Of a DNA stretch of 60,589 nt, positions 1 to 60,589 are shown one piece after another. A program made the translations under genes and the position numbers. Source of the DNA: Trichlorobacter thiogenes (GTDB lineage Bacteria; Desulfobacterota; Desulfuromonadia; Geobacterales; Pseudopelobacteraceae); assembly GCF_900167465.1 (NCBI RefSeq), contig NZ_FUWR01000018.1:1-60589 (forward strand). Direction: 5' to 3'. A model generated the notes under the pieces. That model saw nothing but the letters and a program-made list of their open reading frames with translations, did not search any database and was not told the DNA's origin. Each line of letters starts with the position of its first letter. Positions within the stretch are counted from its first letter, which is position 1.

Positions 1-239
1 CATCCCGATGAAGAAGATTGCCAAGATGCTGCGCTCGCATCGGGAGCTGTTACTCAACTGGTTTCGGACCAAAGGGCAGGTTGCCTTGGGGGCCGTAGAA
101 GGATTCAACAACAAGGCTAAAGTGACGTCACGTAAAGCATACGGTTTCAGAAACTTTGAAGTGATGAAAATCGCCTTGTATCATACACTTGGCAACCTGC
201 CAGAACCTGAGGCTACCCACAGATTCTGCTGAAGAGCCA
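1..239 (+). mobile_element. Right end of an ISL3-like insertion sequence
   Basis: The transposase stop at 230-232 is followed by GAAGAGCC, which read from outside inward is GGCTCTTC, the usual type of ISL3 terminal inverted repeat. I therefore place the element's end at about 239. The next bases (240-247, ATATTTTT) are the candidate 8-bp target duplication. The left end lies outside the window, so neither the repeat partner nor the duplication can be confirmed here. Confidence 0.6.
2..232 (+). CDS. ISL3-type transposase, C-terminal fragment
   Basis: The frame is open from the window edge, so only about the last 76 residues of a transposase are present. The residues VEGFNNKAKVTSRKAYGF and the following LYHTLGNLPEP match the conserved C-terminal part of the ISL3-family DDE transposase, where the last catalytic Glu lies in the VEG(F/L)NN segment. 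The stop codon sits only a few bases from the inferred end of the element, as is normal for these elements. The first in-frame ATG (position 8) is internal and not a real start. Family assignment is from memory of the motif. Confidence 0.8.
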   Translation: MPMKKIAKMLRSHRELLLNWFRTKGQVALGAVEGFNNKAKVTSRKAYGFRNFEVMKIALYHTLGNLPEPEATHRFC

Positions 240-284
240 TATTTTTCTGCAAACATACGGCCCTGGCAACGCGGACATCTCATG
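240..284 (-). pseudogene. Zinc-ribbon protein gene cut off by the ISL3 element
   Basis: An ATG at 284 has a strong ribosome binding site (GAAGGAGGG, 7 nt upstream) and encodes MRCPRCQGRMFAEKY before the frame runs into the end of the insertion sequence. The CPRC start looks like the short zinc-ribbon proteins (CPxC ... CxxC) common in Geobacteraceae, but only the first Cys pair remains. Translation would continue into the element and stop near position 128, giving a meaningless fusion of about 51 residues. I read this as a gene inactivated by insertion. Positions 285-417 hold its leader and no other gene I can see. Confidence 0.55.
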
Positions 285-417
285 GCATACCCTCCTTCAA
301 TGAAAAGGTGACAGTTCAAGTGCGGTCAAGTGAGAGCTATCTATTCACCTTGCGTGCCAACAGGAGTACATACGTCCTTTTCATATCGACACAAAATTAA
401 TTTATTAAACATTTAAG

Positions 418-999
418 CTATTTAAAATAACTCGAAAGTTGTTTAAGCTTTTTTTCGCCTATCCCTTCCACCTGCAGAAGCTCGTTCACACTCCCAAAAT
501 AGCCATTTTTTTGACGGAATTCTGTAATCCGACGGGCCAAAGTTGGTCCTATTCCAGGAAGCAGCTCAAGGTCAGCTTCAGTTACCAGATTTAAATCAAG
601 CGGCAGGCCAAGAGTCAGGAGCTGACTGGATTTCATGGTGCCATACTGTATTATAGCCCTGTTATCAGGGCCTTTACAAAAAAGGTGAAGCGTCTTTCCT
701 GTCTGTACGGGGGCTGATAACAGCTCAGACTGCTTTGCAAGATCTCCAGAGCACAAAGGACTAGCCATATATATGACGCCATTCGTCAAATTAGTGTCGA
801 CAGCCATATAAACGCCAGGATGGGCAACATCTCCAGATATTTGAATGACCCCGCGTGAGGCTGGAGGAACAGAAAGGGCCGTCAATCCTGCTGGCTTAGC
901 AGGTTGACGGCCCTTTACAATCAGAATAAGCGTTACTGCCAATGCGACAGTAACCATAACAATCCGCTGAGACAGCAAGCTACTGGACCAACTCCTCAT
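418..999 (-). CDS. ComEA-like helix-hairpin-helix protein
   Basis: This 193-residue protein has one N-terminal membrane helix (about residues 13-29), a middle region with the fold-type pattern of a SLBB/polysaccharide-export-like domain ([15 protein letters not shown]), and a C-terminal pair of helix-hairpin-helix motifs ([13 protein letters not shown] and [15 protein letters not shown]). This is the architecture of ComEA, the membrane-anchored DNA receptor for natural transformation; related proteins also exist with no known DNA-uptake role. The start overlaps the end of the citramalate synthase gene by 20 bp, so the two are probably translated from one message. No other com genes are nearby. 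Confidence 0.75.
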
Positions 1000-2554
1000 G
1001 GTGCAGCTTAAAGTCTATACCATCGATCAAGGCTTGGTATGAGGCATCAATAATGTTATCAGACACCCCGACCGTGCCCCAGCGACTTGTTTTATCACCC
1101 AGTTCAATCAGAACCCGGATAGCCGAAGCAGTACCCTGACCGGCAGGCAATACCCGCACCTTGTAATCATGCAGCTTAACCTCTTTCAGCTTGGGATAAA
1201 ACTTTTCCAAGGCCTTGCGCAGCGCGTTATCCAGGGCATTAACCGGGCCATGGCCTTCAGCTGCCGTGTGCTCGATCGTGCCCCCCACCTTGATCATAAC
1301 CGTTGCTTCAGAGGTTGGTTTCTGATCGTCAGTGCGCTTCTCATCAATCACCCTGAACCCCATGACCTGGAAAAATTTCTTGTGGGTGCCCAGTGCCTTT
1401 TTCATCATCAACTCAAAGGAAGCCTCTGCACCTTCAAACTGGAAGCCACGATTTTCCATCTCTTTGATCTCTTCAAGAATATCCTGGGTAACCGGATCCT
1501 TGCTATCGAGATTGATCTGAAACTCTTCAGCCTTTGCCAGGATATTGGACTTGCCGGACAGATCAGACACCAGCACACGGGTGCTGTTACCAACCAGCTC
1601 AGGACGGATATGCTCATAGGTTTCAGGATGGCGCTGGATAGCGCTGACATGCACCCCACCTTTATGGGCAAAGGCAGATTTACCAACATAGGCCAGGTGT
1701 TTGTCTGGAGAAAGGTTAGCCAGTTCAAAGATATAGTTTGAAACTTCACGCAGATGACGCAGTTGGTCATCACTGATACAATCCTTTTTCAGCTTCAACT
1801 TGATGGCAGGGATAATGGAACAGAGGTTGGCATTACCACAACGCTCGCCAAAGCCGTTAATGGTCCCCTGTACCTGAACAATCCCCTGATTAACCGCAAC
1901 AATGGTGTTTGCAACAGCACACTCACCATCATTATGGGTATGAATCCCCAGCGGTATGGTGATCTGTTTTTTAAGCTCACCAATGATTTCAGCCACCTCA
2001 TAGGGCATGGTGCCACCATTGGTATCACAGAGAATGATGCAGTCCACCTTGGCATCCTGGGCTGCCAGCAGGGTCTTGATGGCATACTCGGGGTTGGCCT
2101 TGTATCCGTCAAAGAAATGCTCGGCATCATAAAACACCTCTCCCACGTTCTGCTTTAAGAACACCAGAGAGTCATTGATCAGCTCCAGGTTTTCTTCCAG
2201 TGATATGCGCAAGGCTTCACGCACATGGAAGTCCCAGGTCTTACCGAAGATAGTGATGACATCCGGCTCAGCTGCAATCAAGGTCTTGATGTTATGATCT
2301 TTGTCAGGAGTAGTCTTTGCGCGGCGGGTTGAACCAAAGGCGGCAATCTTGGCCTGCTGCAGCTTTTCTTTCTTGATATCCTTAAAGAACGCAACATCCT
2401 TGGGATTACTGCCAGGCCAGCCACCTTCAATATAATGAATTCCCAACTCATCCAATTTATGGGCAATTCGGATTTTATCCTCAACCAGAAACGAAATATC
2501 CTCAGCCTGCGTTCCATCACGCAGCGTTGTATCGTACAGTTTAACCAGGCTCAT
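980..2554 (-). CDS. cimA: (R)-citramalate synthase
   Basis: The 524-residue product belongs to the DRE-TIM metallolyase family. It has the N-terminal TTLRDGTQ motif, a metal-binding [12 protein letters not shown] segment, GFGERCGN, and a C-terminal allosteric LeuA-type dimer domain (from about residue 380). The length and the N-terminal [17 protein letters not shown] fit the long citramalate synthase group rather than 2-isopropylmalate or homocitrate synthase. It condenses pyruvate with acetyl-CoA to citramalate, giving isoleucine without threonine, a route known in Geobacter. The ATG at 2554 follows a GGGGAGG-type ribosome binding site. The ComEA-like gene is directly downstream and overlapping. 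Confidence 0.92.
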
Positions 2555-2607
2555 CAGTCTGCCTCCCCTTTCATTGAATCCTGCTTTATAACGATGTTAG
2601 AAGAAAA

Positions 2608-2636
2608 TCAGTAACCCATAGCCAACACAGTGTCAA
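2608..2636 (-). promoter_or_regulatory. Possible sigma-70 promoter of cimA
   Basis: On the minus strand TTGACA (2636-2631) is separated by 17 bp from TACTGA (2613-2608), about 54 bp before the cimA ATG. The -35 is perfect and the -10 is weak. The 2555-2650 gap also contains a GTTAGAAGA / TCTTCTAAC inverted repeat enclosing this promoter, which could serve as an operator or a weak terminator for the upstream HD-GYP gene. Confidence 0.4.
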
Positions 2637-2650
2637 GCCTCTTCTAACCT

Positions 2651-3838
2651 CTAAATTTTCTTGATGCGCTTGAGGATTAACAACATATTTTTGACCAGCA
2701 GTGGATTAAATTCTGTTCCTGAGCCCTGTAACAGTGCAGTGGCAATTAGCTCGGGAGAACGAGGTTCCTGATACGGTCTACGGGTACGCATGGCATCAAA
2801 ACAGTCCGCAATAGCCGTCATTTGACTGACCACATTCTGCTGCCAGCCAACCGGCACCACCGGATAGCCTGACTGGTCATAGCGCAGGTGATGTTCGAAG
2901 GCGACAATGGCTGCCAGGCGCGGTACACCGGCAGCTTCCATCAAATACCGTGACCCGAGTACCGGATGAGCTTTCATCTGTTCCAACTCGTCATCACACA
3001 ATTTTTCCGGTTTAGTAAGGATCTCTTCCGGTATAAACATCTTCCCAATATCATGCAACATGGCGGCAATACCAATATCATTAAGCATTTGTCCAGAAAT
3101 TCCCAGAGACATTGCCTGCGCCAAAGTTAAAATGCAGACATTGGCAGCATGGGTAAAGGTATACTCATCCTGTTCTCTCAGGGCAGCCAGTATCAGCAGC
3201 GCATCCCCTTCACGGCGGAACGCCTCAACCAGTTCAGTCACCGTTTCGGCAATCCCGCTCGGTTTCAGACGTTCTTTACGCTTGATAGCCTCATAAACAT
3301 CACTGAGTCGTGCCAGCTCTATAGCAGGTATCTCGCCAAGACTGGTGGTTCGTGCAGCAGTACCAGTACCACCACCTGCTGTTCCAGAAGAACCACCACC
3401 GGCATTTGAAGCTCCTTCAGCGCCAGTTTGTCCCTGTCCAGGCATTTCAACTCTGCCAAGTCTGATATGCTCACTGGAGCCGATCTCTGTCCGTTCAGAC
3501 TGGCGCGCCAGCTGTGCAATCAGCTGATCGACTTCAGTCCTTGAAGCCCCGGCCAGAAAACGCAGATGACCGATACCCTGTTCGTGCATGATCTGGACAA
3601 AGCGATCAAGCACAAGTGAGAATGGCTGCGGTTCACCATCAATAACCAGCTCACCCTCAATCTCAAGTAATGCAATATCAGGCCGTTCTGAAAGAGCGCT
3701 GGCAAGACTCGTGTGGGCAGCTTGAGCCAATCGATGCACCTGCGGATGATTGGCTGTATACAGAGCAGCACCGGCAATTGCTGAAAGCAGATGCCTGATA
3801 AACTCATTGATATCATGCAGTGCATTTACGTTGCTCAT
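2651..3838 (-). CDS. HD-GYP domain protein with atypical GYP motif
   Basis: The 395-residue protein has a Gly/Thr-rich linker at about residues 138-165 that separates an uncharacterised N-terminal region from a C-terminal HD-GYP domain. HDIGK is present (MLHDIGKMFIPEEIL). The second motif is HHLRYDQSGYP, where the usual form is HHExxDGxGYP, so the glutamate after HH and the glycine after D are replaced. HD-GYP proteins usually hydrolyse c-di-GMP or cGAMP; whether this variant is active is unclear. It overlaps the HEAT-repeat gene upstream by 4 bp (ATGA type), so the two are coupled and likely work together. Confidence 0.8.
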   Translation of the reverse strand: MSNVNALHDINEFIRHLLSAIAGAALYTANHPQVHRLAQAAHTSLASALSERPDIALLEIEGELVIDGEPQPFSLVLDRFVQIMHEQGIGHLRFLAGASRTEVDQLIAQLARQSERTEIGSSEHIRLGRVEMPGQGQTGAEGASNAGGGSSGTAGGGTGTAARTTSLGEIPAIELARLSDVYEAIKRKERLKPSGIAETVTELVEAFRREGDALLILAALREQDEYTFTHAANVCILTLAQAMSLGISGQMLNDIGIAAMLHDIGKMFIPEEILTKPEKLCDDELEQMKAHPVLGSRYLMEAAGVPRLAAIVAFEHHLRYDQSGYPVVPVGWQQNVVSQMTAIADCFDAMRTRRPYQEPRSPELIATALLQGSGTEFNPLLVKNMLLILKRIKKI

Positions 3839-6078
3839 ACGGCCTTGCTCCGCACAACCCGTAACGATTCTGCTGCCTGACGCGCCACATCGTCGCTGCC
3901 ATCGGAAAGCCGCTCCAAAAGTGGCAAAACCGTCTGTGCCGGATAGCGTTCAAGGGAACGGATGATATCGACCTTAAGCCTGTTTAACGCCTTAAACGCC
4001 AACAAACTTCGGCTGGCAAGCACTTTCACCAGTTCCGGTAGTATTTCTGGTCTGCCGATTTCACCCAATGCCTGCACCGCAGCTGCCTTCAGCTCACATT
4101 CCACGGCTGTATAGCCGCCACTTGCCACCAGCGCCATCAGCTTGCGAGCCATATCCGGTGGACTGTTATGATCAGCCAGGCTGATGGCAATCAGCTGAGT
4201 TTCCCGATCAGTTGATTCAAGATCACGTAACATCTGACGCTGGGCAATCGGATCACTAGCCTGCAATAATGTTTTTAACGCCTCGATACGTACCTTTGGG
4301 TTGGCGTGCCGCAAAAAAGGCCGTAGCTGTTCAGCTTCCTGCGTAGGGCCAAGAGTACGCAGCATAATAATAATGTTGCGCAGAACGTACCAGCGCTGGT
4401 CAGATAATCTGGCAAGCAGATACGGACGGGCTGCCTCACCAAAGGTCTGAACTCGATCTATCATAAACCGGCGCAACGACATATTCTCTTCTTCTGCCAT
4501 CCGATCCAGCAGAGGCTCTATAAAGGCACGCCCCAGCACCTGAATGAGCAACGTTACTTGATCGTATTTAGGCTTACCCCAGATGGTAAGACCACTTAAA
4601 ATTTCATCAAGAAACTCTCGACGGCAGAAGGCATCACGCATGACCATTCGGAGAGGTTGCGGCAAGCGAGGATCAGCTGCCTGGCTGAGAATCTTCAACA
4701 CCTGGCCGTAATCTCCCAGCTCCAAAAAGTGACCGCACAGATCCGACAGATTTTTAATCAGTTCCTGAGCTGCTTCGCCGGTGGGGTCTGCTATCACCAA
4801 CTGCAGGATGATCTCGCTTCCCCGGCTGTCAATCGCCTGCGGATTCAAACTGGCAAGCAGTTTGGCAACATCACCTGCATCAAGTTGTTCAAATTTGCCA
4901 GAGTTTAGTACATCAAGCAGCCCCTGCATGTACTCATCCGGCATATAGACTTCATGCTGATGTTCCTGCAGCAGGGTATGCATCCTGTTATGCATTTCAT
5001 CATCAGAGGTAGTCCTGTCATAGGTATCAATCATATGGGGCAGCAGACGTCTAAGTATCTCCTGCAACAGTTGAGGCGCTTCAGCATACTCCTCTGCTGA
5101 AGCATAGGTTTCCTGCAATACAGCAGATCCCAAATAGCGAAACAGATCAGCGGCCGTTGATTCATCGCCAGCTGATGTTTCACAGAAACCATGCAGGATC
5201 TGACGTCGCAAAAGAGGATCAAGGGCAACAATAAAGGCTGCCAGATCCGCCTTGATTGCTGACGCCTGCACAACATCCAGCTCAGACCATCCGGCAACGC
5301 CTGAATCACCATCACCGATTCCTGAACCGGAACCGATGCTACCGACATGCCCACCACTGCCGGCTGAAGCTGAAACAACCTGCTGTATGAGTGTTGAAAC
5401 AGCTTTCAGGGTCGTGCCGGAAAGCCCCCCTCCCGATCCACTACGTCGGGCAAAATGGGCATTCAAGCTGGCTGCAAGCTGCTCTGGGCTGGTATCACCA
5501 CCTGCAACCCCCACCTCTCCCTTGGTCAGCAGTAGCGCAAACTGCTCCCAAAGCGAGCCCTGAGTCTGACCATCATCCTTATCGTTGCCAAGCTGTTCTT
5601 CCTCTGTGCCACTAAACCGGTCATAACGGATGGCGCGCACTTCCAGCGCTGTAATGCCAGCCTCCTGCCAGAGCTTTTCTATTCCTCCCTGCGCAAAGAT
5701 TTCTTCACGCTTCAGTGCCAGAAGCTTGAGCAAGGCCAAGAGCTCTTCACGGGTTGGCGGATGGGATACCAGCAAGGCTCCTACGCCACGTTCAAAAAAA
5801 GCAGCAGCCACACTTCTGCAAAGCTGGTTGTTTTTTTCAACGTACTCGTCTCCCAACAGCAAACCTTCGCGGGTAATACCGAGCTGGACACCACCACCAT
5901 CACCGCAAAGCGACTGAAATGATACGAGAAGTTTCTGAATGGAAGATTCAACTAAAGGGTGGCCGGACGGATAGGCGTTCCAGTTGCGACGGGCGATATT
6001 GAGATCGCCAGCAACGGCAGCTACTGCCTTTGCCCGGAGAAGGGGGGCGGCAAGATCAGTAATAACAGATTCGAGCAC
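3835..6078 (-). CDS. Large HEAT-repeat protein
   Basis: This 747-residue soluble protein has no signal peptide or membrane helix. Its last 250 residues hold several HEAT-type repeats (for example VRIEALKTLLQASDP, ELKAAAVQALGEIGRPEILPELVKVL, DDVARQAAESLRVV). A glycine/serine-rich linker lies near residues 230-265. HEAT arrays form protein-binding scaffolds and carry no catalytic residues. Its 4-bp overlap with the HD-GYP gene suggests that it partners that protein. I cannot assign a more specific role. The start ATG at 6078 is followed by LESVITDLAAPLLRAKAVAAVAG. Confidence 0.65.
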   Translation of the reverse strand: MLESVITDLAAPLLRAKAVAAVAGDLNIARRNWNAYPSGHPLVESSIQKLLVSFQSLCGDGGGVQLGITREGLLLGDEYVEKNNQLCRSVAAAFFERGVGALLVSHPPTREELLALLKLLALKREEIFAQGGIEKLWQEAGITALEVRAIRYDRFSGTEEEQLGNDKDDGQTQGSLWEQFALLLTKGEVGVAGGDTSPEQLAASLNAHFARRSGSGGGLSGTTLKAVSTLIQQVVSASAGSGGHVGSIGSGSGIGDGDSGVAGWSELDVVQASAIKADLAAFIVALDPLLRRQILHGFCETSAGDESTAADLFRYLGSAVLQETYASAEEYAEAPQLLQEILRRLLPHMIDTYDRTTSDDEMHNRMHTLLQEHQHEVYMPDEYMQGLLDVLNSGKFEQLDAGDVAKLLASLNPQAIDSRGSEIILQLVIADPTGEAAQELIKNLSDLCGHFLELGDYGQVLKILSQAADPRLPQPLRMVMRDAFCRREFLDEILSGLTIWGKPKYDQVTLLIQVLGRAFIEPLLDRMAEEENMSLRRFMIDRVQTFGEAARPYLLARLSDQRWYVLRNIIIMLRTLGPTQEAEQLRPFLRHANPKVRIEALKTLLQASDPIAQRQMLRDLESTDRETQLIAISLADHNSPPDMARKLMALVASGGYTAVECELKAAAVQALGEIGRPEILPELVKVLASRSLLAFKALNRLKVDIIRSLERYPAQTVLPLLERLSDGSDDVARQAAESLRVVRSKAV

Positions 6079-6161
6079 GGAACTCCCTGCAGTTGGAATG
6101 GTTTGACTATAGCGTACAAATTAGGTAATTCAAGCAGAAACTATCTGTCTTAATGAGGTGA

Positions 6162-7646
6162 ATGATGACAGCCAAAAGACGAGCAGGCGTATTGCTACAT
6201 CCAACATCACTCCCCGGAACAGATGGCATAGGCTCTTTTGGCACTGAGCTACTCAGATTTCTTGATTTCCTTGCCCAGTCACAATTCTCTTTATGGCAGG
6301 TTCTGCCTCTGACACCGCCAGCAGCAGGAAATTCACCCTACTCTGCCTACTCTGCCTTTGCCGGCAACCACCTGTTAATTGATCTGCAGCAACTGGTTGA
6401 TGAAGGTGACCTGTTACCACAGGCAATCCAGAACAATTTCCCCCAAGAGCACGTTGATTTTGATCAGGTTACTCCCTGGAAGGAAGCACTGCTGCACAAG
6501 GCTGCCGAAAACTTCTTTAACCAGGGCCAAACGCCGCGTCTGCAGGAGTTCTGGCATTTTTGCGATACTACCTACTGGCTGCATGATTATGCCCTGTTTA
6601 AAGCGCTGAAACAACACTACCACAACAAACCCTGGCACCGTTGGCCCAACGAACTGGCTTTTCGTAAACCTGCGGCTCTTGAGCAGGCTTCAGTAAAACT
6701 TGGCCCGGAAATCGGCGTACAAAAATATCTGCAATGGCAGTTTTATCGGCAGTGGCATCAGGTTAGAGGTGCTGCAAAAGAACGGGGCATAGCCATCATC
6801 GGTGATCTGCCGATCTTTGTTGCCCATGATTCAGCGGATGTCTGGTGTAATCAGGACCTGTTTCTTTTGGATGACAAGGGCAAGCCAACCGTTGTTGCCG
6901 GTGTTCCACCGGATTATTTCAGTGCAACCGGCCAGTTATGGGGTAATCCACTCTATGATTGGGAGGCAATGGCTCAGCAGGGCTATGTCTGGTGGATCGC
7001 CCGCTTCCGTCAGATGTTTGATCTGTTTGATCAGGTGCGGATCGACCATTTCCGTGGTTTTGAGGCTGCCTGGCATGTACCGGCAACCGCCAAAACTGCT
7101 GCCCACGGCAGGTGGGTGCCTGGTCCGGGAGCCGTTTTTTTTGATGCAGTAAAGGCATCGCTTGGCACGCTGTCATTTATTGCTGAAGACCTGGGGGTTA
7201 TCACACCAGAGGTTGAGGCACTTCGGGACCGTTATAACCTGCCCGGCATGAAGATTCTGCAGTTTGCCTTTGATTCAGATGCTGCCAACCCGTACCTGCC
7301 CCACCATCACCTGCCAAACAGCGTGGTCTACACCGGCACACATGACAATGACACCACCAAGGGCTGGTTTAATGCACTGCCTGCCAAGACCATTAATCGC
7401 ATGTACGATTATCTTGGACTGCCCGGTACAGAACCGGTCCAGGACCTGATCAGAACCGCGCTGATGTCAGTGGCGCAAACAGCCATCATACCATTGCAGG
7501 ACCTGTTGGAGCTGCCGACTGAGGCACGCATGAACCAGCCAGGAGTTGCACTGGGCAACTGGAGCTGGCGTTATCAAACAGAGCAGTTAACACCCAAATT
7601 GGCTGATCAGTATGCAGGGGTAGTCAAACTCTACGGTCGGAATTAG
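6162..7646 (+). CDS. malQ: 4-alpha-glucanotransferase (amylomaltase)
   Basis: The 494-residue protein is a GH77 enzyme of usual length. Recognisable features are the N-terminal GVLLHPTSLPGTDGIGSFG, the nucleophile region VRIDHFRGFEA (catalytic Asp), the acid/base region FIAEDLGVITPEV, and the THDNDTTKGW motif. It transfers alpha-1,4-glucan segments and releases glucose, acting in glycogen and maltodextrin metabolism. Two in-frame ATGs (6162, 6165) follow a GAGGTG ribosome binding site. It stands alone on the plus strand, divergent from the HEAT gene, with 83 bp between the two starts. Confidence 0.95.
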   Translation: MMTAKRRAGVLLHPTSLPGTDGIGSFGTELLRFLDFLAQSQFSLWQVLPLTPPAAGNSPYSAYSAFAGNHLLIDLQQLVDEGDLLPQAIQNNFPQEHVDFDQVTPWKEALLHKAAENFFNQGQTPRLQEFWHFCDTTYWLHDYALFKALKQHYHNKPWHRWPNELAFRKPAALEQASVKLGPEIGVQKYLQWQFYRQWHQVRGAAKERGIAIIGDLPIFVAHDSADVWCNQDLFLLDDKGKPTVVAGVPPDYFSATGQLWGNPLYDWEAMAQQGYVWWIARFRQMFDLFDQVRIDHFRGFEAAWHVPATAKTAAHGRWVPGPGAVFFDAVKASLGTLSFIAEDLGVITPEVEALRDRYNLPGMKILQFAFDSDAANPYLPHHHLPNSVVYTGTHDNDTTKGWFNALPAKTINRMYDYLGLPGTEPVQDLIRTALMSVAQTAIIPLQDLLELPTEARMNQPGVALGNWSWRYQTEQLTPKLADQYAGVVKLYGRN

Positions 7647-7652
7647 CAGGAA

Positions 7653-9590
7653 CTAACGGCTGATAACAGCAGTGTCATCTGACGCAGACAACTCATCCAG
7701 CAGCTTGCGCAACTGCCTGATCTCATCCTGGCCAAGCGGTTTATCCTGATAGATGGCGGCAGCATAGATGGCAACAAACTGCTTCACCTGTTCATCATTG
7801 GTTGCTGCTGCCAACTCAAACAGACCTTTGTTCTCAGTTGCAAGTCCTGGCCCGTATTTTGTTTTCAGCACCTGCCTGAAACGTTTGAGCAGCCGATATT
7901 CCTGATTATGGCGGAACCGCTGCAGACGCAGTTTAAACAAGACCAACAGCACAATTACGCCAGAAAAAACAATCAACAATCCTTTCCAGCGCGCCTTGAT
8001 CATCTGCTCCAGAGCCTGCAACTTGTTGCCTGCACTGCGCAGCTGGCTGACCTGACTTTCAAAATCATAGGTCACAATGCTGCGGTTCCAGCGGTAATCA
8101 AGGGCATCAACCAGCAACCTCAATCGTGCAGCCAGGCTTCGTTTCTGATCTGTGTTCCAGACAGCACCGGCATTTGTTGCAAAGCGGCTTGGATCAGTCC
8201 GGACCCAGCCTTTGCCTGCAATGTATGCCTCAACCCAGACATGGGCCATATCCTGACTGACCAGGTAATAGCCACCCACCTCGTTATATTCGCCGCCAAG
8301 ATAGCCGCCAACAAGCCGCGCTGGAACACCTGAGGCACGCAGCAAAAGGGCAAATGATGAGGCAAAAAACTCGCAATGCCCCTGTTTTGAAACAAACAAA
8401 AACTGATGGATCGCATCCCTGCCTGTGGGAAGCCCTATCCGACTGTAGCGATAGCCGCCATTCAGAAAATGCTGTTCAACCAGCTCAAGCCGCTTTTGAT
8501 CAGTAGCTCCTGTCCTTTTAATCCCCTCAGCCAGTTGACGGATCAATGGTGAGGTCCCTTCTGGCACCTTCAGATAAAAATTCCGGTTGATCGCTTTTGA
8601 AGTACGCAACAAGCCATCAGCGCCTGACCTGACAACATACCCCATCCGTCTGCCAAGGCCCCGTTGATAGTCAAAAACCAGATCCGGCGACATCCGCACA
8701 AACGGCAGGCGTATCTCTGCTGGTGCATCAAAACCGATCAGGATTTTGGATGACGATGGTTCAGGATAGATCGTCTGAATAACCGGCCTTCCAGCAGGAA
8801 CACTGGTTTCACTGGGCACCGTAGCAGTACGGGTCCATCTGCTACCATGGATTGTATTAAAAACCGTTCCACGCCAGTAGGGAGGTGTTAACTGTTGCGC
8901 CATCTCTGCCCTGAAAACCAGAACCCGTGCTTCTGCTACGCTGGAGACCGTTCCTGGCTCAACTTTGTCACTCATACCGGTAGAACCGGCAACAGTGGGA
9001 TTGAGGAATGTCCAGAGCGGAAAGGCGGTTCTTGGCAGGATCGGAAACAGCAGGGCCATGGTAGGCACAGTCAGCAGGGTTATCAACAGCGCCGTCAAAA
9101 CTACCCTATTCACTTCCTTGCGGGTGAAGCTCATGGCACTGTCCTGGGCATGAAAGGTCAACACCACCAGAGAAACAGGCACAAGCAAAAGTAACAGGGC
9201 CAGCCAGACCAGAAATAGCGGATTCAGCTCAAAAAGTGATCTGGAGGCAAGACAGAAAAGTGCCAGCAGGTTGATCTGCATCAGATTCCGGATGCTTTTC
9301 TCACCACACAGCCTCGCAGCAAGCATGATCACCAGCACACTCACCACCGGCTGAATCGGGTTGCGGTTGCTGTACTGCAGGGCATACCAGATAAAAACCG
9401 GTACAAGGGTCAGGTTAAACTGCCAGTTTTTAAGGTGCCAACGCCCCTTAAACTCTTGCAGAATACCGATTATCAGCCCTGCAGCAAACACCAGGCGTGG
9501 AAAGGTCTCAAGCCAGGCAAAGATCGGGATACCCCCGGCAAGGGCGATCAGAAAGCAGAGGATTGCGGCGAGACGGCTACTGCTGACCAT
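7653..9590 (-). CDS. Membrane transglutaminase-like protein (DUF3488/TgpA type)
   Basis: The 645-residue protein starts with about five or six membrane helices (residues 1-190), continues with a periplasmic transglutaminase core holding the Cys-His-Asp triad in GHCEFFASSFALLL, MAHVWVEAY and WVRTDPS, then one more helix (about 550-570) and a cytoplasmic tail. This is the TgpA architecture. It overlaps the DUF58 gene by 14 bp. With MoxR ATPase and DUF58 it forms the widespread three-gene module whose substrate is unknown; a role in cell-envelope protein processing is inferred. Confidence 0.88.
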   Translation of the reverse strand: MVSSSRLAAILCFLIALAGGIPIFAWLETFPRLVFAAGLIIGILQEFKGRWHLKNWQFNLTLVPVFIWYALQYSNRNPIQPVVSVLVIMLAARLCGEKSIRNLMQINLLALFCLASRSLFELNPLFLVWLALLLLLVPVSLVVLTFHAQDSAMSFTRKEVNRVVLTALLITLLTVPTMALLFPILPRTAFPLWTFLNPTVAGSTGMSDKVEPGTVSSVAEARVLVFRAEMAQQLTPPYWRGTVFNTIHGSRWTRTATVPSETSVPAGRPVIQTIYPEPSSSKILIGFDAPAEIRLPFVRMSPDLVFDYQRGLGRRMGYVVRSGADGLLRTSKAINRNFYLKVPEGTSPLIRQLAEGIKRTGATDQKRLELVEQHFLNGGYRYSRIGLPTGRDAIHQFLFVSKQGHCEFFASSFALLLRASGVPARLVGGYLGGEYNEVGGYYLVSQDMAHVWVEAYIAGKGWVRTDPSRFATNAGAVWNTDQKRSLAARLRLLVDALDYRWNRSIVTYDFESQVSQLRSAGNKLQALEQMIKARWKGLLIVFSGVIVLLVLFKLRLQRFRHNQEYRLLKRFRQVLKTKYGPGLATENKGLFELAAATNDEQVKQFVAIYAAAIYQDKPLGQDEIRQLRKLLDELSASDDTAVISR

Positions 9591-10350
9591 ACAGAGCCAA
9601 TTCTGTCAGTAGACGGGTGCCATGCTGACGGCCAGTGGCAGGCTGTATGATCTGTCCATCAAGATCCAGCCCCACCGGCTGCTCCATGACCCGATGTTTG
9701 ATAAGCCAGGCAGCATATGACAGCTTTTCCTCAACCCCTGTTCCAGGAAGACGGTCAAACCTGATCACCAGAGGAGGTACTGATTGATTGCCGAACTCTT
9801 TAACCAGCAGATCATCGCCACGGGCTGATAACTTCCAGTGAATCGAGCGTAACGGTTCTGCACCGGAATACTCCCTGATCCGTTCCAGCTCACCATCCTG
9901 CCCCCGACCATGGTGAACTGTGGTGCCTGACTGCCGGGAATCCTCAGACGCCATGGCAGAAGCGATCGGAACAAGACGGGGATAGACGATACAAGGGGTG
10001 TCAAGCTGGAAACTCCAGTAGCGGGTGAAAAAGTTTACCGGAAAAGGAGAACTGACCCTGATCTGTCCGACAGGATGTCTGCCACGTTCAGGAAAGGTGA
10101 GAGTAAGGGTGGTTTCCAGGTTCTGTCCGCCTCCAATCAGCGGGATCAGGACCGTGCCATAGTCAGATGCTGCAAGCTGCAACAGGAAAGAGGGAATATG
10201 CTTTTTTTCATTGCACAGCAGCACCTTGAAGCGGGCCGGAGTTCCGGCAAACAGCTCTTCAGGAGGCAGCAGCACCGGAATAATCCCCTTGATATTGGTC
10301 ATACCAGCATAGCCGGTAACGGTCATAAACCCCAGCATACCTGCCACCAC
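9577..10350 (-). CDS. DUF58 protein
   Basis: The open frame from a GTG at 10350 gives 257 residues with the DUF58 signature GELERIREYSGAEPLRSIHWKLSARGDDLLVKEF. In-frame coding clearly continues upstream: the codons before the GTG read LRISKAGALYIV and then ILLGFSAVNTGNNLLFL, which is the normal first membrane segment of this family. No ATG, GTG or TTG lies in that stretch before it meets the MoxR stop codon at 10440-10442. The true start may be a rare codon (ATT or CTG near 10416-10423, after a GGAG) or coupled to MoxR termination. The VVAGMLGF helix would be truncated if the GTG is used. Confidence 0.8.
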   Translation of the reverse strand: MVAGMLGFMTVTGYAGMTNIKGIIPVLLPPEELFAGTPARFKVLLCNEKKHIPSFLLQLAASDYGTVLIPLIGGGQNLETTLTLTFPERGRHPVGQIRVSSPFPVNFFTRYWSFQLDTPCIVYPRLVPIASAMASEDSRQSGTTVHHGRGQDGELERIREYSGAEPLRSIHWKLSARGDDLLVKEFGNQSVPPLVIRFDRLPGTGVEEKLSYAAWLIKHRVMEQPVGLDLDGQIIQPATGRQHGTRLLTELALYGQQ

Positions 10351-10439
10351 CAGAAACAGCAGGTTATTGCCGGTGTTTACCGCAGAAAAGCCAAGCAGGA
10401 TGGTAATGACAATATACAGGGCTCCAGCCTTGCTGATCC

Positions 10440-11411
10440 TTAAACCAAAGGAAGTGGTATGCTGCTGATGATCTCCCGTAGCAGTTCTCCTCTGTTAGTA
10501 GCCTGCCCTGCCCGTGTCACCAATCGGTGGGCACAGACCGCGCTGGCAATCCCTTTTACATCATCAGGCGCAACATAGCTGCGACCTGCCAGAAATGCCG
10601 CTGCACGGGCTGCCTGGGCCAGACTTATGGCCGCCCTGGTGGAAAGCCCGATCTGGACCAACGGATGGGTACGGGTGGCCTTGACCAGGGCATGGATATA
10701 CCCGACAACTTTGTCAGACAGATAGATCTCCTGTGAGACAGCCCGGCGGGCAGCCAGAATCTCGTTGACTGACACCAACGGTGTAATGCCGGCGATCTGT
10801 TCCCTGATCCCGCCGCTTGAGATAATCGAACGTTCCAGCGCCTCAGGCGGATAGCCGATGCCAGTGCAGATCAGAAAACGGTCAAGCTGCGATTCCGGCA
10901 GTAGAAAGGTGCCGCTCTGGTCAGAAGGGTTCTGGGTGGCAAAGACCATAAATGGGTCAGGCAGCTGATGGGTGGTGCCTTCAACCGTTACCCGGCGTTC
11001 CTCCATCGCCTCCAGCATAGCGCTCTGGGTACGGGGCATAGCCCGGTTGATCTCATCCAGCAACACAATATTGTTAAAAATCGGGCCAGGAATAAAGCTG
11101 AAATGCCCATCCCCCCGATTAAATACCGACAACCCGGTAATGTCAGTGGGCAGCAGATCACTGGTACATTGCACCCTGCCAAAGGATAGGCCGGTGGCCC
11201 CGGCAAGGGCGAGGGCAATGGTTGTCTTTCCCAGGCCAGGCAGATCCTCAATCAGGATATGGCCACCGGAAAGCATGGCGATCACCGCCAGACGAACCAC
11301 CTCGTCTTTTCCCTGAAGATGATCGGTACACAACGTATCAACCAGCAGAGAAATTGGCTTAACAGCATGAGAAATATCCACAGCAACCTCAATTTTCTGA
11401 ACGGATCCCAA
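10440..11411 (-). CDS. MoxR-family AAA+ ATPase
   Basis: The 323-residue protein has Walker A (LPGLGKTTIAL), Walker B with the MoxR signature (VLLDEINRAMPRTQSAMLEAMEE) and sensor regions of a standard MoxR protein. MoxR ATPases act as chaperones together with DUF58 and transglutaminase-like partners, which follow directly here. The first start is a TTG at 11411 with no clear ribosome binding site. A GTG at 11381, preceded by TTGAGG 5 nt upstream, gives MDISHAVKPISLLV and may be the real start (313 residues). Confidence 0.88.
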   Translation of the reverse strand: MGSVQKIEVAVDISHAVKPISLLVDTLCTDHLQGKDEVVRLAVIAMLSGGHILIEDLPGLGKTTIALALAGATGLSFGRVQCTSDLLPTDITGLSVFNRGDGHFSFIPGPIFNNIVLLDEINRAMPRTQSAMLEAMEERRVTVEGTTHQLPDPFMVFATQNPSDQSGTFLLPESQLDRFLICTGIGYPPEALERSIISSGGIREQIAGITPLVSVNEILAARRAVSQEIYLSDKVVGYIHALVKATRTHPLVQIGLSTRAAISLAQAARAAAFLAGRSYVAPDDVKGIASAVCAHRLVTRAGQATNRGELLREIISSIPLPLV

Positions 11412-11450
11412 TGTATAACCAGCAGGGTGCTACAGTGTACCTCAAACAAA

Positions 11451-11485
11451 AACAGGGACTCAACCAATTTGGCTAAGTCCCTGTT
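11451..11485 (-). terminator. Rho-independent terminator after tRNA-Pro
   Basis: A 10-bp perfect stem (AACAGGGACT / AGTCCCTGTT) with a 15-nt loop lies 6 nt past the tRNA 3' end. On the minus strand it is followed by TTTTTGTTTG. T-runs on both strands make it possibly bidirectional. Confidence 0.8.
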
Positions 11486-11490
11486 TTTTA

Positions 11491-11567
11491 TGGTCGGTGC
11501 GAAAGGATTCGAACCTTCGACCCCTAGACCCCCAGTCTAGTGCGCTACCAGGCTGCGCTACGCACCG
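11491..11567 (-). tRNA. tRNA-Pro (anticodon GGG)
   Basis: The minus strand folds as a 77-nt tRNA with encoded CCA. The acceptor stem CGGTGCG pairs with CGCACCG, the T loop is TTCGAAT, and the anticodon stem CTAGA/TCTAG closes the 7-nt loop CTGGGGG, so the anticodon is GGG. The discriminator base is A, as expected for tRNA-Pro. Confidence 0.95.
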
Positions 11568-11676
11568 AAATCATAGTTTGATTTCGTATGTACATCCAAC
11601 CAGACTCTTCAAAAGCGTGCGAAGAGTTTTTCTATCTAGCACAAGAGCCTAGCAGCCGTCAATCTATTATCAGTTG

Positions 11677-12798
11677 CTACTCATCAATCACAGGCGATTG
11701 CAACTCTCCTTCAAGCCATGCTTGTTTAAAGATCTCAACCAGCTGCGGGTCAAACTGTTGTCCAGCACAGCGCTCAAGCTCAGCAAAAGCAGCCTCAAAA
11801 CCAAGTGCCTTGCGGTAGGGACGATCTGAGGTCATGGCATCAAAGGCATCAGCCACGGCAATGATTCTGGCGTGCAACGGGATATCCTCTGCTTGTCGCT
11901 TATGGGGATATCCATTCCCATCGTACTGTTCATGGTGGTACAAAACACCCGGCACCACCCGTGTTAACTGGGGCAAATGCTCAATAATATCAACTCCTGC
12001 TTCAGGGTGGCGACACATCTCACGAAACTCTTCTTCATTTAAGCGCCCTGGTTTACGCAAGACCTGATCAGAGACACCTATTTTACCGATGTCATGCATA
12101 ATGGCAGCCAACCGCAAAGTGTCGATTTCATCCTGTGGCAAGCCAAGATGGCTGGCAATCAGAACTGAATATTCATGTACCCGCCGGGTATGACCGCCGG
12201 TGTAGGGGTCTCGCTGTTCCAACGCCTCTGCCAGGGCGGTGGTAACCCCCAGCAACGTCAGGCGCATTTCCTGATACATGGAGGCATTTTCAATGGCAAT
12301 GGCCACCTGATCAGCCAGCGCCTGCACCAGCTCAAGATCATCATCAGTAAATTCACCGGTCAGCTTATTTAAGACCTGTAGCACGCCCCACACTTTTTCC
12401 TTGGTTGCCACCGGTGCCACAATCATATTTCTGGTTTCATAGCCGGTAAAACGATCAACATCTGCTGCAAAACGATGATCCGACTTCACATCATCCACAA
12501 TCACCGCACCGCCTTTACGGGCAACCCAACCGGCAATCCCCTCCCCTGGCCTTAACCGGACCTCTTTCAGACACTGCCCCTTCACACCGCTTGCTGCCTC
12601 AAAATACAGTTCACCGGTTTCACCATCCAACAACAGTAAACTTGCAGCATCAGCACCCACACAGCGCGGTACCGCCTCAACAGCCAGACGCCGAACTTCA
12701 GCAGGGTCAAGTGAGGAGTTAACCAAAGAAGCAAGCTCCATGAGCGAGCGCAGGGAGGTAACGGTTAATGATTCTGGTTTTTGACTGATTGGAGCCAT
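11677..12798 (-). CDS. GAF domain plus HD-GYP phosphodiesterase
   Basis: I place the start at the ATG at 12798 (MAPISQKPESL, 373 residues); the frame is open to 12900 but the added residues look non-coding and the added ATGs lack binding sites. Residues about 20-165 form a GAF domain (ADAASLLLLDGETGELYFEAASG, WGVLQVLNK) and residues about 180-370 an HD-GYP domain with intact motifs HDIGKIG and HHEQYDGNGYP followed by ADAFDAMTSDRPYR. It probably hydrolyses a cyclic dinucleotide (c-di-GMP or cGAMP) in response to a ligand bound to the GAF domain. It is transcribed divergently from mazG. Confidence 0.88.
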   Translation of the reverse strand: MAPISQKPESLTVTSLRSLMELASLVNSSLDPAEVRRLAVEAVPRCVGADAASLLLLDGETGELYFEAASGVKGQCLKEVRLRPGEGIAGWVARKGGAVIVDDVKSDHRFAADVDRFTGYETRNMIVAPVATKEKVWGVLQVLNKLTGEFTDDDLELVQALADQVAIAIENASMYQEMRLTLLGVTTALAEALEQRDPYTGGHTRRVHEYSVLIASHLGLPQDEIDTLRLAAIMHDIGKIGVSDQVLRKPGRLNEEEFREMCRHPEAGVDIIEHLPQLTRVVPGVLYHHEQYDGNGYPHKRQAEDIPLHARIIAVADAFDAMTSDRPYRKALGFEAAFAELERCAGQQFDPQLVEIFKQAWLEGELQSPVIDE

Positions 12799-12900
12799 GG
12801 ACCTGTACCTTTTAAAATCAACCATGATAGTGTACGTATTCATTTCTACCATTATCACCCAACCTGTCAAGCTGAGAACAGGGAACAGGAGCTTATACAA

Positions 12901-13692
12901 ATGACTACAGACTCAGAGCATTTCCAGCAGATCATGACCATTATGCGGCGCCTACGCGCCCCGGGCGGATGTCCGTGGGATGCGGAACAAACCCATGAAA
13001 GCCTGAAGCGCTACCTGCTGGAGGAATCCTATGAGGTATTGGAGGCGATTGACAACGGGTCTGATGAGCTGTTGAAGGAAGAACTGGGAGACCTGTTGCT
13101 GCAACCGGTCTTCCATGCTGCCATTGCAGAAGAGCGTGGTGCCTTTACCATGGACGACGTATTGGCAACCCTGGCTGACAAGCTGATCCGGCGACACCCA
13201 CACGTCTTTGGTGATCAGGAGATTAAAGACAGTGAAGCCCAGATCGCAAACTGGGAAAAGATCAAAAAAGAGGAAAAAGGTGATGAGCGCCGCTCAGCCC
13301 TGTCCGGTATCCCCCCGCATCTGCCAGCGCTTATGAAGGCCCATAAAATATCTGAAAAGGCATCCAGGGTTGGTTTTGACTGGGAACATGTGGATCAGGT
13401 GATGGCCAAGGTCATTGAAGAACTGCACGAATTTGAAGAGGCCATGGAACAGGGACGTCAGGACCGTATGGAAGCCGAGCTTGGCGACCTGTTGTTTGCC
13501 ATTGTCAACCTGGGACGCTTCCTTTCGCTGGACCCGGAAGAAGCGCTTCGCAAGACCATTGCACGCTTCCAGAACCGGTTCAGCCATATTGAAGATCGCC
13601 TGCATGCCACCGGACGGCACCTTCAGGATGCAAGCCTGGATGAGATGGAAGCGTTATGGATTGAGGCAAAAACAAGGGAGAATGCACAGTAA
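12901..13692 (+). CDS. mazG: Nucleoside triphosphate pyrophosphohydrolase MazG
   Basis: The ATG at 12901 has an AGGAG site 8 nt upstream and begins MTTDSEHFQQIMTIMRRLRAPGGCPWDAEQTH, the usual MazG N-terminus; the longer open frame from 12781 is rejected. The 263 residues contain two MazG domains with EExxE-type metal-binding helices (EELGDLLLQPVFH and ELGDLLFAIVNLGRF). MazG hydrolyses nucleoside triphosphates to monophosphates and pyrophosphate, cleansing the pool and affecting ppGpp levels. Confidence 0.93.
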   Translation: MTTDSEHFQQIMTIMRRLRAPGGCPWDAEQTHESLKRYLLEESYEVLEAIDNGSDELLKEELGDLLLQPVFHAAIAEERGAFTMDDVLATLADKLIRRHPHVFGDQEIKDSEAQIANWEKIKKEEKGDERRSALSGIPPHLPALMKAHKISEKASRVGFDWEHVDQVMAKVIEELHEFEEAMEQGRQDRMEAELGDLLFAIVNLGRFLSLDPEEALRKTIARFQNRFSHIEDRLHATGRHLQDASLDEMEALWIEAKTRENAQ

Positions 13693-13741
13693 ACTACTGG
13701 TGATAACCGACCGTATGGAAGGATTTCAGCAGCTTGAATCC

Positions 13742-13799
13742 TTATCCGAATCCTTATCAACACAATCTGTGGATAAACTGTGGATAGTGCTGTTGATGA
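13742..13799. promoter_or_regulatory. Cluster of DnaA-box-like sequences
   Basis: Between the convergent mazG and ogt genes, 58 bp contain TTATCCGAA (13742), TTATCAACA (13754), a perfect inverted TGTGGATAA (13768), TGTGGATAG (13779) and TGTTGATGA (13791). The first two lie on the plus strand and the others on the minus strand, compared with the DnaA box TTATCCACA. An AT-rich stretch follows (about 13800-13985). The cluster could be a DnaA-titrating or replication-related site. The rest of the 13693-13986 gap holds no gene I can see. Confidence 0.45.
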
Positions 13800-13986
13800 C
13801 ACATAAAAGTAATATTCTTACAAGCGATTTTTGCCAAATGCCTATTTTTTGATCATTATGTTTACAATGTATTTTCAATAACTTAACTTATTTTGCGAGT
13901 CAGACTGTCGATATCTCAACGTTTTTTGGTGTCAAGAGAAATAAAACATTTTTTTCTAAAAAATTGCTGTTTATAACTGTCAAAAA

Positions 13987-14493
13987 TCAGACTTTTTTGA
14001 ATGCCCTAAAATCAGCACCTTCCAGAGTTAATAAGTTTTCTTTCATCAAAATTCCACCTGCCCCGCTGAATCCGGTCAAGGCTCCATTTGATGCCAACAC
14101 CCGATGGCAGGGAATAATGATCGGTATTGGATTGGCACCCAAGGCACCACCAACTGCGCGGGCTGCTTTGGGTGATCCTGCCTTTTTTGCAAGCTCTCCA
14201 TAGGTGGTATAACTGCCGTAGGGAATCTGCATGGTCAATTGCAGCACTTGCTGTCTAAATGACGTAAGCAGTGAAATATCAACAGGCAGATCAAACTGTT
14301 GCAAACAGCCCTGAAAGTACTGCTCCAACTGATTAGCCGCCTTTCTGGCAAGTTCAGACTCACCGGAGGCTATCTTGTCAATGTCAGACAGATCATCACC
14401 CGGCAACCAGACACGGCAAACGCCCCGTTCAGTTACAGCCACTGCACCAGGTCCCAGATTTGTAACATAGCGCACAACACAGCAGACAGGCAT
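13987..14493 (-). CDS. ogt: Methylated-DNA--protein-cysteine methyltransferase
   Basis: The 168-residue protein carries the active-site motif IPCHRVLASNGALTGFSGAGG, with Cys as the methyl acceptor, and the preceding DNA-binding helix region YGELAKKAGSPKAARAVGGALGANP. It repairs O6-alkylguanine in a suicide reaction. Length and the presence of an N-terminal degenerate domain fit the Ogt group. The start ATG at 14493 lies just 6 nt past the end of murJ, so it is probably expressed with the upstream murJ gene. Confidence 0.93.
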   Translation of the reverse strand: MPVCCVVRYVTNLGPGAVAVTERGVCRVWLPGDDLSDIDKIASGESELARKAANQLEQYFQGCLQQFDLPVDISLLTSFRQQVLQLTMQIPYGSYTTYGELAKKAGSPKAARAVGGALGANPIPIIIPCHRVLASNGALTGFSGAGGILMKENLLTLEGADFRAFKKV

Positions 14494-14499
14494 GACAAG

Positions 14500-16065
14500 C
14501 TACCTCCGCAGCTTTTTTTTCACCAACCCCAGAAATTCGCTGGCCTCTTCTGAACGAAACAGCCGGCTGAATAGACCGTATGTCAGCAATGCAGACAGCA
14601 CCACACCGCTTAATCCAGCCGCTTTAAGCAGCTTCTGGCCAGGTAGGGACCAGTTTATGAGACCTGCCATCCACCAGGCAACCAGTCCCATTGGCAGTGA
14701 GGCGGCGGTTGCTGACAGGGCAGTACGCAGCATCCTTCTACCTCCCAGCAAGCCGGTCTTGCGACGCAGCAGCCAGAACAGAAGCAGCATATTACCCAAA
14801 GCAGACAAAGAGGAAGCCAGGGCCAGACCACCATGCTTAAGCGGCCCCATCAGCCAGAGACTGAAACCAAGATTCAACACAAAAGAGATAAAGGCGGTAA
14901 TAACTGGCGTTTTGGTATCTTTCAGGGCATAGAAAGCAGGAGCCAGTACCCGCACCAGAGCGACACAGGAAAGTCCAACCGAGTAATAGACCAACGCCCG
15001 CGCCGATTGTTGCGCCATGGTGTAGTCAAATTTTCCTCCCATGAACAACAGGGTCATGAGCGGTTCTGCACAGACCATAAGCCCAACCAGGGCCGGGATG
15101 GTCACAAACAGGGTCAGCCGCACCCCGTAATTGAGAGAATCCTTCATTGCCTCAAGATTACCCTCGGCTGCCTGACGGCTCATGGCAGGCAAAACCGCTT
15201 GGGCAACCGATACGGTGAAGACCCCCTGGGGAAATTCAAACAGGCGCTGGGCATAGTACAGGTAGGAGACAGATCCCTGCGGCAACAGGGATGCCAAGAT
15301 ATTTCCAACTGTAATATTAAGATAATAGACCCCAACCCCTAAGGTAGCAGGTACCATCAGCAGGGCTATCTTCCTGACTTTTGGGTCGTTAAATTCAAAT
15401 TGTGGGCGGATTGGAAACCCTTTGCTCCAGAGCACCGGCAGTTGCAACAGCAACTGGATCAGTCCGCCGATCAACACCCCCACTGCCAGGGCGGTAATCG
15501 GGTACTGGAAAAAGGGACGCAGCAGCAAGGCTGCCAAAATCATGGCGATATTCAGGAATACAGTGGAAATGGCCGGGGTAAAAAAATGGCGCACCGTATT
15601 AAGAATCCCCATACAGAGCGCCACCAGCGAGATAAAGAAAAGGTAGGGAAACATGACCCGGTTCAAGAGCACGGTCAGCTCAAACTTGCCCGGTACCGCC
15701 ATAAAACCAGGAAACATCAGCTTGATAATCAAAGGAGAAAACAGGATTCCCAACAGCGTAATCAATGAAACCACGATGGTCAGCAGGGTGAAGCAGAGAT
15801 TTGCCAGTTCCCGTGCCCTCTCCTCCCCCTCCTGCACCAATGTCTCGGAAAAAGTCGGCACAAAGGCAGCAGTCAACGCACCCTCAGCAAAAAATCTCCG
15901 CAGCATATTGGGGATCTGATAGGCAGCAAAAAAGGCGTCGGTTGCCATACCTGCGCCAAACAGCCGTGCCACCACCATATCCCGCACCATCCCCATAATG
16001 CGGGACAATATGGTAGCACTGCCCAATACACCGGCAGCCTTGAGGATGCCTTTCTTTTCAGACAT
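14500..16065 (-). CDS. murJ: Lipid II flippase MurJ (MviN)
   Basis: The 521-residue protein has about 14 membrane helices and the MVF-family features: SATILSRIMGMVRDMVVARLFGAG near the N-terminus, FFAEGALTAAFVPTFSE, and RVLAPAFYALKDTKTPV in the second half. It flips undecaprenyl-linked peptidoglycan precursor across the inner membrane. It lies 26 bp downstream of a lipoprotein gene and ends 6 bp before ogt. Confidence 0.95.
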   Translation of the reverse strand: MSEKKGILKAAGVLGSATILSRIMGMVRDMVVARLFGAGMATDAFFAAYQIPNMLRRFFAEGALTAAFVPTFSETLVQEGEERARELANLCFTLLTIVVSLITLLGILFSPLIIKLMFPGFMAVPGKFELTVLLNRVMFPYLFFISLVALCMGILNTVRHFFTPAISTVFLNIAMILAALLLRPFFQYPITALAVGVLIGGLIQLLLQLPVLWSKGFPIRPQFEFNDPKVRKIALLMVPATLGVGVYYLNITVGNILASLLPQGSVSYLYYAQRLFEFPQGVFTVSVAQAVLPAMSRQAAEGNLEAMKDSLNYGVRLTLFVTIPALVGLMVCAEPLMTLLFMGGKFDYTMAQQSARALVYYSVGLSCVALVRVLAPAFYALKDTKTPVITAFISFVLNLGFSLWLMGPLKHGGLALASSLSALGNMLLLFWLLRRKTGLLGGRRMLRTALSATAASLPMGLVAWWMAGLINWSLPGQKLLKAAGLSGVVLSALLTYGLFSRLFRSEEASEFLGLVKKKLRR

Positions 16066-16091
16066 ATCGTGTTATTCCTCTCAAAAACAAC

Positions 16092-16616
16092 TTAACGCCT
16101 GTTCTTCAGATCCAGCTCAAGGTCAAGTTTTTTTAACTTTTCAATATTCAAACGGAGTTCCTTGTTTTCCCGGCTGAGATAAAGATTAAGCTCCCGCACT
16201 GTCCTGGTTTCACGCTGTTTCTCAAATAGTTTTTGGGTTGACGAAAGATAACGGGTTAATGCTGCTGACTGGTGGGTCCAGATGCTGTCAGGATATTCTT
16301 TTGCCAACCTGGCCAACAGACTGTAGCCCTCCTGCCCCCCCTTTTCACCCCCGTCACGCAACTTCAGCAAGGCAAGCCTGAAAAGCGCATCATCCGTCAC
16401 CCCCGCAAGGCCGGGAGCCACAACGACCTGTTCCAACAGCTCCCGCGCCCCCTGTTCATTACCCTGACGCAGAAACTGCAGGGCAGTGGCAAACTGCCGC
16501 TCAAGGGAGGGCACAGGGGCGTCCGCATCGCTATGGTGACGGTTAAACAGCATACAACCACTACAAAGCTGCAAGACACAGAGTGCCAGCAACCACCTAT
16601 TCAAGAACAGTCTCAT
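16092..16616 (-). CDS. Small lipoprotein with TPR-like and coiled-coil regions
   Basis: The ATG at 16616 follows a GGGGAG site 7 nt upstream and begins MRLFLNRWLLALCVLQLCSGC, an N-terminal signal with a lipobox (LCSGC) that makes this a predicted lipoprotein (174 residues). Residues about 40-125 look like two helical repeats of the TPR type (ALQFLRQGNEQGARELLEQVV), and the C-terminus is a charged coiled coil (ENKELRLNIEKLKKLDLEL). The start overlaps the 3' end of the GGDEF gene by 20 bp, so the two are translationally coupled and the lipoprotein may work with that sensor. Exact role unknown. Confidence 0.7.
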   Translation of the reverse strand: MRLFLNRWLLALCVLQLCSGCMLFNRHHSDADAPVPSLERQFATALQFLRQGNEQGARELLEQVVVAPGLAGVTDDALFRLALLKLRDGGEKGGQEGYSLLARLAKEYPDSIWTHQSAALTRYLSSTQKLFEKQRETRTVRELNLYLSRENKELRLNIEKLKKLDLELDLKNRR

Positions 16617-17925
16617 CACCTGCTCCCCTTCTGACAATGCAGTAGTTACTGCCCGTCTCCTTTTTGACCTGATCCTTCAGTTGGGCAGCAGCTGTAGCAA
16701 TCTCGGCAGCACTGCCACAACTGCCGGGAGTGCAGACCAGCGCAGAGATTGAAATAGAAATCAAGGGAAAGACCCGCTGCACGCCGTAGCGATCAATCCC
16801 TTCAATGGCACCCTTAAGCCGGTCTTCTGCCGAATAAAAATCAGGTATCAGTGCATCAATGGCATGAATGATGGCTTGGCACGCAGCATCAGCCTTGCCG
16901 TCAGAGATGATGACCACAAAATCATCGCCGCCGATATGTCCCACAAATGCCTGGGGCTCTTGCAGTCCATGCACGGCATCGTAGATCACCCTGCCCGCTT
17001 CTCTGATCAGATCACTGGCCTTGATATACCCATAGCGGTCATTGTACGATTTGAAATTATCCAGATCCAGATAGCAGACTGCAAAAGGTGTCGTACCAGC
17101 CAGGCGCTGATGTATGGCCCGTTCAATGGCAATATTACCCGGCAAGCGGGTCAATGGGCTGGCATCCAGGCTGATCTGTTCCAGTTCCTTCAACCGCAGT
17201 GCCATACGACTGAAATCCTTGGCTAGCGTACCGATTTCATCCCCCGGCGGGATCTCCGGGTCGTAATCAAACTCTCCTTCAGCAATGCGATGGGTAGCCT
17301 TCTGCAGCTTGCCGATTGATCGTGCAAAGGAGTAAATCAGCAAGACAGCAATCAGCGATGAAAGTACCACACCGAATGATGCGAGAAAAATCGAACGGCT
17401 GACGGTCTTGGTTTCCTGTTCATCAGTTGTTTTAAGCTTGTACACCAGGCTTTCCTGTTGCTCGTCCCGGATCTCGGCAATGATTTTCTCAATACGCTCT
17501 GCCGATTGTTTCATCGCAGGGACAACCGCAGAATTACCTGCAAAGATTTTCTGGCTGGCCTGATGATAGGCCCGGTAGGAGCTCTCCAGCTCCCTCAGCT
17601 TGTTTCCCTGATAAATCTGTTTAAATGAAAACAACGTACTATTGAACTGCTGGACATTCCTATCAAAGACATCCCTGAAAACCTGTTCATTGAGAATCAG
17701 ATATTTGCCCAGTGCGCGTTCCTGGGCCAGAATTGCATCACGCAATCCTATGGTCATAGTGACCGCTTTCAGATCTTTACGGGCAAATTCCTCCTCCACG
17801 CGATGCATGGCATCAAGACCTGCCAAGGCATAGACAAGAGCAGCTGTCAGACAAACACCACTGACAGCAAAACTCAAAATCATTTTTTGAACCAAGGTCA
17901 AACGGAAGCGAAAGGACAGCATCAT
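16597..17925 (-). CDS. HAMP-GGDEF cyclic dinucleotide synthase, Hypr-like
   Basis: Two membrane helices (about residues 15-37 and 178-200) enclose a helical periplasmic sensor region; a HAMP domain (about 200-252) and a GGDEF domain (about 255-425) follow. The catalytic motif is GGDDF. In LDLDNFKSYNDRYGYIKASDLI the position normally held by the guanine-binding Asp of GDxxL is Ser. The same Asp-to-Ser change marks the Hypr GGDEF enzymes, first described in Geobacter (GSU1658), which make 3',3'-cGAMP as well as c-di-GMP. The product specificity here is inferred from that single position. The ATG at 17925 or the next codon follows AGGAG. The gene ends 12 bp from rmuC. Confidence 0.8.
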   Translation of the reverse strand: MMLSFRFRLTLVQKMILSFAVSGVCLTAALVYALAGLDAMHRVEEEFARKDLKAVTMTIGLRDAILAQERALGKYLILNEQVFRDVFDRNVQQFNSTLFSFKQIYQGNKLRELESSYRAYHQASQKIFAGNSAVVPAMKQSAERIEKIIAEIRDEQQESLVYKLKTTDEQETKTVSRSIFLASFGVVLSSLIAVLLIYSFARSIGKLQKATHRIAEGEFDYDPEIPPGDEIGTLAKDFSRMALRLKELEQISLDASPLTRLPGNIAIERAIHQRLAGTTPFAVCYLDLDNFKSYNDRYGYIKASDLIREAGRVIYDAVHGLQEPQAFVGHIGGDDFVVIISDGKADAACQAIIHAIDALIPDFYSAEDRLKGAIEGIDRYGVQRVFPLISISISALVCTPGSCGSAAEIATAAAQLKDQVKKETGSNYCIVRRGAGDETVLE

Positions 17926-17937
17926 GTTGTAGCTCCT

Positions 17938-19260
17938 TTAGCTTTCATCAAGCACAGCATCAACACCCAATAACGACTGCGCCTCACTACTTGGCAACGC
18001 CTGCACATTCTTCAACTTACGCTCCATCTGGCGGGTACGGGTAGCAGCTGCCTCGATATGGTTGCCCGCCTCCTGCAGCTTTTTGCTGGTCTTGTCCAGC
18101 ATCTCGCCAAACTTGCCAAATTCTGTCCGTACTGCACCCAGCAGGTTCCAGACCTCGGCAGAACGTTTTTCAATGGCCAGGGTACGGAACCCCATCTGCA
18201 GAGAGTTGAGCAGGGCTGCCAGGGTGGTGGGGCCAGCCACCAGTACCTTTAAATCGCGCTGCAGTGCATCAGCAAGTGCTGGACGACGCAGTACCTCGGC
18301 ATACAGCCCTTCCGTGGGCAGAAACATGATCCCGAAATCAGTGGTCTGGGGCGGATCAAGGTATTTGTCACGGATGTCTGTTGCAGCCAGACGGATAGCT
18401 CGCTCCAGCAGTTTGCCCGCCTCTTCTGCAGCAACAACATCAGCCCGTTCCTGGGCCTCAACCAGCCGCAGGTAATCTTCCTGAGGAAATTTGGCATCCA
18501 AGGGCAGGTGGACAATACTCCCCTCAGTGCCATCACGACCTGGCAGGCGCAGGGCAAATTCAACCCGTTGGCCACTGCCTTTGCGGGTCTCCACATTGGC
18601 AGCGTATTGGCCCGGAGCCAGCACCTGTTCCAACAAAGCCCCCAGCTGTACCTCACCAAAGGTGCCACGGGTCTTGACATTGGTCAGCACCCGCTTCAGA
18701 TCCCCTACCCCGTTGGCCAGGGTCTGCATCTCACCCAATCCTTTTTGAACCTGCTCAAGGCGATCACTGACCAGTTTAAACGATTCACCCAACCTTTTTT
18801 CAAGGGTATCATGCAGCTTTTCATCAACCGTAACCCGCATCTGTTCCAGCTGCTTGGCGTTATCCTCTTGAATGGCCTGCAGCCTGTTCTGCAGGGTTTC
18901 CCGCAGCTTTTCCATCCGGCTGTCATTGGTATCGGTCAGATTCTTTAGCTGATCAGCAAAGATATCCAGCTGACCCTTCTGCAGGCCGGCCAGCTCGCTC
19001 ATCCGCTTCAAAAGGCCGTCCCCCAGGGTCTGCACTGCACCAATACTTTCCTCCCGTCCCTGCCGCCCCAGAGTCTGGGCCTCTTCCCGTCCCCTGGCCA
19101 GCTCTTCACGCAAGGTACGCTCATTGCGTTCAAGCATCCGCTCAAGGGAGGCAAGACGTGGTTCAAGGCTTTGCCCCCCCAGCCGGGAGACCTTGATCAA
19201 CAGAATAATGGTGATAACCAGGAGTAAAACAATCAGGGCAGGTAACAACAGTTCAGGCAT
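17938..19260 (-). CDS. rmuC: DNA recombination protein RmuC
   Basis: The 440-residue protein has an N-terminal membrane helix (about residues 3-25), a long coiled coil (about 30-170) and the RmuC domain (about 180-400) with TRGTFGEVQLGALLEQVL, LPLDAKFPQEDYLRL, FLPTEGLYAEVLRRP and the restriction-nuclease-like fold typical of the family. RmuC limits inversions at short inverted repeats. The length is normal. No regulatory signals are evident in the 100-bp gap to the hydrogenase genes. Confidence 0.93.
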   Translation of the reverse strand: MPELLLPALIVLLLVITIILLIKVSRLGGQSLEPRLASLERMLERNERTLREELARGREEAQTLGRQGREESIGAVQTLGDGLLKRMSELAGLQKGQLDIFADQLKNLTDTNDSRMEKLRETLQNRLQAIQEDNAKQLEQMRVTVDEKLHDTLEKRLGESFKLVSDRLEQVQKGLGEMQTLANGVGDLKRVLTNVKTRGTFGEVQLGALLEQVLAPGQYAANVETRKGSGQRVEFALRLPGRDGTEGSIVHLPLDAKFPQEDYLRLVEAQERADVVAAEEAGKLLERAIRLAATDIRDKYLDPPQTTDFGIMFLPTEGLYAEVLRRPALADALQRDLKVLVAGPTTLAALLNSLQMGFRTLAIEKRSAEVWNLLGAVRTEFGKFGEMLDKTSKKLQEAGNHIEAAATRTRQMERKLKNVQALPSSEAQSLLGVDAVLDES

Positions 19261-19360
19261 GGCAGCTGGTTCCTTATGGTTCTTTGATAGTCATAAGGTT
19301 ATACCAGAGCAGACAGATGGGTAACAAGCGGAAACCAGTATAGTTCTGACAGGAACTGTC

Positions 19361-19819
19361 TCAGTTGCCAGCTAATTCGGCCTGGACCATGGCAAGCAAG
19401 GTTGGTATGGCCCCGGCAACCAGCGGGGTCAGCTCGGTATCCATTTCAAGGCATGCGGGCTGTACGCCGATCAGCACAATCTCTTCCGGCAACTGCCCCA
19501 TCAGGCGAGCCACCGCAAGCAGATCCTTCATCCCCATCTGATGGGGTGACAACTTGGTCTCAAGGGCCATGGGAACATCATCACCTGCCAGACGCACACA
19601 GGTTCCAGCAGATTTGCCAATATTAACCGCATCAACAATAATCAGACGCTGTATCCCTTCCAAAAATGGCAACAGATCCAGCCCCAGGGTACCGCCATCC
19701 AGTAATGTTACACCATCCGGCAGACAGTCACCCTGCTGCAACTGCTCAATCACCTTGGGGCCGATACCATCATCCGACATGATGGTATTGCCAAGTCCCA
19801 GTACTAATGTTGTTGTCAT
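19361..19819 (-). CDS. hyaP: Hydrogenase maturation protease
   Basis: The 152-residue protein is a HyaD/HybD-type endopeptidase: it begins TTTLVLGLGNTIMSDDGIGPKVIEQL, with the conserved GNxxxxDDGxG Asp, and has LDGGTLGLDLLPFLE and LSPHQMGMKDLLAVA, giving the acidic and His ligands that sense nickel in the large subunit. It removes the C-terminal tail of HyaL after the active site is assembled. It is the last gene of the hydrogenase operon, in the same order as hyaSLBP of Geobacter sulfurreducens. Confidence 0.92.
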   Translation of the reverse strand: MTTTLVLGLGNTIMSDDGIGPKVIEQLQQGDCLPDGVTLLDGGTLGLDLLPFLEGIQRLIIVDAVNIGKSAGTCVRLAGDDVPMALETKLSPHQMGMKDLLAVARLMGQLPEEIVLIGVQPACLEMDTELTPLVAGAIPTLLAMVQAELAGN

Positions 19820-19870
19820 GGGCTACCTTTCAAAGAAAACGGGGTGGTTGCCCACCCCGTTCCAACCGTA

Positions 19871-20581
19871 TTATTTCTTTTTCTTCCAGGGAAAGAAATC
19901 CCAGTGTCTGCTCTTGCAGACCGCATAGGGGCTGGTGGTAAACTTGTAGCCGCTAAACATACTGGAGATTTCCCCACCCTTTTCTTTAATATCCATCAGC
20001 CAGGCACTATAGACATGATTGATCACAAAGCCAAAGATCAGCCACATGGCCAAATGGTGATAGAGGTGCATCTGCTGGGTGGTAAAGATAACATAGACCG
20101 GTTTCAGCAGGCTGTGCATGGTGCCACCCGGCGCATGCTCGGCATACATGGCAAAGCCGGTCAGGATCATGAACCAGTAGACCAGAAACAGCACAAAATA
20201 GGCGGTGGCAGCCATGGGGTTGTGCCCGGTGGTCTCAGGAGGATGCTTGCTACGGAAGGTGTAATAGTCAAACACCTCCTTCATCTCTTTCCGGCCAGCT
20301 GCCCCCATGAACGGAAAGTATTCCCGCCAACCAGCATAACAGTTGCCCCGGAAGGTCCAGATCATCCGGGTAATGACGCTGACAGCAAAGGCATAGGCAA
20401 ACACAAAATGGATAAATCTGATCCAGCCCATCAGATAGGCATCGGTTGAACTGCCGATAAAGACCGGATTACCAATCAGGATGCCGGTGGCAGCCAGCAC
20501 CACAATGGAAAGCACATTGACCCAGTGGCACCAGCGGACCGGCAGTTCCCAGATATACTGTTTAAACTTCTTCTCACTCAT
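19871..20581 (-). CDS. hyaB: Hydrogenase b-type cytochrome subunit
   Basis: The ATG at 20581 has an AGGAAAGGGGG site upstream and begins MSEKKFKQYIWELPVRWCHWVNVLS; the longer frame to 20695 runs into a repeat element and is rejected. The 236-residue protein has four membrane helices and the His residues expected for two b-haems (RWCHWVNVL, IRFIHFVFAYA, YHHLAMWLIFGFVINHVYSAW). It passes electrons from the hydrogenase small subunit to menaquinone. The name follows the Geobacter hyaSLBP scheme, in which HyaB is the cytochrome. Confidence 0.92.
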   Translation of the reverse strand: MSEKKFKQYIWELPVRWCHWVNVLSIVVLAATGILIGNPVFIGSSTDAYLMGWIRFIHFVFAYAFAVSVITRMIWTFRGNCYAGWREYFPFMGAAGRKEMKEVFDYYTFRSKHPPETTGHNPMAATAYFVLFLVYWFMILTGFAMYAEHAPGGTMHSLLKPVYVIFTTQQMHLYHHLAMWLIFGFVINHVYSAWLMDIKEKGGEISSMFSGYKFTTSPYAVCKSRHWDFFPWKKKK

Positions 20582-20595
20582 GGCAGCCCCCTTTC

Positions 20596-20744
20596 CTAGG
20601 AGGTTGTTGAAAACGTTATGAGGAAGCACGGCTACAAGGCGCACGGAGCGCAGCGACTGAGACATAACGTTATAGTTAGGCGAAGGAGCGAGCACCGCGC
20701 AACGCAGTAGACGGGCTCCGCAGTAGTTTTTAACAGCCTCCTAG
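20596..20744. repeat. MITE-like element with terminal inverted repeats
   Basis: A 149-bp element ends in 19-bp inverted repeats, CTAGGAGGTTGTTGAAAAC at the left and its near-complement at the right (two mismatches). Inside, AACGTTATG and CATAACGTT form a further inverted pair around a GC-rich hairpin, and the right half is rich in GCTCGCTCC/GCGCGG motifs. It lies between hyaL and hyaB, and its right end supplies the TAG stop codon of hyaL. No coding potential. Similar elements are, from memory, scattered in Geobacter genomes; that needs a genome search. Confidence 0.7.
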
Positions 20745-22441
20745 GAGACCTTAACCCGCACCAGCTCGTTGCCGGTGGCATCAGTAACATGCACGGCGCA
20801 GGCCAGGCAGGGGTCAAAGGAGTGGATAGTGCGCAGGATCTCCAACGGCTGATCAGGCTTGGCAACCGGTGTACCCACCAGGGCAGATTCATAGGGGCCG
20901 CGCTGTCCCTTGGCATCACGGGGCGAGGCGTTCCAGGTGGATGGCACCACGGCCTGATAATTGTAGATCTTCTGATCCTTGATCTTGATCCAATGCCCCA
21001 GAGCACCACGGGGGGCCTCATGCCAGCCATAACCGCTGGCCTCGGCAGGCCATGTCTTGGGATCCCACATCTCATTGGCGTGAATGCGATAGTCGCCCTT
21101 GCCGATATTGGCAATCAGGGCGTCCAGCCAGACCGGTGTCTGGCGGGCGATCAGCAGGGCATCAATCCCTCGGGCGGCAGTGCGGCCCAGTGTTGAAAAC
21201 AGGGCTGCCGGACCAACACCAAGCTTACCCAGCACCATATCAACGGCTGCCTTGCTTTCTTTATGACCAGCCACATAGGCCACCAAAATCCGGGCCAGCG
21301 GACCGACCTCCATGGGTGCCTCATCATAGCGGGGTGCCTTGACCCAGGAATATTTTTTATCCGTATCCAGAAACTCATAGGGCGGTTTGGGGCCGGTGTA
21401 CTTGGCCTCTGATTCACCTTTCCAGGGATGCAACCCCTTGCCCTGTCCATCCTGATATTCATACCAGGAGTGATCAACATACTCGGTCACCTTCTGCTGA
21501 TCCAGGGGCAGCACCTTGGAGATATCCTTGTTCATGATCGCACCGGGCGGAAACCAGAGATTACCACTAATTGGATCAGGGAACTCGCCATAGGAAAGGA
21601 AGTTGCCCACCCCGCCACCAATGGCAGCCCAATCCTTGTAGAACGAGGCAATGGCCAGCAGATCAGGGATGTAGACCTTTTCCACAAAATCCTGGGCCTT
21701 GGCCAAAAGGCGTTTGATGGTAATCAGCTTGTCAGCATTCAGGGCGTTTTGGGAATCAGGATCAACCGGGATCGACATCCCCCCCACCAGGAAGGTCTGG
21801 GGATGGGGGTTTTTACTGCCCAGAATGGCGTGGATCTTGATAACTTCCTTCTGCCATTCCAGGGCCTCAAGATAATGGGCCGTTGCCATCAGGTTGGCCT
21901 CAGGCGGCAGCTTGTAGGCGGGATGTCCCCAATAGGCGTTGCTGAACGGGCCTAAGCGTCCGGTGCCCACAAAGGCCTTCAGCTTCTCCTGCACAGCCTT
22001 GAAGTGGGTGGCCGAGTTGTTGGGCCAATCAGAGATGGAGGCAGCCAGACTGGCGGTCTTGACCGGATCAGCCTTAAGGGCCGAGGTGATATCCACCCAA
22101 TCCAGGGCATGCAGATGGTAGAAGTGGATCACGTGATCCTGCACCCCCTGGATACCGATGATGATATTGCGGATCAATTGAGCATTGGGAGGGATCTTGA
22201 TTTTGAGCGCATCCTCAACCGCCCGGATTGAGGCGATGGAGTGGACGGTGGTGCAGACCCCGCAAAAACGCTGGGTCCAGTACCAGGCATCACGTGGATC
22301 GCGGCCTTTCAGGATCTTTTCAATACCGCGAAACATGGTGCTGGAGCTCCAGGCATCCTTGATTTTGCCGTCTGCGATCTCGGCCTCAATCCGCAGATGC
22401 CCCTCAATTCTGGTAATCGGATCAACGACTATCTTGGCCAT
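20741..22441 (-). CDS. hyaL: [NiFe] hydrogenase large subunit
   Basis: The 566-residue protein has both metal-binding motifs: RFCGVCTTVHS near residue 58 and DPCLACAVH near residue 543. The latter ends in the His after which the maturation protease cuts, leaving a 15-residue tail here. It is of the group 1 membrane-bound uptake type. It carries the Ni-Fe(CN)2CO site and oxidises H2 in the periplasm, exported together with the Tat-bearing small subunit. The stop codon lies within the end of the adjacent repeat element, so the tail may have been set by the insertion. Confidence 0.95.
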   Translation of the reverse strand: MAKIVVDPITRIEGHLRIEAEIADGKIKDAWSSSTMFRGIEKILKGRDPRDAWYWTQRFCGVCTTVHSIASIRAVEDALKIKIPPNAQLIRNIIIGIQGVQDHVIHFYHLHALDWVDITSALKADPVKTASLAASISDWPNNSATHFKAVQEKLKAFVGTGRLGPFSNAYWGHPAYKLPPEANLMATAHYLEALEWQKEVIKIHAILGSKNPHPQTFLVGGMSIPVDPDSQNALNADKLITIKRLLAKAQDFVEKVYIPDLLAIASFYKDWAAIGGGVGNFLSYGEFPDPISGNLWFPPGAIMNKDISKVLPLDQQKVTEYVDHSWYEYQDGQGKGLHPWKGESEAKYTGPKPPYEFLDTDKKYSWVKAPRYDEAPMEVGPLARILVAYVAGHKESKAAVDMVLGKLGVGPAALFSTLGRTAARGIDALLIARQTPVWLDALIANIGKGDYRIHANEMWDPKTWPAEASGYGWHEAPRGALGHWIKIKDQKIYNYQAVVPSTWNASPRDAKGQRGPYESALVGTPVAKPDQPLEILRTIHSFDPCLACAVHVTDATGNELVRVKVS

Positions 22442-22444
22442 ATC

Positions 22445-23569
22445 CTATTCCCCCCCTTCCTTGGTCTCTTCGTCAGCAGCCGGCTCCTTATCCTTGCGCA
22501 GGGCATTCATGGCACCATGAATGGCAAAGGCGCCACCCACACCAGCAGCAAAGGCAAGCCCGATCTTGTCGGCATTCTGTTCAATGCCAAAGCCCGGCAC
22601 GTTGGGCAGACGACGATAGAGCGGCGAGGTATCCCAGAACTGGGGTTCGGAACAACCGACACAACCATGGCCGGCAGCTACCGGCCAGCTGACTTTCTCG
22701 TTAAAACGCTGGGTTGGACAGTTATGGAAGGTTGCCGGGCCTTTACAGCCCATTTTGTAGAGGCAGTGCCCTTTACGGTGGGCATCATCGCCCCAATGCT
22801 CAACATACTGGCCAGCATCAAAGTGGGGACGACGTTCACAGTTGTCATGAATCCGCTTGCCATAGGCAAACAGGGGACGGCCATGGCTATCAAGGGCAGG
22901 AAGTTTGCCAAAGGTAAGGAAGTGGACCACTACTGCGGTCAGGTTGTCGGCATTGCAGGGGCAGCCGGGCAGGTTGATCACGGTTGCGCCGGGCACCGCC
23001 TCTTTAACCCCAACCGCACCAGTGGGGTTGGGGGCAGCAGCAGCAATGCCGCCGTAGCTGGCACAGGTACCCACCGCAATGGTGGCAGCAGCAGAACCGC
23101 AGACCTGTTTGGCCCGGGCTAAATGGGACTTGCCGCCAACACAGCCATAGGCCCCACCTTCTTTCATCGGGATGGAACCCTCAACCACGCAGAGGTACTT
23201 GCCCTGGAACTCCTTGACCGTCTTTTCAAGGTTGGCCTCAGCCTGATGACCAGCAGCAGCCATGATGGTTTCGTGGTAATCAACCGAAAGGATATCCAGC
23301 ACCAACTCACCCACGGTTGGGTTGGCAGAACGAAGCAGCGCCTCTGTATCACCTGCACAATCCTGGAATTCAAGCCAGACCAGAGGTGGTCGTTGAACTT
23401 TGTCCAAAGCCTGGGCTACCTTGGGTGCCATGGTGGCGGGTAATGCCATGGCAGCGGTGACAGTAGAACAGAATTTCAGGAAATCACGCCGCGAGACTCC
23501 CCGTTCTTCAAGCATCCTGGCAACTGAGAAACCTTCCTGTTTCTTTCCCGCACAATCATCTCTGTCCAT
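22445..23569 (-). CDS. hyaS: [NiFe] hydrogenase small subunit
   Basis: The ATG at 23569 follows AGGAGGTGTCT and gives 374 residues; an in-frame ATG at 23605 has no such site. The N-terminus has a Tat motif (VSRRDFLKFCSTVTAAMALPATMA). Cys residues for three Fe-S clusters are visible (WLEFQDCAGD, CASYGG, LPGCPCN, then HCLYKMGCKGP, CPTQRFN, HGCVGCSEPQFWD). A C-terminal hydrophobic helix (about 325-350) anchors it in the membrane. It transfers electrons from HyaL to the cytochrome subunit. It is the first gene of the operon, 3 bp before hyaL. Confidence 0.95.
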   Translation of the reverse strand: MDRDDCAGKKQEGFSVARMLEERGVSRRDFLKFCSTVTAAMALPATMAPKVAQALDKVQRPPLVWLEFQDCAGDTEALLRSANPTVGELVLDILSVDYHETIMAAAGHQAEANLEKTVKEFQGKYLCVVEGSIPMKEGGAYGCVGGKSHLARAKQVCGSAAATIAVGTCASYGGIAAAAPNPTGAVGVKEAVPGATVINLPGCPCNADNLTAVVVHFLTFGKLPALDSHGRPLFAYGKRIHDNCERRPHFDAGQYVEHWGDDAHRKGHCLYKMGCKGPATFHNCPTQRFNEKVSWPVAAGHGCVGCSEPQFWDTSPLYRRLPNVPGFGIEQNADKIGLAFAAGVGGAFAIHGAMNALRKDKEPAADEETKEGGE

Positions 23570-23657
23570 AGACACCTCCTCTGGCGGTAGCTGCACAACA
23601 AACACCTGTTATCGATACTCCTCACTTAAAGCGTCAACGGTTAATACAAACAATGTT

Positions 23658-23685
23658 ATTATAGCGCCGAAAAAGTTTTTAGCAA
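23658..23685 (-). promoter_or_regulatory. Likely sigma-70 promoter of the hydrogenase operon
   Basis: On the minus strand a perfect -10, TATAAT (23663-23658), lies 16 bp after TTGCTA (23685-23680), about 90 bp before the hyaS ATG. A TTGACG nearby is too far from the -10 to serve as its -35. The 23570-23811 gap is a shared upstream region with the divergent small gene; it also has the inverted repeat GACCTTT-TAC-AAAGGTC at 23793-23809. Confidence 0.5.
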
Positions 23686-23811
23686 GCGTCAAGGGAATAT
23701 TTGTAAAGGGGATATTGAGACCAAGCGCAGCAAACCACAACAGACTCACCATCGCATTCAAATATACAAATATTTATTTTTCTGCATAAAATTGACCTTT
23801 TACAAAGGTCG

Positions 23812-24159
23812 ATGTATACACACCCCATGATTTTCCTGAGACAGCATATTTTTCTGATCATGCTCGTTACTGTAGTACTGCTTTTCAGTATGACAGCCAG
23901 TCATTGTGCCTGGATTGCCCAGGTGCTGGATACCCCCTCTTCGTCCTCCCTACTTTTCAGTCAGAACGAGCTTGCCGAAGACAGCCAGGAAGGCACGCAC
24001 ACGTCCACCCCTTCATTTCTCCCCTCAGATGCCCTCGTTACCAATTTAACGGCATCTCGTCCTGTACTGCTTTCTGTGCAACGAGCACCAGACGACCAAG
24101 CCTTTCACCTCCCCCAGATCTACTTTGACATCTTTGTCCCGCCTCAAAAACTCAGTTAA
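23812..24159 (+). CDS. Small exported or membrane-anchored protein, unknown function
   Basis: The 115-residue frame starts at an ATG 5 nt after AAAGG, which is part of the inverted repeat at 23793-23809, so translation or transcription could be controlled there. One hydrophobic segment (about residues 10-32, FLIMLVTVVLLFSMTASHCAW) acts as a signal anchor or signal peptide; the rest is Ser/Thr/Pro-rich. I recognise no family. It is divergent from the hydrogenase operon and followed 89 bp later by the rhodanese selenoprotein gene. Confidence 0.5.
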   Translation: MYTHPMIFLRQHIFLIMLVTVVLLFSMTASHCAWIAQVLDTPSSSSLLFSQNELAEDSQEGTHTSTPSFLPSDALVTNLTASRPVLLSVQRAPDDQAFHLPQIYFDIFVPPQKLS

Positions 24160-24248
24160 ACACGTAAGCCGCATAGCCACAGAAATGTCATTTTCCTGAT
24201 TATTCCTTGCTGTTTCAGACAGCAGGACACTACCGAAAGGAGCTATTC

Positions 24249-25415
24249 ATGAGTATCCGCACCAGACTTGCAGCTAGTTTTGCCACTCTCTTTGCTGTCG
24301 CCATGCTGGCCGGTTGTGAAACCGGACCAGAAGTTAAAAGCGAAGCAGCAGCACCTCAAACTGTAGCAGCAACCCCGAAACAGGAAGTAAAAAAACCGGC
24401 AGGCCCGGTCATGCCCAAAGGGGTTACCGTCATCAGTACTGAAGCCCTAAAGGCACTTGTAGACAAAGGATCAGAAGCAGGCAACTACTTATTGTTTGAC
24501 AGCCGACCGGCTGGACGCTTCAACGCTGCAACCATCCCGACATCACAGCACCTGACAGATGCTGAAATGGAGAAACTTGATAAGGAAGGCAAGGTTGCAT
24601 CACGCCTAGGAGCTGACAAGAACAAACTGGCCATCTTCTGGTGCGGAGGCCCCACCTGACCGTTCTCCATCAAAGCTGCCGGTCTGGCAGCAAAAAATGG
24701 CTACACCAATGTTAAAGTATATTCAGGTGGCGACCCTGCCTGGGCAAAAGCAGAGCTGCCTTTTGTATCTTCTCCCAAGTTTGTAAAAGAAGGCAATATC
24801 CTCTTGCTTGACCTGCGTGCTGCCGACAAGTTTGCCGCTGGCCACATACCTCGTGCCATGAGCCTGCCTGTTACCAGCCTTGAAAAGTATCAGGAAGCCA
24901 ATTGGCCCTCCTTTAAAGGGGCTGCAATTGTCTTCTACAGCGACAATCAGGCCGATATAGACAAGGCTCTGGAGCTGATGCGTGATTATGGTCTGTCCAA
25001 GGCAACCTACTTCCCCGGTGGCCTGGCCAGATGGCAAAAACTGGGCACCCCTGTTGAGGCAGGCCCCAAACCGGCACCGGCAAACCTGACCTTTGTGCGG
25101 AAGCTTGAAGCACAGGATATTACCATTCCTGATTTTATCAAGGCTTTGGACAATGCGAATATTGTAATTTTGGATGTCCGCAATGACGCCGAAAGAAAGA
25201 CAGGTCAATTCAAAGGAGCCATCCATATCCCCTCTGATCAGATTGGGTCACGCTACAAGGAAGTGCCTAAGGACAAGCTGGTTATCGTCCATTGTGCAAC
25301 CGGTATTCGAGCCGGAATCGCCTACGAAACTCTCAAGGCAAAAGGTTTTACCAACCTTAAAGTGCTGAATGCAAATGTTGCCTTTACCGGTGATAAGTAC
25401 AAAATTACTGAATAA
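24249..25415 (+). CDS. Three-domain rhodanese-like lipoprotein, predicted selenoprotein
   Basis: From the ATG at 24249 (AAAGGAG upstream) the frame runs 388 residues if the in-frame TGA at 24657-24659 is read as selenocysteine (residue 137). The N-terminus is a lipoprotein signal (AVAMLAGCE). Domain 1 (about 55-170) has FWCGGPT-U-PFSIKAAG, where the U replaces the second Cys of the usual CxGPxC motif of this rhodanese type. Domain 2 (about 175-270) lacks the catalytic Cys (FYSDNQAD). Domain 3 (about 280-388) keeps it (VHCATGIRA). Coding is fluent on both sides of the TGA, and a SECIS-like hairpin follows directly. Likely a sulfur- or selenium-transfer or redox protein at the membrane; the substrate is unknown. 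The alternative, a nonsense mutation, is less likely given the hairpin. Confidence 0.85.
24657..24700 (+). promoter_or_regulatory. UGA selenocysteine codon and bacterial SECIS-like hairpin
   Basis: After the TGA, 21 nt precede the loop GGTCT, which is closed by a perfect 6-bp stem GCTGCC (24675-24680) / GGCAGC (24686-24691). An outer CCAT/ATGG pair (24667-24670 with 24697-24700) closes it further around an internal loop. The apical GGTCT is the same as in the E. coli fdhF SECIS loop that binds SelB, and the UGA-to-loop distance is within the bacterial range. This is direct sequence evidence; SelB recognition is inferred. Confidence 0.8.
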
Positions 25416-25434
25416 ATTCTGTCTATATCGATCC

Positions 25435-25472
25435 AAACAAACAGGGGCGGAATTATCCGTCCCTGTTTGTTT
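25435..25472 (+). terminator. Terminator after the rhodanese gene
   Basis: A 16-bp stem with one mismatch (AAACAAACAGGGGCGG with CCGTCCCTGTTTGTTT, loop AATTAT) starts 20 bp past the stop codon. The T-rich 3' arm supplies the release tract, and the A-rich 5' arm allows it to work in both directions. Confidence 0.8.
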
Positions 25473-25627
25473 CAGTTGCAATCATTTTGCTTTATCTGCA
25501 ACACTCCCCACTCGTGATCAGCAAACCACATTTCACACCTTTACAACAACACAACCATCTATTATCAAATAGTTATATTTAAAATCCAATACTTTCAGCT
25601 TGGCTTTTAGCTATTAAAACAACTCAG

Positions 25628-25657
25628 CTGATGTTGCACACGCAAATGCAACATCAG
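25628..25657. promoter_or_regulatory. TGTTGCA inverted repeat, distal activator site
   Basis: A perfect 11-bp inverted repeat CTGATGTTGCA / TGCAACATCAG with an 8-bp spacer lies about 184 bp before the sigma-54-type promoter. It contains the TGTTGCA/TGCAACA halves also found at 25724-25739. Its distance and position are typical of an upstream activator site for a sigma-54 activator. The 25473-25909 gap otherwise holds no gene I can see. Confidence 0.55.
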
Positions 25658-25723
25658 TTCTTTTGCGCAACACCAGAATAAAGCTGCAAATAAAGCAAGT
25701 TACACATAATCAGGCACTATCAA

Positions 25724-25739
25724 TGTTGCAAATGCAACA
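25724..25739. promoter_or_regulatory. TGTTGCA-N2-TGCAACA palindrome, proximal activator site
   Basis: The perfect 16-bp palindrome TGTTGCAAATGCAACA lies 102 bp before the -24 element at 25842. It matches the site at 32492-32507 upstream of the other sigma-54 promoter in the window (one mismatch within the half-sites). I infer it is the binding site of the activator encoded at 29637-31310. Confidence 0.6.
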
Positions 25740-25841
25740 CCATATATACAACGTTATTTACAACTTCAGCAACCCAGCCATTTGAAATCAATCAAATAAT
25801 ATCGGTTACTTAAGACACAAATAACTTTAATTACCGGCACT

Positions 25842-25857
25842 TGGCACAATACTTGGA
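25842..25857 (+). promoter_or_regulatory. Sigma-54-type promoter of the NifX-like gene cluster
   Basis: TGGCAC-N5-TTGGA matches the -24/-12 consensus TGGCAC-N5-TTGC[A/T] except that the -12 GC is GG. The expected transcript start is at about 25869, 40 nt before the NifX-like ATG. An inverted pair TGCAACA / TGTTGCA (25868-25887) follows immediately and may be an operator or leader hairpin. The mismatch at the conserved -12 C lowers confidence. Confidence 0.5.
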
Positions 25858-25909
25858 TTAAGAAAGATGCAACAAACTGTTGTTGCACATGAATGAAACG
25901 AGGCACGCC

Positions 25910-26227
25910 ATGACCACCGGAAAGATCGCCATACCCTACTACGGAACCCTGAGCCACCCCAACAGCGGGTTTGAACGGGTTTTCTTTATCCTTGAGCATG
26001 ATGAGCATAGCCAAACCAAACACAATCAGGTCAGCATGGGCATCTGGGATGCAACACAGACACCGCTACTGCCAGCATGGCTCCACCAGAATGGCATCAA
26101 ACAAGTTGTCTGCAGTTCTGCTCCAGACCGTTCGCTGATGGAAACCATGTTAAAAGCTGGCATTAGAGTGTTTGGCGAAAGTAGCGAAAAGGCCCGTAAA
26201 ATACTTAAAAGCCTTTGCCTTATTTAA
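25910..26227 (+). CDS. NifX/NafY-like domain protein (FeMo-co biosynthesis family)
   Basis: The ATG at 25910 follows AACGAGG and encodes 105 residues; ATGs at 25880 and 25889 lie in the leader inverted repeat region. The fold pattern is that of the dinitrogenase iron-molybdenum cofactor family: KIAIPYYG at the start, FFILEHDE, WLHQNGIKQVVCSSAPDRSLMETMLKAGIRVFG. No other nif genes are near, so a role in nitrogenase is doubtful; stand-alone members may bind metal or metal-sulfur clusters. It is the first gene after the sigma-54-type promoter. Confidence 0.7.
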   Translation: MTTGKIAIPYYGTLSHPNSGFERVFFILEHDEHSQTKHNQVSMGIWDATQTPLLPAWLHQNGIKQVVCSSAPDRSLMETMLKAGIRVFGESSEKARKILKSLCLI

Positions 26228-26267
26228 AAATATCGACGCTATTCACATTGTGTGAGAGGAGACGACC

Positions 26268-26420
26268 ATGAAAGCAAAAAGTAATTTTTCAACTCTGGTA
26301 GCAGAAACCACCGCAAAGGGTAGTTTAGCTCTCTTTGCAGGTATTGGCGTATTTTTGGCTGGTTTCATTACCTGGTCTGCAGCCGGAGCTGTCAGCGCAC
26401 TAATCGACCTTTTCAGTTAA
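26268..26420 (+). CDS. Tiny membrane protein, MKAK family member A
   Basis: A 50-residue frame starts at the ATG at 26268, 5 nt after GAGGAGACG, and begins MKAKSNFSTLV. Residues about 19-45 form one hydrophobic helix (LALFAGIGVFLAGFITW). The N-terminal MKAKxNFS is shared with the next small gene and with the protein at 32105-32374, so they are paralogous at least at the N-terminus. It lies 40 bp after the NifX-like gene. No known family is recognised; an accessory subunit of the neighbouring cytochrome is one possibility. Confidence 0.7.
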   Translation: MKAKSNFSTLVAETTAKGSLALFAGIGVFLAGFITWSAAGAVSALIDLFS

Positions 26421-26452
26421 TTTCATATACCACACCCCTAAAGGAGGAAGCC

Positions 26453-26599
26453 ATGAAGGCAAAACAGAATTTTTCAGATTTAGATGATCGTAAGTACATT
26501 GGCAGAGTGCTGGCAGTAGCAGGTGTATTCTTTACCGGTGCAGCTACAGCTGTAGCCTGGCCAGGCCTGAGCCATATTGCTCATAAACTGATTGGCTAA
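26453..26599 (+). CDS. Tiny membrane protein, MKAK family member B
   Basis: A 48-residue frame begins MKAKQNFSDLDDRKY, with a near-perfect AAAGGAGGA site 5 nt before the ATG. Residues about 17-37 form a hydrophobic helix (VLAVAGVFFTGAATAVAW), with two His in the C-terminal tail (LSHIAHKLIG). It is 32 bp after member A and is followed by a terminator-like hairpin. The strong binding sites of A and B suggest high expression. Function unknown. Confidence 0.7.
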   Translation: MKAKQNFSDLDDRKYIGRVLAVAGVFFTGAATAVAWPGLSHIAHKLIG

Positions 26600-26611
26600 C
26601 CGTTCATGAAC

Positions 26612-26641
26612 ATGGGCAGGATGTATTCCTGCCCATTTTTG
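26612..26641 (+). terminator. Terminator-like hairpin after the MKAK pair
   Basis: A perfect 10-bp stem ATGGGCAGGA / TCCTGCCCAT with loop TGTAT is followed by TTTTTG. It lies 12 bp past the stop of member B and inside the open frame of the next gene, which argues that this gene starts further down. It may reduce read-through into the transposase-like and cytochrome genes. Confidence 0.7.
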
Positions 26642-26662
26642 TGCTCTGACGCCAACTACCCC

Positions 26663-27409
26663 ATGCAGATGAACCAAACATTGCAACATGCCGAAATTCG
26701 TAGTACTCTGCAGTGCCCTACCTGCTCGACCAGCCGCCTGTATCAGCTGGCAGATGGCAGGTTCAAGTGTTCACTCTGCAGAAAAATTTTCAGTGCAACA
26801 GCCAATCGTCAAAACCGTTTGGCGCCAATCGTACGGGAAGGTCTTGCAACAGCTTTCTGGAACATGGATGGTACTGCTGACACTGCCAATGCCCTGGATC
26901 TGAATATAAAAACCGTCCAGAAATATTTTGGATTGTTGCGTGAACATTTGGCTAAATTATCACGTCAGACCATACTGCAACAGTTTGAAAGTGATACCCT
27001 GCCAGCATCCTGGTTTCAGTCATTTCCGCAGCAACAAAGCTGCGGCCAAACTGCTAACCCGATTGCAGCAATTGTAAAATCTGGAGATGCAATCAACTTT
27101 TTGTTCGCAGCACCAGTGTCATCACAACCTAGATTTCAGGAAACTGCGATCCTGGGCTGGCTCTTTGCGCAGGATGATGAAAGCCTGCAGCGACTTAATC
27201 TGGATCGGATGCATTGCCAATCCAGAGACAGCGACAGTATTACCCTTGCTACACCATTCTGGAGATTCATTAAACAAGGGCTGATCCATTATCAAGGTGG
27301 ATTCAGACATCATTTTTTTCAGTATTTGCGAGAAATGGAGTTCCGTTACAACGACCGTCAAAAACAGCGCGGACCGGATATCTGTCTGCACGTTCTAGCT
27401 GCCGAGTAA
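26663..27409 (+). CDS. Domesticated IS1595-like transposase, putative regulator
   Basis: The frame is open from 26606, but the terminator at 26612-26641 points to an ATG at 26663 or 26669; neither has a good binding site. Residues about 17-42 are a zinc ribbon (CPTCSTSRLYQLADGRFKCSLC), followed by a helix-turn-helix region (TANALDLNIKTVQKYF), as in the N-terminus of IS1595-type transposases. The C-terminal GGFRHHFFQYLREMEFRYNDR resembles their last motif. The central catalytic part is short and I see no convincing DDE triad. There are no inverted repeats at its edges. It may have become a DNA-binding regulator of this cluster. Confidence 0.6.
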   Translation: MQMNQTLQHAEIRSTLQCPTCSTSRLYQLADGRFKCSLCRKIFSATANRQNRLAPIVREGLATAFWNMDGTADTANALDLNIKTVQKYFGLLREHLAKLSRQTILQQFESDTLPASWFQSFPQQQSCGQTANPIAAIVKSGDAINFLFAAPVSSQPRFQETAILGWLFAQDDESLQRLNLDRMHCQSRDSDSITLATPFWRFIKQGLIHYQGGFRHHFFQYLREMEFRYNDRQKQRGPDICLHVLAAE

Positions 27410-27436
27410 CACATTTTATTTTCAGGAGAGAGCACC

Positions 27437-29284
27437 ATGCGCCGAACACCAGTAACACTCGTTGTACTCGTTTTTTCAATGCTGTTCATGCTGCCAGGCA
27501 TGCTCCACGCTGCAGTGGACAAAATGGCCTACGACCCGGAGAACTGTCTTGGTTGCCACGGCGGCAAGATCAGTCTCGACAGTTTTGCAGCCTCCCCCCA
27601 CGGTAAAAACGGCTGTACCAGCTGTCACTTACAAAGTGCCGACCTGAAAAAGCACATGACCGGCAACACAAAACTGGACAAGGTCAACTGCTCCCGTTGC
27701 CACGGTAATGAGGCAAAAGAGTTTGAAAAGAGCGTCCATGCCAAAAACGGCCTGACCTGCGTATCCTGCCACTCTGACATCCACGGATTTAGTTCCAAAA
27801 AGGGTGATAAGAAGGCAGCTACCCTGGCCTGTATCAAGTGCCACGACAAACAGAAGGCACACCTGAACTCAGTCCATGGTGTATCCCTGATGAAAGGCAA
27901 CCCCGATGCGCCGGGTTGTGCTGATTGTCACGGTCTGCACGGCATCAAAAAAGTTCAGCCTGCAACTACGGTTGAAGGACGTATGTTCCATGTTGATGCC
28001 TGTATCAAGTGTCATAGTGATGAAAAAATGATGCACCGTAACCATGTCAACGGGCATGCTGTTGAAACCTATCTGGATAGCTACCACGGCAAAGGCTATC
28101 GTCTGGGTATGCTGCAGAAGGCTGCTGGCTGTTCTGACTGCCACACGGCACACAACGTCTTGAAAAAAGACAATCCTGCATCTTCAGTACACCCCAATAA
28201 TGCCGCAAAATCCTGCGCCCAGTGTCACACCAAGGCAACCGCACTGTTTGCCAAATTCTATTCACACGGCAGCCACCACGACCGTGAAAACTATCCCCTG
28301 ATGTACTGGACCTTCAAGGCCATGGTTGGTCTGCTGGTGGGTACCTTTGCGGTATTCTGGGTTCACACCCTGCTCTGGATGTTCCGTGGTTTTGTTGAAA
28401 ACCGTGAAAAGCAGAAGGCCCTGATTGAAGGCCATGTACACCACATTGATGAGCCGCACAAACTGTACTACCGCTTCAAGAAGCGTCACATCTTCCTGCA
28501 CTTCACCGTTATCGTCAGCTTCCTGGGGCTCTCCCTGACCGGTCTGCCACTTAAGTTCAGTGATCAGGCCTGGGCACAGACCATGATGTCCTTCTTTGGC
28601 GGCGTTGAGTACGCTGGTCTGATCCACCGCGGTTGTGCCGTACTGACCTTCTACTACTTCATGGGCGCACTCTGGATGAGTATTGACTTCCTGCTGCTCC
28701 GTAAGGATGTAAAAGGGAATATCCTGCAGCGGATGTTCGGACCAGACTCCCTGATGCCTAACTTCCGCGACATCAGCGACGTCATCGGTATGGTCAAATG
28801 GTTCCTGTTCAAAGGTCCCAAGCCAACCTTTGAGCGCTGGACATACTGGGAAAAATTCGACTTTATCGCAGTCTTCTGGGGTATGTTTGCCATCGGCGGT
28901 TCCGGCCTGATGCTTTGGTTCCCCGAGTTCTTCGGCCAATTCCTGCCCGGCTGGGCCTTTAACCTGGCAACCATCGTCCACTCTGACGAGGCATTGCTGG
29001 CAACCGGCTTCATCTTCACGGTTCACTTCTTCAACACCCATGGTCGCCCGGAGAAGTTCCCGATGGACTTTGTTATCTTCAACGGTCAGATGGCTAAAGA
29101 AGAGTTCATTGAAGAGCGTGGAGACCAGTGGAAGCGTTATGAAGAGCAAGGCATCCTGGAGCATTTTGAAGTTGAGAAGCCCAGTGGTGTAGTTTATGAC
29201 TTCATCTTCAAAACCTTCGGCTTTATCGCAGTATTCACCGGCCTTGCCCTTGTGGTGGCCATGATGTGGGCCTTCCTGGCCTGA
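27437..29284 (+). CDS. Nine-haem c-type cytochrome fused to b-type membrane domain (CbcL-like)
   Basis: The 615-residue protein begins with a signal peptide (about 1-26). The periplasmic part (about 30-275) has nine CxxCH haem motifs: CLGCH, CTSCH, CSRCH, CVSCH, CIKCH, CADCH, CIKCH, CSDCH and CAQCH. The C-terminal half has about five membrane helices with His residues suited to b-haems (KRHIFLHFTV, GLIHRGCAVL, TIVHSDEAL, TVHFFNTHG), like HydB/cytochrome b561-type subunits. This layout matches CbcL of Geobacter sulfurreducens, an inner-membrane quinol oxidoreductase for low-potential acceptors. Strong AGGAGAG binding site. I infer quinol-linked electron transfer to periplasmic cytochromes. Confidence 0.88.
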   Translation: MRRTPVTLVVLVFSMLFMLPGMLHAAVDKMAYDPENCLGCHGGKISLDSFAASPHGKNGCTSCHLQSADLKKHMTGNTKLDKVNCSRCHGNEAKEFEKSVHAKNGLTCVSCHSDIHGFSSKKGDKKAATLACIKCHDKQKAHLNSVHGVSLMKGNPDAPGCADCHGLHGIKKVQPATTVEGRMFHVDACIKCHSDEKMMHRNHVNGHAVETYLDSYHGKGYRLGMLQKAAGCSDCHTAHNVLKKDNPASSVHPNNAAKSCAQCHTKATALFAKFYSHGSHHDRENYPLMYWTFKAMVGLLVGTFAVFWVHTLLWMFRGFVENREKQKALIEGHVHHIDEPHKLYYRFKKRHIFLHFTVIVSFLGLSLTGLPLKFSDQAWAQTMMSFFGGVEYAGLIHRGCAVLTFYYFMGALWMSIDFLLLRKDVKGNILQRMFGPDSLMPNFRDISDVIGMVKWFLFKGPKPTFERWTYWEKFDFIAVFWGMFAIGGSGLMLWFPEFFGQFLPGWAFNLATIVHSDEALLATGFIFTVHFFNTHGRPEKFPMDFVIFNGQMAKEEFIEERGDQWKRYEEQGILEHFEVEKPSGVVYDFIFKTFGFIAVFTGLALVVAMMWAFLA

Positions 29285-29292
29285 TAACCAGA

Positions 29293-29322
29293 TCAGGGGG
29301 CAGCGCTTTTGCTGCCCCCTGA
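29293..29322 (+). other. Strong hairpin after the cytochrome gene
   Basis: A perfect 12-bp stem TCAGGGGGCAGC / GCTGCCCCCTGA with loop GCTTTT follows the stop codon by 9 bp. It has no T-run behind it, so it more likely protects or processes the mRNA than ends transcription. Confidence 0.6.
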
Positions 29323-29345
29323 CTCTCTAAGAGGAGTTAAAACGT

Positions 29346-29600
29346 ATGAAAAAGGATCTATCTCTGATACTTTCCATACTTGCCTTTATCATGTATATCG
29401 TTGGTGGACTGAGTATTTTTAGTGGTCTTTTTATGGTGCTGGTACTTAAATCCAAAGACCTGTTCGGTCTGGGCACCGCAGGAACCCTTGGCTATCTGTT
29501 CCTTTGCGTTGGTGGCTGCCTATCTGTAGCTGGCGTCCTGACCCTTCGTATCATTCGTAACCGTACCAATCAGAAACTGTATCAGGCAGCTACCTGCTGA
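29346..29600 (+). CDS. Two-helix membrane protein, unknown function
   Basis: The 84-residue protein follows AAGAGGAG (9 nt before the ATG). It has two membrane helices (about residues 7-33 and 44-68), both rich in Gly, Leu and Val, with a short loop KSKDLFGLGTAG, and a basic tail (RIIRNRTNQK). It lies between the cytochrome and sigma-54 activator genes in the same direction and may be a small subunit or assembly factor of the cytochrome. No family recognised. Confidence 0.65.
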   Translation: MKKDLSLILSILAFIMYIVGGLSIFSGLFMVLVLKSKDLFGLGTAGTLGYLFLCVGGCLSVAGVLTLRIIRNRTNQKLYQAATC

Positions 29601-29636
29601 ATGTAAGCTTAGTTCCCGGAGGGAACCTTCACTACC

Positions 29637-31310
29637 ATGGCTGACAAAGAAAATTGCGAACAACTTAAATATTTCAGTCATATTATGGACTCTGTGGCAG
29701 ATGGCGTCTTCACGGTTGACCGTGATATGCACGTGATTGCCTTTAACCGTGCTGCAGAACTGATGACCGGTATTAAGAGAGTAGATGCGGTTGGGCGTCC
29801 CTGTCATGAGATATTCCGTACTTCGGTCTGCGACAACGGTTGCCCGGTACGGGAGGCCATGAAAAAAGGAAAGCCGGTTACCAACCGCGAAGTAACCATT
29901 AAAAATGCTGAAGATCAGTTGATTCCAGTTTCTGTCAGCGCCTCAATTCTGTACGATGACGAAGGCAATCCTATTGGCGGGGTTGAAACCCTGCGTAGTA
30001 TGAAGCGTATCTACGCGATTATGGACAGCGTTGCCGATGGCCTGTTTACTGTTGATGAAGGGATGCACATCACCCACTTTAACAAGGCAGCAGAAGAAAT
30101 TACCGGGGTTTCCGCCCTGGAGGCGATCGGCAGACCCTGCTATGAAATCTTTAAATCAGAAGCCTGCACCGGTGCCTGCCCAATGGTTGAAGCAATTGCC
30201 ACCGGACAATCTATCCAACGTGAAGTAGAAATAAGTGATCGCAAAGGCCGTAAAAAACTGATCTCCGTCAGTGCATCAACTCTCTATGATGCAGCCGGAA
30301 ATGTTATGGGCGGTGTTGAAACCGTCCGCGACCTGACCCCCATTACGGCAATTAAAGAAGAAATTCGCGAAAAGTACTCGTTCCGCAGCCTGGTGAGCCG
30401 TAATCCTGCCATGCGTCGTTTGTTTGATGTCATGGAAGATATCGCTGCCAGCAACGCAACGGTCTTTCTGAATGGCGAAAGTGGAACCGGTAAAGAGCTG
30501 TTTGCCAGGGCCATCCACGACTTGAGTCCCCGCCGTGAAGGTCCGATGGTGATTGTCAACTGCGGTGCCCTGCCGGAAACCCTGCTTGAGTCAGAGATAT
30601 TCGGTGTCCGCAAAGGCGCCTTTACCGGTGCTACCGAGAACCGTCCCGGACGGCTTGAGCTGTGTAACGGCGGCACATTCTTTCTGGACGAAATCGGCGA
30701 CCTGCCGCTTCCCTTACAGGTAAAACTGCTGCGTGTTTTGGAAAACCATGAGTTCCAACCTCTGGGTGCCCGCTCACCCATCAAGGCCGATGTCCGCTTT
30801 ATCACCGCAACCCACCGTAATCTTGAAGAGATGGTGGCGGAAGGAACGTTCCGTCAGGACCTCTACTTCAGAATCAACATTGTCACCCTCAACATCCCCC
30901 CCCTGCGTGACCGTCGTGAGGATATCCCCCTGCTGGTGGATATGGCCCTGCAACGGTTCAATCTTACCTACAACAAAAAGGTTCGCTCGGTATCTCCTGA
31001 AGTTTTAAAACTGCTGCTTACCCACTCCTTTCCCGGCAATGTCAGAGAACTCTTGAATCTGATCGAACAGTCAGTCATACTCTGCCGCGGAACAGAGATC
31101 ACTCCGGATCATCTGCCAACCAATTTTCTGGGTCAAACCCATGAACAGGCGCAAAACACGCGCCGTTCCGGCAAGATCCCAACCGCCGCAGACCTGAACG
31201 CACTGTTAAGCCGTTACAGTGGCAATCGGGCTGAAGTTGCACGGGAATTAAACATCGACCGTACAACCCTCTGGCGTTGGATGAAAAGGCTTGGTGTGAA
31301 GGAGGCTTAA
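29637..31310 (+). CDS. PAS-PAS sigma-54-dependent transcriptional activator
   Basis: The 557-residue protein has two PAS domains (about 8-120 and 124-235), each with a Cys-x3-Cys pair (VCDNGCPV and ACTGACPM), which may bind a metal or sense redox state. A sigma-54 AAA+ domain (about 255-485) follows, with Walker A GESGTGKELFARAI, the sigma-54 contact motif GAFTGA and Walker B GGTFFLDEIGDLP. The C-terminus is a Fis-type helix-turn-helix (NRAEVARELNIDRTTLWRWMKR). No receiver domain, so control is through the PAS sensors. Clear GGAGGG binding site. It probably acts at the TGTTGCA sites in this cluster. Confidence 0.93.
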   Translation: MADKENCEQLKYFSHIMDSVADGVFTVDRDMHVIAFNRAAELMTGIKRVDAVGRPCHEIFRTSVCDNGCPVREAMKKGKPVTNREVTIKNAEDQLIPVSVSASILYDDEGNPIGGVETLRSMKRIYAIMDSVADGLFTVDEGMHITHFNKAAEEITGVSALEAIGRPCYEIFKSEACTGACPMVEAIATGQSIQREVEISDRKGRKKLISVSASTLYDAAGNVMGGVETVRDLTPITAIKEEIREKYSFRSLVSRNPAMRRLFDVMEDIAASNATVFLNGESGTGKELFARAIHDLSPRREGPMVIVNCGALPETLLESEIFGVRKGAFTGATENRPGRLELCNGGTFFLDEIGDLPLPLQVKLLRVLENHEFQPLGARSPIKADVRFITATHRNLEEMVAEGTFRQDLYFRINIVTLNIPPLRDRREDIPLLVDMALQRFNLTYNKKVRSVSPEVLKLLLTHSFPGNVRELLNLIEQSVILCRGTEITPDHLPTNFLGQTHEQAQNTRRSGKIPTAADLNALLSRYSGNRAEVARELNIDRTTLWRWMKRLGVKEA

Positions 31311-31325
31311 AAGGGGGTACGCTGA

Positions 31326-32099
31326 TTGACACGCGCAGACCTGCAGCAACAAGCACACACCATTGATACCCTGTTTGACCTTGGACGGATTGATGAAGGA
31401 AAGGCAGCAATCCAGGAAGCCCTGGAGGCTTCCAAGGATGATCCGGCCTACCATCACTATTTCCAGGCAGAGGCCGCTGGCTACCTGGAACACAACGGTA
31501 AGGAACAGGGCCGTCTGTTCACTGAAGCACTCAATCTGGCACCTGATGACCTGTTTCTGATGCGGGTGGTTGGGGTCTGGCAACTGATGAATGGCAAGGT
31601 CTGGTCAGCAGTCCGTACCTTTGACCGTGTACTGGCGATTGAGCCGAATGATGGCGATACCCTGCGTTGCATGGGGATTGCCCATTCCCGTCTTGATCGT
31701 GATCGTAAAGCCATAAAATTCTACGAGCAAGCCTTGTCAGTCAGCAAAACAGACAGTGATGCAATGCGCCAGATCGGTGTTTCTCTTTCAAAACTGGGGG
31801 AGGACAAAGAATCACTGGACTGGTTCCGCAAGGCGCTGGCGCTGAACGAACAGGATTACGATTCTATGCGGCAACTGGGGATCTCACTGGCTATGCTGGC
31901 TGATTACGAAGGGGCCCTGCAGTGGTTACGCCTTGCTCAGACCGTGAACCCGCAGGATTATGAGACACGGCTGAACATGGCATTGGTGTTGAAGAAAATG
32001 CGGGGAGAAGAAACCTGGCTTGAGCGGGTTTCAATCAAACTCGGACGCTGGATGAGCCGCGTATGGGGTAAGCTACTGGATCGGTTTAACCTACGCTAA
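31326..32099 (+). CDS. TPR-repeat protein
   Basis: The 257-residue frame starts with TTG at 31326, preceded by AAGGGGG 8 nt upstream; no ATG is suitable nearby. Residues about 30-225 form five or six tetratricopeptide repeats (for example DDLFLMRVVGVWQLMNGKVWSAVRTFDRVLAIEPN, GDTLRCMGIAHSRLDRDRKAIKFYEQAL). The C-terminal end (WLERVSIKLGRWMSRVWGKLLDRFNLR) is a basic amphipathic helix that may lie on the membrane. It directly follows the sigma-54 activator, 15 bp apart. A scaffold or assembly role is inferred. Confidence 0.75.
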   Translation: MTRADLQQQAHTIDTLFDLGRIDEGKAAIQEALEASKDDPAYHHYFQAEAAGYLEHNGKEQGRLFTEALNLAPDDLFLMRVVGVWQLMNGKVWSAVRTFDRVLAIEPNDGDTLRCMGIAHSRLDRDRKAIKFYEQALSVSKTDSDAMRQIGVSLSKLGEDKESLDWFRKALALNEQDYDSMRQLGISLAMLADYEGALQWLRLAQTVNPQDYETRLNMALVLKKMRGEETWLERVSIKLGRWMSRVWGKLLDRFNLR

Positions 32100-32104
32100 C
32101 GGTT

Positions 32105-32374
32105 TCAGGCAGTCTCACAGCCGATTGACAGAGCCTCATCTGCAGCTTCATCTTGCTTGGCTCCGGTTCCATGCACCGCATCAAGACGTTGCAGGGCAAT
32201 CTTCAGTGCCTCTTTCATGGCAAGCCGCGCATCCTGCTCCTGACCTGCGTCAAAAAGGACATCAGACTGTTTGAGCAGCGCATCACCACCGGCGAATGAC
32301 ATCACATTGGCTACATCAGTGTGACCAATGGAAACGATTCCGGTTATTGCGCTGTAATTTGTTTTTGCTTTCAT
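32105..32374 (-). CDS. Small soluble protein, MKAK family member C
   Basis: The 89-residue protein begins MKAKTNYSAITGIVSIG, like the two tiny membrane proteins at 26268 and 26453, but has no membrane helix. Its middle (about 35-70) is a helical segment (ALLKQSDVLFDAGQEQDARLAMKEALKIAL) and its tail is acidic, with one Cys (SIGCETA). The ATG follows GCAGGAGGC. The gene is convergent with the TPR gene and has its own sigma-54 promoter and activator site. It is likely co-regulated with the NifX-like/cytochrome cluster. Function unknown. Confidence 0.7.
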   Translation of the reverse strand: MKAKTNYSAITGIVSIGHTDVANVMSFAGGDALLKQSDVLFDAGQEQDARLAMKEALKIALQRLDAVHGTGAKQDEAADEALSIGCETA

Positions 32375-32419
32375 TATATGCCTCCTGCAACATAGCAGAT
32401 TGTTTTATGACTAAGACAC

Positions 32420-32435
32420 AGCACAAAGCGTGCCA
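32420..32435 (-). promoter_or_regulatory. Sigma-54 promoter of the MKAK protein C gene
   Basis: On the minus strand TGGCACGCTTTGTGCT matches the consensus TGGCACG-N4-TTGCT with one mismatch, keeping both GG and GC at the right spacing. The predicted start is about 35 nt before the ATG at 32374. This is the best sigma-54 promoter in the window. Confidence 0.75.
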
Positions 32436-32491
32436 TACAATTTAATTGTTTTATTTCATCATGTTACACATCAAACAAGACGCACCACAAA

Positions 32492-32507
32492 TGATGCAGT
32501 TGCAACA
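32492..32507 (-). promoter_or_regulatory. TGTTGCA-N2-TGCATCA site, activator site
   Basis: Read on the minus strand, TGTTGCAACTGCATCA matches the palindrome at 25724-25739 with one mismatch in the half-sites and lies 56 bp before the -24 element. An ATGATG/CATCAT pair partly encloses it. The position suits a sigma-54 activator. Confidence 0.6.
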
Positions 32508-32550
32508 CATCATTACCACACATTCAAACTACGTGTGTAATATCAACAAA

Positions 32551-32580
32551 TTGGGCGTTGCATAAACATGCAACGCCCAA
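32551..32580 (-). terminator. Terminator after ppk
   Basis: A perfect 13-bp stem TTGGGCGTTGCAT / ATGCAACGCCCAA with a 4-nt loop lies 26 bp past the ppk stop; on the minus strand TTTGTTGAT follows. It also contains GTTGCA/TGCAAC halves, but the longer stem suggests a terminator rather than another activator site. Confidence 0.65.
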
Positions 32581-32606
32581 TTCAGCTAACGCAACTGTCT
32601 CAACAA

Positions 32607-34880
32607 TCAATTACTTAACAACTTGGTTACACGCCGCTTTAAACGCTGTGCTTCCCGCGCTGACTGACTGGCCTGAGCGATCAGAAGCTGATGCAACCCG
32701 CTCTGCTCCTGTCCATTGGCCGGTTTACGCTGCAGATAGCTGCCATCCGGCTGCATATCCCAGGCATAGCGCTGGTCAGTTGCATGAGCATCCAATAACT
32801 CCCGCAACTGCTGTTGCAATGCTGGTGACTCAACCGGAACCAGAATCTCGACCCGCGATTCAAGGTTCCGCTTCATGGCATCAGCAGAACCGATAAAATA
32901 CTCTTCCTGGCCATTGTTCCTGAAATAGTAGAGACGACTGTGCTCTAAAAACCGACCAACAATACTGACTACTTTGGCCGTATCAGAAAGCCCCGGCACC
33001 CCTGGCCTGAACCGGCATGAATCCCGCACATACAGATCCACCCGGACACCGGCCTGACAGGCCCGATACAGACTTTTCACAATATCCCCATCATCAAGGG
33101 CGTTCATCTTAAACTGAATCAGCCCCCCGCCCTTTTCCTTATGCACAGCGATCTCCCGCTCAATCTTTTCAAGCAGCGACCGTTTCAACAGCTTGGGAGC
33201 TGGCAGCAATTTTTTATAGGTCCGCTTGGGAGAAAAACCTGTGGTCAGATAGTTAAACAGCTCGGTCAGGTCCTGACCTATGGCATCATCACTGGTGAAC
33301 AGACCAAGGTCACTATAGAGACGAGCCGTGTCGGTGTGGTAGTTGCCGGTGCCGATATGCACATAGCGCCGGATGCCGTTGTAATCTCGCCGCACCACCA
33401 GAATCACCTTGCAGTGGGTCTTGAGCCCAACTACGCCATAGGTAACATGGATACCGGCCTCCTCCATCCGCTCGGCAATCCTTAAGTTGGCCGCCTCATC
33501 AAAACGGGCCTTCAGCTCCACCACCACCGCCACCTGCTTGCCATTTTCTGCTGCACGCACCAATGACTCAATCAACCGTCCCTCCTTTGAGGTACGATAG
33601 AGGGTCATCTTGATGGCACAGACCTTGGGATCATCGGCAGCCTCGTTAATAAACCGCTCAACGGAACTGGCAAAGGACTGGTACGGGTGTTTCACTAAAA
33701 AATCACCGCTGTTACGGATAATATGGAAGATGTTGCGGGATGACATCAACTGGGGATGATCTTCAGGGTGGTGTGGCGGATCATGGAGCTTGGGGTAGTT
33801 CAGACGGGCAATCTCAAACAGATCACGCATCCCCAGCATCTCTGACACTTCAAACACATCACTGGCCTCATCAAGGTCCAGCTCTGCTGCCAGACGGCCT
33901 TTATGCACCGGGTCCATGCCAGACACCACTTCAAGCCGTACAATCGGGGCAAAGCGACGTTCCTGCAGCTCTGATTCGATCATAGCCACCAGGTCATCCG
34001 CCTTTTCTTCATCCTTCTCGGTATTGGCATTGCGGGTTACCCGGAAAAACTCGCAGGAAACCACCTTCATGCCTGGAAACAACATATCCAGATTTGCTGC
34101 CATCACCTCTTCAAGCGGCACAAACCGATCACCTTTTCCCACCCGCATAAAACGGGCTACACCGGAACCAAGCGGCACCTTGACCCGCGCCAGCGAAACA
34201 TCTTTTTCACGAAGATAACGGACCGTTACCAGCAGGTTCAGCGAAAGATTGGAGACAAAGGGAAAAGGATGGGCCGGATCAATGGATTGAGGGGTCAGGA
34301 GCGGATAGATGTCACGGGCATACAGTTCACGCAACCCCTTTTGTTCGCGACTGGTAAGATCTTTCCACCCCACCACCTCAATACCCTTATCATCCAGCAG
34401 TTTCATCAACTGCCTGAACAGGGCGGCCTTATCAGTCACCAGGGTACGCACATGGGTGTGACATTCCTGCAACTGCTGGCGGGGAGTACGTCCGTCAATG
34501 GTCAGCTCCTGCACACCTGCTGCAAGCTGCTGTTTCAGACCGCCAATCCGCTTCATAAAAAATTCATCCAGATTGGCGCCGACTATGGCCAAAAATTTAA
34601 TCCGTTCCAAAAGAGGTGTTCGGGTATCAGACGCCTCGCTCATTACTCGCCGGTTAAAGGCCAGCCAGGTCAGCTCACGGTTTAGATACCATTGGCTATC
34701 ATCCAGATCAAAGTCTGGAGTTTCCGGCAACTTCTGCAGTTCCTTTTCTGCCTGTGGTACTGTTTTTATTGTTCGACGTCGTGATGAGACAGCCTTTTTA
34801 ACTGGAGCTGCTTCAGCACCCTGTTGCACTTGATCCATCTTTTTCCCCTTATGTTTATCAAGCTTGCGAGCAGCAGTCAC
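32607..34880 (-). CDS. ppk: Polyphosphate kinase
   Basis: I choose the GTG at 34880, which has GGAGGTGGCAT in front and gives 757 residues; an ATG at 34838 is also possible, and the open frame to 35009 is not needed. Family features: NRELTWLAFNRRVM near the N-terminus, SRNIFHIIRNSGDFLVKHPYQSF, and the histidine-containing segments VTYGVVGLKTHCKVILVVRR and VHIGTGNYHTDTARLYSD (one His is the autophosphorylation site). It reversibly polymerises the terminal phosphate of ATP into polyphosphate. The start is basic and low-complexity (KKMDQVQQGAEAAPVKKA). Confidence 0.95.
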   Translation of the reverse strand: MTAARKLDKHKGKKMDQVQQGAEAAPVKKAVSSRRRTIKTVPQAEKELQKLPETPDFDLDDSQWYLNRELTWLAFNRRVMSEASDTRTPLLERIKFLAIVGANLDEFFMKRIGGLKQQLAAGVQELTIDGRTPRQQLQECHTHVRTLVTDKAALFRQLMKLLDDKGIEVVGWKDLTSREQKGLRELYARDIYPLLTPQSIDPAHPFPFVSNLSLNLLVTVRYLREKDVSLARVKVPLGSGVARFMRVGKGDRFVPLEEVMAANLDMLFPGMKVVSCEFFRVTRNANTEKDEEKADDLVAMIESELQERRFAPIVRLEVVSGMDPVHKGRLAAELDLDEASDVFEVSEMLGMRDLFEIARLNYPKLHDPPHHPEDHPQLMSSRNIFHIIRNSGDFLVKHPYQSFASSVERFINEAADDPKVCAIKMTLYRTSKEGRLIESLVRAAENGKQVAVVVELKARFDEAANLRIAERMEEAGIHVTYGVVGLKTHCKVILVVRRDYNGIRRYVHIGTGNYHTDTARLYSDLGLFTSDDAIGQDLTELFNYLTTGFSPKRTYKKLLPAPKLLKRSLLEKIEREIAVHKEKGGGLIQFKMNALDDGDIVKSLYRACQAGVRVDLYVRDSCRFRPGVPGLSDTAKVVSIVGRFLEHSRLYYFRNNGQEEYFIGSADAMKRNLESRVEILVPVESPALQQQLRELLDAHATDQRYAWDMQPDGSYLQRKPANGQEQSGLHQLLIAQASQSAREAQRLKRRVTKLLSN

Positions 34881-35002
34881 ATGCCACCTCCAGATTGTTA
34901 TACGCTGATTTGATTCTACACTACTGTTACAATCATGCAACAAACAGCGGTTGTTTTGAAGCGGTTGATCAGGCCGGTCATCTGTGGTACACCACCTATC
35001 CC

Positions 35003-37000
35003 ATGTCACAACTCAACCCAGAACAATTTATAGCCGTCCACCATACCGAAGGCCCCCTGCTGGTGCTGGCTGGAGCCGGATCAGGCAAGACCCAGGTCAT
35101 TACCAGCCGGATTGTCCACCTGCTGGCAAAACTTAAAATTCCTGCAGACCAGATCCTTGCTGTCACCTTTACCAACAAGGCAGCCAAAGAGATGCAGGAA
35201 CGGGTCAAACGGGCAGCAGGCTCCAAGGCTGAAGGAATTCTGATCAGCACCTTTCACTCGCTGGGGGTGCGCATCCTGCGCCGTGATATCCGCAGACTGG
35301 GCTACAAACCAAACTTCACCATCTATAGTGATAGTGATCAAGCCGGCGTGGTACGCCAGGCCTTATCCGACCTGAACATCGACACCAAACAGTTTCAGCC
35401 GGATATGGTGCGCTGGCAGATCTCTTCTGCCAAGAACCGACTGATTGCCCCTGAACAATACCCAAAACTGTCAACCAACCCGCTTGAGCAGGTTACAGCA
35501 GCGGTCTATCCCCGCTATCAGCACCTGCTGCGGGCCTACAATGCCATTGATTTTGACGACATCATCATGCTGACGGTACGGATGCTGGAGGAACTGCCTG
35601 AGGTCCGCCAACACTGGCAAGATCGCTTCCGTTACATCATGGTGGATGAATATCAGGACACCAATGCCGGTCAGTACAAGCTGATTTCATTGCTGGCACA
35701 GGGGCATGGCAATCTCTGTGTGGTGGGTGACGATGATCAGGCTATCTATGGCTGGCGCGGGGCAGATATCGCCAACATCCTCAACTTTTCTTCAGAGCGC
35801 ACCAGTTGCAAGGTGGTCAAACTGGAGCAGAACTACCGCTCAACCGGTACCATCCTGAATGCAGCAAACACCGTCATCAAGAACAACAGCAAACGCAGTG
35901 ACAAGGCGCTCTGGACCGCCTCAGGCACGGGTGAACTGATCAGCCTGCTGGTGGCTGACACCGATGACGAAGAGGCCCGTCAGGTGGTGGAGCAGCTCCA
36001 GCTGGCCCAATACCGTAACAAGCGCCCTTGGAAAGACTTTGCCATCCTCTACCGTTCCAATGCCCAGAGCCGGGCCTTTGAAGAGGCTCTACGGATGGAA
36101 GAGGTCCCGTATGTACTGGTTGGTGGTCAGAAGTTCTTTGAACGGAAAGAAGTCAAAGACTCCCTCTCCTACCTGGCCGTGCTGGCCAACCCCCGGGACG
36201 AGGCGGCCCTGGTCAGGACCATCAACTTTCCCAGACGGGGAATCGGCGGTACCAGCCTGCTACGCCTGCAACAATGGTCCCTGGAGCACAACCTGTCATT
36301 GTACGACACCCTGGGCATGGCTGATCAGATTGAAGGGCTCAGTGAGGCAACCCGTAAGGCGGTCAACGGCTTTCATAGCATGATCAGACAGGAACTTGCT
36401 GACTTTACCAGCAGTAACATGGCGCCCCAGGCAACAGCCCTATTCAAACGGTTGGGGATCAATCAGGAGCTGTACCGGACCATTGACAACCCGGTGCAGG
36501 CCCGTAAGCGGATCGAGAACATTGAACAGGTAATTAATGCCCTGGCCAGTTTTGAGGAACGAAACCCGACTGCAGGGCTGGCTGATTTTCTGGAACGGAT
36601 CGCACTGTTGGAAGATAACCGGCGGGAGGCCGGTGATGACCAGCCACAGGATGCCGTCACCTTAATGTCGTTGCATGCCAGCAAAGGTTTGGAATTTCCA
36701 CAGGTCTTTCTGGTTGGCCTGGAGGAAGGGCTGCTGCCCCACCACCGTTCCATTGATGAAGACCCTGAGGTGGCAGAAGAACGGCGGCTCTGTTACGTGG
36801 GGATCACCCGCGCCAGAGAGCGCCTGACGATCTCACGTTGCCTGAAGCGCCGCAAATATGGAACCTGGGAAGAACGCCAGCCCAGCAGGTTTCTAGCTGA
36901 AATTCCACCAGAACTGTTTGAGGGTGGTGATGCAGAACACAAAGAAGCAGAACCGGTTGATATGGGAATGGATTTTTTTGCAAGGATGCAGAACATGTAG
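35003..37000 (+). CDS. rep: UvrD/Rep-family DNA helicase
   Basis: The ATG at 35003 gives 665 residues starting MSQLNPEQFIAVHHTEGPLLVLAGAGSGKTQVITSRI; the open frame to 34895 adds residues unlike the family. Superfamily 1 helicase motifs are present: Walker A GAGSGKT, TFTNKAAKEM (Ia), VDEYQDTN (II), VGDDDQAIYGWRGA (III), LEQNYRST (IV), TLMSLHASKGLEF (V) and YVGITRARERL (VI). The length and lack of a C-terminal PcrA tail fit Rep (about 670 residues) better than UvrD. It unwinds DNA 3' to 5' ahead of or behind the replication fork. Weak binding site. Confidence 0.9.
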   Translation: MSQLNPEQFIAVHHTEGPLLVLAGAGSGKTQVITSRIVHLLAKLKIPADQILAVTFTNKAAKEMQERVKRAAGSKAEGILISTFHSLGVRILRRDIRRLGYKPNFTIYSDSDQAGVVRQALSDLNIDTKQFQPDMVRWQISSAKNRLIAPEQYPKLSTNPLEQVTAAVYPRYQHLLRAYNAIDFDDIIMLTVRMLEELPEVRQHWQDRFRYIMVDEYQDTNAGQYKLISLLAQGHGNLCVVGDDDQAIYGWRGADIANILNFSSERTSCKVVKLEQNYRSTGTILNAANTVIKNNSKRSDKALWTASGTGELISLLVADTDDEEARQVVEQLQLAQYRNKRPWKDFAILYRSNAQSRAFEEALRMEEVPYVLVGGQKFFERKEVKDSLSYLAVLANPRDEAALVRTINFPRRGIGGTSLLRLQQWSLEHNLSLYDTLGMADQIEGLSEATRKAVNGFHSMIRQELADFTSSNMAPQATALFKRLGINQELYRTIDNPVQARKRIENIEQVINALASFEERNPTAGLADFLERIALLEDNRREAGDDQPQDAVTLMSLHASKGLEFPQVFLVGLEEGLLPHHRSIDEDPEVAEERRLCYVGITRARERLTISRCLKRRKYGTWEERQPSRFLAEIPPELFEGGDAEHKEAEPVDMGMDFFARMQNM

Positions 37001-37086
37001 CAATCTTCCATCTTTCCCTCCATTTGATTCCACTACATTTTTAAGGATATTACCACCAGAGAAATGAAATATAAGGCAGCACATAA

Positions 37087-37127
37087 CAAAAAACCGGGAA
37101 CCCATGACAGAGAACTGGTTTTTTATT
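37087..37127 (+). terminator. Possible terminator after rep
   Basis: AAAAAACC and GGTTTTTT form an 8-bp AT-rich stem with a long loop, about 90 bp past the rep stop, followed by ATTACACC. Weak by stem composition. The 37001-37192 gap holds no gene I can see. Confidence 0.4.
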
Positions 37128-37149
37128 ACACCACCAACTACACCACAAA

Positions 37150-37190
37150 ACAAAAAGGACTTAACCCATAAAGGCCAAGCCCCTGTTTTT
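37150..37190 (-). terminator. Terminator after tRNA-Arg
   Basis: On the minus strand AGGGGCTT and AAGTCCT pair (with one mismatch) around a 14-nt loop, followed by TTTTTGTTTTG, directly after the tRNA. Similar in stem sequence to the tRNA-Pro terminator at 11451. Confidence 0.65.
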
Positions 37191-37192
37191 AT

Positions 37193-37269
37193 TGGCGTCC
37201 CCTGCAGGATTCGAACCTGCGACCTACGGCTTAGAAGGCCGTTGCTCTATCCAGCTGAGCTAAGGAGAC
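37193..37269 (-). tRNA. tRNA-Arg (anticodon TCT)
   Basis: A 77-nt tRNA with encoded CCA on the minus strand. The acceptor stem GTCTCCT pairs with AGGGGAC (one G-T), the T arm is GCAGG-TTCGAAT-CCTGC, and the anticodon stem ACGGC/GCCGT closes the loop CTTCTAA, so the anticodon is TCT. The discriminator is G. Confidence 0.95.
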
Positions 37270-37335
37270 GTAAAAGGTAGTTGTGTACTATACCCCACCG
37301 GAGATGGGTTTCGCAAGTAGCAGAGCAGATATTTT

Positions 37336-38490
37336 TTAGGAGAGTTTTGATTTAAAGTCAGGATAGCCAAAACTGCGCACCACCTGCAGCTGGCCGGTGT
37401 CCGGTTCAAAGGTGCAAATATGGGGGTGTTGAATACCGTTAAAGGTGGTTGTTTTGACCATCGTGTAGTGGGACATATCTTCAAACACCAGACGATCACC
37501 CGGCTTAAGCGGTTGTTCAAAGGACCAGTCACCGATCACATCACCAGCCAGACAGGAAGGGCCGCCCAGACGGTAGGTGTAGGGTTTCTCACCAGCATTG
37601 AATCCGCCGGTGATATCAGGTCGATAGGGCATTTCCAGGGTATCCGGCATATGACAGGTGGCTGAGACATCCAGAATAGCGATAGCCATCTGGTTATGCA
37701 CCAGATCCAGCACTTCACTGACCAGAACACCGGTGCCGATGGCAATCGCCTCACCCGGCTCCAGATAGACCTCAAGTTTATACTTTTCTTTAAAATACGT
37801 TATCAGCTCCACCAGGCCGTCAATATCATAGCCTTCGCGGGTGATATGATGCCCACCACCCAGGTTCAACCACTTCATCCCCTGCAGATACTTGCCAAAC
37901 TTTTCCTCAAATACCTTGGCAGTCCGTTCCAGTGGCTCAAACAACTGCTCACAGAGGGTATGGAAGTGCAGCCCCTCGACTCCAGCCAGAGAGCGTCCTT
38001 CAAATTCAGCAACCGGAATACCCAGCCTGGATGTGGGGGCACAGGGATCATAGATGGCAGTGTGCCCTTCAGAATGTTCCGGGTTGACCCGCAGACCAAT
38101 AGAGACCCTGCCCTGCTCTTTTTCCCATAAGGGCCTGAAGCGCTCCAGCTGGTTGAAGGAGTTGAAAACCAGGTGGTTGGAGATACCCAGCAGCTCCACC
38201 ACGTCGCTTTCCTTGAAGGCAGCAGCAAAGCTGTGTACTTCACGACCAAACTCTTCCCGCCCCAGCCGTGCTTCCCAGGGTGAACTGGCACAAACGCCCT
38301 GCAGGGTCTTGCTGATCAGCGGGAAGGTGCTCCACATGGAGAACGCCTTCAGCGCCATCAGGATCTTGGCGCCGCTGCGTTGCTGCACCTGATCAAGAAT
38401 GGCCAAATTGTGGCGCAACCTGCCCAGGTCAACCACATAGGCGGGTGAAGGGGCCAGCTGAGCTATTTTTTCACAATCAATACCGGTCAT
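37336..38490 (-). CDS. nspC: Carboxynorspermidine decarboxylase
   Basis: The 384-residue PLP enzyme of the alanine-racemase-fold group III decarboxylases begins SPAYVVDLGRLRHNLAILDQV, with the PLP lysine in KILMALKAFSMWS, LGGGHHITREGYD (phosphate-binding region) and the C-terminal GPSCLAGDVIGDW with the catalytic Cys. It removes CO2 from carboxynorspermidine or carboxyspermidine. The gene is the last of a three-gene polyamine operon and comes 137 bp after the synthase gene. Confidence 0.92.
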   Translation of the reverse strand: MTGIDCEKIAQLAPSPAYVVDLGRLRHNLAILDQVQQRSGAKILMALKAFSMWSTFPLISKTLQGVCASSPWEARLGREEFGREVHSFAAAFKESDVVELLGISNHLVFNSFNQLERFRPLWEKEQGRVSIGLRVNPEHSEGHTAIYDPCAPTSRLGIPVAEFEGRSLAGVEGLHFHTLCEQLFEPLERTAKVFEEKFGKYLQGMKWLNLGGGHHITREGYDIDGLVELITYFKEKYKLEVYLEPGEAIAIGTGVLVSEVLDLVHNQMAIAILDVSATCHMPDTLEMPYRPDITGGFNAGEKPYTYRLGGPSCLAGDVIGDWSFEQPLKPGDRLVFEDMSHYTMVKTTTFNGIQHPHICTFEPDTGQLQVVRSFGYPDFKSKLS

Positions 38491-38545
38491 AAATTAATCC
38501 GTTCAAGAAACGTCAGGTCTGCGATGATGACTGAGACGGCACCAA

Positions 38546-38607
38546 AGAGGCGATGAAGGCGTACAGAAAAGTACGCCAAAGAAGCCTCTGTAGGGGCTGA
38601 ATCAGCC
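38546..38607. other. Paired hairpins between the polyamine genes
   Basis: A bulged hairpin AGAGGC-GATGAA-GGCGTAC / GTACGCC-AAAGAA-GCCTCT (38546-38589, loop AGAAAA) is followed by GGCTGA-A-TCAGCC (38595-38607). Together they fill much of the 137-bp gap between the carboxynorspermidine synthase and decarboxylase genes. No T-run follows on the minus strand, so they could be an RNA regulatory element or an intergenic repeat rather than a terminator. Confidence 0.5.
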
Positions 38608-38627
38608 AGGGCGCAGAGATGGCGTTT

Positions 38628-39824
38628 CTACAGTTCCGGCCACTCGCCGCCATCTACCACGACTGTTGGCAATCCCATTGGCCCCAGCACCTCCAGGAAC
38701 AGCTCTGGATCAAACTGTTCCATGTTCCAGACACCTGCTGCATGCCATTGCTTGGTCAGCATCATGATCGCCCCTACCACGGCAGGTACGCCGGTGGTGT
38801 AGCTGATGGCCTGGGACTGGACCTCTTTGTAGCAGGCCTCATGGTCGCAGATGTTGTAGATATAGACCTGCTTGCGCTTACCATCCTTCAGGCCACGTGC
38901 AATCACACCGATGCAGGTCTTGCCCTTGGTCAGCGGCCCCAATGAGCCCGGATCAGGCAGCAGTGCTTTCAGGAACTGGATCGGTACAATCTTCTGACCG
39001 TTAAACTCCACCTCATCAATGCGGGTCATGCCCACGTTCTGCAGCACCTCAAGGTGCTTGAGGTAGTTGTCGGAAAAGGTCATCCAGAACTGGGCCTTCT
39101 TGATGGTGGGGATATGCTTGACGATTGACTCCATCTCCTCATGGTAGAGGCGGTAGCAGTTCATCGGCCCGATCCCCTCGGGGAAGTCAAAGACCCGCTT
39201 TGTGGAGAGCGCCGGGCTTTCCACAAACTGGCCGTTTTCCCAGTGGCGGCAGGTGGCGGTTACTTCGCGGATATTGATCTCAGGATTGAAGTTGGTGGCA
39301 AAAGGCTGGCCATGGCTGCCTGCGTTGGCATCGATGATATCCAGCTCTTCAATCACATCCAGATACTTCTTGACTGCCAGGGCGGTGTAGACGTTAGTCA
39401 CGCCTGGATCAAAACCAGAACCCAACAGCGCCATCAGACCAGCCTGCTTGAAGCGATCCTGATAGGCCCATTGCCAGGAATACTCAAACTTTGCCGTATC
39501 CAGCGGTTCATAGTTAGCGGTATCCAGATAATCCACCCCGGTCTCAAGGCAGGCATCCATGATAGTCAGATCCTGATACGGCAGGGCCACGTTGATCACC
39601 AGTTTGGGTTGCACCTGCTTGATCAGGGCCACCAGTTCAGGCACGTTATCAGCATCCACCTGGGCGGTCTTGATACTGCCCCCCAGTTGGGCGGCAATGG
39701 CATCGCACTTGGCTTTGGTACGGGAGGCAAGCGTGATCTCGGTAAAAACATCACGACGCTGGGCACATTTATGGGTCACAACCTGGCCAACACCACCAGC
39801 GCCGATAATAAGGACGTTGCTCAT
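38628..39824 (-). CDS. Carboxynorspermidine synthase (saccharopine dehydrogenase-like)
   Basis: The 398-residue protein has an N-terminal Rossmann motif (VLIIGAGGVGQVVTHKCAQ) and the family segments SGFDPGVTNVYTALAVKKYLDVIEELDI and GSHGQPFATNFNPEINIREVTA. It joins aspartate semialdehyde to a diamine with NADPH to form carboxynorspermidine or carboxyspermidine. It starts 3 bp after the speA stop and its binding site (TAGGAG) overlaps that stop, so the two are coupled. The next gene decarboxylates its product. Confidence 0.92.
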   Translation of the reverse strand: MSNVLIIGAGGVGQVVTHKCAQRRDVFTEITLASRTKAKCDAIAAQLGGSIKTAQVDADNVPELVALIKQVQPKLVINVALPYQDLTIMDACLETGVDYLDTANYEPLDTAKFEYSWQWAYQDRFKQAGLMALLGSGFDPGVTNVYTALAVKKYLDVIEELDIIDANAGSHGQPFATNFNPEINIREVTATCRHWENGQFVESPALSTKRVFDFPEGIGPMNCYRLYHEEMESIVKHIPTIKKAQFWMTFSDNYLKHLEVLQNVGMTRIDEVEFNGQKIVPIQFLKALLPDPGSLGPLTKGKTCIGVIARGLKDGKRKQVYIYNICDHEACYKEVQSQAISYTTGVPAVVGAIMMLTKQWHAAGVWNMEQFDPELFLEVLGPMGLPTVVVDGGEWPEL

Positions 39825-39827
39825 AGT

Positions 39828-41741
39828 TTATTCTCCTAGGTAGGTGTATCCCAACAGGGTTCTATCCAACAGTTCAATAAAGTGACTGCTCTCTTCAATT
39901 GAGACCTTCTTGATGGCAACCTGTTTTTCAAGGTTGTCCCGCACATGTTTCAGGATCTCTGGGCCTTTGTACTGAACGTACTTGAGGGTTTCCCAGGTGG
40001 CATCGCCGTTGATGACCGTATCAATCATGTAGCCGGTCTTTTTGTTAAAGGTGATATGCACGGCATTGGTGTCACCAAACAGGTTGTGCAGGTCGCCCAG
40101 GATCTCTTGATAGGCACCGATCAGGAAGAAGCCGATGTAGTAATCTTCATCCTTGCGTAGCTTATGCATCGGCAGGAACTTGCTGCGTCCGTTTTCCCCC
40201 ACAAAGCTGGTGATCTCACCGTCTGAATCACAGGTGATATCGGCAATGGAGGCCATTACATCCGGCTTTTGTCCCAGACGCTGCAGCGGCATGATCGGGA
40301 AGAGCTGATCAATGGCCCAGGAGTCAGGAATGGACTGGAACAGTGAGAAGTTGGCAAAGTAGGTCTGGCGCAGGGCAAGCTGGAAGTTCTGCAGCTCCTC
40401 AGGGATCGGCTTGATCTTCTCCACAATGCTGTTAATCTTCTTGATGATCTTGGAATAGAGCCACTCAGCAATGGCCCGGTCCTGCAGGGTCAGATAGCCC
40501 AGATTGAACAGGCTGACCGCCTCATTGATCAGCTGCAGGGTGTCGTGGTAATCCTCCCGCAACGAATAACGGTCAATGCTCTTGTAGATATCCAGCAGTT
40601 TTTTAACCGTGGGGGCTGGCTTTTCCATCTCCTCAAGAATCTGCTCGTAATCCGGCATCAGGTTCTGGGTGTTGGTATTCAGGACGTTGGTAATCATTAC
40701 TGAATAATGGGCAACCGTGGCCCGACCGGATTCTGAGATGATGTTGGGGCAGTCCACCCCGGCCTCGTCACAGATGTTCTTGATCTGGTAGATCACGTCA
40801 TTGGCGTACTCTTCCACCGTGTAGTTGACGCTGGAGAAGTAGCTTGATTTGGAGCCATCATAATCAACCCCCAGACCGCCGCCGATATCCAGATACTGGA
40901 TATTGACCCCCAGCTTGCGCATCTCGGAATAGATCCGGGCTGCCTCAATCAGGGCGGTCTTGATCTTGTCGATCTTAGTGACCTGGCTGCCGATATGGGA
41001 GTGCAGCAGGTTGACACAATCCAGCAGATCTGCCTCCTGCAGCATCTTGATGGCTGCCATGATCTCTGACATCCGCAGGCCGAACTTGGCATCTTCGCCA
41101 CCGCTGGTGGCCCATTTGCCGGTCCCCTTGGAGGAGAGCTTAACCCGGATACCCAAGGTTGGCCTGATGCCGGTCTTCTTGGCAAGTTCAATGATCTTTT
41201 CCAGCTCAAACAGCTTCTCCACCACGATGGTGATGTTGTAGCCGACCCTGGTGGCAAACAGCACGGTCTCGATATACTCGGCATCCTTGTAGCCGTTGCA
41301 GATGATCGGCAGGCCATTACCGGTGGAGATGGCGATACCAGCCACCAGTTCCGGCTTTGAACCGACCTCAAGACCGATGTTGTAGCGCTTGCCGTAGCTG
41401 GCAATCGCCTCTACCACCTGGCGCTGCTGGTTTACCTTGATCGGGTAGAAGGTCTGATATTTGGCAGGATAGTCGTTTTCCGCAATGGCATTACGGAAGA
41501 CTCTGTTGATGGAGGCGATCCGCCCCTGCAGCACATCCATGAAACGGAGCAGGATCGGCGGCTTGATCTTGCGCTTGATCAGGTCATCAACCAGGGCGCG
41601 CAGATCAATGGCGTTCTTTGAATTTGAGGAAGGGTGAACGCAGACATTGCCCTTTTTGTTGATTGAAAACAGGTCTGCCCCCCAGTTATCCAGGTTGTAT
41701 ACCTTGGCAGACTCATTGATTGACCAGCGCTCCATAGACAA
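39828..41741 (-). CDS. speA: Biosynthetic arginine decarboxylase
   Basis: The 637-residue PLP enzyme shows the family's FYPIKVNQQRQVVEAI (PLP lysine), GLEVGSKPELVAGIA, YLDIGGGLGVDYDGS and LLHSHIGSQVTKI. The length matches the large SpeA family. It converts arginine to agmatine, the entry to putrescine and spermidine. Strong GAGGAGGG binding site. As first gene of the operon it likely sets the pathway's supply; no agmatinase or agmatine deiminase gene is in the window. Confidence 0.95.
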   Translation of the reverse strand: MSMERWSINESAKVYNLDNWGADLFSINKKGNVCVHPSSNSKNAIDLRALVDDLIKRKIKPPILLRFMDVLQGRIASINRVFRNAIAENDYPAKYQTFYPIKVNQQRQVVEAIASYGKRYNIGLEVGSKPELVAGIAISTGNGLPIICNGYKDAEYIETVLFATRVGYNITIVVEKLFELEKIIELAKKTGIRPTLGIRVKLSSKGTGKWATSGGEDAKFGLRMSEIMAAIKMLQEADLLDCVNLLHSHIGSQVTKIDKIKTALIEAARIYSEMRKLGVNIQYLDIGGGLGVDYDGSKSSYFSSVNYTVEEYANDVIYQIKNICDEAGVDCPNIISESGRATVAHYSVMITNVLNTNTQNLMPDYEQILEEMEKPAPTVKKLLDIYKSIDRYSLREDYHDTLQLINEAVSLFNLGYLTLQDRAIAEWLYSKIIKKINSIVEKIKPIPEELQNFQLALRQTYFANFSLFQSIPDSWAIDQLFPIMPLQRLGQKPDVMASIADITCDSDGEITSFVGENGRSKFLPMHKLRKDEDYYIGFFLIGAYQEILGDLHNLFGDTNAVHITFNKKTGYMIDTVINGDATWETLKYVQYKGPEILKHVRDNLEKQVAIKKVSIEESSHFIELLDRTLLGYTYLGE

Positions 41742-41788
41742 CCCTCCTCAATCGGGACTTATGCAGGATTTGAGTGTGTACCGTCAAC

Positions 41789-41823
41789 AAAAAAGGGGGC
41801 GGGACCGCAGCCCCGTCCCCTTT
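41789..41823 (-). terminator. Terminator after pnp
   Basis: GC-rich stem AAAGGGGACGGG / CCCGCCCCCTTT on the minus strand followed by TTTG, 21 bp after the pnp stop and upstream of speA. Confidence 0.85.
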
Positions 41824-41843
41824 GTAACTTACCTGTAACAGGA

Positions 41844-43955
41844 TTAGTCTTTTTCTTCCAGCGACTGGCCAAGGGCGGCCTTGCGCGAAAGCTTGATCTT
41901 ACCCTGTTTATCCACGCCAATACACTTGACCAGCACCTTGTCACCTTCGTTCAGGATATCGGTCACGTTTTTAACACGGGTCTCGTCCAGCTCAGAGATA
42001 TGTACCAGACCATCAGTACCGGGCAGGACTTCAACAAAAGCACCAAACTCCATGATCTTCTTGACGGTACCCATGTACAGCTTGCCTTCTTCAACCTCAT
42101 CAGTCAGGCCACGGATCATCTGGATTGCTGCATCACAGGCTGCCTTGTCGGAGCTGGCGATGTTGATCTTACCGCTGTTGTCGGAATCAATGTCAATCAT
42201 GACGCCAGTTGCCTCGGTAATGCTGCGGATGGTCTTGCCGCCGGAACCGATAACGTCGCGGATACGGTCAGGCTTGATGAAGATAGTGGTGATCCGTGGT
42301 GCAAAGGAAGACATCTCTTCGCGAGGAGCTGTCAGACACTGGGCCATTTTACCCAGGATATGCAGACGGCCTTCCTTGGCCTGCTTCAGGGCCTGCTGCA
42401 TGATCTCTTTGCTGACGCCACCGATCTTGATATCCATCTGCAGCGCGGTTACGCCATCTGCGGAACCGGCAACCTTGAAGTCCATATCCCCCAGGTGATC
42501 TTCATCACCCAGAATGTCAGTCAGAATGGCAACTTTATCGCCTTCCTTGATCAGGCCCATGGCAATACCAGCCACTGGTGCCTTGACCGGCACGCCGGCA
42601 TCCATCAGGGAGAGACAGCCACCGCAGACCGTAGCCATGGAGGAGGAACCGTTACTTTCCAGGGTCTCTGCCACGATCCGAATGGTGTACGGGAAGTCAT
42701 CATGGTTGGGCAGGATAGCGGAGATAGCCCGCTCTGCCAGCATACCGTGACCGATCTCACGACGGCCCGGAGCCAGACGGAAGCTGGTTTCACCAACCGA
42801 GAAGGGAGGAAAGTTATAGTGCAGCATGAATTTCTTGCGGTATTCGCCGTAGAGGGAATCCATACGTTGCTCATCCTGTGAAGTACCCAGCGTGGCTGCA
42901 GCCAGCACCTGGGTCTCACCACGGGTAAACAGGGTGGAACCATGTGCGCGGGGCAGCAGACCTGCCTCAATGGCGATCGGACGAACGGTAGTGGTGTTAC
43001 GGCCATCAATACGGATGCCGGTTTCCAGTACATCGTTACGCATACGATCATATTCGATATCGCCGATAAAGCCTTTGATCTCTTTTCCACGGCCTTCATA
43101 CTCATCAGCCAGGGCAGCAACGACCTCTTCCTTGATCAGCGCCACAGCAGCATAACGCTCCTGCTTGGCCTTGATCTTGAATGCCTGGGCAATACGGTCA
43201 AAAGCCAACTCCTTCACCTTTGCCTTCAACTCTTCATCAACAACCAGGGGAGCTACTTCACGCTTTGCAGTAGCAACCTGCTTGGCCAGTTCTTCCTGAG
43301 CAGCAAGAATTCCCTGCACAGCGTCCTTGGCAAAGAAAACTGCCTCTAACAGATCTTCTTCAGAAACAAAGTCAGCCTCACCCTCAACCATGAAGATGGC
43401 GTCCTTACCGGCAGCAACCACGATCTCCAGGTCACTCAGCTTCAGCTGCTCTGCACTGGGGTTAGCGATCAGTTTGCCATCAACACGGCCTACTTTAACG
43501 CCGGCAATCGGGCCTTCAAACGGGATATCAGAGATCATCAGGGCTGCGGATGCACCGATCATGGACAGAATTGCAGGATCATGGTCTTCTTCAGCTGAAA
43601 TAACAGTTGCCATGACCTGGGTATCACACAGGTAGGATTCAGGGAACAGGGGGCGGATCGGACGGTCAATCAGACGGCAGATCAGGGTCTCGTCTTCTGA
43701 AGGGCGGCCTTCACGCTTGAAGAAACTGCCGGGAATCTTGCCGCCGGCATAGGTTTTCTCGGTGTAGTTAACGGTCAGGGGAAAGAAATCCTGGCCCGGC
43801 TTTGCTTCTTTGGTACCCACCACGGTAACCAGTACCATGGTATCACCACTTTGAATCACCACCGCACCGCTGGCCTGTTTGGCCATCTTGCCGGTGGAGA
43901 TTTTTACGTTCATGTTTCCTACCTGAGCCTCTACGCACTTTTCGTTGAATGTCAT
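41844..43955 (-). CDS. pnp: Polyribonucleotide nucleotidyltransferase (PNPase)
   Basis: The 703-residue protein has the two RNase PH domains ([28 protein letters not shown] near residue 70, [19 protein letters not shown] near 340), a KH domain ([20 protein letters not shown], about 555-610) and a C-terminal S1 domain ([20 protein letters not shown]). It degrades RNA with phosphate. In its leader (about 44090-44135) GGCAGG/CCTGCC can pair, reminiscent of the RNase III-cut leader that mediates pnp autocontrol in E. coli. It is downstream of rpsO, as usual. Confidence 0.96.
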
Positions 43956-44043
43956 GTTTTCTCCTCACATGAATGTGCGCTGGGGCCGTCGATGGAAACT
44001 CCCTGAAACCAGAGCTTTTCTATCCACGCCCCCAACACGGTTG

Positions 44044-44077
44044 ACAAAAAATAAAAGGGCCTTAACAGCCCTTTTGC
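44044..44077 (-). terminator. Terminator between rpsO and pnp
   Basis: On the minus strand AAAAGGGC-TGTTAAG-GCCCTTTT is followed by ATTTTTTG, 60 bp after the rpsO stop. Partial read-through would allow pnp expression from the rpsO promoter. Confidence 0.8.
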
Positions 44078-44135
44078 GAAACAATAAAAAGAGGCAGGCA
44101 GATCTCTCGGCTACGCCGGGATACCTGCCCGCTTC

Positions 44136-44402
44136 CTACCTACGGATGCCGAGTTGCTCGATCACTTTCTTGTAACGATCAAGATCACGGGACTTGAGAT
44201 AGTCAAGCATGCGACGACGCTGGCCAACCAGCTTCAGCAGACCACGACGGCTGTGGTGATCCTTCTTGTGGATCTTGAAGTGATCAGTCAAATACACAAT
44301 GCGTGCGGTCAGGATTGCAATCTGGACCTCTGGGGATCCGGTATCGCCTTCATGCTTCTTAAAGTTGTTAATGATTTCCTGCTTTTTTTCTGTAGCCAGC
44401 AC
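44136..44402 (-). CDS. rpsO: Ribosomal protein S15
   Basis: The GTG at 44402 follows AGGAGGAG and gives the standard 88 residues, starting (V)[28 protein letters not shown]; an ATG 24 bp earlier would add eight residues not found in the family. Conserved [25 protein letters not shown]-type segment is present (with RMLDYL). It binds 16S rRNA centrally. It is followed by a terminator and pnp. Confidence 0.97.
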
Positions 44403-44509
44403 CTGTGGGCTCCTCCTGTACAGCATGGGGATGTATGTGTCGAAACACTTTAAACACTAAAAGGGATATATCTCTATCACACCTTACCTGAACCTGTAAA
44501 GCATTTCCA

Positions 44510-45388
44510 TCAGTTGAAGACCCTTTTCAGGCTGATAGCCTTCTCAGGGGTCTGTTCTGCAACCGCTATCACCTGCTGGCCATACATCAGACTGAACAGT
44601 CCCGGTTGCATCTCAAGCAGTCTGTCCCGGGGCGGAATGCCGTTTTTAAGCTTCAGAAAATCAGCTTCAGTCAGTTGCACCTGCCCCAGGTGGGAAAGAG
44701 CTGTCGGCAGATTCAGGCCATACTGTTGCGCGACACCTTCTTCAGCATAGTTGGCAAGCTGTTCCAGCGTCAGGGCATCAGCCAGCCGGAACGGGCCGCT
44801 CATGGTACGCCGCAACTGGATCAGACAGGCACCACAGCCAAGCAGTTTCCCCAGATCATCGGCCAGGGTCCGCACATAGGTACCACGGGAACAACGCACC
44901 CGAACCGTTGCCAGGGGTGATGAGAACTCAAGCAGATCAAAGCTGTGGATGGTGACCTGGCGGGATGGCCGTTCAACCTCAATCCCTTTGCGGGCCAACT
45001 TGTACAACGGCTGCCCGCCCTGCTTGATGGCAGAGTACATTGGCGGAACCTGGCTGATCTCGCCTGTCAGGGCAGCCATAGCGCTTGCCAGCTGTTCCTG
45101 CCCTACCCCGCTGGGATCATGTTCCTGCAAGACTGCACCGGTGATATCAAGGGTGTCGGTTGCAAGACCCAGCTGGATAACCGCCTCATAGGCCTTTTCA
45201 CCTTCATCCAGAAACTGGATCGCCTTGGTGCCTTCCCCTACGGCAATCGGCAACACGCCGGTTGCAAAGGGATCAAGGGTGCCGGTATGGCCGACCTTCT
45301 TGGTACCAAGGATGCGCCGCACCCGATTGACCACGTCATGGGAACTGATGCCAGCAGGTTTATCAATGACCAGAAAGCCGTCTACCAC
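44510..45388 (-). CDS. truB: tRNA pseudouridine-55 synthase
   Basis: The 292-residue protein has the TruB motifs: VIDKPAGISSHDVVNRVR, KVGHTGTLDPFATGVLPI (catalytic Asp), SQVPPMYSAIKQGGQPLYKLARKG and the C-terminal PUA-like region. It makes pseudouridine 55 in the T loop of tRNAs. The start overlaps the end of nrnA by 7 bp; it is the last gene of the nusA-infB operon. Confidence 0.96.
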   Translation of the reverse strand: MVDGFLVIDKPAGISSHDVVNRVRRILGTKKVGHTGTLDPFATGVLPIAVGEGTKAIQFLDEGEKAYEAVIQLGLATDTLDITGAVLQEHDPSGVGQEQLASAMAALTGEISQVPPMYSAIKQGGQPLYKLARKGIEVERPSRQVTIHSFDLLEFSSPLATVRVRCSRGTYVRTLADDLGKLLGCGACLIQLRRTMSGPFRLADALTLEQLANYAEEGVAQQYGLNLPTALSHLGQVQLTEADFLKLKNGIPPRDRLLEMQPGLFSLMYGQQVIAVAEQTPEKAISLKRVFN

Positions 45389-46347
45389 TGTGCTGCTTCA
45401 ACCGCTCCGTAGACGATCCGCTTAACCTCGTCCAGGCTTCCATCCACCGTGCCTCCGGCAGCGTTATGGTGACCGCCACCGCCAAAGGCCTGGGCCAGCA
45501 AGGCCACATTGACGGTCCCCTTTGAACGGAAGCCGACCTTATACTTTTGCGCATCAAGTTGACGGAAAAACACAGAGACCTCAACCCCGGCCACTGAACG
45601 GGGATAATTGACAAAACCATCGGTCAGTTCAGCCGTAGCACCTGTTGCAGCATACATATCCAATGTCACGGTAATTGAGGCCACCTGACCTTCTTTGACA
45701 AATTCCAAGGTGGGCAATGCAAGTGCCAGCAGCTCAATCCGCTTACGGGGCTGGCTCTCATACAGCTTTTCAGCCACATGCCAGGCATTCAAGCCCCCCT
45801 GCTGAACCAGCTCACCTGCTGCAGTAAAGGCTTCCTGATTGGAGTTTGAATAGCGGAACGATCCGGTATCTGTCAGCACCGCCACGTAGAGGCAGAGAGC
45901 AGTAGCATAATCAGCAGTAAAACCATAGGCCTTGGCCACCCGCCAGACCAACAGACCGGTTGCTGCTGCCTGCTCATCGATCAGGTTGAGGGTGCCAAAA
46001 TTTTCACAGGTCAAGTGATGATCAAGGTTGATGATTTGACCGATCCGGGTAAAGGCACCAAACTGTTTGCCTGCGCGGCGAAACTCGCCAACATCCAGCA
46101 CAAAGGCGAGATCAAAATCCTGATCTGGAATAGTGCTGCAAACCTGATCAGCACCGGGCAAAAAGCGATACAGCTCAGGCACAGGATCTGCCAGATGCAC
46201 GGTCACCTGCTTACCGATCGCCTTTAAAAACGCAGCAAGCCCCAATGACGAGCCAATGGCATCACCATCAGGGCCTTCATGGCTGGTAATCAGCACGGTC
46301 CGGCTCTGCCGGATAGCACTAATTATCTTCTGTATCGTTTCCGTCAT
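45382..46347 (-). CDS. nrnA: DHH phosphoesterase, nanoRNase/pAp phosphatase
   Basis: I choose the ATG at 46347 (MTETIQKIISAIRQSRTVLITSHEGPDGDAIGSSLGL, 321 residues), with GGGAAG upstream; the frame continues back to 46410 inside rbfA. The DHH motif is in LDHHLTC, with GPDGDAIGS at the start and the DHHA1 motif GGGGHHNAAG near the end. It degrades short oligoribonucleotides and pAp. It overlaps rbfA by 29 bp and truB by 7 bp. Confidence 0.92.
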   Translation of the reverse strand: MTETIQKIISAIRQSRTVLITSHEGPDGDAIGSSLGLAAFLKAIGKQVTVHLADPVPELYRFLPGADQVCSTIPDQDFDLAFVLDVGEFRRAGKQFGAFTRIGQIINLDHHLTCENFGTLNLIDEQAAATGLLVWRVAKAYGFTADYATALCLYVAVLTDTGSFRYSNSNQEAFTAAGELVQQGGLNAWHVAEKLYESQPRKRIELLALALPTLEFVKEGQVASITVTLDMYAATGATAELTDGFVNYPRSVAGVEVSVFFRQLDAQKYKVGFRSKGTVNVALLAQAFGGGGHHNAAGGTVDGSLDEVKRIVYGAVEAAQW

Positions 46348-46690
46348 TGCTTGTTCCCACTTCCCGCAGCAAACAATCAATCCGCTGGCCATACTCCTGG
46401 GAATGGTCATACTTAAACAGAATATCCGGGGTATAGCGCATCTTCAGCACCTTGCCCAATTCGTGACGAATAAAACGGGCAGCACTATTCAGACCTGCCT
46501 CTGTACTCTTTTTAGCAGCCTCATCACCGATTACGGTAAAGAAGATCCGTGCCAGATGCAGGTCATCAGTCACCTCCACCTCGGTAATGGTGACAAATCC
46601 GATCCGGGGGTCATTCAACCCCCGGGACAGGATGGTGGAGATGGTGGTATGGATGGTCTCAGCGACCTTGTCCGAACGTTTGTGCTTCAT
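46319..46690 (-). CDS. rbfA: Ribosome-binding factor A
   Basis: The 123-residue protein begins MKHKRSDKVAETIHTTISTILSRGLNDPRIGFVTITEVEVTDDL, typical of RbfA, with LRYTPDILFKYD-type (MRYTPDILFKYD) near residue 90. It is needed for 16S rRNA maturation in the cold. The C-terminal tail (EVGTSNDGNDTEDN) overlaps the start of nrnA. It lies 26 bp after infB. Confidence 0.95.
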   Translation of the reverse strand: MKHKRSDKVAETIHTTISTILSRGLNDPRIGFVTITEVEVTDDLHLARIFFTVIGDEAAKKSTEAGLNSAARFIRHELGKVLKMRYTPDILFKYDHSQEYGQRIDCLLREVGTSNDGNDTEDN

Positions 46691-46716
46691 AACAAATACC
46701 TTTTAACCTACCGAAA

Positions 46717-49563
46717 CTACAGCTTGGCAGCTACCTTTTCCATCTCAAACGACTCGATGATATCGCCAACCTTGATGTCGTTGTAGTTCTCCAGCCCCAT
46801 ACCGCACTCATAGCCGGTTGCGACCTCTTTGACGTCATCCTTGAAGCGACGCAGGGTGCCCAGTTTTCCCTGGTAGACCACGACGTTGTCACGCAGCAGG
46901 CGGACCTGGGAATTACGCAGGATCTTGCCGTCCTGAATATAACAACCGGCAACGTTACCGACCTTGGGCACCGAGAATATCTCGCGGATCTCGGCACGGC
47001 CAAGATATTTCTCCTTGAAGACCGGCTCAAGCAGACCTTCCATTGCCTTGCGGACATCATCCACAGCGTCATAAATAACATTGTAGAGACGGATATCCAC
47101 CCCTTCCTTCTCAGCCATGGCCTGGGCCTTGACTTCAGGACGGATACTGAAACCGATGATAATGGCATTGGAGGCAGTAGCCAGGTTGACGTCGGTCTCG
47201 GTAATGGCACCAACTGCGGTGTGGATAACATTCAGACGGACTGCGTCCGTAGAGAGCTTGCGCAGTGATTCTGCAACAGCCTCAACCGAGCCCTGAACGT
47301 CTGCCTTGACAATGACGTTAAGATCCTTGACTTCACCCTTCTGGATCTTCTCGTACAGCTGCTCAAGGGACATCTTGGCATGCTTGGCCAGCTCCAGCTC
47401 ACGCTGCTTGATCTGACGCAGGGTCGCGATCTCTTTGGCCTGCTTCTCATCCTTCATGGCCACAAAGATATCACCGGCATCCGGCACACCTGGCAGACCA
47501 ACGACTTCAACCGGCATGGCAGGACCAGCTGCAAGCACCCGCTCGCCACGGTCATTCTGCATGGCCCGTACACGACCGGAGTGAACACCAACCACACAGT
47601 AATCGCCGGTACGTAAGGTACCTTCCTGAACCAGCACGGTGGCAACCGGGCCACGGCCCTTATCCAGCTTACCTTCAACAATGGTACCTTTGGCAGCCTT
47701 ATCGGGGTTGGCCTTCAGATCCATCAGGTCAGCCTGCAGCAGGATCATCTCCAGCAGTTCTTCCAGGTTCAAGCGCTTCTTGGCAGAAACTTCAACCATG
47801 GTGACATCACCACCCCACTCAGAGGAGACAATGCCATGCTCGGTCAGTTCCTGCTTGACCTTTTCAGGGCGGGCATCCGGCTTATCAATCTTGTTGATGG
47901 CAACAATGATCGGTACGCCAGCAGCCTTGGAGTGGTTGATCGCCTCCCTGGTCTGGGGCATGACACCGTCGTCAGCAGCCACCACCAGGATAACAATATC
48001 AGTTACCTTGGCACCACGGGCACGCATGGCAGTAAACGCCTCGTGACCTGGGGTATCCAGGAAGGTGATCTTGCGACCATGCAGCTCAACATCGTAGGCA
48101 CCAATATGCTGGGTAATACCGCCAGCCTCACCTGAAATGACGTTGGCCTCGCGGATAGCATCCAGCAGTGAGGTCTTACCATGATCAACGTGACCCATGA
48201 TGGTAACCACTGGCGGACGTTCCTGCAGCAGTTCAGGAGCATCCGGGGTAAACTCCAGAATCTCATCCAGATCCACTGCCACGTTTTCCACTTCATAGCC
48301 ATAATCGGAAGCAAGCAGCACCGCAGCATCATGGTCAAGCACATGGTTGATGGTAACCATTGAACCCATCTTCATCATGGCCTTGATCAGGTCAGTTGCC
48401 TTGATACCCATCCGCTTGGCAAGTTCACCAATGGTGATGGTTTCGGATATCTTGATAATCCGCTTGATCGCCTTGGGGGTAGTCAGTTCTGTTCTACCCG
48501 GCTCCTCACGCTCTTTACCTTTTTTGCGGGACTTATGGAACGGATCAAACTGACGCTCTTCTCTCGAAAGCAAGGCCTGCTTGCTGAGTTGTTCACGTCC
48601 CTTACCCTTACCTGCTGCTGCAGTCTTTTTCGCTTTTTCTGCCGCAGTGTCCTTACCAGGTCCGCCCGGCTTCCGATTCGGGCCTGGGGCTTTACGGCGT
48701 TCATCTGACTGAAGCGGCATATCAACCTGCGTCAACTGGACGGGACGAGCGCCCCCCGGAGTACCGGCTGGACGGGGACCACGATTATCCTGACTTCCTG
48801 CAGGTCTTGGACCACGGTTGTCCTGGGCACCAGCCGGACGGGGACCACGATCACCACCAGGGACACCTGCTGGACGGGGACCGCGATTATCCGGGCCTCC
48901 TGCAGGTCTTGGACCACGGTTATCCTGACCACCAGCTGGACGGGGACCTCGATCGCCGCCCGGACCAGGACCACGGTTCGGCTCACGACGATAGGGGCGC
49001 GACTCTTGCGTTATCGGGATCTCAATCATCCCCAGAATACGGGCCTGGGTTGCACTGGCACGCTCTGGTTGTGGCGGAATGACCGGAGCAACCACAGCAG
49101 GCTTGGCAGGCTCTTGAGCAACAGTATCTACCGGAGCTGATACGCTCGGTTCAGGACGGGGCTCAACCACCTCGGCAGCGGGAGCAGGCTCACTCACCAC
49201 CGGGGCAACAACCGCCTCAACTGCTTTTTTCACCACCGATACCCGCTCAGGAATAACAGGGGCAACTTTTTCAACCACCTTGACAGGAGGAGCGGCAACA
49301 GGCTCAACAACAACCGGAGCTTCAACCTCTGGCTCTGGTGTTGCTGAAGGTCTTGAGCGACGACGAACAATATTCGACGCAACGCGAACTTCTTCTGGAC
49401 CTGCTTCCGCTGGCTTGAATGCCATTAGCTTGGCTGCCGCGTCATCTTCCACGGTGGAGGTTCCGGCCTTGACGTCGTATCCCAACGTCTTCAGCCTGGC
49501 AAGCACCTCCTTGGTGTCTATGCCCAGCTTTTCCGCAAGATTGCTTACCCGGGTCTTACTCAT
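46717..49563 (-). CDS. infB: Translation initiation factor IF-2
   Basis: The 948-residue protein has an N-terminal IF2_N domain ([25 protein letters not shown]), a long disordered region rich in Pro, Ala and Val and with RGPRPAG repeats (about residues 195-265), a second IF2_N domain (about 365-420), the G domain ([26 protein letters not shown]) and the C-terminal domains. It brings initiator tRNA to the ribosome. It overlaps the upstream YlxRQ gene by 4 bp. Confidence 0.97.
48755..48980. repeat. Tandem repeat coding RGPRPAG units in infB
   Basis: Six copies of an imperfect unit of roughly 33-36 bp encode (D/N)RGPRPAG followed by GQ, GP, VPGG, AQ, SQ or TPGG. They give the disordered linker of IF-2 an arginine- and glycine-rich basic tract. 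Such arrays change length by slippage or recombination. Confidence 0.8.
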
Positions 49564-50171
49564 CGACCGCTCTCCTCCTCCAGGTAGTTCCTGTATCGCT
49601 CAATTTCCTTAACAAGTGACTGTGCAAAGCCGTCTGACATCACGGCTACAGCGCTTCGATCCGACTCTTTACCTACCAGTTGTCCTAAAACATCCTTGGA
49701 CAACACCTTCACCACCGGCACCGCAGACCGTGCTGCGATACCTGCAAGCTTTTCTGCAATTGCCGGTGATATATCTGTTGCCAGCACCAACAGGCGCGGC
49801 AGTTTTGCCCCTTTCAGGGACCGTTCAATGGCTTCACCGCCGGACACCGTTGCTCCGGCCTTGTTTGCCAGTGCAAGATAGCCGCTGATCCGTTGTTCCA
49901 TAATCTGCTGTAAAAGGGCTGTCAGTGCCGGGCCATCCACCTCTGCTGCCGCCCCTTTGAAGGTGCGACTGAATTGGCGTTTGGCAACCGCATCCTGCAC
50001 ACATCGCCGGGATTGGCAAAGATACGCGCCACGACCGGGCAGTTTTCCTTCCAGATCCGGGGTAACCGTGCCATCCGGGGCCAGCACAAAGCGTAGAAGC
50101 GTTCCTTTATCCCCGGTACGACGGCAGGCGATGCAGCTCCGTTGTGGCCCTGTCCCAACAAGAGGACTCAT
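49560..50171 (-). CDS. YlxR-YlxQ fusion RNA-binding protein
   Basis: The 203-residue protein joins an N-terminal YlxR (DUF448) domain (about 8-85: [32 protein letters not shown]) to a C-terminal L7Ae-like YlxQ domain (about 95-180: [34 protein letters not shown]). In many bacteria these are two genes, ylxR and ylxQ, between nusA and infB; here they are one, in the same place. It begins [10 protein letters not shown] and is 3 bp after nusA. A role in RNA or RNase P regulation has been proposed for YlxR. Confidence 0.88.
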
Positions 50172-50174
50172 AGA

Positions 50175-51335
50175 CTAGGCTGCCAGCTCCTCTTCAGGTT
50201 GTTGCGGTTCTGCCTCTGCTTCAGCAGACAGCTCTTCCGGTTCTTCTTCAACCTGGGTACCATCGAAGGAGGCAAATTCATCAACATCAGCTTCTTCGTC
50301 GGTTTTACCCTCACCCTTGATATCGATCCGACAACCGGTTAGACGGGCTGCCAGACTAACGTTCTGGCCGCGCTTGCCAATGGCAAGAGACAGCTGATCA
50401 TCCGGTACAATAACTTCAAGGGTACGTTGTTCTTCATCCATAAAGACCTTGACAACTTGAGCCGGAGACAGCGCATTGCAGACAAAGCGGGCAACATCAA
50501 CTGACCAGGGAATAATATCAATCTTTTCGCCCCGCAGTTCAGAAACCACATTCTGGACCCGTGAACCGCGCATGCCAACGCAGGCACCAACCGGATCAAT
50601 ATCACGATCATTGGAAGCAACCGCAATCTTGGCACGGCTGCCCGGATCGCGGACCACATTGACAATCTCAACCAGACCTTCGCTGATTTCAGGTACTTCA
50701 GCCTCAAACAGCTTAGCCAGCATCTGGGGATGGGTGCGGGACAGGATGATCTGTGGTCCCTTGGTGGTCATGGCGATGTCGGTAATAATGGCACGAATCC
50801 GGTCACCGGGACGGTACACTTCGCGGGGCATCTGCTCTTTGCCAGTTAAAATCGCCTCAGCACGACCAAGATCAATCAACAGGTCACCGCGCTCAAAACG
50901 ACGCACCTGGCCAGTCACGATCTCCCACTGGCGATCTTTATACTCGTTAAAGACGGTCTCACGCTCAGCTTCACGCACCTTCTGGATAATAACCTGCTTG
51001 GCAGTCTGGGCAGCAATCCGGCCAAAATCGCCAGAATCGATCTTCTCACCCAGTTCATCACCAATTTCGCACTCAGGGTCCATCTCACGAGCTTCGTCCA
51101 GTGAAATCTCGGTATAGGAATCCACCACCTCTTCCACAACCACCACATACTCAAACAGCTCAACTTCACCGGTATCATTGTTGTAATGGGCTTCAAGGTT
51201 GCGAGTATTGCGATACTTTTTATTGGCAGCAGACAGCACGGCCTGTTCCATCGCCTCGATCACCACCTGACGGTCGATCCCCTTCTCTTTCACGATCTGC
51301 TCGATGGCCTGTTTGAGACTGACGATTGTATCCAC
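50175..51335 (-). CDS. nusA: Transcription termination/antitermination factor NusA
   Basis: The 386-residue protein starts at a GTG (51335) with AAGGAGATTCGTGCC upstream. It has the NusA N-terminal domain (about 1-125), S1 domain (about 135-200) and two KH domains (about 200-345; [45 protein letters not shown]). The C-terminal tail is acidic ([24 protein letters not shown]), and the acidic repeats of E. coli NusA are missing. It controls pausing and termination and may act on its own operon leader. Confidence 0.97.
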
Positions 51336-51402
51336 GGCACGAATCTCCTTATGCGATCACGGATTAATAATTGCGTACGTACGAAAAACTAAACTCGACT
51401 AT

Positions 51403-51882
51403 TTAAAATTCAAATTCAAGATGTGCCTTGGCGATCTTGTCCCAGGGGATACGGGCCTGTGGCCCTTCCTTCAGGCGGATAACAACCACACCATCTTCAA
51501 CCCCTTCGATGGTGCCCAGGAATGTCTTGCGGGGACTTCCCTTTTCATCCTTCAGCAGCTCTGACGTCTTAACCATAGCAAGCCGTCCTGCATAACGGAC
51601 AAAATCCTGTTCTTTTTTCAGGGGTCGATCAAGACCAGGTGACGAGACTTCCAGGGTATAGCGACTTGCAATACAGTCCTCAACATCAAGCTGTACAGAC
51701 AGTTCGCGGCTGACTTCAGCGCAGTCATCCAGGTTTACGCCTTCTGGTTTATCAATAAAGATCTGCAGCAGGTAACCACGGCCAACCTTTTTAAATTCAA
51801 GTTCCACCAGCTCTAGCCCCATCGAATCCAGAATGGGGTGAAGCAGATTTTCAACCAGCTTTGCGGGATCAACACCGGCCAT
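51403..51882 (-). CDS. rimP: Ribosome maturation factor RimP
   Basis: The ATG at 51882 (after TGGAG, 9 nt upstream) gives 159 residues beginning MAGVDPAKLVENLLHPILDSMGLELVELEF; the frame open to 51942 includes the terminator hairpin and is rejected. The conserved LRIFIDKPEGVNLDDCAEVSREL-type motif (LLQIFIDKPEGVNLDDC) and ENYTLEVSSPGLDRPL-type motif (YTLEVSSPGLDRPL) identify it. It is needed for 30S assembly and is the first gene of the nusA operon. Confidence 0.95.
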   Translation of the reverse strand: MAGVDPAKLVENLLHPILDSMGLELVELEFKKVGRGYLLQIFIDKPEGVNLDDCAEVSRELSVQLDVEDCIASRYTLEVSSPGLDRPLKKEQDFVRYAGRLAMVKTSELLKDEKGSPRKTFLGTIEGVEDGVVVIRLKEGPQARIPWDKIAKAHLEFEF

Positions 51883-51897
51883 ACATAAACTCCAGGC

Positions 51898-51928
51898 AAT
51901 AAAAAAGTGGGCCTTGCGAGCCCACTTT
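51898..51928 (-). terminator. Terminator in the leader of the rimP-nusA operon
   Basis: A perfect 9-bp stem AAAGTGGGC / GCCCACTTT with a 7-nt loop is followed on the minus strand by TTTTTTATT; it ends only 16 bp before the rimP ATG. No minus-strand gene ends nearby, so it probably acts on transcripts that begin between here and about 52080, that is, as an attenuator of the operon. Confidence 0.7.
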
Positions 51929-52082
51929 GTCAGACAGAACAAAATGTAGTACAGGCAATACCATAGCGCCCCAATGGTTGCAAGCCTTTTATTGTCTTGA
52001 AATAATTGTTCTGATCGAATTGACAGGGGGAATATTTATATATATAGTTTTCACAAAATCGTCTACGAACAGGACCTGATCC

Positions 52083-52385
52083 ATGGATTTTGACAAAAAC
52101 ATGATGTTTAGCAATGAGGCTGAAATTCTGAAGGTGCTTGGTCATCCGATCCGCTTGAAGATCGTTGCCGGACTCTGTTCACAGCAGTGTAACGTCAAGC
52201 ATATCTGGGAATGCCTCAGCCTACCCCAGGCAACGGTTTCCCAGCATCTGGCCCTGTTGAAGAACAAAGGAATTATTGAAGGAAAACGGGACGGTGTTGA
52301 GGTTCACTACAGCGTTATCCATCCCCTGGCAAAGAAGCTTATTGCTGCACTGATGAGCCCAGATCAACGCCTTCCTGCTGCGTAA
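52083..52385 (+). CDS. ArsR-family transcriptional regulator
   Basis: The 100-residue protein has the winged-helix ArsR core (AEILKVLGHPIRLKIVAGLC, LSLPQATVSQHLALLKNKGIIEGKRDGVEVHYSV). It has Cys residues at CSQQC and WECL (about residues 32-45), at positions not typical of the ArsR or CadC metal sites, so its inducer is unclear. It is convergent with bioC, the 3' ends overlapping by 22 bp, and divergent from rimP. The 51929-52082 region has AT-rich sequence before it and may hold both promoters. Confidence 0.85.
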   Translation: MDFDKNMMFSNEAEILKVLGHPIRLKIVAGLCSQQCNVKHIWECLSLPQATVSQHLALLKNKGIIEGKRDGVEVHYSVIHPLAKKLIAALMSPDQRLPAA

Positions 52386-53176
52386 ATCACAGAATAACTG
52401 ACCGGCACACCATCTGGCGTGCCGAACCGCTCATAATAAATTGCTGCCATTTCATGCAGCACCCTGCGCCACCCCAGTCCACCGCCGGATAGCGGGCGTG
52501 AGGTCCCTGCCCCTATCCGCTTGATTGCCTGCAACAGATGCGGCACATCCGGATACCAGACCTGCTCCAGTTCAGACCAGACCGTTACATCCCTGAATCC
52601 CGTCAGTTCAAGTGCCTGCTGCACCTGATCACTACTATAAAAACGATGGGTGCCGTTGTTTTGTTCAGTCCTCTCCCGCCCGGTATTCAGCAAGGCCTGC
52701 TGCCACGACTCCCGCAACTCATAGAGTGTACCTTCACCAAATAGACTGAACACAAATCGTCCCTCTGGCTTAAGCACCCGCCTGGCCTCTCCAAAACAGC
52801 ACTGCAGGGTATCAAGCCACTGAAAGGTGGAACTGGAAAGTACCATCTGAAAACTGCTGTCAGCAAAGGGAAGCTGTTCCGCATCGCCCTGAATCAACCG
52901 GGCCTTCCCCCCGAGACGGACAGCTGCCTGCTGCAGCATGTTGGGAGCCAGGTCAAGACCGGTCAGAACAGCATCAGGAAAACAGTGCCCCAGCAACTCT
53001 AACAAACGTCCGGTACCGCAACCAACATCCAGGACGGCTGCATTGGGGGCAAACGGATACTGACCAATCTGCTGCATCAGCTGTTGCAGCACCCGCTGCT
53101 GAACCGGGGTATGCTGATCATACGCTTCAGCTCCTTTATGAAAAGAGCTCTGCACCCGCTGTCGATCAATGCCTGT
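52364..53176 (-). CDS. bioC: Malonyl-ACP O-methyltransferase
   Basis: The ATG at 53176 (GGGAGC site) gives 270 residues beginning MTGIDRQRVQSSFHKGAEAYDQHTPVQQRV, the usual BioC N-terminus. The SAM-binding motif is AVLDVGCGTGRLLELL, with FADSSFQMVLSSSTFQWLD after it. It methylates malonyl-ACP so that the fatty acid machinery can build the pimeloyl chain of biotin. It overlaps the bioH end by 11 bp. Confidence 0.92.
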   Translation of the reverse strand, partial: TGIDRQRVQSSFHKGAEAYDQHTPVQQRVLQQLMQQIGQYPFAPNAAVLDVGCGTGRLLELLGHCFPDAVLTGLDLAPNMLQQAAVRLGGKARLIQGDAEQLPFADSSFQMVLSSSTFQWLDTLQCCFGEARRVLKPEGRFVFSLFGEGTLYELRESWQQALLNTGRERTEQNNGTHRFYSSDQVQQALELTGFRDVTVWSELEQVWYPDVPHLLQAIKRIGAGTSRPLSGGGLGWRRVLHEMAAIYYERFGTPDGVPVSYSVIYAAGRR

Positions 53177-53978
53177 CATGCAGCGCTCCCACAAATTTCA
53201 GCAGATCATGGTTAAACTGCCGGGCACGGCTCAGAAACGGTGCATGCCCGCAACCGGCATAGAGCATGCGCTGGCTGTTCCGGATCGCCTGTGCCAACCA
53301 GGCAGATGCCTCAGGCAGGCAAACCCGGTCCTGATCGCCATGTAGCAACAGGGTGGGACAAGCAATCTGCAGGGCCTCCTCCATCAGCTCTTCCTCCATC
53401 AACGCCTCAAGCCCTGCAAGGGCAGCAGCAGGCTGAGGTAGAACAACCTGTCCCAACTGCTCTGCGACCTGTTGCGCAACAACAGGGTCATCAAGTTCAT
53501 GTTCAACAAACAGGTTGCGATGAAAACCTTCCAGGGCCCGCTCAAGACTGCGACGCACCTTCAGGCGCATCCCTTCAGCCTCTTTCGGGGGCAACCCATA
53601 GGGAAAGTGGGGGGCTGCTGAAAAGCGTGGCGTTGCACCAACCAGCACCAACCCAACCAGACGCTCGTGCAGTCGAGGCCAGGCCTTGAGCAGGGCCTGC
53701 GCCCCCAGGGACCAGCCAACCGCAACCAGATTCTGAAGATCAAGTTGCTCAACAACCCTGACAACATCATCAGCATAGCCGCCAAAGCCTGTTTCTCCTG
53801 CATCTGGCAGCCCTGATTGACCATGCCCCCGCAGATCCAGCGTAATAATGCGATACTGTTCTGCCAAGAGATCCCGCTGCAGCCCCCAGATGGCTGATGA
53901 CATGCACCAGCCATGCACAAACAGGATCGGTTGTCCCGCACCACACTCTTCATACCAGATCGGCCCTGTAAACGGCAT
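53166..53978 (-). CDS. bioH: Pimeloyl-ACP methyl ester esterase (BioH-like)
   Basis: The ATG at 53978 shares one base with the bioF stop (TGATG), so the two are coupled; 270 residues. Alpha/beta-hydrolase features: oxyanion region LFVHGWCMSSAIW, nucleophile VAVGWSLGAQ (Ser), LLLHGDQDRVCLP and AGCGHAPFLSR (His). It removes the methyl group when the pimeloyl chain is complete. The gene lies between bioF and bioC, which supports BioH over a general esterase. Confidence 0.88.
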   Translation of the reverse strand: MPFTGPIWYEECGAGQPILFVHGWCMSSAIWGLQRDLLAEQYRIITLDLRGHGQSGLPDAGETGFGGYADDVVRVVEQLDLQNLVAVGWSLGAQALLKAWPRLHERLVGLVLVGATPRFSAAPHFPYGLPPKEAEGMRLKVRRSLERALEGFHRNLFVEHELDDPVVAQQVAEQLGQVVLPQPAAALAGLEALMEEELMEEALQIACPTLLLHGDQDRVCLPEASAWLAQAIRNSQRMLYAGCGHAPFLSRARQFNHDLLKFVGALHDRH

Positions 53979-55153
53979 CAGAGTACCCCCAATTCCCGGC
54001 CAACCCGGACAATGGCGGCAGCAGCCTGTTGGATCTGGTCCGGGCTGTGGCTGGCCATAACCGTACAACGCAGGCGACTGGTCCCTTTGGGTACCGTGGG
54101 GGGACGGATTCCCTGCACGAAGAGCCCTTCCTCCAGCAACCTGGCTGAAAAGCGTGTGGTGGTTTCAGCATCACCAACCAGAATCGGAATAATCGGTGTG
54201 GATCCGTCAGGCACCTTACAGCCTGCCTGCTGCAGGAGAGAACGCAGCAGCATACTGTTATCCGTAAGTTGCTGCCGTAATTGCTGCCCTTCTTCTGTCT
54301 GTACCAGATCAACTGCTGCTGCTGAGGCTGCCAACACTGCCGGTGGCAGGGAAGTCGAAAAGATCAATGAACGGGAACGGTTGATCAGATACTCCCGCAC
54401 CAGCCTGGAGCAGGCAGCATAGGCGCCAAAGCTGCCCAGGGCCTTACCAAAGGTTCCCATCTGAATAGCCACCCGCCCTGCAATACCGCAGAAATCAACG
54501 CTGCCCCTGCCCTGTTGCCCCAGCACGCCCCCGGCATGGGCATCATCCACCATCAGCAGGGCCTGATGCTGCTCTGCCAGATCAGCAATCCCCTGTAATG
54601 GGGCGATATCGCCATCCATACTGAAGACTCCGTCAGTCACAATCAGCCTGAGACCGTCTCCCTGATGCTGTTCCAGCAGACGTGCCAGTGCCAGGGTGTC
54701 ATTATGGGGGTAGCGGACCAGCCTGGCGCCAGAGAGCAGGGCACCATCAATAATGCTGGCGTGATTGAGCCGGTCCGAAAATATGATATCTCCCCGTCCT
54801 GCCAGGGCAGCAATGATGCCGGTGTTGGCAGCATAACCGCTGTTAAACAGCAGGGCTGTTTCCGCTCCTTTCCAGGCGGCCAGCTTTGCTTCGAGCATAT
54901 CATGCAGTGGCTGGTTCCCCGACACCAGCCGCGAGGCAGCGCTGGAGGTGCCATACTGCAAGGCCGCATCAGCTGCGGCCTGCGCCAAGGCAGGATGTTC
55001 AGCCAAACCCAGGTAGTTATTGGAACAGAGCAACAGCGCCTGTTGACCTTCAACAGAGACCAGCGGTGTTGTCCGTTCAACCGACCGCAGGCTGCGGTAG
55101 AGACCGTCATGGTGAATTTTCTCAAGCCTTTGGGATAGAAGCTGCAACGGCAT
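53978..55153 (-). CDS. bioF: 8-Amino-7-oxononanoate synthase
   Basis: The ATG at 55153 after TTGGAAGG gives 391 residues; the ATG at 55171 has no site. The alpha-oxoamine synthase family features are NNYLGLAEHPAL, SNRLxxG-type (SRLVSGNQPLHD), VDDAHAGGVLG, and the PLP lysine in MGTFGKALGSFGAY. It condenses pimeloyl-ACP/CoA with alanine in biotin synthesis. It leads the bioF-bioH-bioC set. Confidence 0.95.
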   Translation of the reverse strand: MPLQLLSQRLEKIHHDGLYRSLRSVERTTPLVSVEGQQALLLCSNNYLGLAEHPALAQAAADAALQYGTSSAASRLVSGNQPLHDMLEAKLAAWKGAETALLFNSGYAANTGIIAALAGRGDIIFSDRLNHASIIDGALLSGARLVRYPHNDTLALARLLEQHQGDGLRLIVTDGVFSMDGDIAPLQGIADLAEQHQALLMVDDAHAGGVLGQQGRGSVDFCGIAGRVAIQMGTFGKALGSFGAYAACSRLVREYLINRSRSLIFSTSLPPAVLAASAAAVDLVQTEEGQQLRQQLTDNSMLLRSLLQQAGCKVPDGSTPIIPILVGDAETTTRFSARLLEEGLFVQGIRPPTVPKGTSRLRCTVMASHSPDQIQQAAAAIVRVGRELGVL

Positions 55154-55192
55154 TGTTAACCTTCCAAACAAATCAAAGTTGACAAGCAGATC

Positions 55193-55225
55193 AAAAAAAA
55201 GGGGGGAGAAGACTATCCTCCCCCC
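55193..55225 (-). terminator. Terminator after manC
   Basis: On the minus strand GGGGGGAG / CTCCCCCC forms an 8-bp GC stem followed by TTTTTTTTGATC, 10 bp after the manC stop and before bioF. Confidence 0.9.
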
Positions 55226-55234
55226 TCTCCATTC

Positions 55235-56311
55235 CTATAAATAGTTCTCCAGCCCTTGAGCAGCCAGCTGTTCAACTACTTTCTTCACATCCTGGGCACG
55301 ATCCTTGGGGCAGACCAGCACCGCATCGCCAGTGGCAACCACGATCAGATCACGTACCCCCACCGTAGCGACAACGTTACCATTGCCGGATACAATACAA
55401 CCGCTGCTATCAATATTCACGTAGCTGCTGCAGTTGGCAACCACCGTACCCTGTGCGTCAAGCTCCGTGACCTCCGGCAAGGCTGACCAGCTGCCAACAT
55501 CGCTCCAGCCAATATCTGCAGGGACCATCTGGACCCGTTCAGACTGCTCCATGACACCGTAATCAATGGATTGGCCGCCAATGGCAGCATAGATATCTGC
55601 TATCTGGCCTGACAGATCAGCCAGATCCCAGACATCACCAAAGGTCATCCGTTCCAGCTGGGCAGCAAGCTCCGGCATGTAGCACCCAATTTCAGCCAGG
55701 ATCGTATCTGCCCGCCAGACAAACATGCCACTGTTCCAGAAATAGGTGCCCGCCTCCAGATAGGCAAGGGCCGTGGCGCGATCAGGTTTTTCCACAAAGC
55801 GGGTCACCGGGAAGGGACCAAGCCCACGCAGACTCATATCTGCCTCAAGATAGCCATAACCGGTCTCAGGGCTGGTGGGTACAATCCCCAGGGTCATCAG
55901 CCAACCATTACGGGCAGAGTTGGCCGCCAGTTGCAGACTCTGGCGCAGCCCCTGATCATCCCGGATATAATGGTCAGCAGGCAGCACTGCCATCACCCCT
56001 TCCAGATCATGGGCAGCAATGATGGTGGCAGCCAGTCCCACTGCCGGGGCAGTATTGCGCCCCACTGGCTCAGCAATCACATCTACCGGAACCGATGCAC
56101 GATACCCTGCCAGCTGACGTTCTGTTTCCGCAGCCTGCAGCCGGTTGGTTATGACCAGAACCCGCTTGGGCTTCAACGGCAGGATACGTTCAACGGTCCG
56201 TTGCAGCATGGTGGGACCATCGGTCACACTGATCAGCTGCTTGGGACGAGCCGTACGGGAAACCGGCCAGAAACGGGTGCCTGAGCCTCCTGCCAGGATC
56301 ACAACATACAT
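55235..56311 (-). CDS. manC: Mannose-1-phosphate guanylyltransferase
   Basis: The 358-residue protein has the nucleotidyltransferase motif LAGGSGTRFWPVSRTARPKQL and LPADHYI, then FVEKPDRATA and WNSGMFVWRAD. It makes GDP-mannose. It is the shorter type, without the C-terminal phosphomannose isomerase domain; a separate cupin gene just upstream encodes a protein like that domain. This indicates a split of the bifunctional enzyme. Confidence 0.92.
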   Translation of the reverse strand: MYVVILAGGSGTRFWPVSRTARPKQLISVTDGPTMLQRTVERILPLKPKRVLVITNRLQAAETERQLAGYRASVPVDVIAEPVGRNTAPAVGLAATIIAAHDLEGVMAVLPADHYIRDDQGLRQSLQLAANSARNGWLMTLGIVPTSPETGYGYLEADMSLRGLGPFPVTRFVEKPDRATALAYLEAGTYFWNSGMFVWRADTILAEIGCYMPELAAQLERMTFGDVWDLADLSGQIADIYAAIGGQSIDYGVMEQSERVQMVPADIGWSDVGSWSALPEVTELDAQGTVVANCSSYVNIDSSGCIVSGNGNVVATVGVRDLIVVATGDAVLVCPKDRAQDVKKVVEQLAAQGLENYL

Positions 56312-56320
56312 AGCGCCTCC

Positions 56321-56674
56321 CTACTCCTCAGCCCGTTGGTAGTCATCCTGAAAACGGACAATGTCATCCTCACCCAGGTATTCACCACTCTGTACCTCAA
56401 TGATCACCAGCGGTATCTTGCCGGGGTTCTGCAGGCGGTGCTGCTCACCGATCGGGATAAAGGTGGACTCGTTGACATTCACCATAAATTCACGTTCACC
56501 ACAGGTCACCAGAGCGGTTCCCGAGACAACAATCCAGTGTTCACTGCGATGGTGGTGCTTCTGCAGAGACAGCCGTTGCCCCGGCAACACCTCGATCCGC
56601 TTGATCTTGTAGTGACTGTTCTCCTCAAGCACCGTATAGGTGCCCCAGGGCCGCTCTCCACGTTCCAGTGTCAT
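56321..56674 (-). CDS. Cupin protein, phosphomannose isomerase type II-like
   Basis: The 117-residue protein begins MTLERGERPWGTYTVLEENSHYKIKRIEVLPGQ, with the cupin motif LQKHHHRSEHWIVVSGTALV and FIPIGEQHRLQNPG. It aligns with the C-terminal isomerase domain of the bifunctional ManC family. It converts fructose-6-phosphate to mannose-6-phosphate or serves as a partner of ManC, whose gene begins 9 bp downstream. The gene starts 2 bp after rfbD. Confidence 0.85.
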   Translation of the reverse strand: MTLERGERPWGTYTVLEENSHYKIKRIEVLPGQRLSLQKHHHRSEHWIVVSGTALVTCGEREFMVNVNESTFIPIGEQHRLQNPGKIPLVIIEVQSGEYLGEDDIVRFQDDYQRAEE

Positions 56675-56676
56675 GG

Positions 56677-57510
56677 TCAGGATTCCTTCCGCAGGGTTAG
56701 ATACTGTTTAAGTGCTTCGTGCCATGATTGCGGCTCAAAGCCGGTATCGGCAACCAGCTTGCTGCAATCAAGGGTTGAGTAGAGCGGACGCCGGGCCGGG
56801 CGGTTCAACTGCTCGGTGGTCATCGGCAGCACCTGTACAGGTAAACCAGCCTCGTCAAAGATAGCTTTGGCAAAACCGTTCCAGGAGGTATGGCCGCTGT
56901 TGGCGCAGTGGTAGGTACCACAACAGTCCTTATTAATCAGGGCCAAGATCCCCCTGGCCAGATCCATGGTCCAGGTGGGGGAGCCGATCTGGTCATCCAC
57001 CACAGTCAATTCCGTCTTTTCCTGTCCCAGTTTCAGCATGGTCTCCACAAAATTTTTGCCGTGCAGGCCATAGAGCCACTGGGTCCGCACCAGCAGGTTG
57101 TCAGGGTTGATATCCACATTCAGCTCACCGGCCAATTTGGATTCGCCATAGATGTTCAGCGGTTGCTGCAGGTCATCCTCACGATAGGGGCTGCCCTTGC
57201 TGCCATCAAAGACATAGTCGGTGCTGACCTGCACCAGCTTGGCCCCGATTGCGCGGGTCACCAACCCCAGAAAGGCCACCCCTTCACCATTGACCTGCAT
57301 GGCAGTCTCCGTGTTGGTTTCACAGCCATCCACATCGGTATAGGCAGCGCAGTTGATCACCACCTTTGGTTTCAGGGCGGTCAGTACCTGTTGCACTGAC
57401 ACCATATCAGTAATATCAATATCCGGCAGGTCCACTCCCCTGCCCCGTTCACCCAGCAGGCTCATCAGATCCTGCCCCAACATCCCGTTTGCTCCCACCA
57501 CCAGGATCAT
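56677..57510 (-). CDS. rfbD: dTDP-4-dehydrorhamnose reductase
   Basis: The 277-residue protein has the Rossmann motif LVVGANGMLGQDLMSLL, VINCAAYTDVDGCE, VQVSTDYVFDGSKGSPYREDD and WLYGLHGKNFVETML. It performs the last step of dTDP-L-rhamnose synthesis. It overlaps rfbB by 4 bp. The genes for RmlA and RmlC are not in this window. Confidence 0.94.
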   Translation of the reverse strand: MILVVGANGMLGQDLMSLLGERGRGVDLPDIDITDMVSVQQVLTALKPKVVINCAAYTDVDGCETNTETAMQVNGEGVAFLGLVTRAIGAKLVQVSTDYVFDGSKGSPYREDDLQQPLNIYGESKLAGELNVDINPDNLLVRTQWLYGLHGKNFVETMLKLGQEKTELTVVDDQIGSPTWTMDLARGILALINKDCCGTYHCANSGHTSWNGFAKAIFDEAGLPVQVLPMTTEQLNRPARRPLYSTLDCSKLVADTGFEPQSWHEALKQYLTLRKES

Positions 57511-58586
57511 GCTGCACCTCCATACTGCTGCTGGTAGTAGTCACGATAGCTGCCACTGGTAACTTCAGTTACCCATTGTTGATTGGCCAGATACCAGTCA
57601 ATGGTCTCAGCTATACCGGTTTCAAAGGTATAGGATGGAGACCAGCCCAGATCTTTTTTGAGTTTTGAGGCATCAATGGCATAGCGCCGGTCATGGCCGG
57701 GACGGTCTTTGACAAAGGTGATCAAGCCCCTGTTCTCGCCCGATTGCCGGCCCAACTTGCTGTCCAACAGGTCACAGACCAGGTTAACAATAGCGATATT
57801 CTGCCATTCGTTATTACCGCCAATGTTGTAGACCGAGCCAGGCTTGGCCCCCTTCAGGATACACTCGATGGCAGCGCCATGGTCCGCCACATGCAGCCAG
57901 TCCCGCACATTGCTACCGTCGCCATAGACCGGCAGCGGCTTTCTGGCAATAATATTGGCGATCAAAAGCGGAATCAGTTTTTCCGGAAAGTGATAGGGAC
58001 CGTAGTTATTGGAGCAGCGGGAGATAAGCGTCGGCATGCCAAAGGTCTCATAATAAGCCCGCACCAGCAGATCTGCACCGGCCTTGGAGGCAGAATAGGG
58101 AGAGTTGGCAGCCAGAGGCGTCTCTTCGGTAAAAAAGCCGGTTTCACCCAGTGAGCCGTAGACCTCATCAGTGGAGATCTGATAGTAGCGGAACCCTGGC
58201 ACAACACCTGATTGCCAGTGTTTGCGGCTTTCTTCCAACAGCACCTGAGTACCCAGTACATTGGTACGGACAAAGATCTCCGGCCCGGTTATGGAGCGAT
58301 CCACATGGGACTCAGCTGCAAAATGTACCACCGCATCAATCTTCTCTTCCGCCAGGATGGACGCCACCAGTGCGGCATCAGCGATATCGCCCTTAACAAA
58401 ACGATAGTTGGGGTTCTGCTCGACGCCAGTCAGATTTTTCAGATTCCCGGCATAGGTCAGGGCATCAAGGTTAATAACACGGCAACCGGGGTTTAACGAC
58501 ATGAAGCGGTTAATAAAATTGGAACCTATAAAACCGGCGCCACCGGTTACCAGCAGGGCGGTGGGTTGAAACAGTTTCTCAGGCAT
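57507..58586 (-). CDS. rfbB: dTDP-glucose 4,6-dehydratase
   Basis: The ATG at 58586 (AAGGA upstream) gives 359 residues beginning MPEKLFQPTALLVTGGAGFIGSNFI; the frame open to 58637 lacks a binding site. Motifs: HFAAESHVDRSI, ISTDEVYGSLG, PYSASKAGADLLVRAYYET (catalytic YxxxK) and NNYGPYHFPEKLIP. It makes dTDP-4-keto-6-deoxyglucose, an intermediate for rhamnose in surface polysaccharide. It leads the four-gene sugar-nucleotide operon. Confidence 0.96.
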   Translation of the reverse strand: MPEKLFQPTALLVTGGAGFIGSNFINRFMSLNPGCRVINLDALTYAGNLKNLTGVEQNPNYRFVKGDIADAALVASILAEEKIDAVVHFAAESHVDRSITGPEIFVRTNVLGTQVLLEESRKHWQSGVVPGFRYYQISTDEVYGSLGETGFFTEETPLAANSPYSASKAGADLLVRAYYETFGMPTLISRCSNNYGPYHFPEKLIPLLIANIIARKPLPVYGDGSNVRDWLHVADHGAAIECILKGAKPGSVYNIGGNNEWQNIAIVNLVCDLLDSKLGRQSGENRGLITFVKDRPGHDRRYAIDASKLKKDLGWSPSYTFETGIAETIDWYLANQQWVTEVTSGSYRDYYQQQYGGAA

Positions 58587-58654
58587 GGACAATTCCTTAA
58601 GTGGAGTAAACGGCTCTATACCATAAAGAGGGTACAAGGGGAAGTCTACGATGT

Positions 58655-60025
58655 TTAATCCCCATCAGAAGCAAGCCCTAGTTTGGAAAGTTTGTAGCGA
58701 TAGGAGCGGAATGTCATCCCCAGCAGTTCGGCAGCCTTGGTCTTGCTGCCACCAGACTTATCCAGGGCCTTAAGCAGATACTGTTTTTCAAGATTCTCAA
58801 GGGCCGGTTCCAGATCAATCCCTTCATCGGGTATATCAACCGCAGCATGCAGGTCAAAGCGTTTGATCGCCCCCCTGACCTGGTGGGGGAGACTATCAAG
58901 GGTAATCCGTTCACGATCCAGCACCAGGCTGCGCTCAATGACATTCTCCAGCTCCCGTACATTGCCGGGGAAGGGGTAGGCCATCAGGCATTTAAGTGCT
59001 TCCGAAGTGACAATTCCGCCGTTGCCACAATGTTTTCTGACCAGATGTTCAACCAGTAAAGGAATATCCTCAACCCGCTCCCGCAGGGGAGGCATAACCA
59101 CCTGGACCACATTGATCCGATAGTAGAGATCCTCACGAAAGGTTCCTTCCTTTATCTGCAGTGCCAGATCACGGTTTGAGGCAGCCACCAGACGCACATC
59201 CACCTTCTTGGTGGTTGATCCGCCGACCCGACGCACCTCCCGTTCCTGAATCACCCGCAGCAAACGGGTCTGCATTGCCAACGGCAATTCACCTATCTCA
59301 TCCAGAAAAACCGTTCCGCCATTTGCCTGTTCAAACAGCCCGGCCCGTTCGCCCACAGCACCGGTAAAGGCGCCCTTTACATGGCCAAACAGTTCGCTTT
59401 CAATCAGGTTTTCAGGAATGGCACCACAGTTGATCGCCACAAACGGCTTGCATTTCCTGGCACTCGCTTCATGGATCGCCCTGGCTGCCAATTCTTTACC
59501 AGTACCACTTTCTCCAGACACGAGCACCGTGGTTTGGGATTCAGCAACCTTGCGCAGCAAATTAAAGACCTCTTTCATCCGCTGTGATGTACCAACAATT
59601 CCGCCGTACCCCTCGCACACGCCGGCCTTTTCCCTCAGTTGCCGGTTTTCTCGCTTCAGGTCGCGCTTTTCCAGAGCGTTCTTGACCAGTATCTTAATCT
59701 CATCCACCTTAAACGGCTTAGCCAGATAATCATAGGCACCCAGCTTCATTGCTTCAACCGCCTGTTCAGCTGTTGAAAAGGCAGTCACCAGCAACACTGC
59801 AGTATCCGGTTTATCTTCCTTAATCCGTGCCAGCAGCTCCAAGCCGCTTAAGCCCGGCATCTGTACGTCTGAAATAACCAGATCAATATCCGAAGCAGCC
59901 AGTCGGGTAAGCGCGGTGGTTGCGTCAGCTGCCGTCAGCACCTCGTACCCTTCACGCTCCAGCAGGATCGAGATAAACTCCCGCATACTCAATTCATCAT
60001 CAACAACCAGAATTCTGGTTCTCAC
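58655..60025 (-). CDS. pilR: NtrC-type response regulator, PilR-like
   Basis: The GTG at 60025 (GGAGGAGG site; a TTG lies one codon before) gives 456 residues: receiver domain (ILVVDDELSMREFISILL, phosphoacceptor in LVISDVQMP, LAKPF), AAA+ domain (GESGTGKELAARAI, GAFTGA, GGTVFLDEIGELP) and a Fis-type helix-turn-helix (KTKAAELLGMTFRSYRYKLSKLGL), whose ending is typical of PilR. PilR activates pilin transcription with sigma-54. Its kinase gene overlaps its start but is truncated. No pilA gene is visible here. Confidence 0.85.
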   Translation of the reverse strand: MRTRILVVDDELSMREFISILLEREGYEVLTAADATTALTRLAASDIDLVISDVQMPGLSGLELLARIKEDKPDTAVLLVTAFSTAEQAVEAMKLGAYDYLAKPFKVDEIKILVKNALEKRDLKRENRQLREKAGVCEGYGGIVGTSQRMKEVFNLLRKVAESQTTVLVSGESGTGKELAARAIHEASARKCKPFVAINCGAIPENLIESELFGHVKGAFTGAVGERAGLFEQANGGTVFLDEIGELPLAMQTRLLRVIQEREVRRVGGSTTKKVDVRLVAASNRDLALQIKEGTFREDLYYRINVVQVVMPPLRERVEDIPLLVEHLVRKHCGNGGIVTSEALKCLMAYPFPGNVRELENVIERSLVLDRERITLDSLPHQVRGAIKRFDLHAAVDIPDEGIDLEPALENLEKQYLLKALDKSGGSKTKAAELLGMTFRSYRYKLSKLGLASDGD

Positions 60026-60236
60026 CAAGCCCCTCCTCCATCATCGGCAACAAAAGCGTCATCACAGTCCCCCCCCCTTCACGGGGGTCAGCCTGTACCA
60101 TACCACCATGCCCTTCAACAATCCGGTAGACTGTTGCCAACCCCAGCCCAGTCCCCGCTGGTTTTGTCGTCCAGAACGGCTCAAACAGATGCCGACAGGT
60201 AGCCTCACTCATGCCACAGCCCTGATCCATAATTGA
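60000..60236 (-). pseudogene. Sensor histidine kinase, C-terminal fragment (PilS-like)
   Basis: About 76 residues of an ATPase domain remain: MDQGCGMSEATCRHLFEPFWTTKPAGTGLGLATVYRIVEGHGG, with the G1 and G2 boxes, then EGGGTVMTLLLP and a short tail overlapping the pilR start. The N-terminal sensor, HisKA and N-box parts are missing because the frame enters an IS200/IS605-like element at about 60231-60240. The remainder of the gene may lie on the other side of the element, outside the window. It would be the partner of the PilR-like regulator. Confidence 0.75.
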
Positions 60237-60251
60237 AGGTTTTCAGTAAAC

Positions 60252-60268
60252 CACCGGCTCTGCCGGTG
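60252..60268 (+). other. Left-end hairpin recognised by TnpA
   Basis: A perfect 6-bp stem CACCGG-CTCTG-CCGGTG near the element's left end, as expected for the subterminal imperfect palindromes bound as single-stranded DNA by Y1 transposases. Confidence 0.6.
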
Positions 60269-60299
60269 AGACTTGAAAAGGCTCTGCCGTTCCAGCGAT

Positions 60300-60345
60300 A
60301 GTTCCTCCTGAGGAAAGCCCCTAAAGGCAATCAACAGGAGGAACT
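60300..60345 (+). promoter_or_regulatory. Hairpin that hides the tnpA ribosome binding site
   Basis: AGTTCCTCCTG (60300-60310) pairs perfectly with CAGGAGGAACT (60335-60345), which contains the tnpA Shine-Dalgarno sequence; the ATG is at 60349. The same type of RNA hairpin limits transposase synthesis in IS200. Confidence 0.7.
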
Positions 60346-60348
60346 GCC

Positions 60349-60589
60349 ATGCGAGAGTGGCAAAGTTTAGCCCATGTAAAATGGGAGTGCAAATATCATG
60401 TTGTGATCGTGCCGAAATACCGTAAGAAGGTTCTTTACGGCAGGCTTCGAGGAGAAGTTGGCAAAATCATCCGTCAGTTATGTCGGCAGAAGGAAGTTGA
60501 ACTTATCGAGGGTCATGCCATGCCTGACCACATCCATCTGGTGTTGAGTATTCCACCGAAGTACAGTGTTTCGATGGTGATAGGGTATT
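60349..60589 (+). CDS. tnpA: IS200/IS605-type transposase TnpA, N-terminal part
   Basis: The ATG follows AGGAGG at 8 nt. The product begins MREWQSLAHVKWECKYHVVIVPKYRKKVLYG and contains the HUH motif in PDHIHLVLSIPPKYS, characteristic of the Y1 single-strand transposase. The catalytic Tyr would lie beyond the window edge, so the gene is incomplete here. Confidence 0.92.
   Translation, partial: MREWQSLAHVKWECKYHVVIVPKYRKKVLYGRLRGEVGKIIRQLCRQKEVELIEGHAMPDHIHLVLSIPPKYSVSMVIGY

Follow-up and report, generated by a model that had tools for sequence, protein, structure and literature searches.

A predicted selenocysteine-containing, three-domain rhodanese-like lipoprotein of Trichlorobacter thiogenes with relatives across its phylum

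Five forms of rhodanese selenoprotein are listed in the excerpted text of PMC13188914, namely form 1 (motif UxxS), form 2 (UxxG), form 3 (CxU), form 4 (UxxG) and form 5, TsoB (UxxxxU); forms 1-3 are attributed there to Zhang & Gladyshev 2005, and Table 1 of the same excerpt gives WP_010941598.1 as an example of form 1. The remark of the original prediction that selenocysteine (Sec)-containing rhodanese-like proteins had been predicted elsewhere is borne out by this list, and a 'sulfurtransferase homologous to a rhodanese-like protein' is tabulated with the numbers 24 and 25 in an excerpt of PMC5029168. A rhodanese-like lipoprotein, ExtH, belongs to the extHIJKL cluster of Geobacter sulfurreducens, in which deletion of extI impairs the reduction of selenite and tellurite (excerpts of PMC5877670 and PMC6148476). 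Among the papers searched, which took in few subscription journals, none dealt with a Sec rhodanese that has three domains or bears haem.

Within the window (the whole 60,589-nt stretch of T. thiogenes DNA that was analysed), a frame opening with ATG at 24249 and closing with TAA at 25413-25415 contains a single in-frame TGA, at residue 137 (Table 1). The codons TGC GGA GGC CCC ACC (C132-G-G-P-T) stand immediately ahead of it, so that the break right after CGGPT that had been described can be read directly in the sequence; 251 sense codons follow before the TAA, which agrees with the 252 further codons first reported once the stop codon is counted. With the TGA taken as Sec, the product has 388 residues and its loop reads C132-G-G-P-T-U137-P-F-S140. 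As was foreseen for gene callers, mechanical open reading frame (ORF) calling reports two fragments instead, 24207-24659 and 24804-25415.

Table 1. Features of the predicted selenoprotein gene, in positions of the window
Feature	Position	Strand	Basis
Predicted selenoprotein gene, three-domain rhodanese-like lipoprotein	24249..25415	+	Sequence, Pfam, single frame in relatives
Signal sequence with lipobox L20-A21-G22-C23	24249..24317	+	Motif by eye/pattern alone
Rhodanese domain 1, residues 57-177, carrying the C132-x4-U137 loop	24417..24779	+	NCBIfam match, alignment
Cys132, catalytic Cys position of rhodaneses	24642..24644	+	Conservation; alignment with 6mxv and 3o3w
UGA predicted to be read as selenocysteine, residue 137	24657..24659	+	Codon column of 88 frames
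SECIS-type hairpin, stem GCTGCC/GGCAGC, loop GGTCT	24675..24691	+	Sequence, fold, comparison
Rhodanese domain 2, residues ~180-270 (limits by eye)	24786..25058	+	Sequence, Pfam
Rhodanese domain 3, residues ~285-377 (limits by eye)	25101..25379	+	Pfam, NCBIfam
Cys349, domain 3 active-site Cys (HCATGIRA)	25293..25295	+	Cys in 85/85 covering frames

The window protein matches PF00581 (Rhodanese) in three stretches (133.9 bits against a gathering score of 22.2; E 3.1e-39), as expected of the three-domain rhodanese-like protein that had been proposed; domain 2 is without an active-site Cys (YSDNQAD). No NCBIfam model reached its cut-off for this protein or for six relatives, one of them a Cys paralogue. 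Lipoboxes similar to that of the window protein occur at the homologous loci L060-L063, L066, L067 and L069, and the predicted lipoprotein would be anchored by a lipid at Cys23, facing the periplasm or the outside. A structure model (pLDDT 64.5, pTM 0.36) is fairly confident for domains 1 and 3 and not for the whole; in it, Cys132 is predicted to lie at the end of strand 127-131, ahead of helix 138-149. Foldseek comparison of the model with the PDB returned rhodaneses, EanB being the best, at a TM score of only 0.24 because the domain arrangement in the model is not confident.

To follow the codon of residue 137, homologues were searched for in 76 genomes from the family, 141 from the order and 395 sampled across the phylum, and 88 distinct homologous frames, drawn from the search loci and the stretches around them, were profile-aligned. 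Alignment of homologues for Cys or Sec at this residue had been proposed as a check, and it gave TGA in 46 frames, TGC or TGT (Cys) in 39 and another codon in 3 (GAT in L144 and L184, AGC in L186); the aligned loci are mostly the best match of each search and hence non-random, and 46:39 is not a frequency in nature. No second TGA occurs within the aligned range of any of the 46 TGA frames. Residue 132 is Cys in every TGA frame (46/46) and every Cys frame (39/39). Residue 349 lies within 85 of the 88 frames and is Cys in each of those. Three residues past Sec, 43 of the 46 TGA frames have Ser and the remaining 3 have Thr. At the Sec column, L144, L184 and L186 thus encode Asp, Asp and Ser, respectively, and two of these three are also without Cys132; to judge from their sequences, domain 1 is probably inactive there. 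A further relative, L074, has GGG at the column and lies outside the 88 frames.

The sample of 395 genomes, drawn evenly over the phylum, yielded 44 matches at E<=1e-40 in 38 genomes: 29 with TGA (28 genomes of 10 families, including that of the window), 14 with no stop and 1 with TAG. Among the aligned frames are 27 of these 29 TGA matches, all with the TGA at residue 137; the other two lie outside the alignment. The three-domain form with a mixed U/Cys motif, which had been described as apparently little studied, is not rare (28 of 395 genomes, 10 families), and C132, the Cys of that motif, is general to the Sec and Cys frames (85/85). In the order search, the family of genome G338 gave 10 three-domain TGA matches. 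With a single-domain Sec rhodanese as the query, no TGA match was listed in 48 genomes of the same family; this query is too insensitive, the family having given those 10 matches, and the identity of WP_010941598.1 is not shown thereby.

Downstream of the TGA, after 15 nt, begins a hairpin with a 6-bp stem (24675-24680 paired with 24686-24691) and a 5-nt loop GGTCT (24681-24685), both the spacing and the loop being as originally described. We take this loop to be identical to that of the E. coli fdhF SECIS. The distance from UGA to loop is 21 nt, and a 71-nt stretch containing the hairpin folds at -13.6 kcal/mol. According to the excerpted text of PMC13188914, a bacterial SECIS has a stem of 4-16 bp, a loop of 3-9 nt with G among its first two bases, a UGA-to-loop distance of 16-37 nt and an MFE <= -7.5, and the window hairpin lies within all of these rules. 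A check of this region with a SECIS predictor had been suggested; the hairpin fits the quoted rules and is conserved together with the TGA, but Rfam returned no SECIS family match, either in the window at gathering scores or in 24600-24800 at E<=10.

As a single sequence the hairpin is unremarkable (z -0.60; 56 of 200 shuffles fold as well), and it stands above chance because of the comparison among homologues rather than because of single-sequence folding. The six pairs of the window hairpin were examined at positions 16-21 and 27-32 after the codon, where no gaps were needed, and a sequence passed if at least four contiguous pairs closed a 5-nt loop with G among its first two bases. All 44 distinct TGA sequences passed, versus 5 of 39 Cys sequences. 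Under synonymous recoding with each sequence's own codon usage (2000 draws), 6.1 +/- 2.2 of the 44 TGA sequences passed, with a maximum of 14; the Cys set is indistinguishable from its own null (5 versus 4.5 +/- 2.0). Furthermore, the stem varies on both sides with pairing kept, the third pair being CG in 29, TA in 9, GC in 4, AT in 1 and TG in 1 of the 44 sequences, while the loop is GGTCT in 16 of the 44 and a variant such as CGTGA or AGGTT in the rest. Four of five single-domain TGA relatives passed as well; the fifth, L075, has only three contiguous pairs.

The genome from which the window comes (3.57 Mb, 42 contigs) encodes the machinery that the original prediction proposed to look for, every component scoring above its cut-off: tRNA-Sec with anticodon TCA (76.2 bits against a gathering score of 47), selB (331.5 against 242.25), selA (609.5 against 267.9) and selD (351.3 against 125), the last carrying a TGA of its own. 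The machinery does not discriminate genomes by the TGA form, with scores above cut-off for selA in 37 of 37 genomes and for tRNA-Sec in 36 of 37; ten genomes without a listed TGA form also have it, whereas in G429, which carries a TGA form, tRNA-Sec does not reach the cut-off. An unbroken selD lies on contig C20. On contig C37 (locus L058), a second selD keeps its N-terminal TGA and has its frame broken mid-way, and this break is either real or an assembly error. This second copy lies near a TusA-domain gene, presumably YedF-like, and is convergent with a Cys paralogue of the rhodanese, the positions concerned being ~6620-7559 and 7647-8807.

That Cys paralogue is 71% identical to the window protein and has no hairpin. 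Comparison of the window gene with L060, L061, L062 and L063 gave dN/dS values of 0.047, 0.055, 0.086 and 0.077 for residues 138-388, and of 0.087, 0.122 and 0.081 for residues 1-136 against L060-L062; dS exceeds 0.6 throughout, which makes these values rough, and the front part of L063 gave no value. The part after the TGA is under purifying selection. On a quick tree of 85 rows (the 88 frames without L079, L184 and the second frame of L096), the distribution of Sec and Cys requires at least 7 changes versus a mean of 27.4 after shuffling, a count from which L144 and L186, present in the tree with neither Sec nor Cys, were excluded. L107 (TGA) and L182 (TGC) are sisters, and L182 retains part of the stem; its sequence makes a recent Sec-to-Cys change likely there.

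Taken together, the codon column, the hairpin and the genome content make it very probable, as far as sequence can tell, that UGA137 is decoded as Sec and that this is a true selenoprotein gene of 388 residues. The two findings open to computation that would have spoken against the original selenoprotein reading, absence of the Sec genes and homologues with neither Cys nor Sec at this residue, were not what the genome and the alignment gave.

Ahead of the rhodanese domains, a c-type haem motif is present in 25 of the 46 Sec frames (22 with CxxCH, 3 with CX4CH), in 29 of 39 Cys frames (CxxCH) and in two of the three others; counted back from the position of residue 125, CxxCH sits 148-157 residues away. 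The window protein has no haem motif and carries the lipobox instead. Around eight haem-bearing Cys loci of the window's family with wide flanks, a PhsA-like molybdopterin oxidoreductase lies near seven and an NrfD protein near six; the other six wide-flank Cys loci (L058, L064, L068, L182, L183 and L185) have neither. For the oxidoreductases of L086, L071 and L186, the best NCBIfam model is thiosulfate reductase PhsA, at 519.6, 520.1 and 565.3 bits against a cut-off of 694, the rhodanese of L186 being one with neither Sec nor Cys. Among the Sec loci, L159 and L181 include a related oxidoreductase in the stretch, the one at L159 being only weakly PhsA- or QrcB-like; at L159 (81-2315, 3889-5085), the Sec-form rhodanese is near the molybdopterin oxidoreductase and a DUF3373-type ORF. 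No such molybdoenzyme stands beside the window gene, and a constant gene neighbour, sought across the Sec loci, was not found. Rhodanese-domain proteins are also encoded alongside the respiratory selenite reductase of Bacillus selenitireducens (excerpt of PMC12481199). By association only, the haem motifs and the neighbours suggest redox chemistry of sulfur or selenium in the periplasm.

The window gene itself stands alone, with a small conserved ORF upstream and, beyond it, a divergent operon that by eye looks like one for a NiFe hydrogenase; ORFs without a clear family follow the gene, and past these lies one for a protein resembling multihaem cytochromes (TIGR03508, 56.9 bits against a cut-off of 192.2). 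The small ORF (23812-24159, +) has 115 residues, a conserved end I-x-x-PPQ and no Pfam match, and counterparts precede the gene in L060 and L061, and perhaps in L062 and L069. In a survey of 60 loci (L065 was dropped, no rhodanese motif being found in it), ORFs with a GAFTGA-like motif of sigma-54 regulators were no more than 3 kb away at 6 of the 44 Sec loci (L155, L157, L158, L165, L166 and L171) versus 0 of 16 others, with 12 such ORFs in 883 kb; they lie farther off in L061, L063 and the window (29637-31310). Promoter motifs resembling TGGCAC-N5-TTGC were seen upstream at 5 of the 44 Sec loci and 2 of the 16 others, where ~0.04 are expected per locus. In those lineages, the gene may be under sigma-54 control.

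How the protein might work can be proposed from its active-site residues. SelB and tRNA-Sec would decode UGA137 at the bacterial SECIS hairpin just downstream. Cys132 takes the persulfide position of rhodaneses, to judge from alignment to 6mxv (loop Cys) and 3o3w (C-x4-C loop), and would accept an atom of sulfane sulfur (or of selenium); Sec137, which opens the next helix five residues later, would then attack as the resolving residue, sulfide (or selenide) would leave, and the resulting Cys132-Sec137 selenenylsulfide would be re-reduced by a periplasmic donor. Cys349 of domain 3 may serve as a second carrier site, with domain 2 structural. We give about even chances to this role in the periplasmic transfer and reduction of sulfane sulfur or selenium, with Cys132 as carrier and Sec137 as resolving residue. 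We infer the substrate, the location and participation in the respiration of sulfur, polysulfide or selenium oxyanions; the selenium- or redox-specific role of the original prediction may likewise apply.

The protein could instead be a selenoprotein of another kind, a thiol or selenol peroxidase, a reductase or a redox sensor, in which C-x4-U would be a redox switch and not a carrier of sulfur or selenium. The C-x4-C/U pair of all 85 Sec or Cys frames and the haem motif of many relatives suit such a switch, and the excerpted PMC13188914 states that redox functions are assumed for most uncharacterised selenoproteins; on the other side, two rhodanese-type active-site Cys residues (132 and 349) are invariant, and the haem-bearing Cys relatives adjoin PhsA-like enzymes. 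We regard the redox switch as a serious possibility, at somewhat less than even chances. More doubtful is a broader scheme in which the unnamed three-domain rhodaneses with Sec in domain 1 found phylum-wide, many of them fused to a single c-type haem, would act in the periplasm as redox chalcogen-transfer enzymes: a Cys-Sec pair, reduced with electrons that the haem or the pool of cytochromes supplies, would split polysulfide or the bond between selenium and sulfur, feeding PhsA/PsrA/Srr-like molybdoenzymes. If true, the fusion of Sec rhodanese and haem would be a new type of selenoenzyme.

Readings without Sec at residue 137 fare far worse. The TGA might be a true stop or a recent nonsense mutation, in a pseudogene or through an assembly error; the single-sequence hairpin is not unusual, and the second selD of the same genome looks frameshifted, so that damage or assembly error does occur there. 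Decay is nevertheless very unlikely because of conservation, and we consider this reading highly improbable: in 28 of the sampled genomes, from 10 families, the three-domain protein has a TGA, at this same codon in all 27 aligned matches of the 29, none of the 46 TGA frames among the 88 has a further TGA, dN/dS is low downstream and the hairpin is tied to the TGA. There is also very little likelihood of two genes, the C-terminal part restarting after the TGA, as the two mechanically called ORFs might suggest: the first in-frame starts past the TGA are TTG186 and ATG204, therefore the well-conserved helix half of domain 1 would be lost, and the Cys homologues are one frame. Decoding of the UGA as an amino acid other than Sec, by suppression or a changed code, has nothing for it beyond the read-through itself and is scarcely credible, given that TGA closes 13 of the 44 long ORFs that mechanical calling gives in the window (one perhaps the front piece of this gene) and is therefore an ordinary stop here, that Cys is the alternative residue in homologues, and that Sec genes and a SECIS-type hairpin are present.

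With UGA137 read as Sec, a rhodanese of the cell envelope is indicated to use selenium in many members of one phylum, where Sec rhodaneses have so far been listed predictions without known function. Natural Cys counterparts, one of them in the same genome, permit a direct test of what Sec contributes; leads come from the invariance of Cys132 and Cys349, from the haem motifs and from the molybdoenzymes that adjoin the haem-bearing Cys forms. For annotation, mechanical ORF calling splits the gene in two, and the same is expected in the other families with the TGA form.

Compared with described systems, ExtH and the window protein share the description of rhodanese lipoprotein of Geobacter relatives; the ORF lists show no porin-cytochrome genes (extIJKL) at the window gene, and the Sec of that cluster is in ExtKL, not ExtH (excerpts of PMC5877670 and PMC6148476). 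The C-x4-C of BH2092, a solved structure (3o3w/3nhv) with a CxGPxC loop, aligns with C132-x4-U137, but BH2092 has Cys in place of Sec, a single domain and only a weak match (E 0.0028 and 0.0034). Form 3 (CxU), the rhodanese-related (seleno)protein NF041203, is like the window protein a rhodanese sometimes with Sec, yet its Sec motif is another one, and the window protein scores 65.4 bits against a cut-off of 115, with domain 3 as the best stretch. Form 1 (UxxS) shares with it PF00581 and Sec-x-x-Ser (here U137-P-F-S140), a likeness at the level of the motif. Among the named selenoproteins of NCBIfam, TsoB (NF045694), reportedly described by Haft & Tolstoy in 2025, matches domain 1 best (73.4 bits over residues 57-177), and its motif UxxxxU has the spacing of C132-x4-U137; it differs in its DsbD-like fusion and two Sec residues, and the score is far below the cut-off of 805. 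Single-domain Sec rhodaneses of the window's own family (L073, L075-L078) have, like the window protein, TGA at the column, C-x4-U and U-x-x-S, but match it in domain 1 alone and not in three domains. The window gene is a widespread, uncharacterised multi-domain member of the known Sec rhodaneses.
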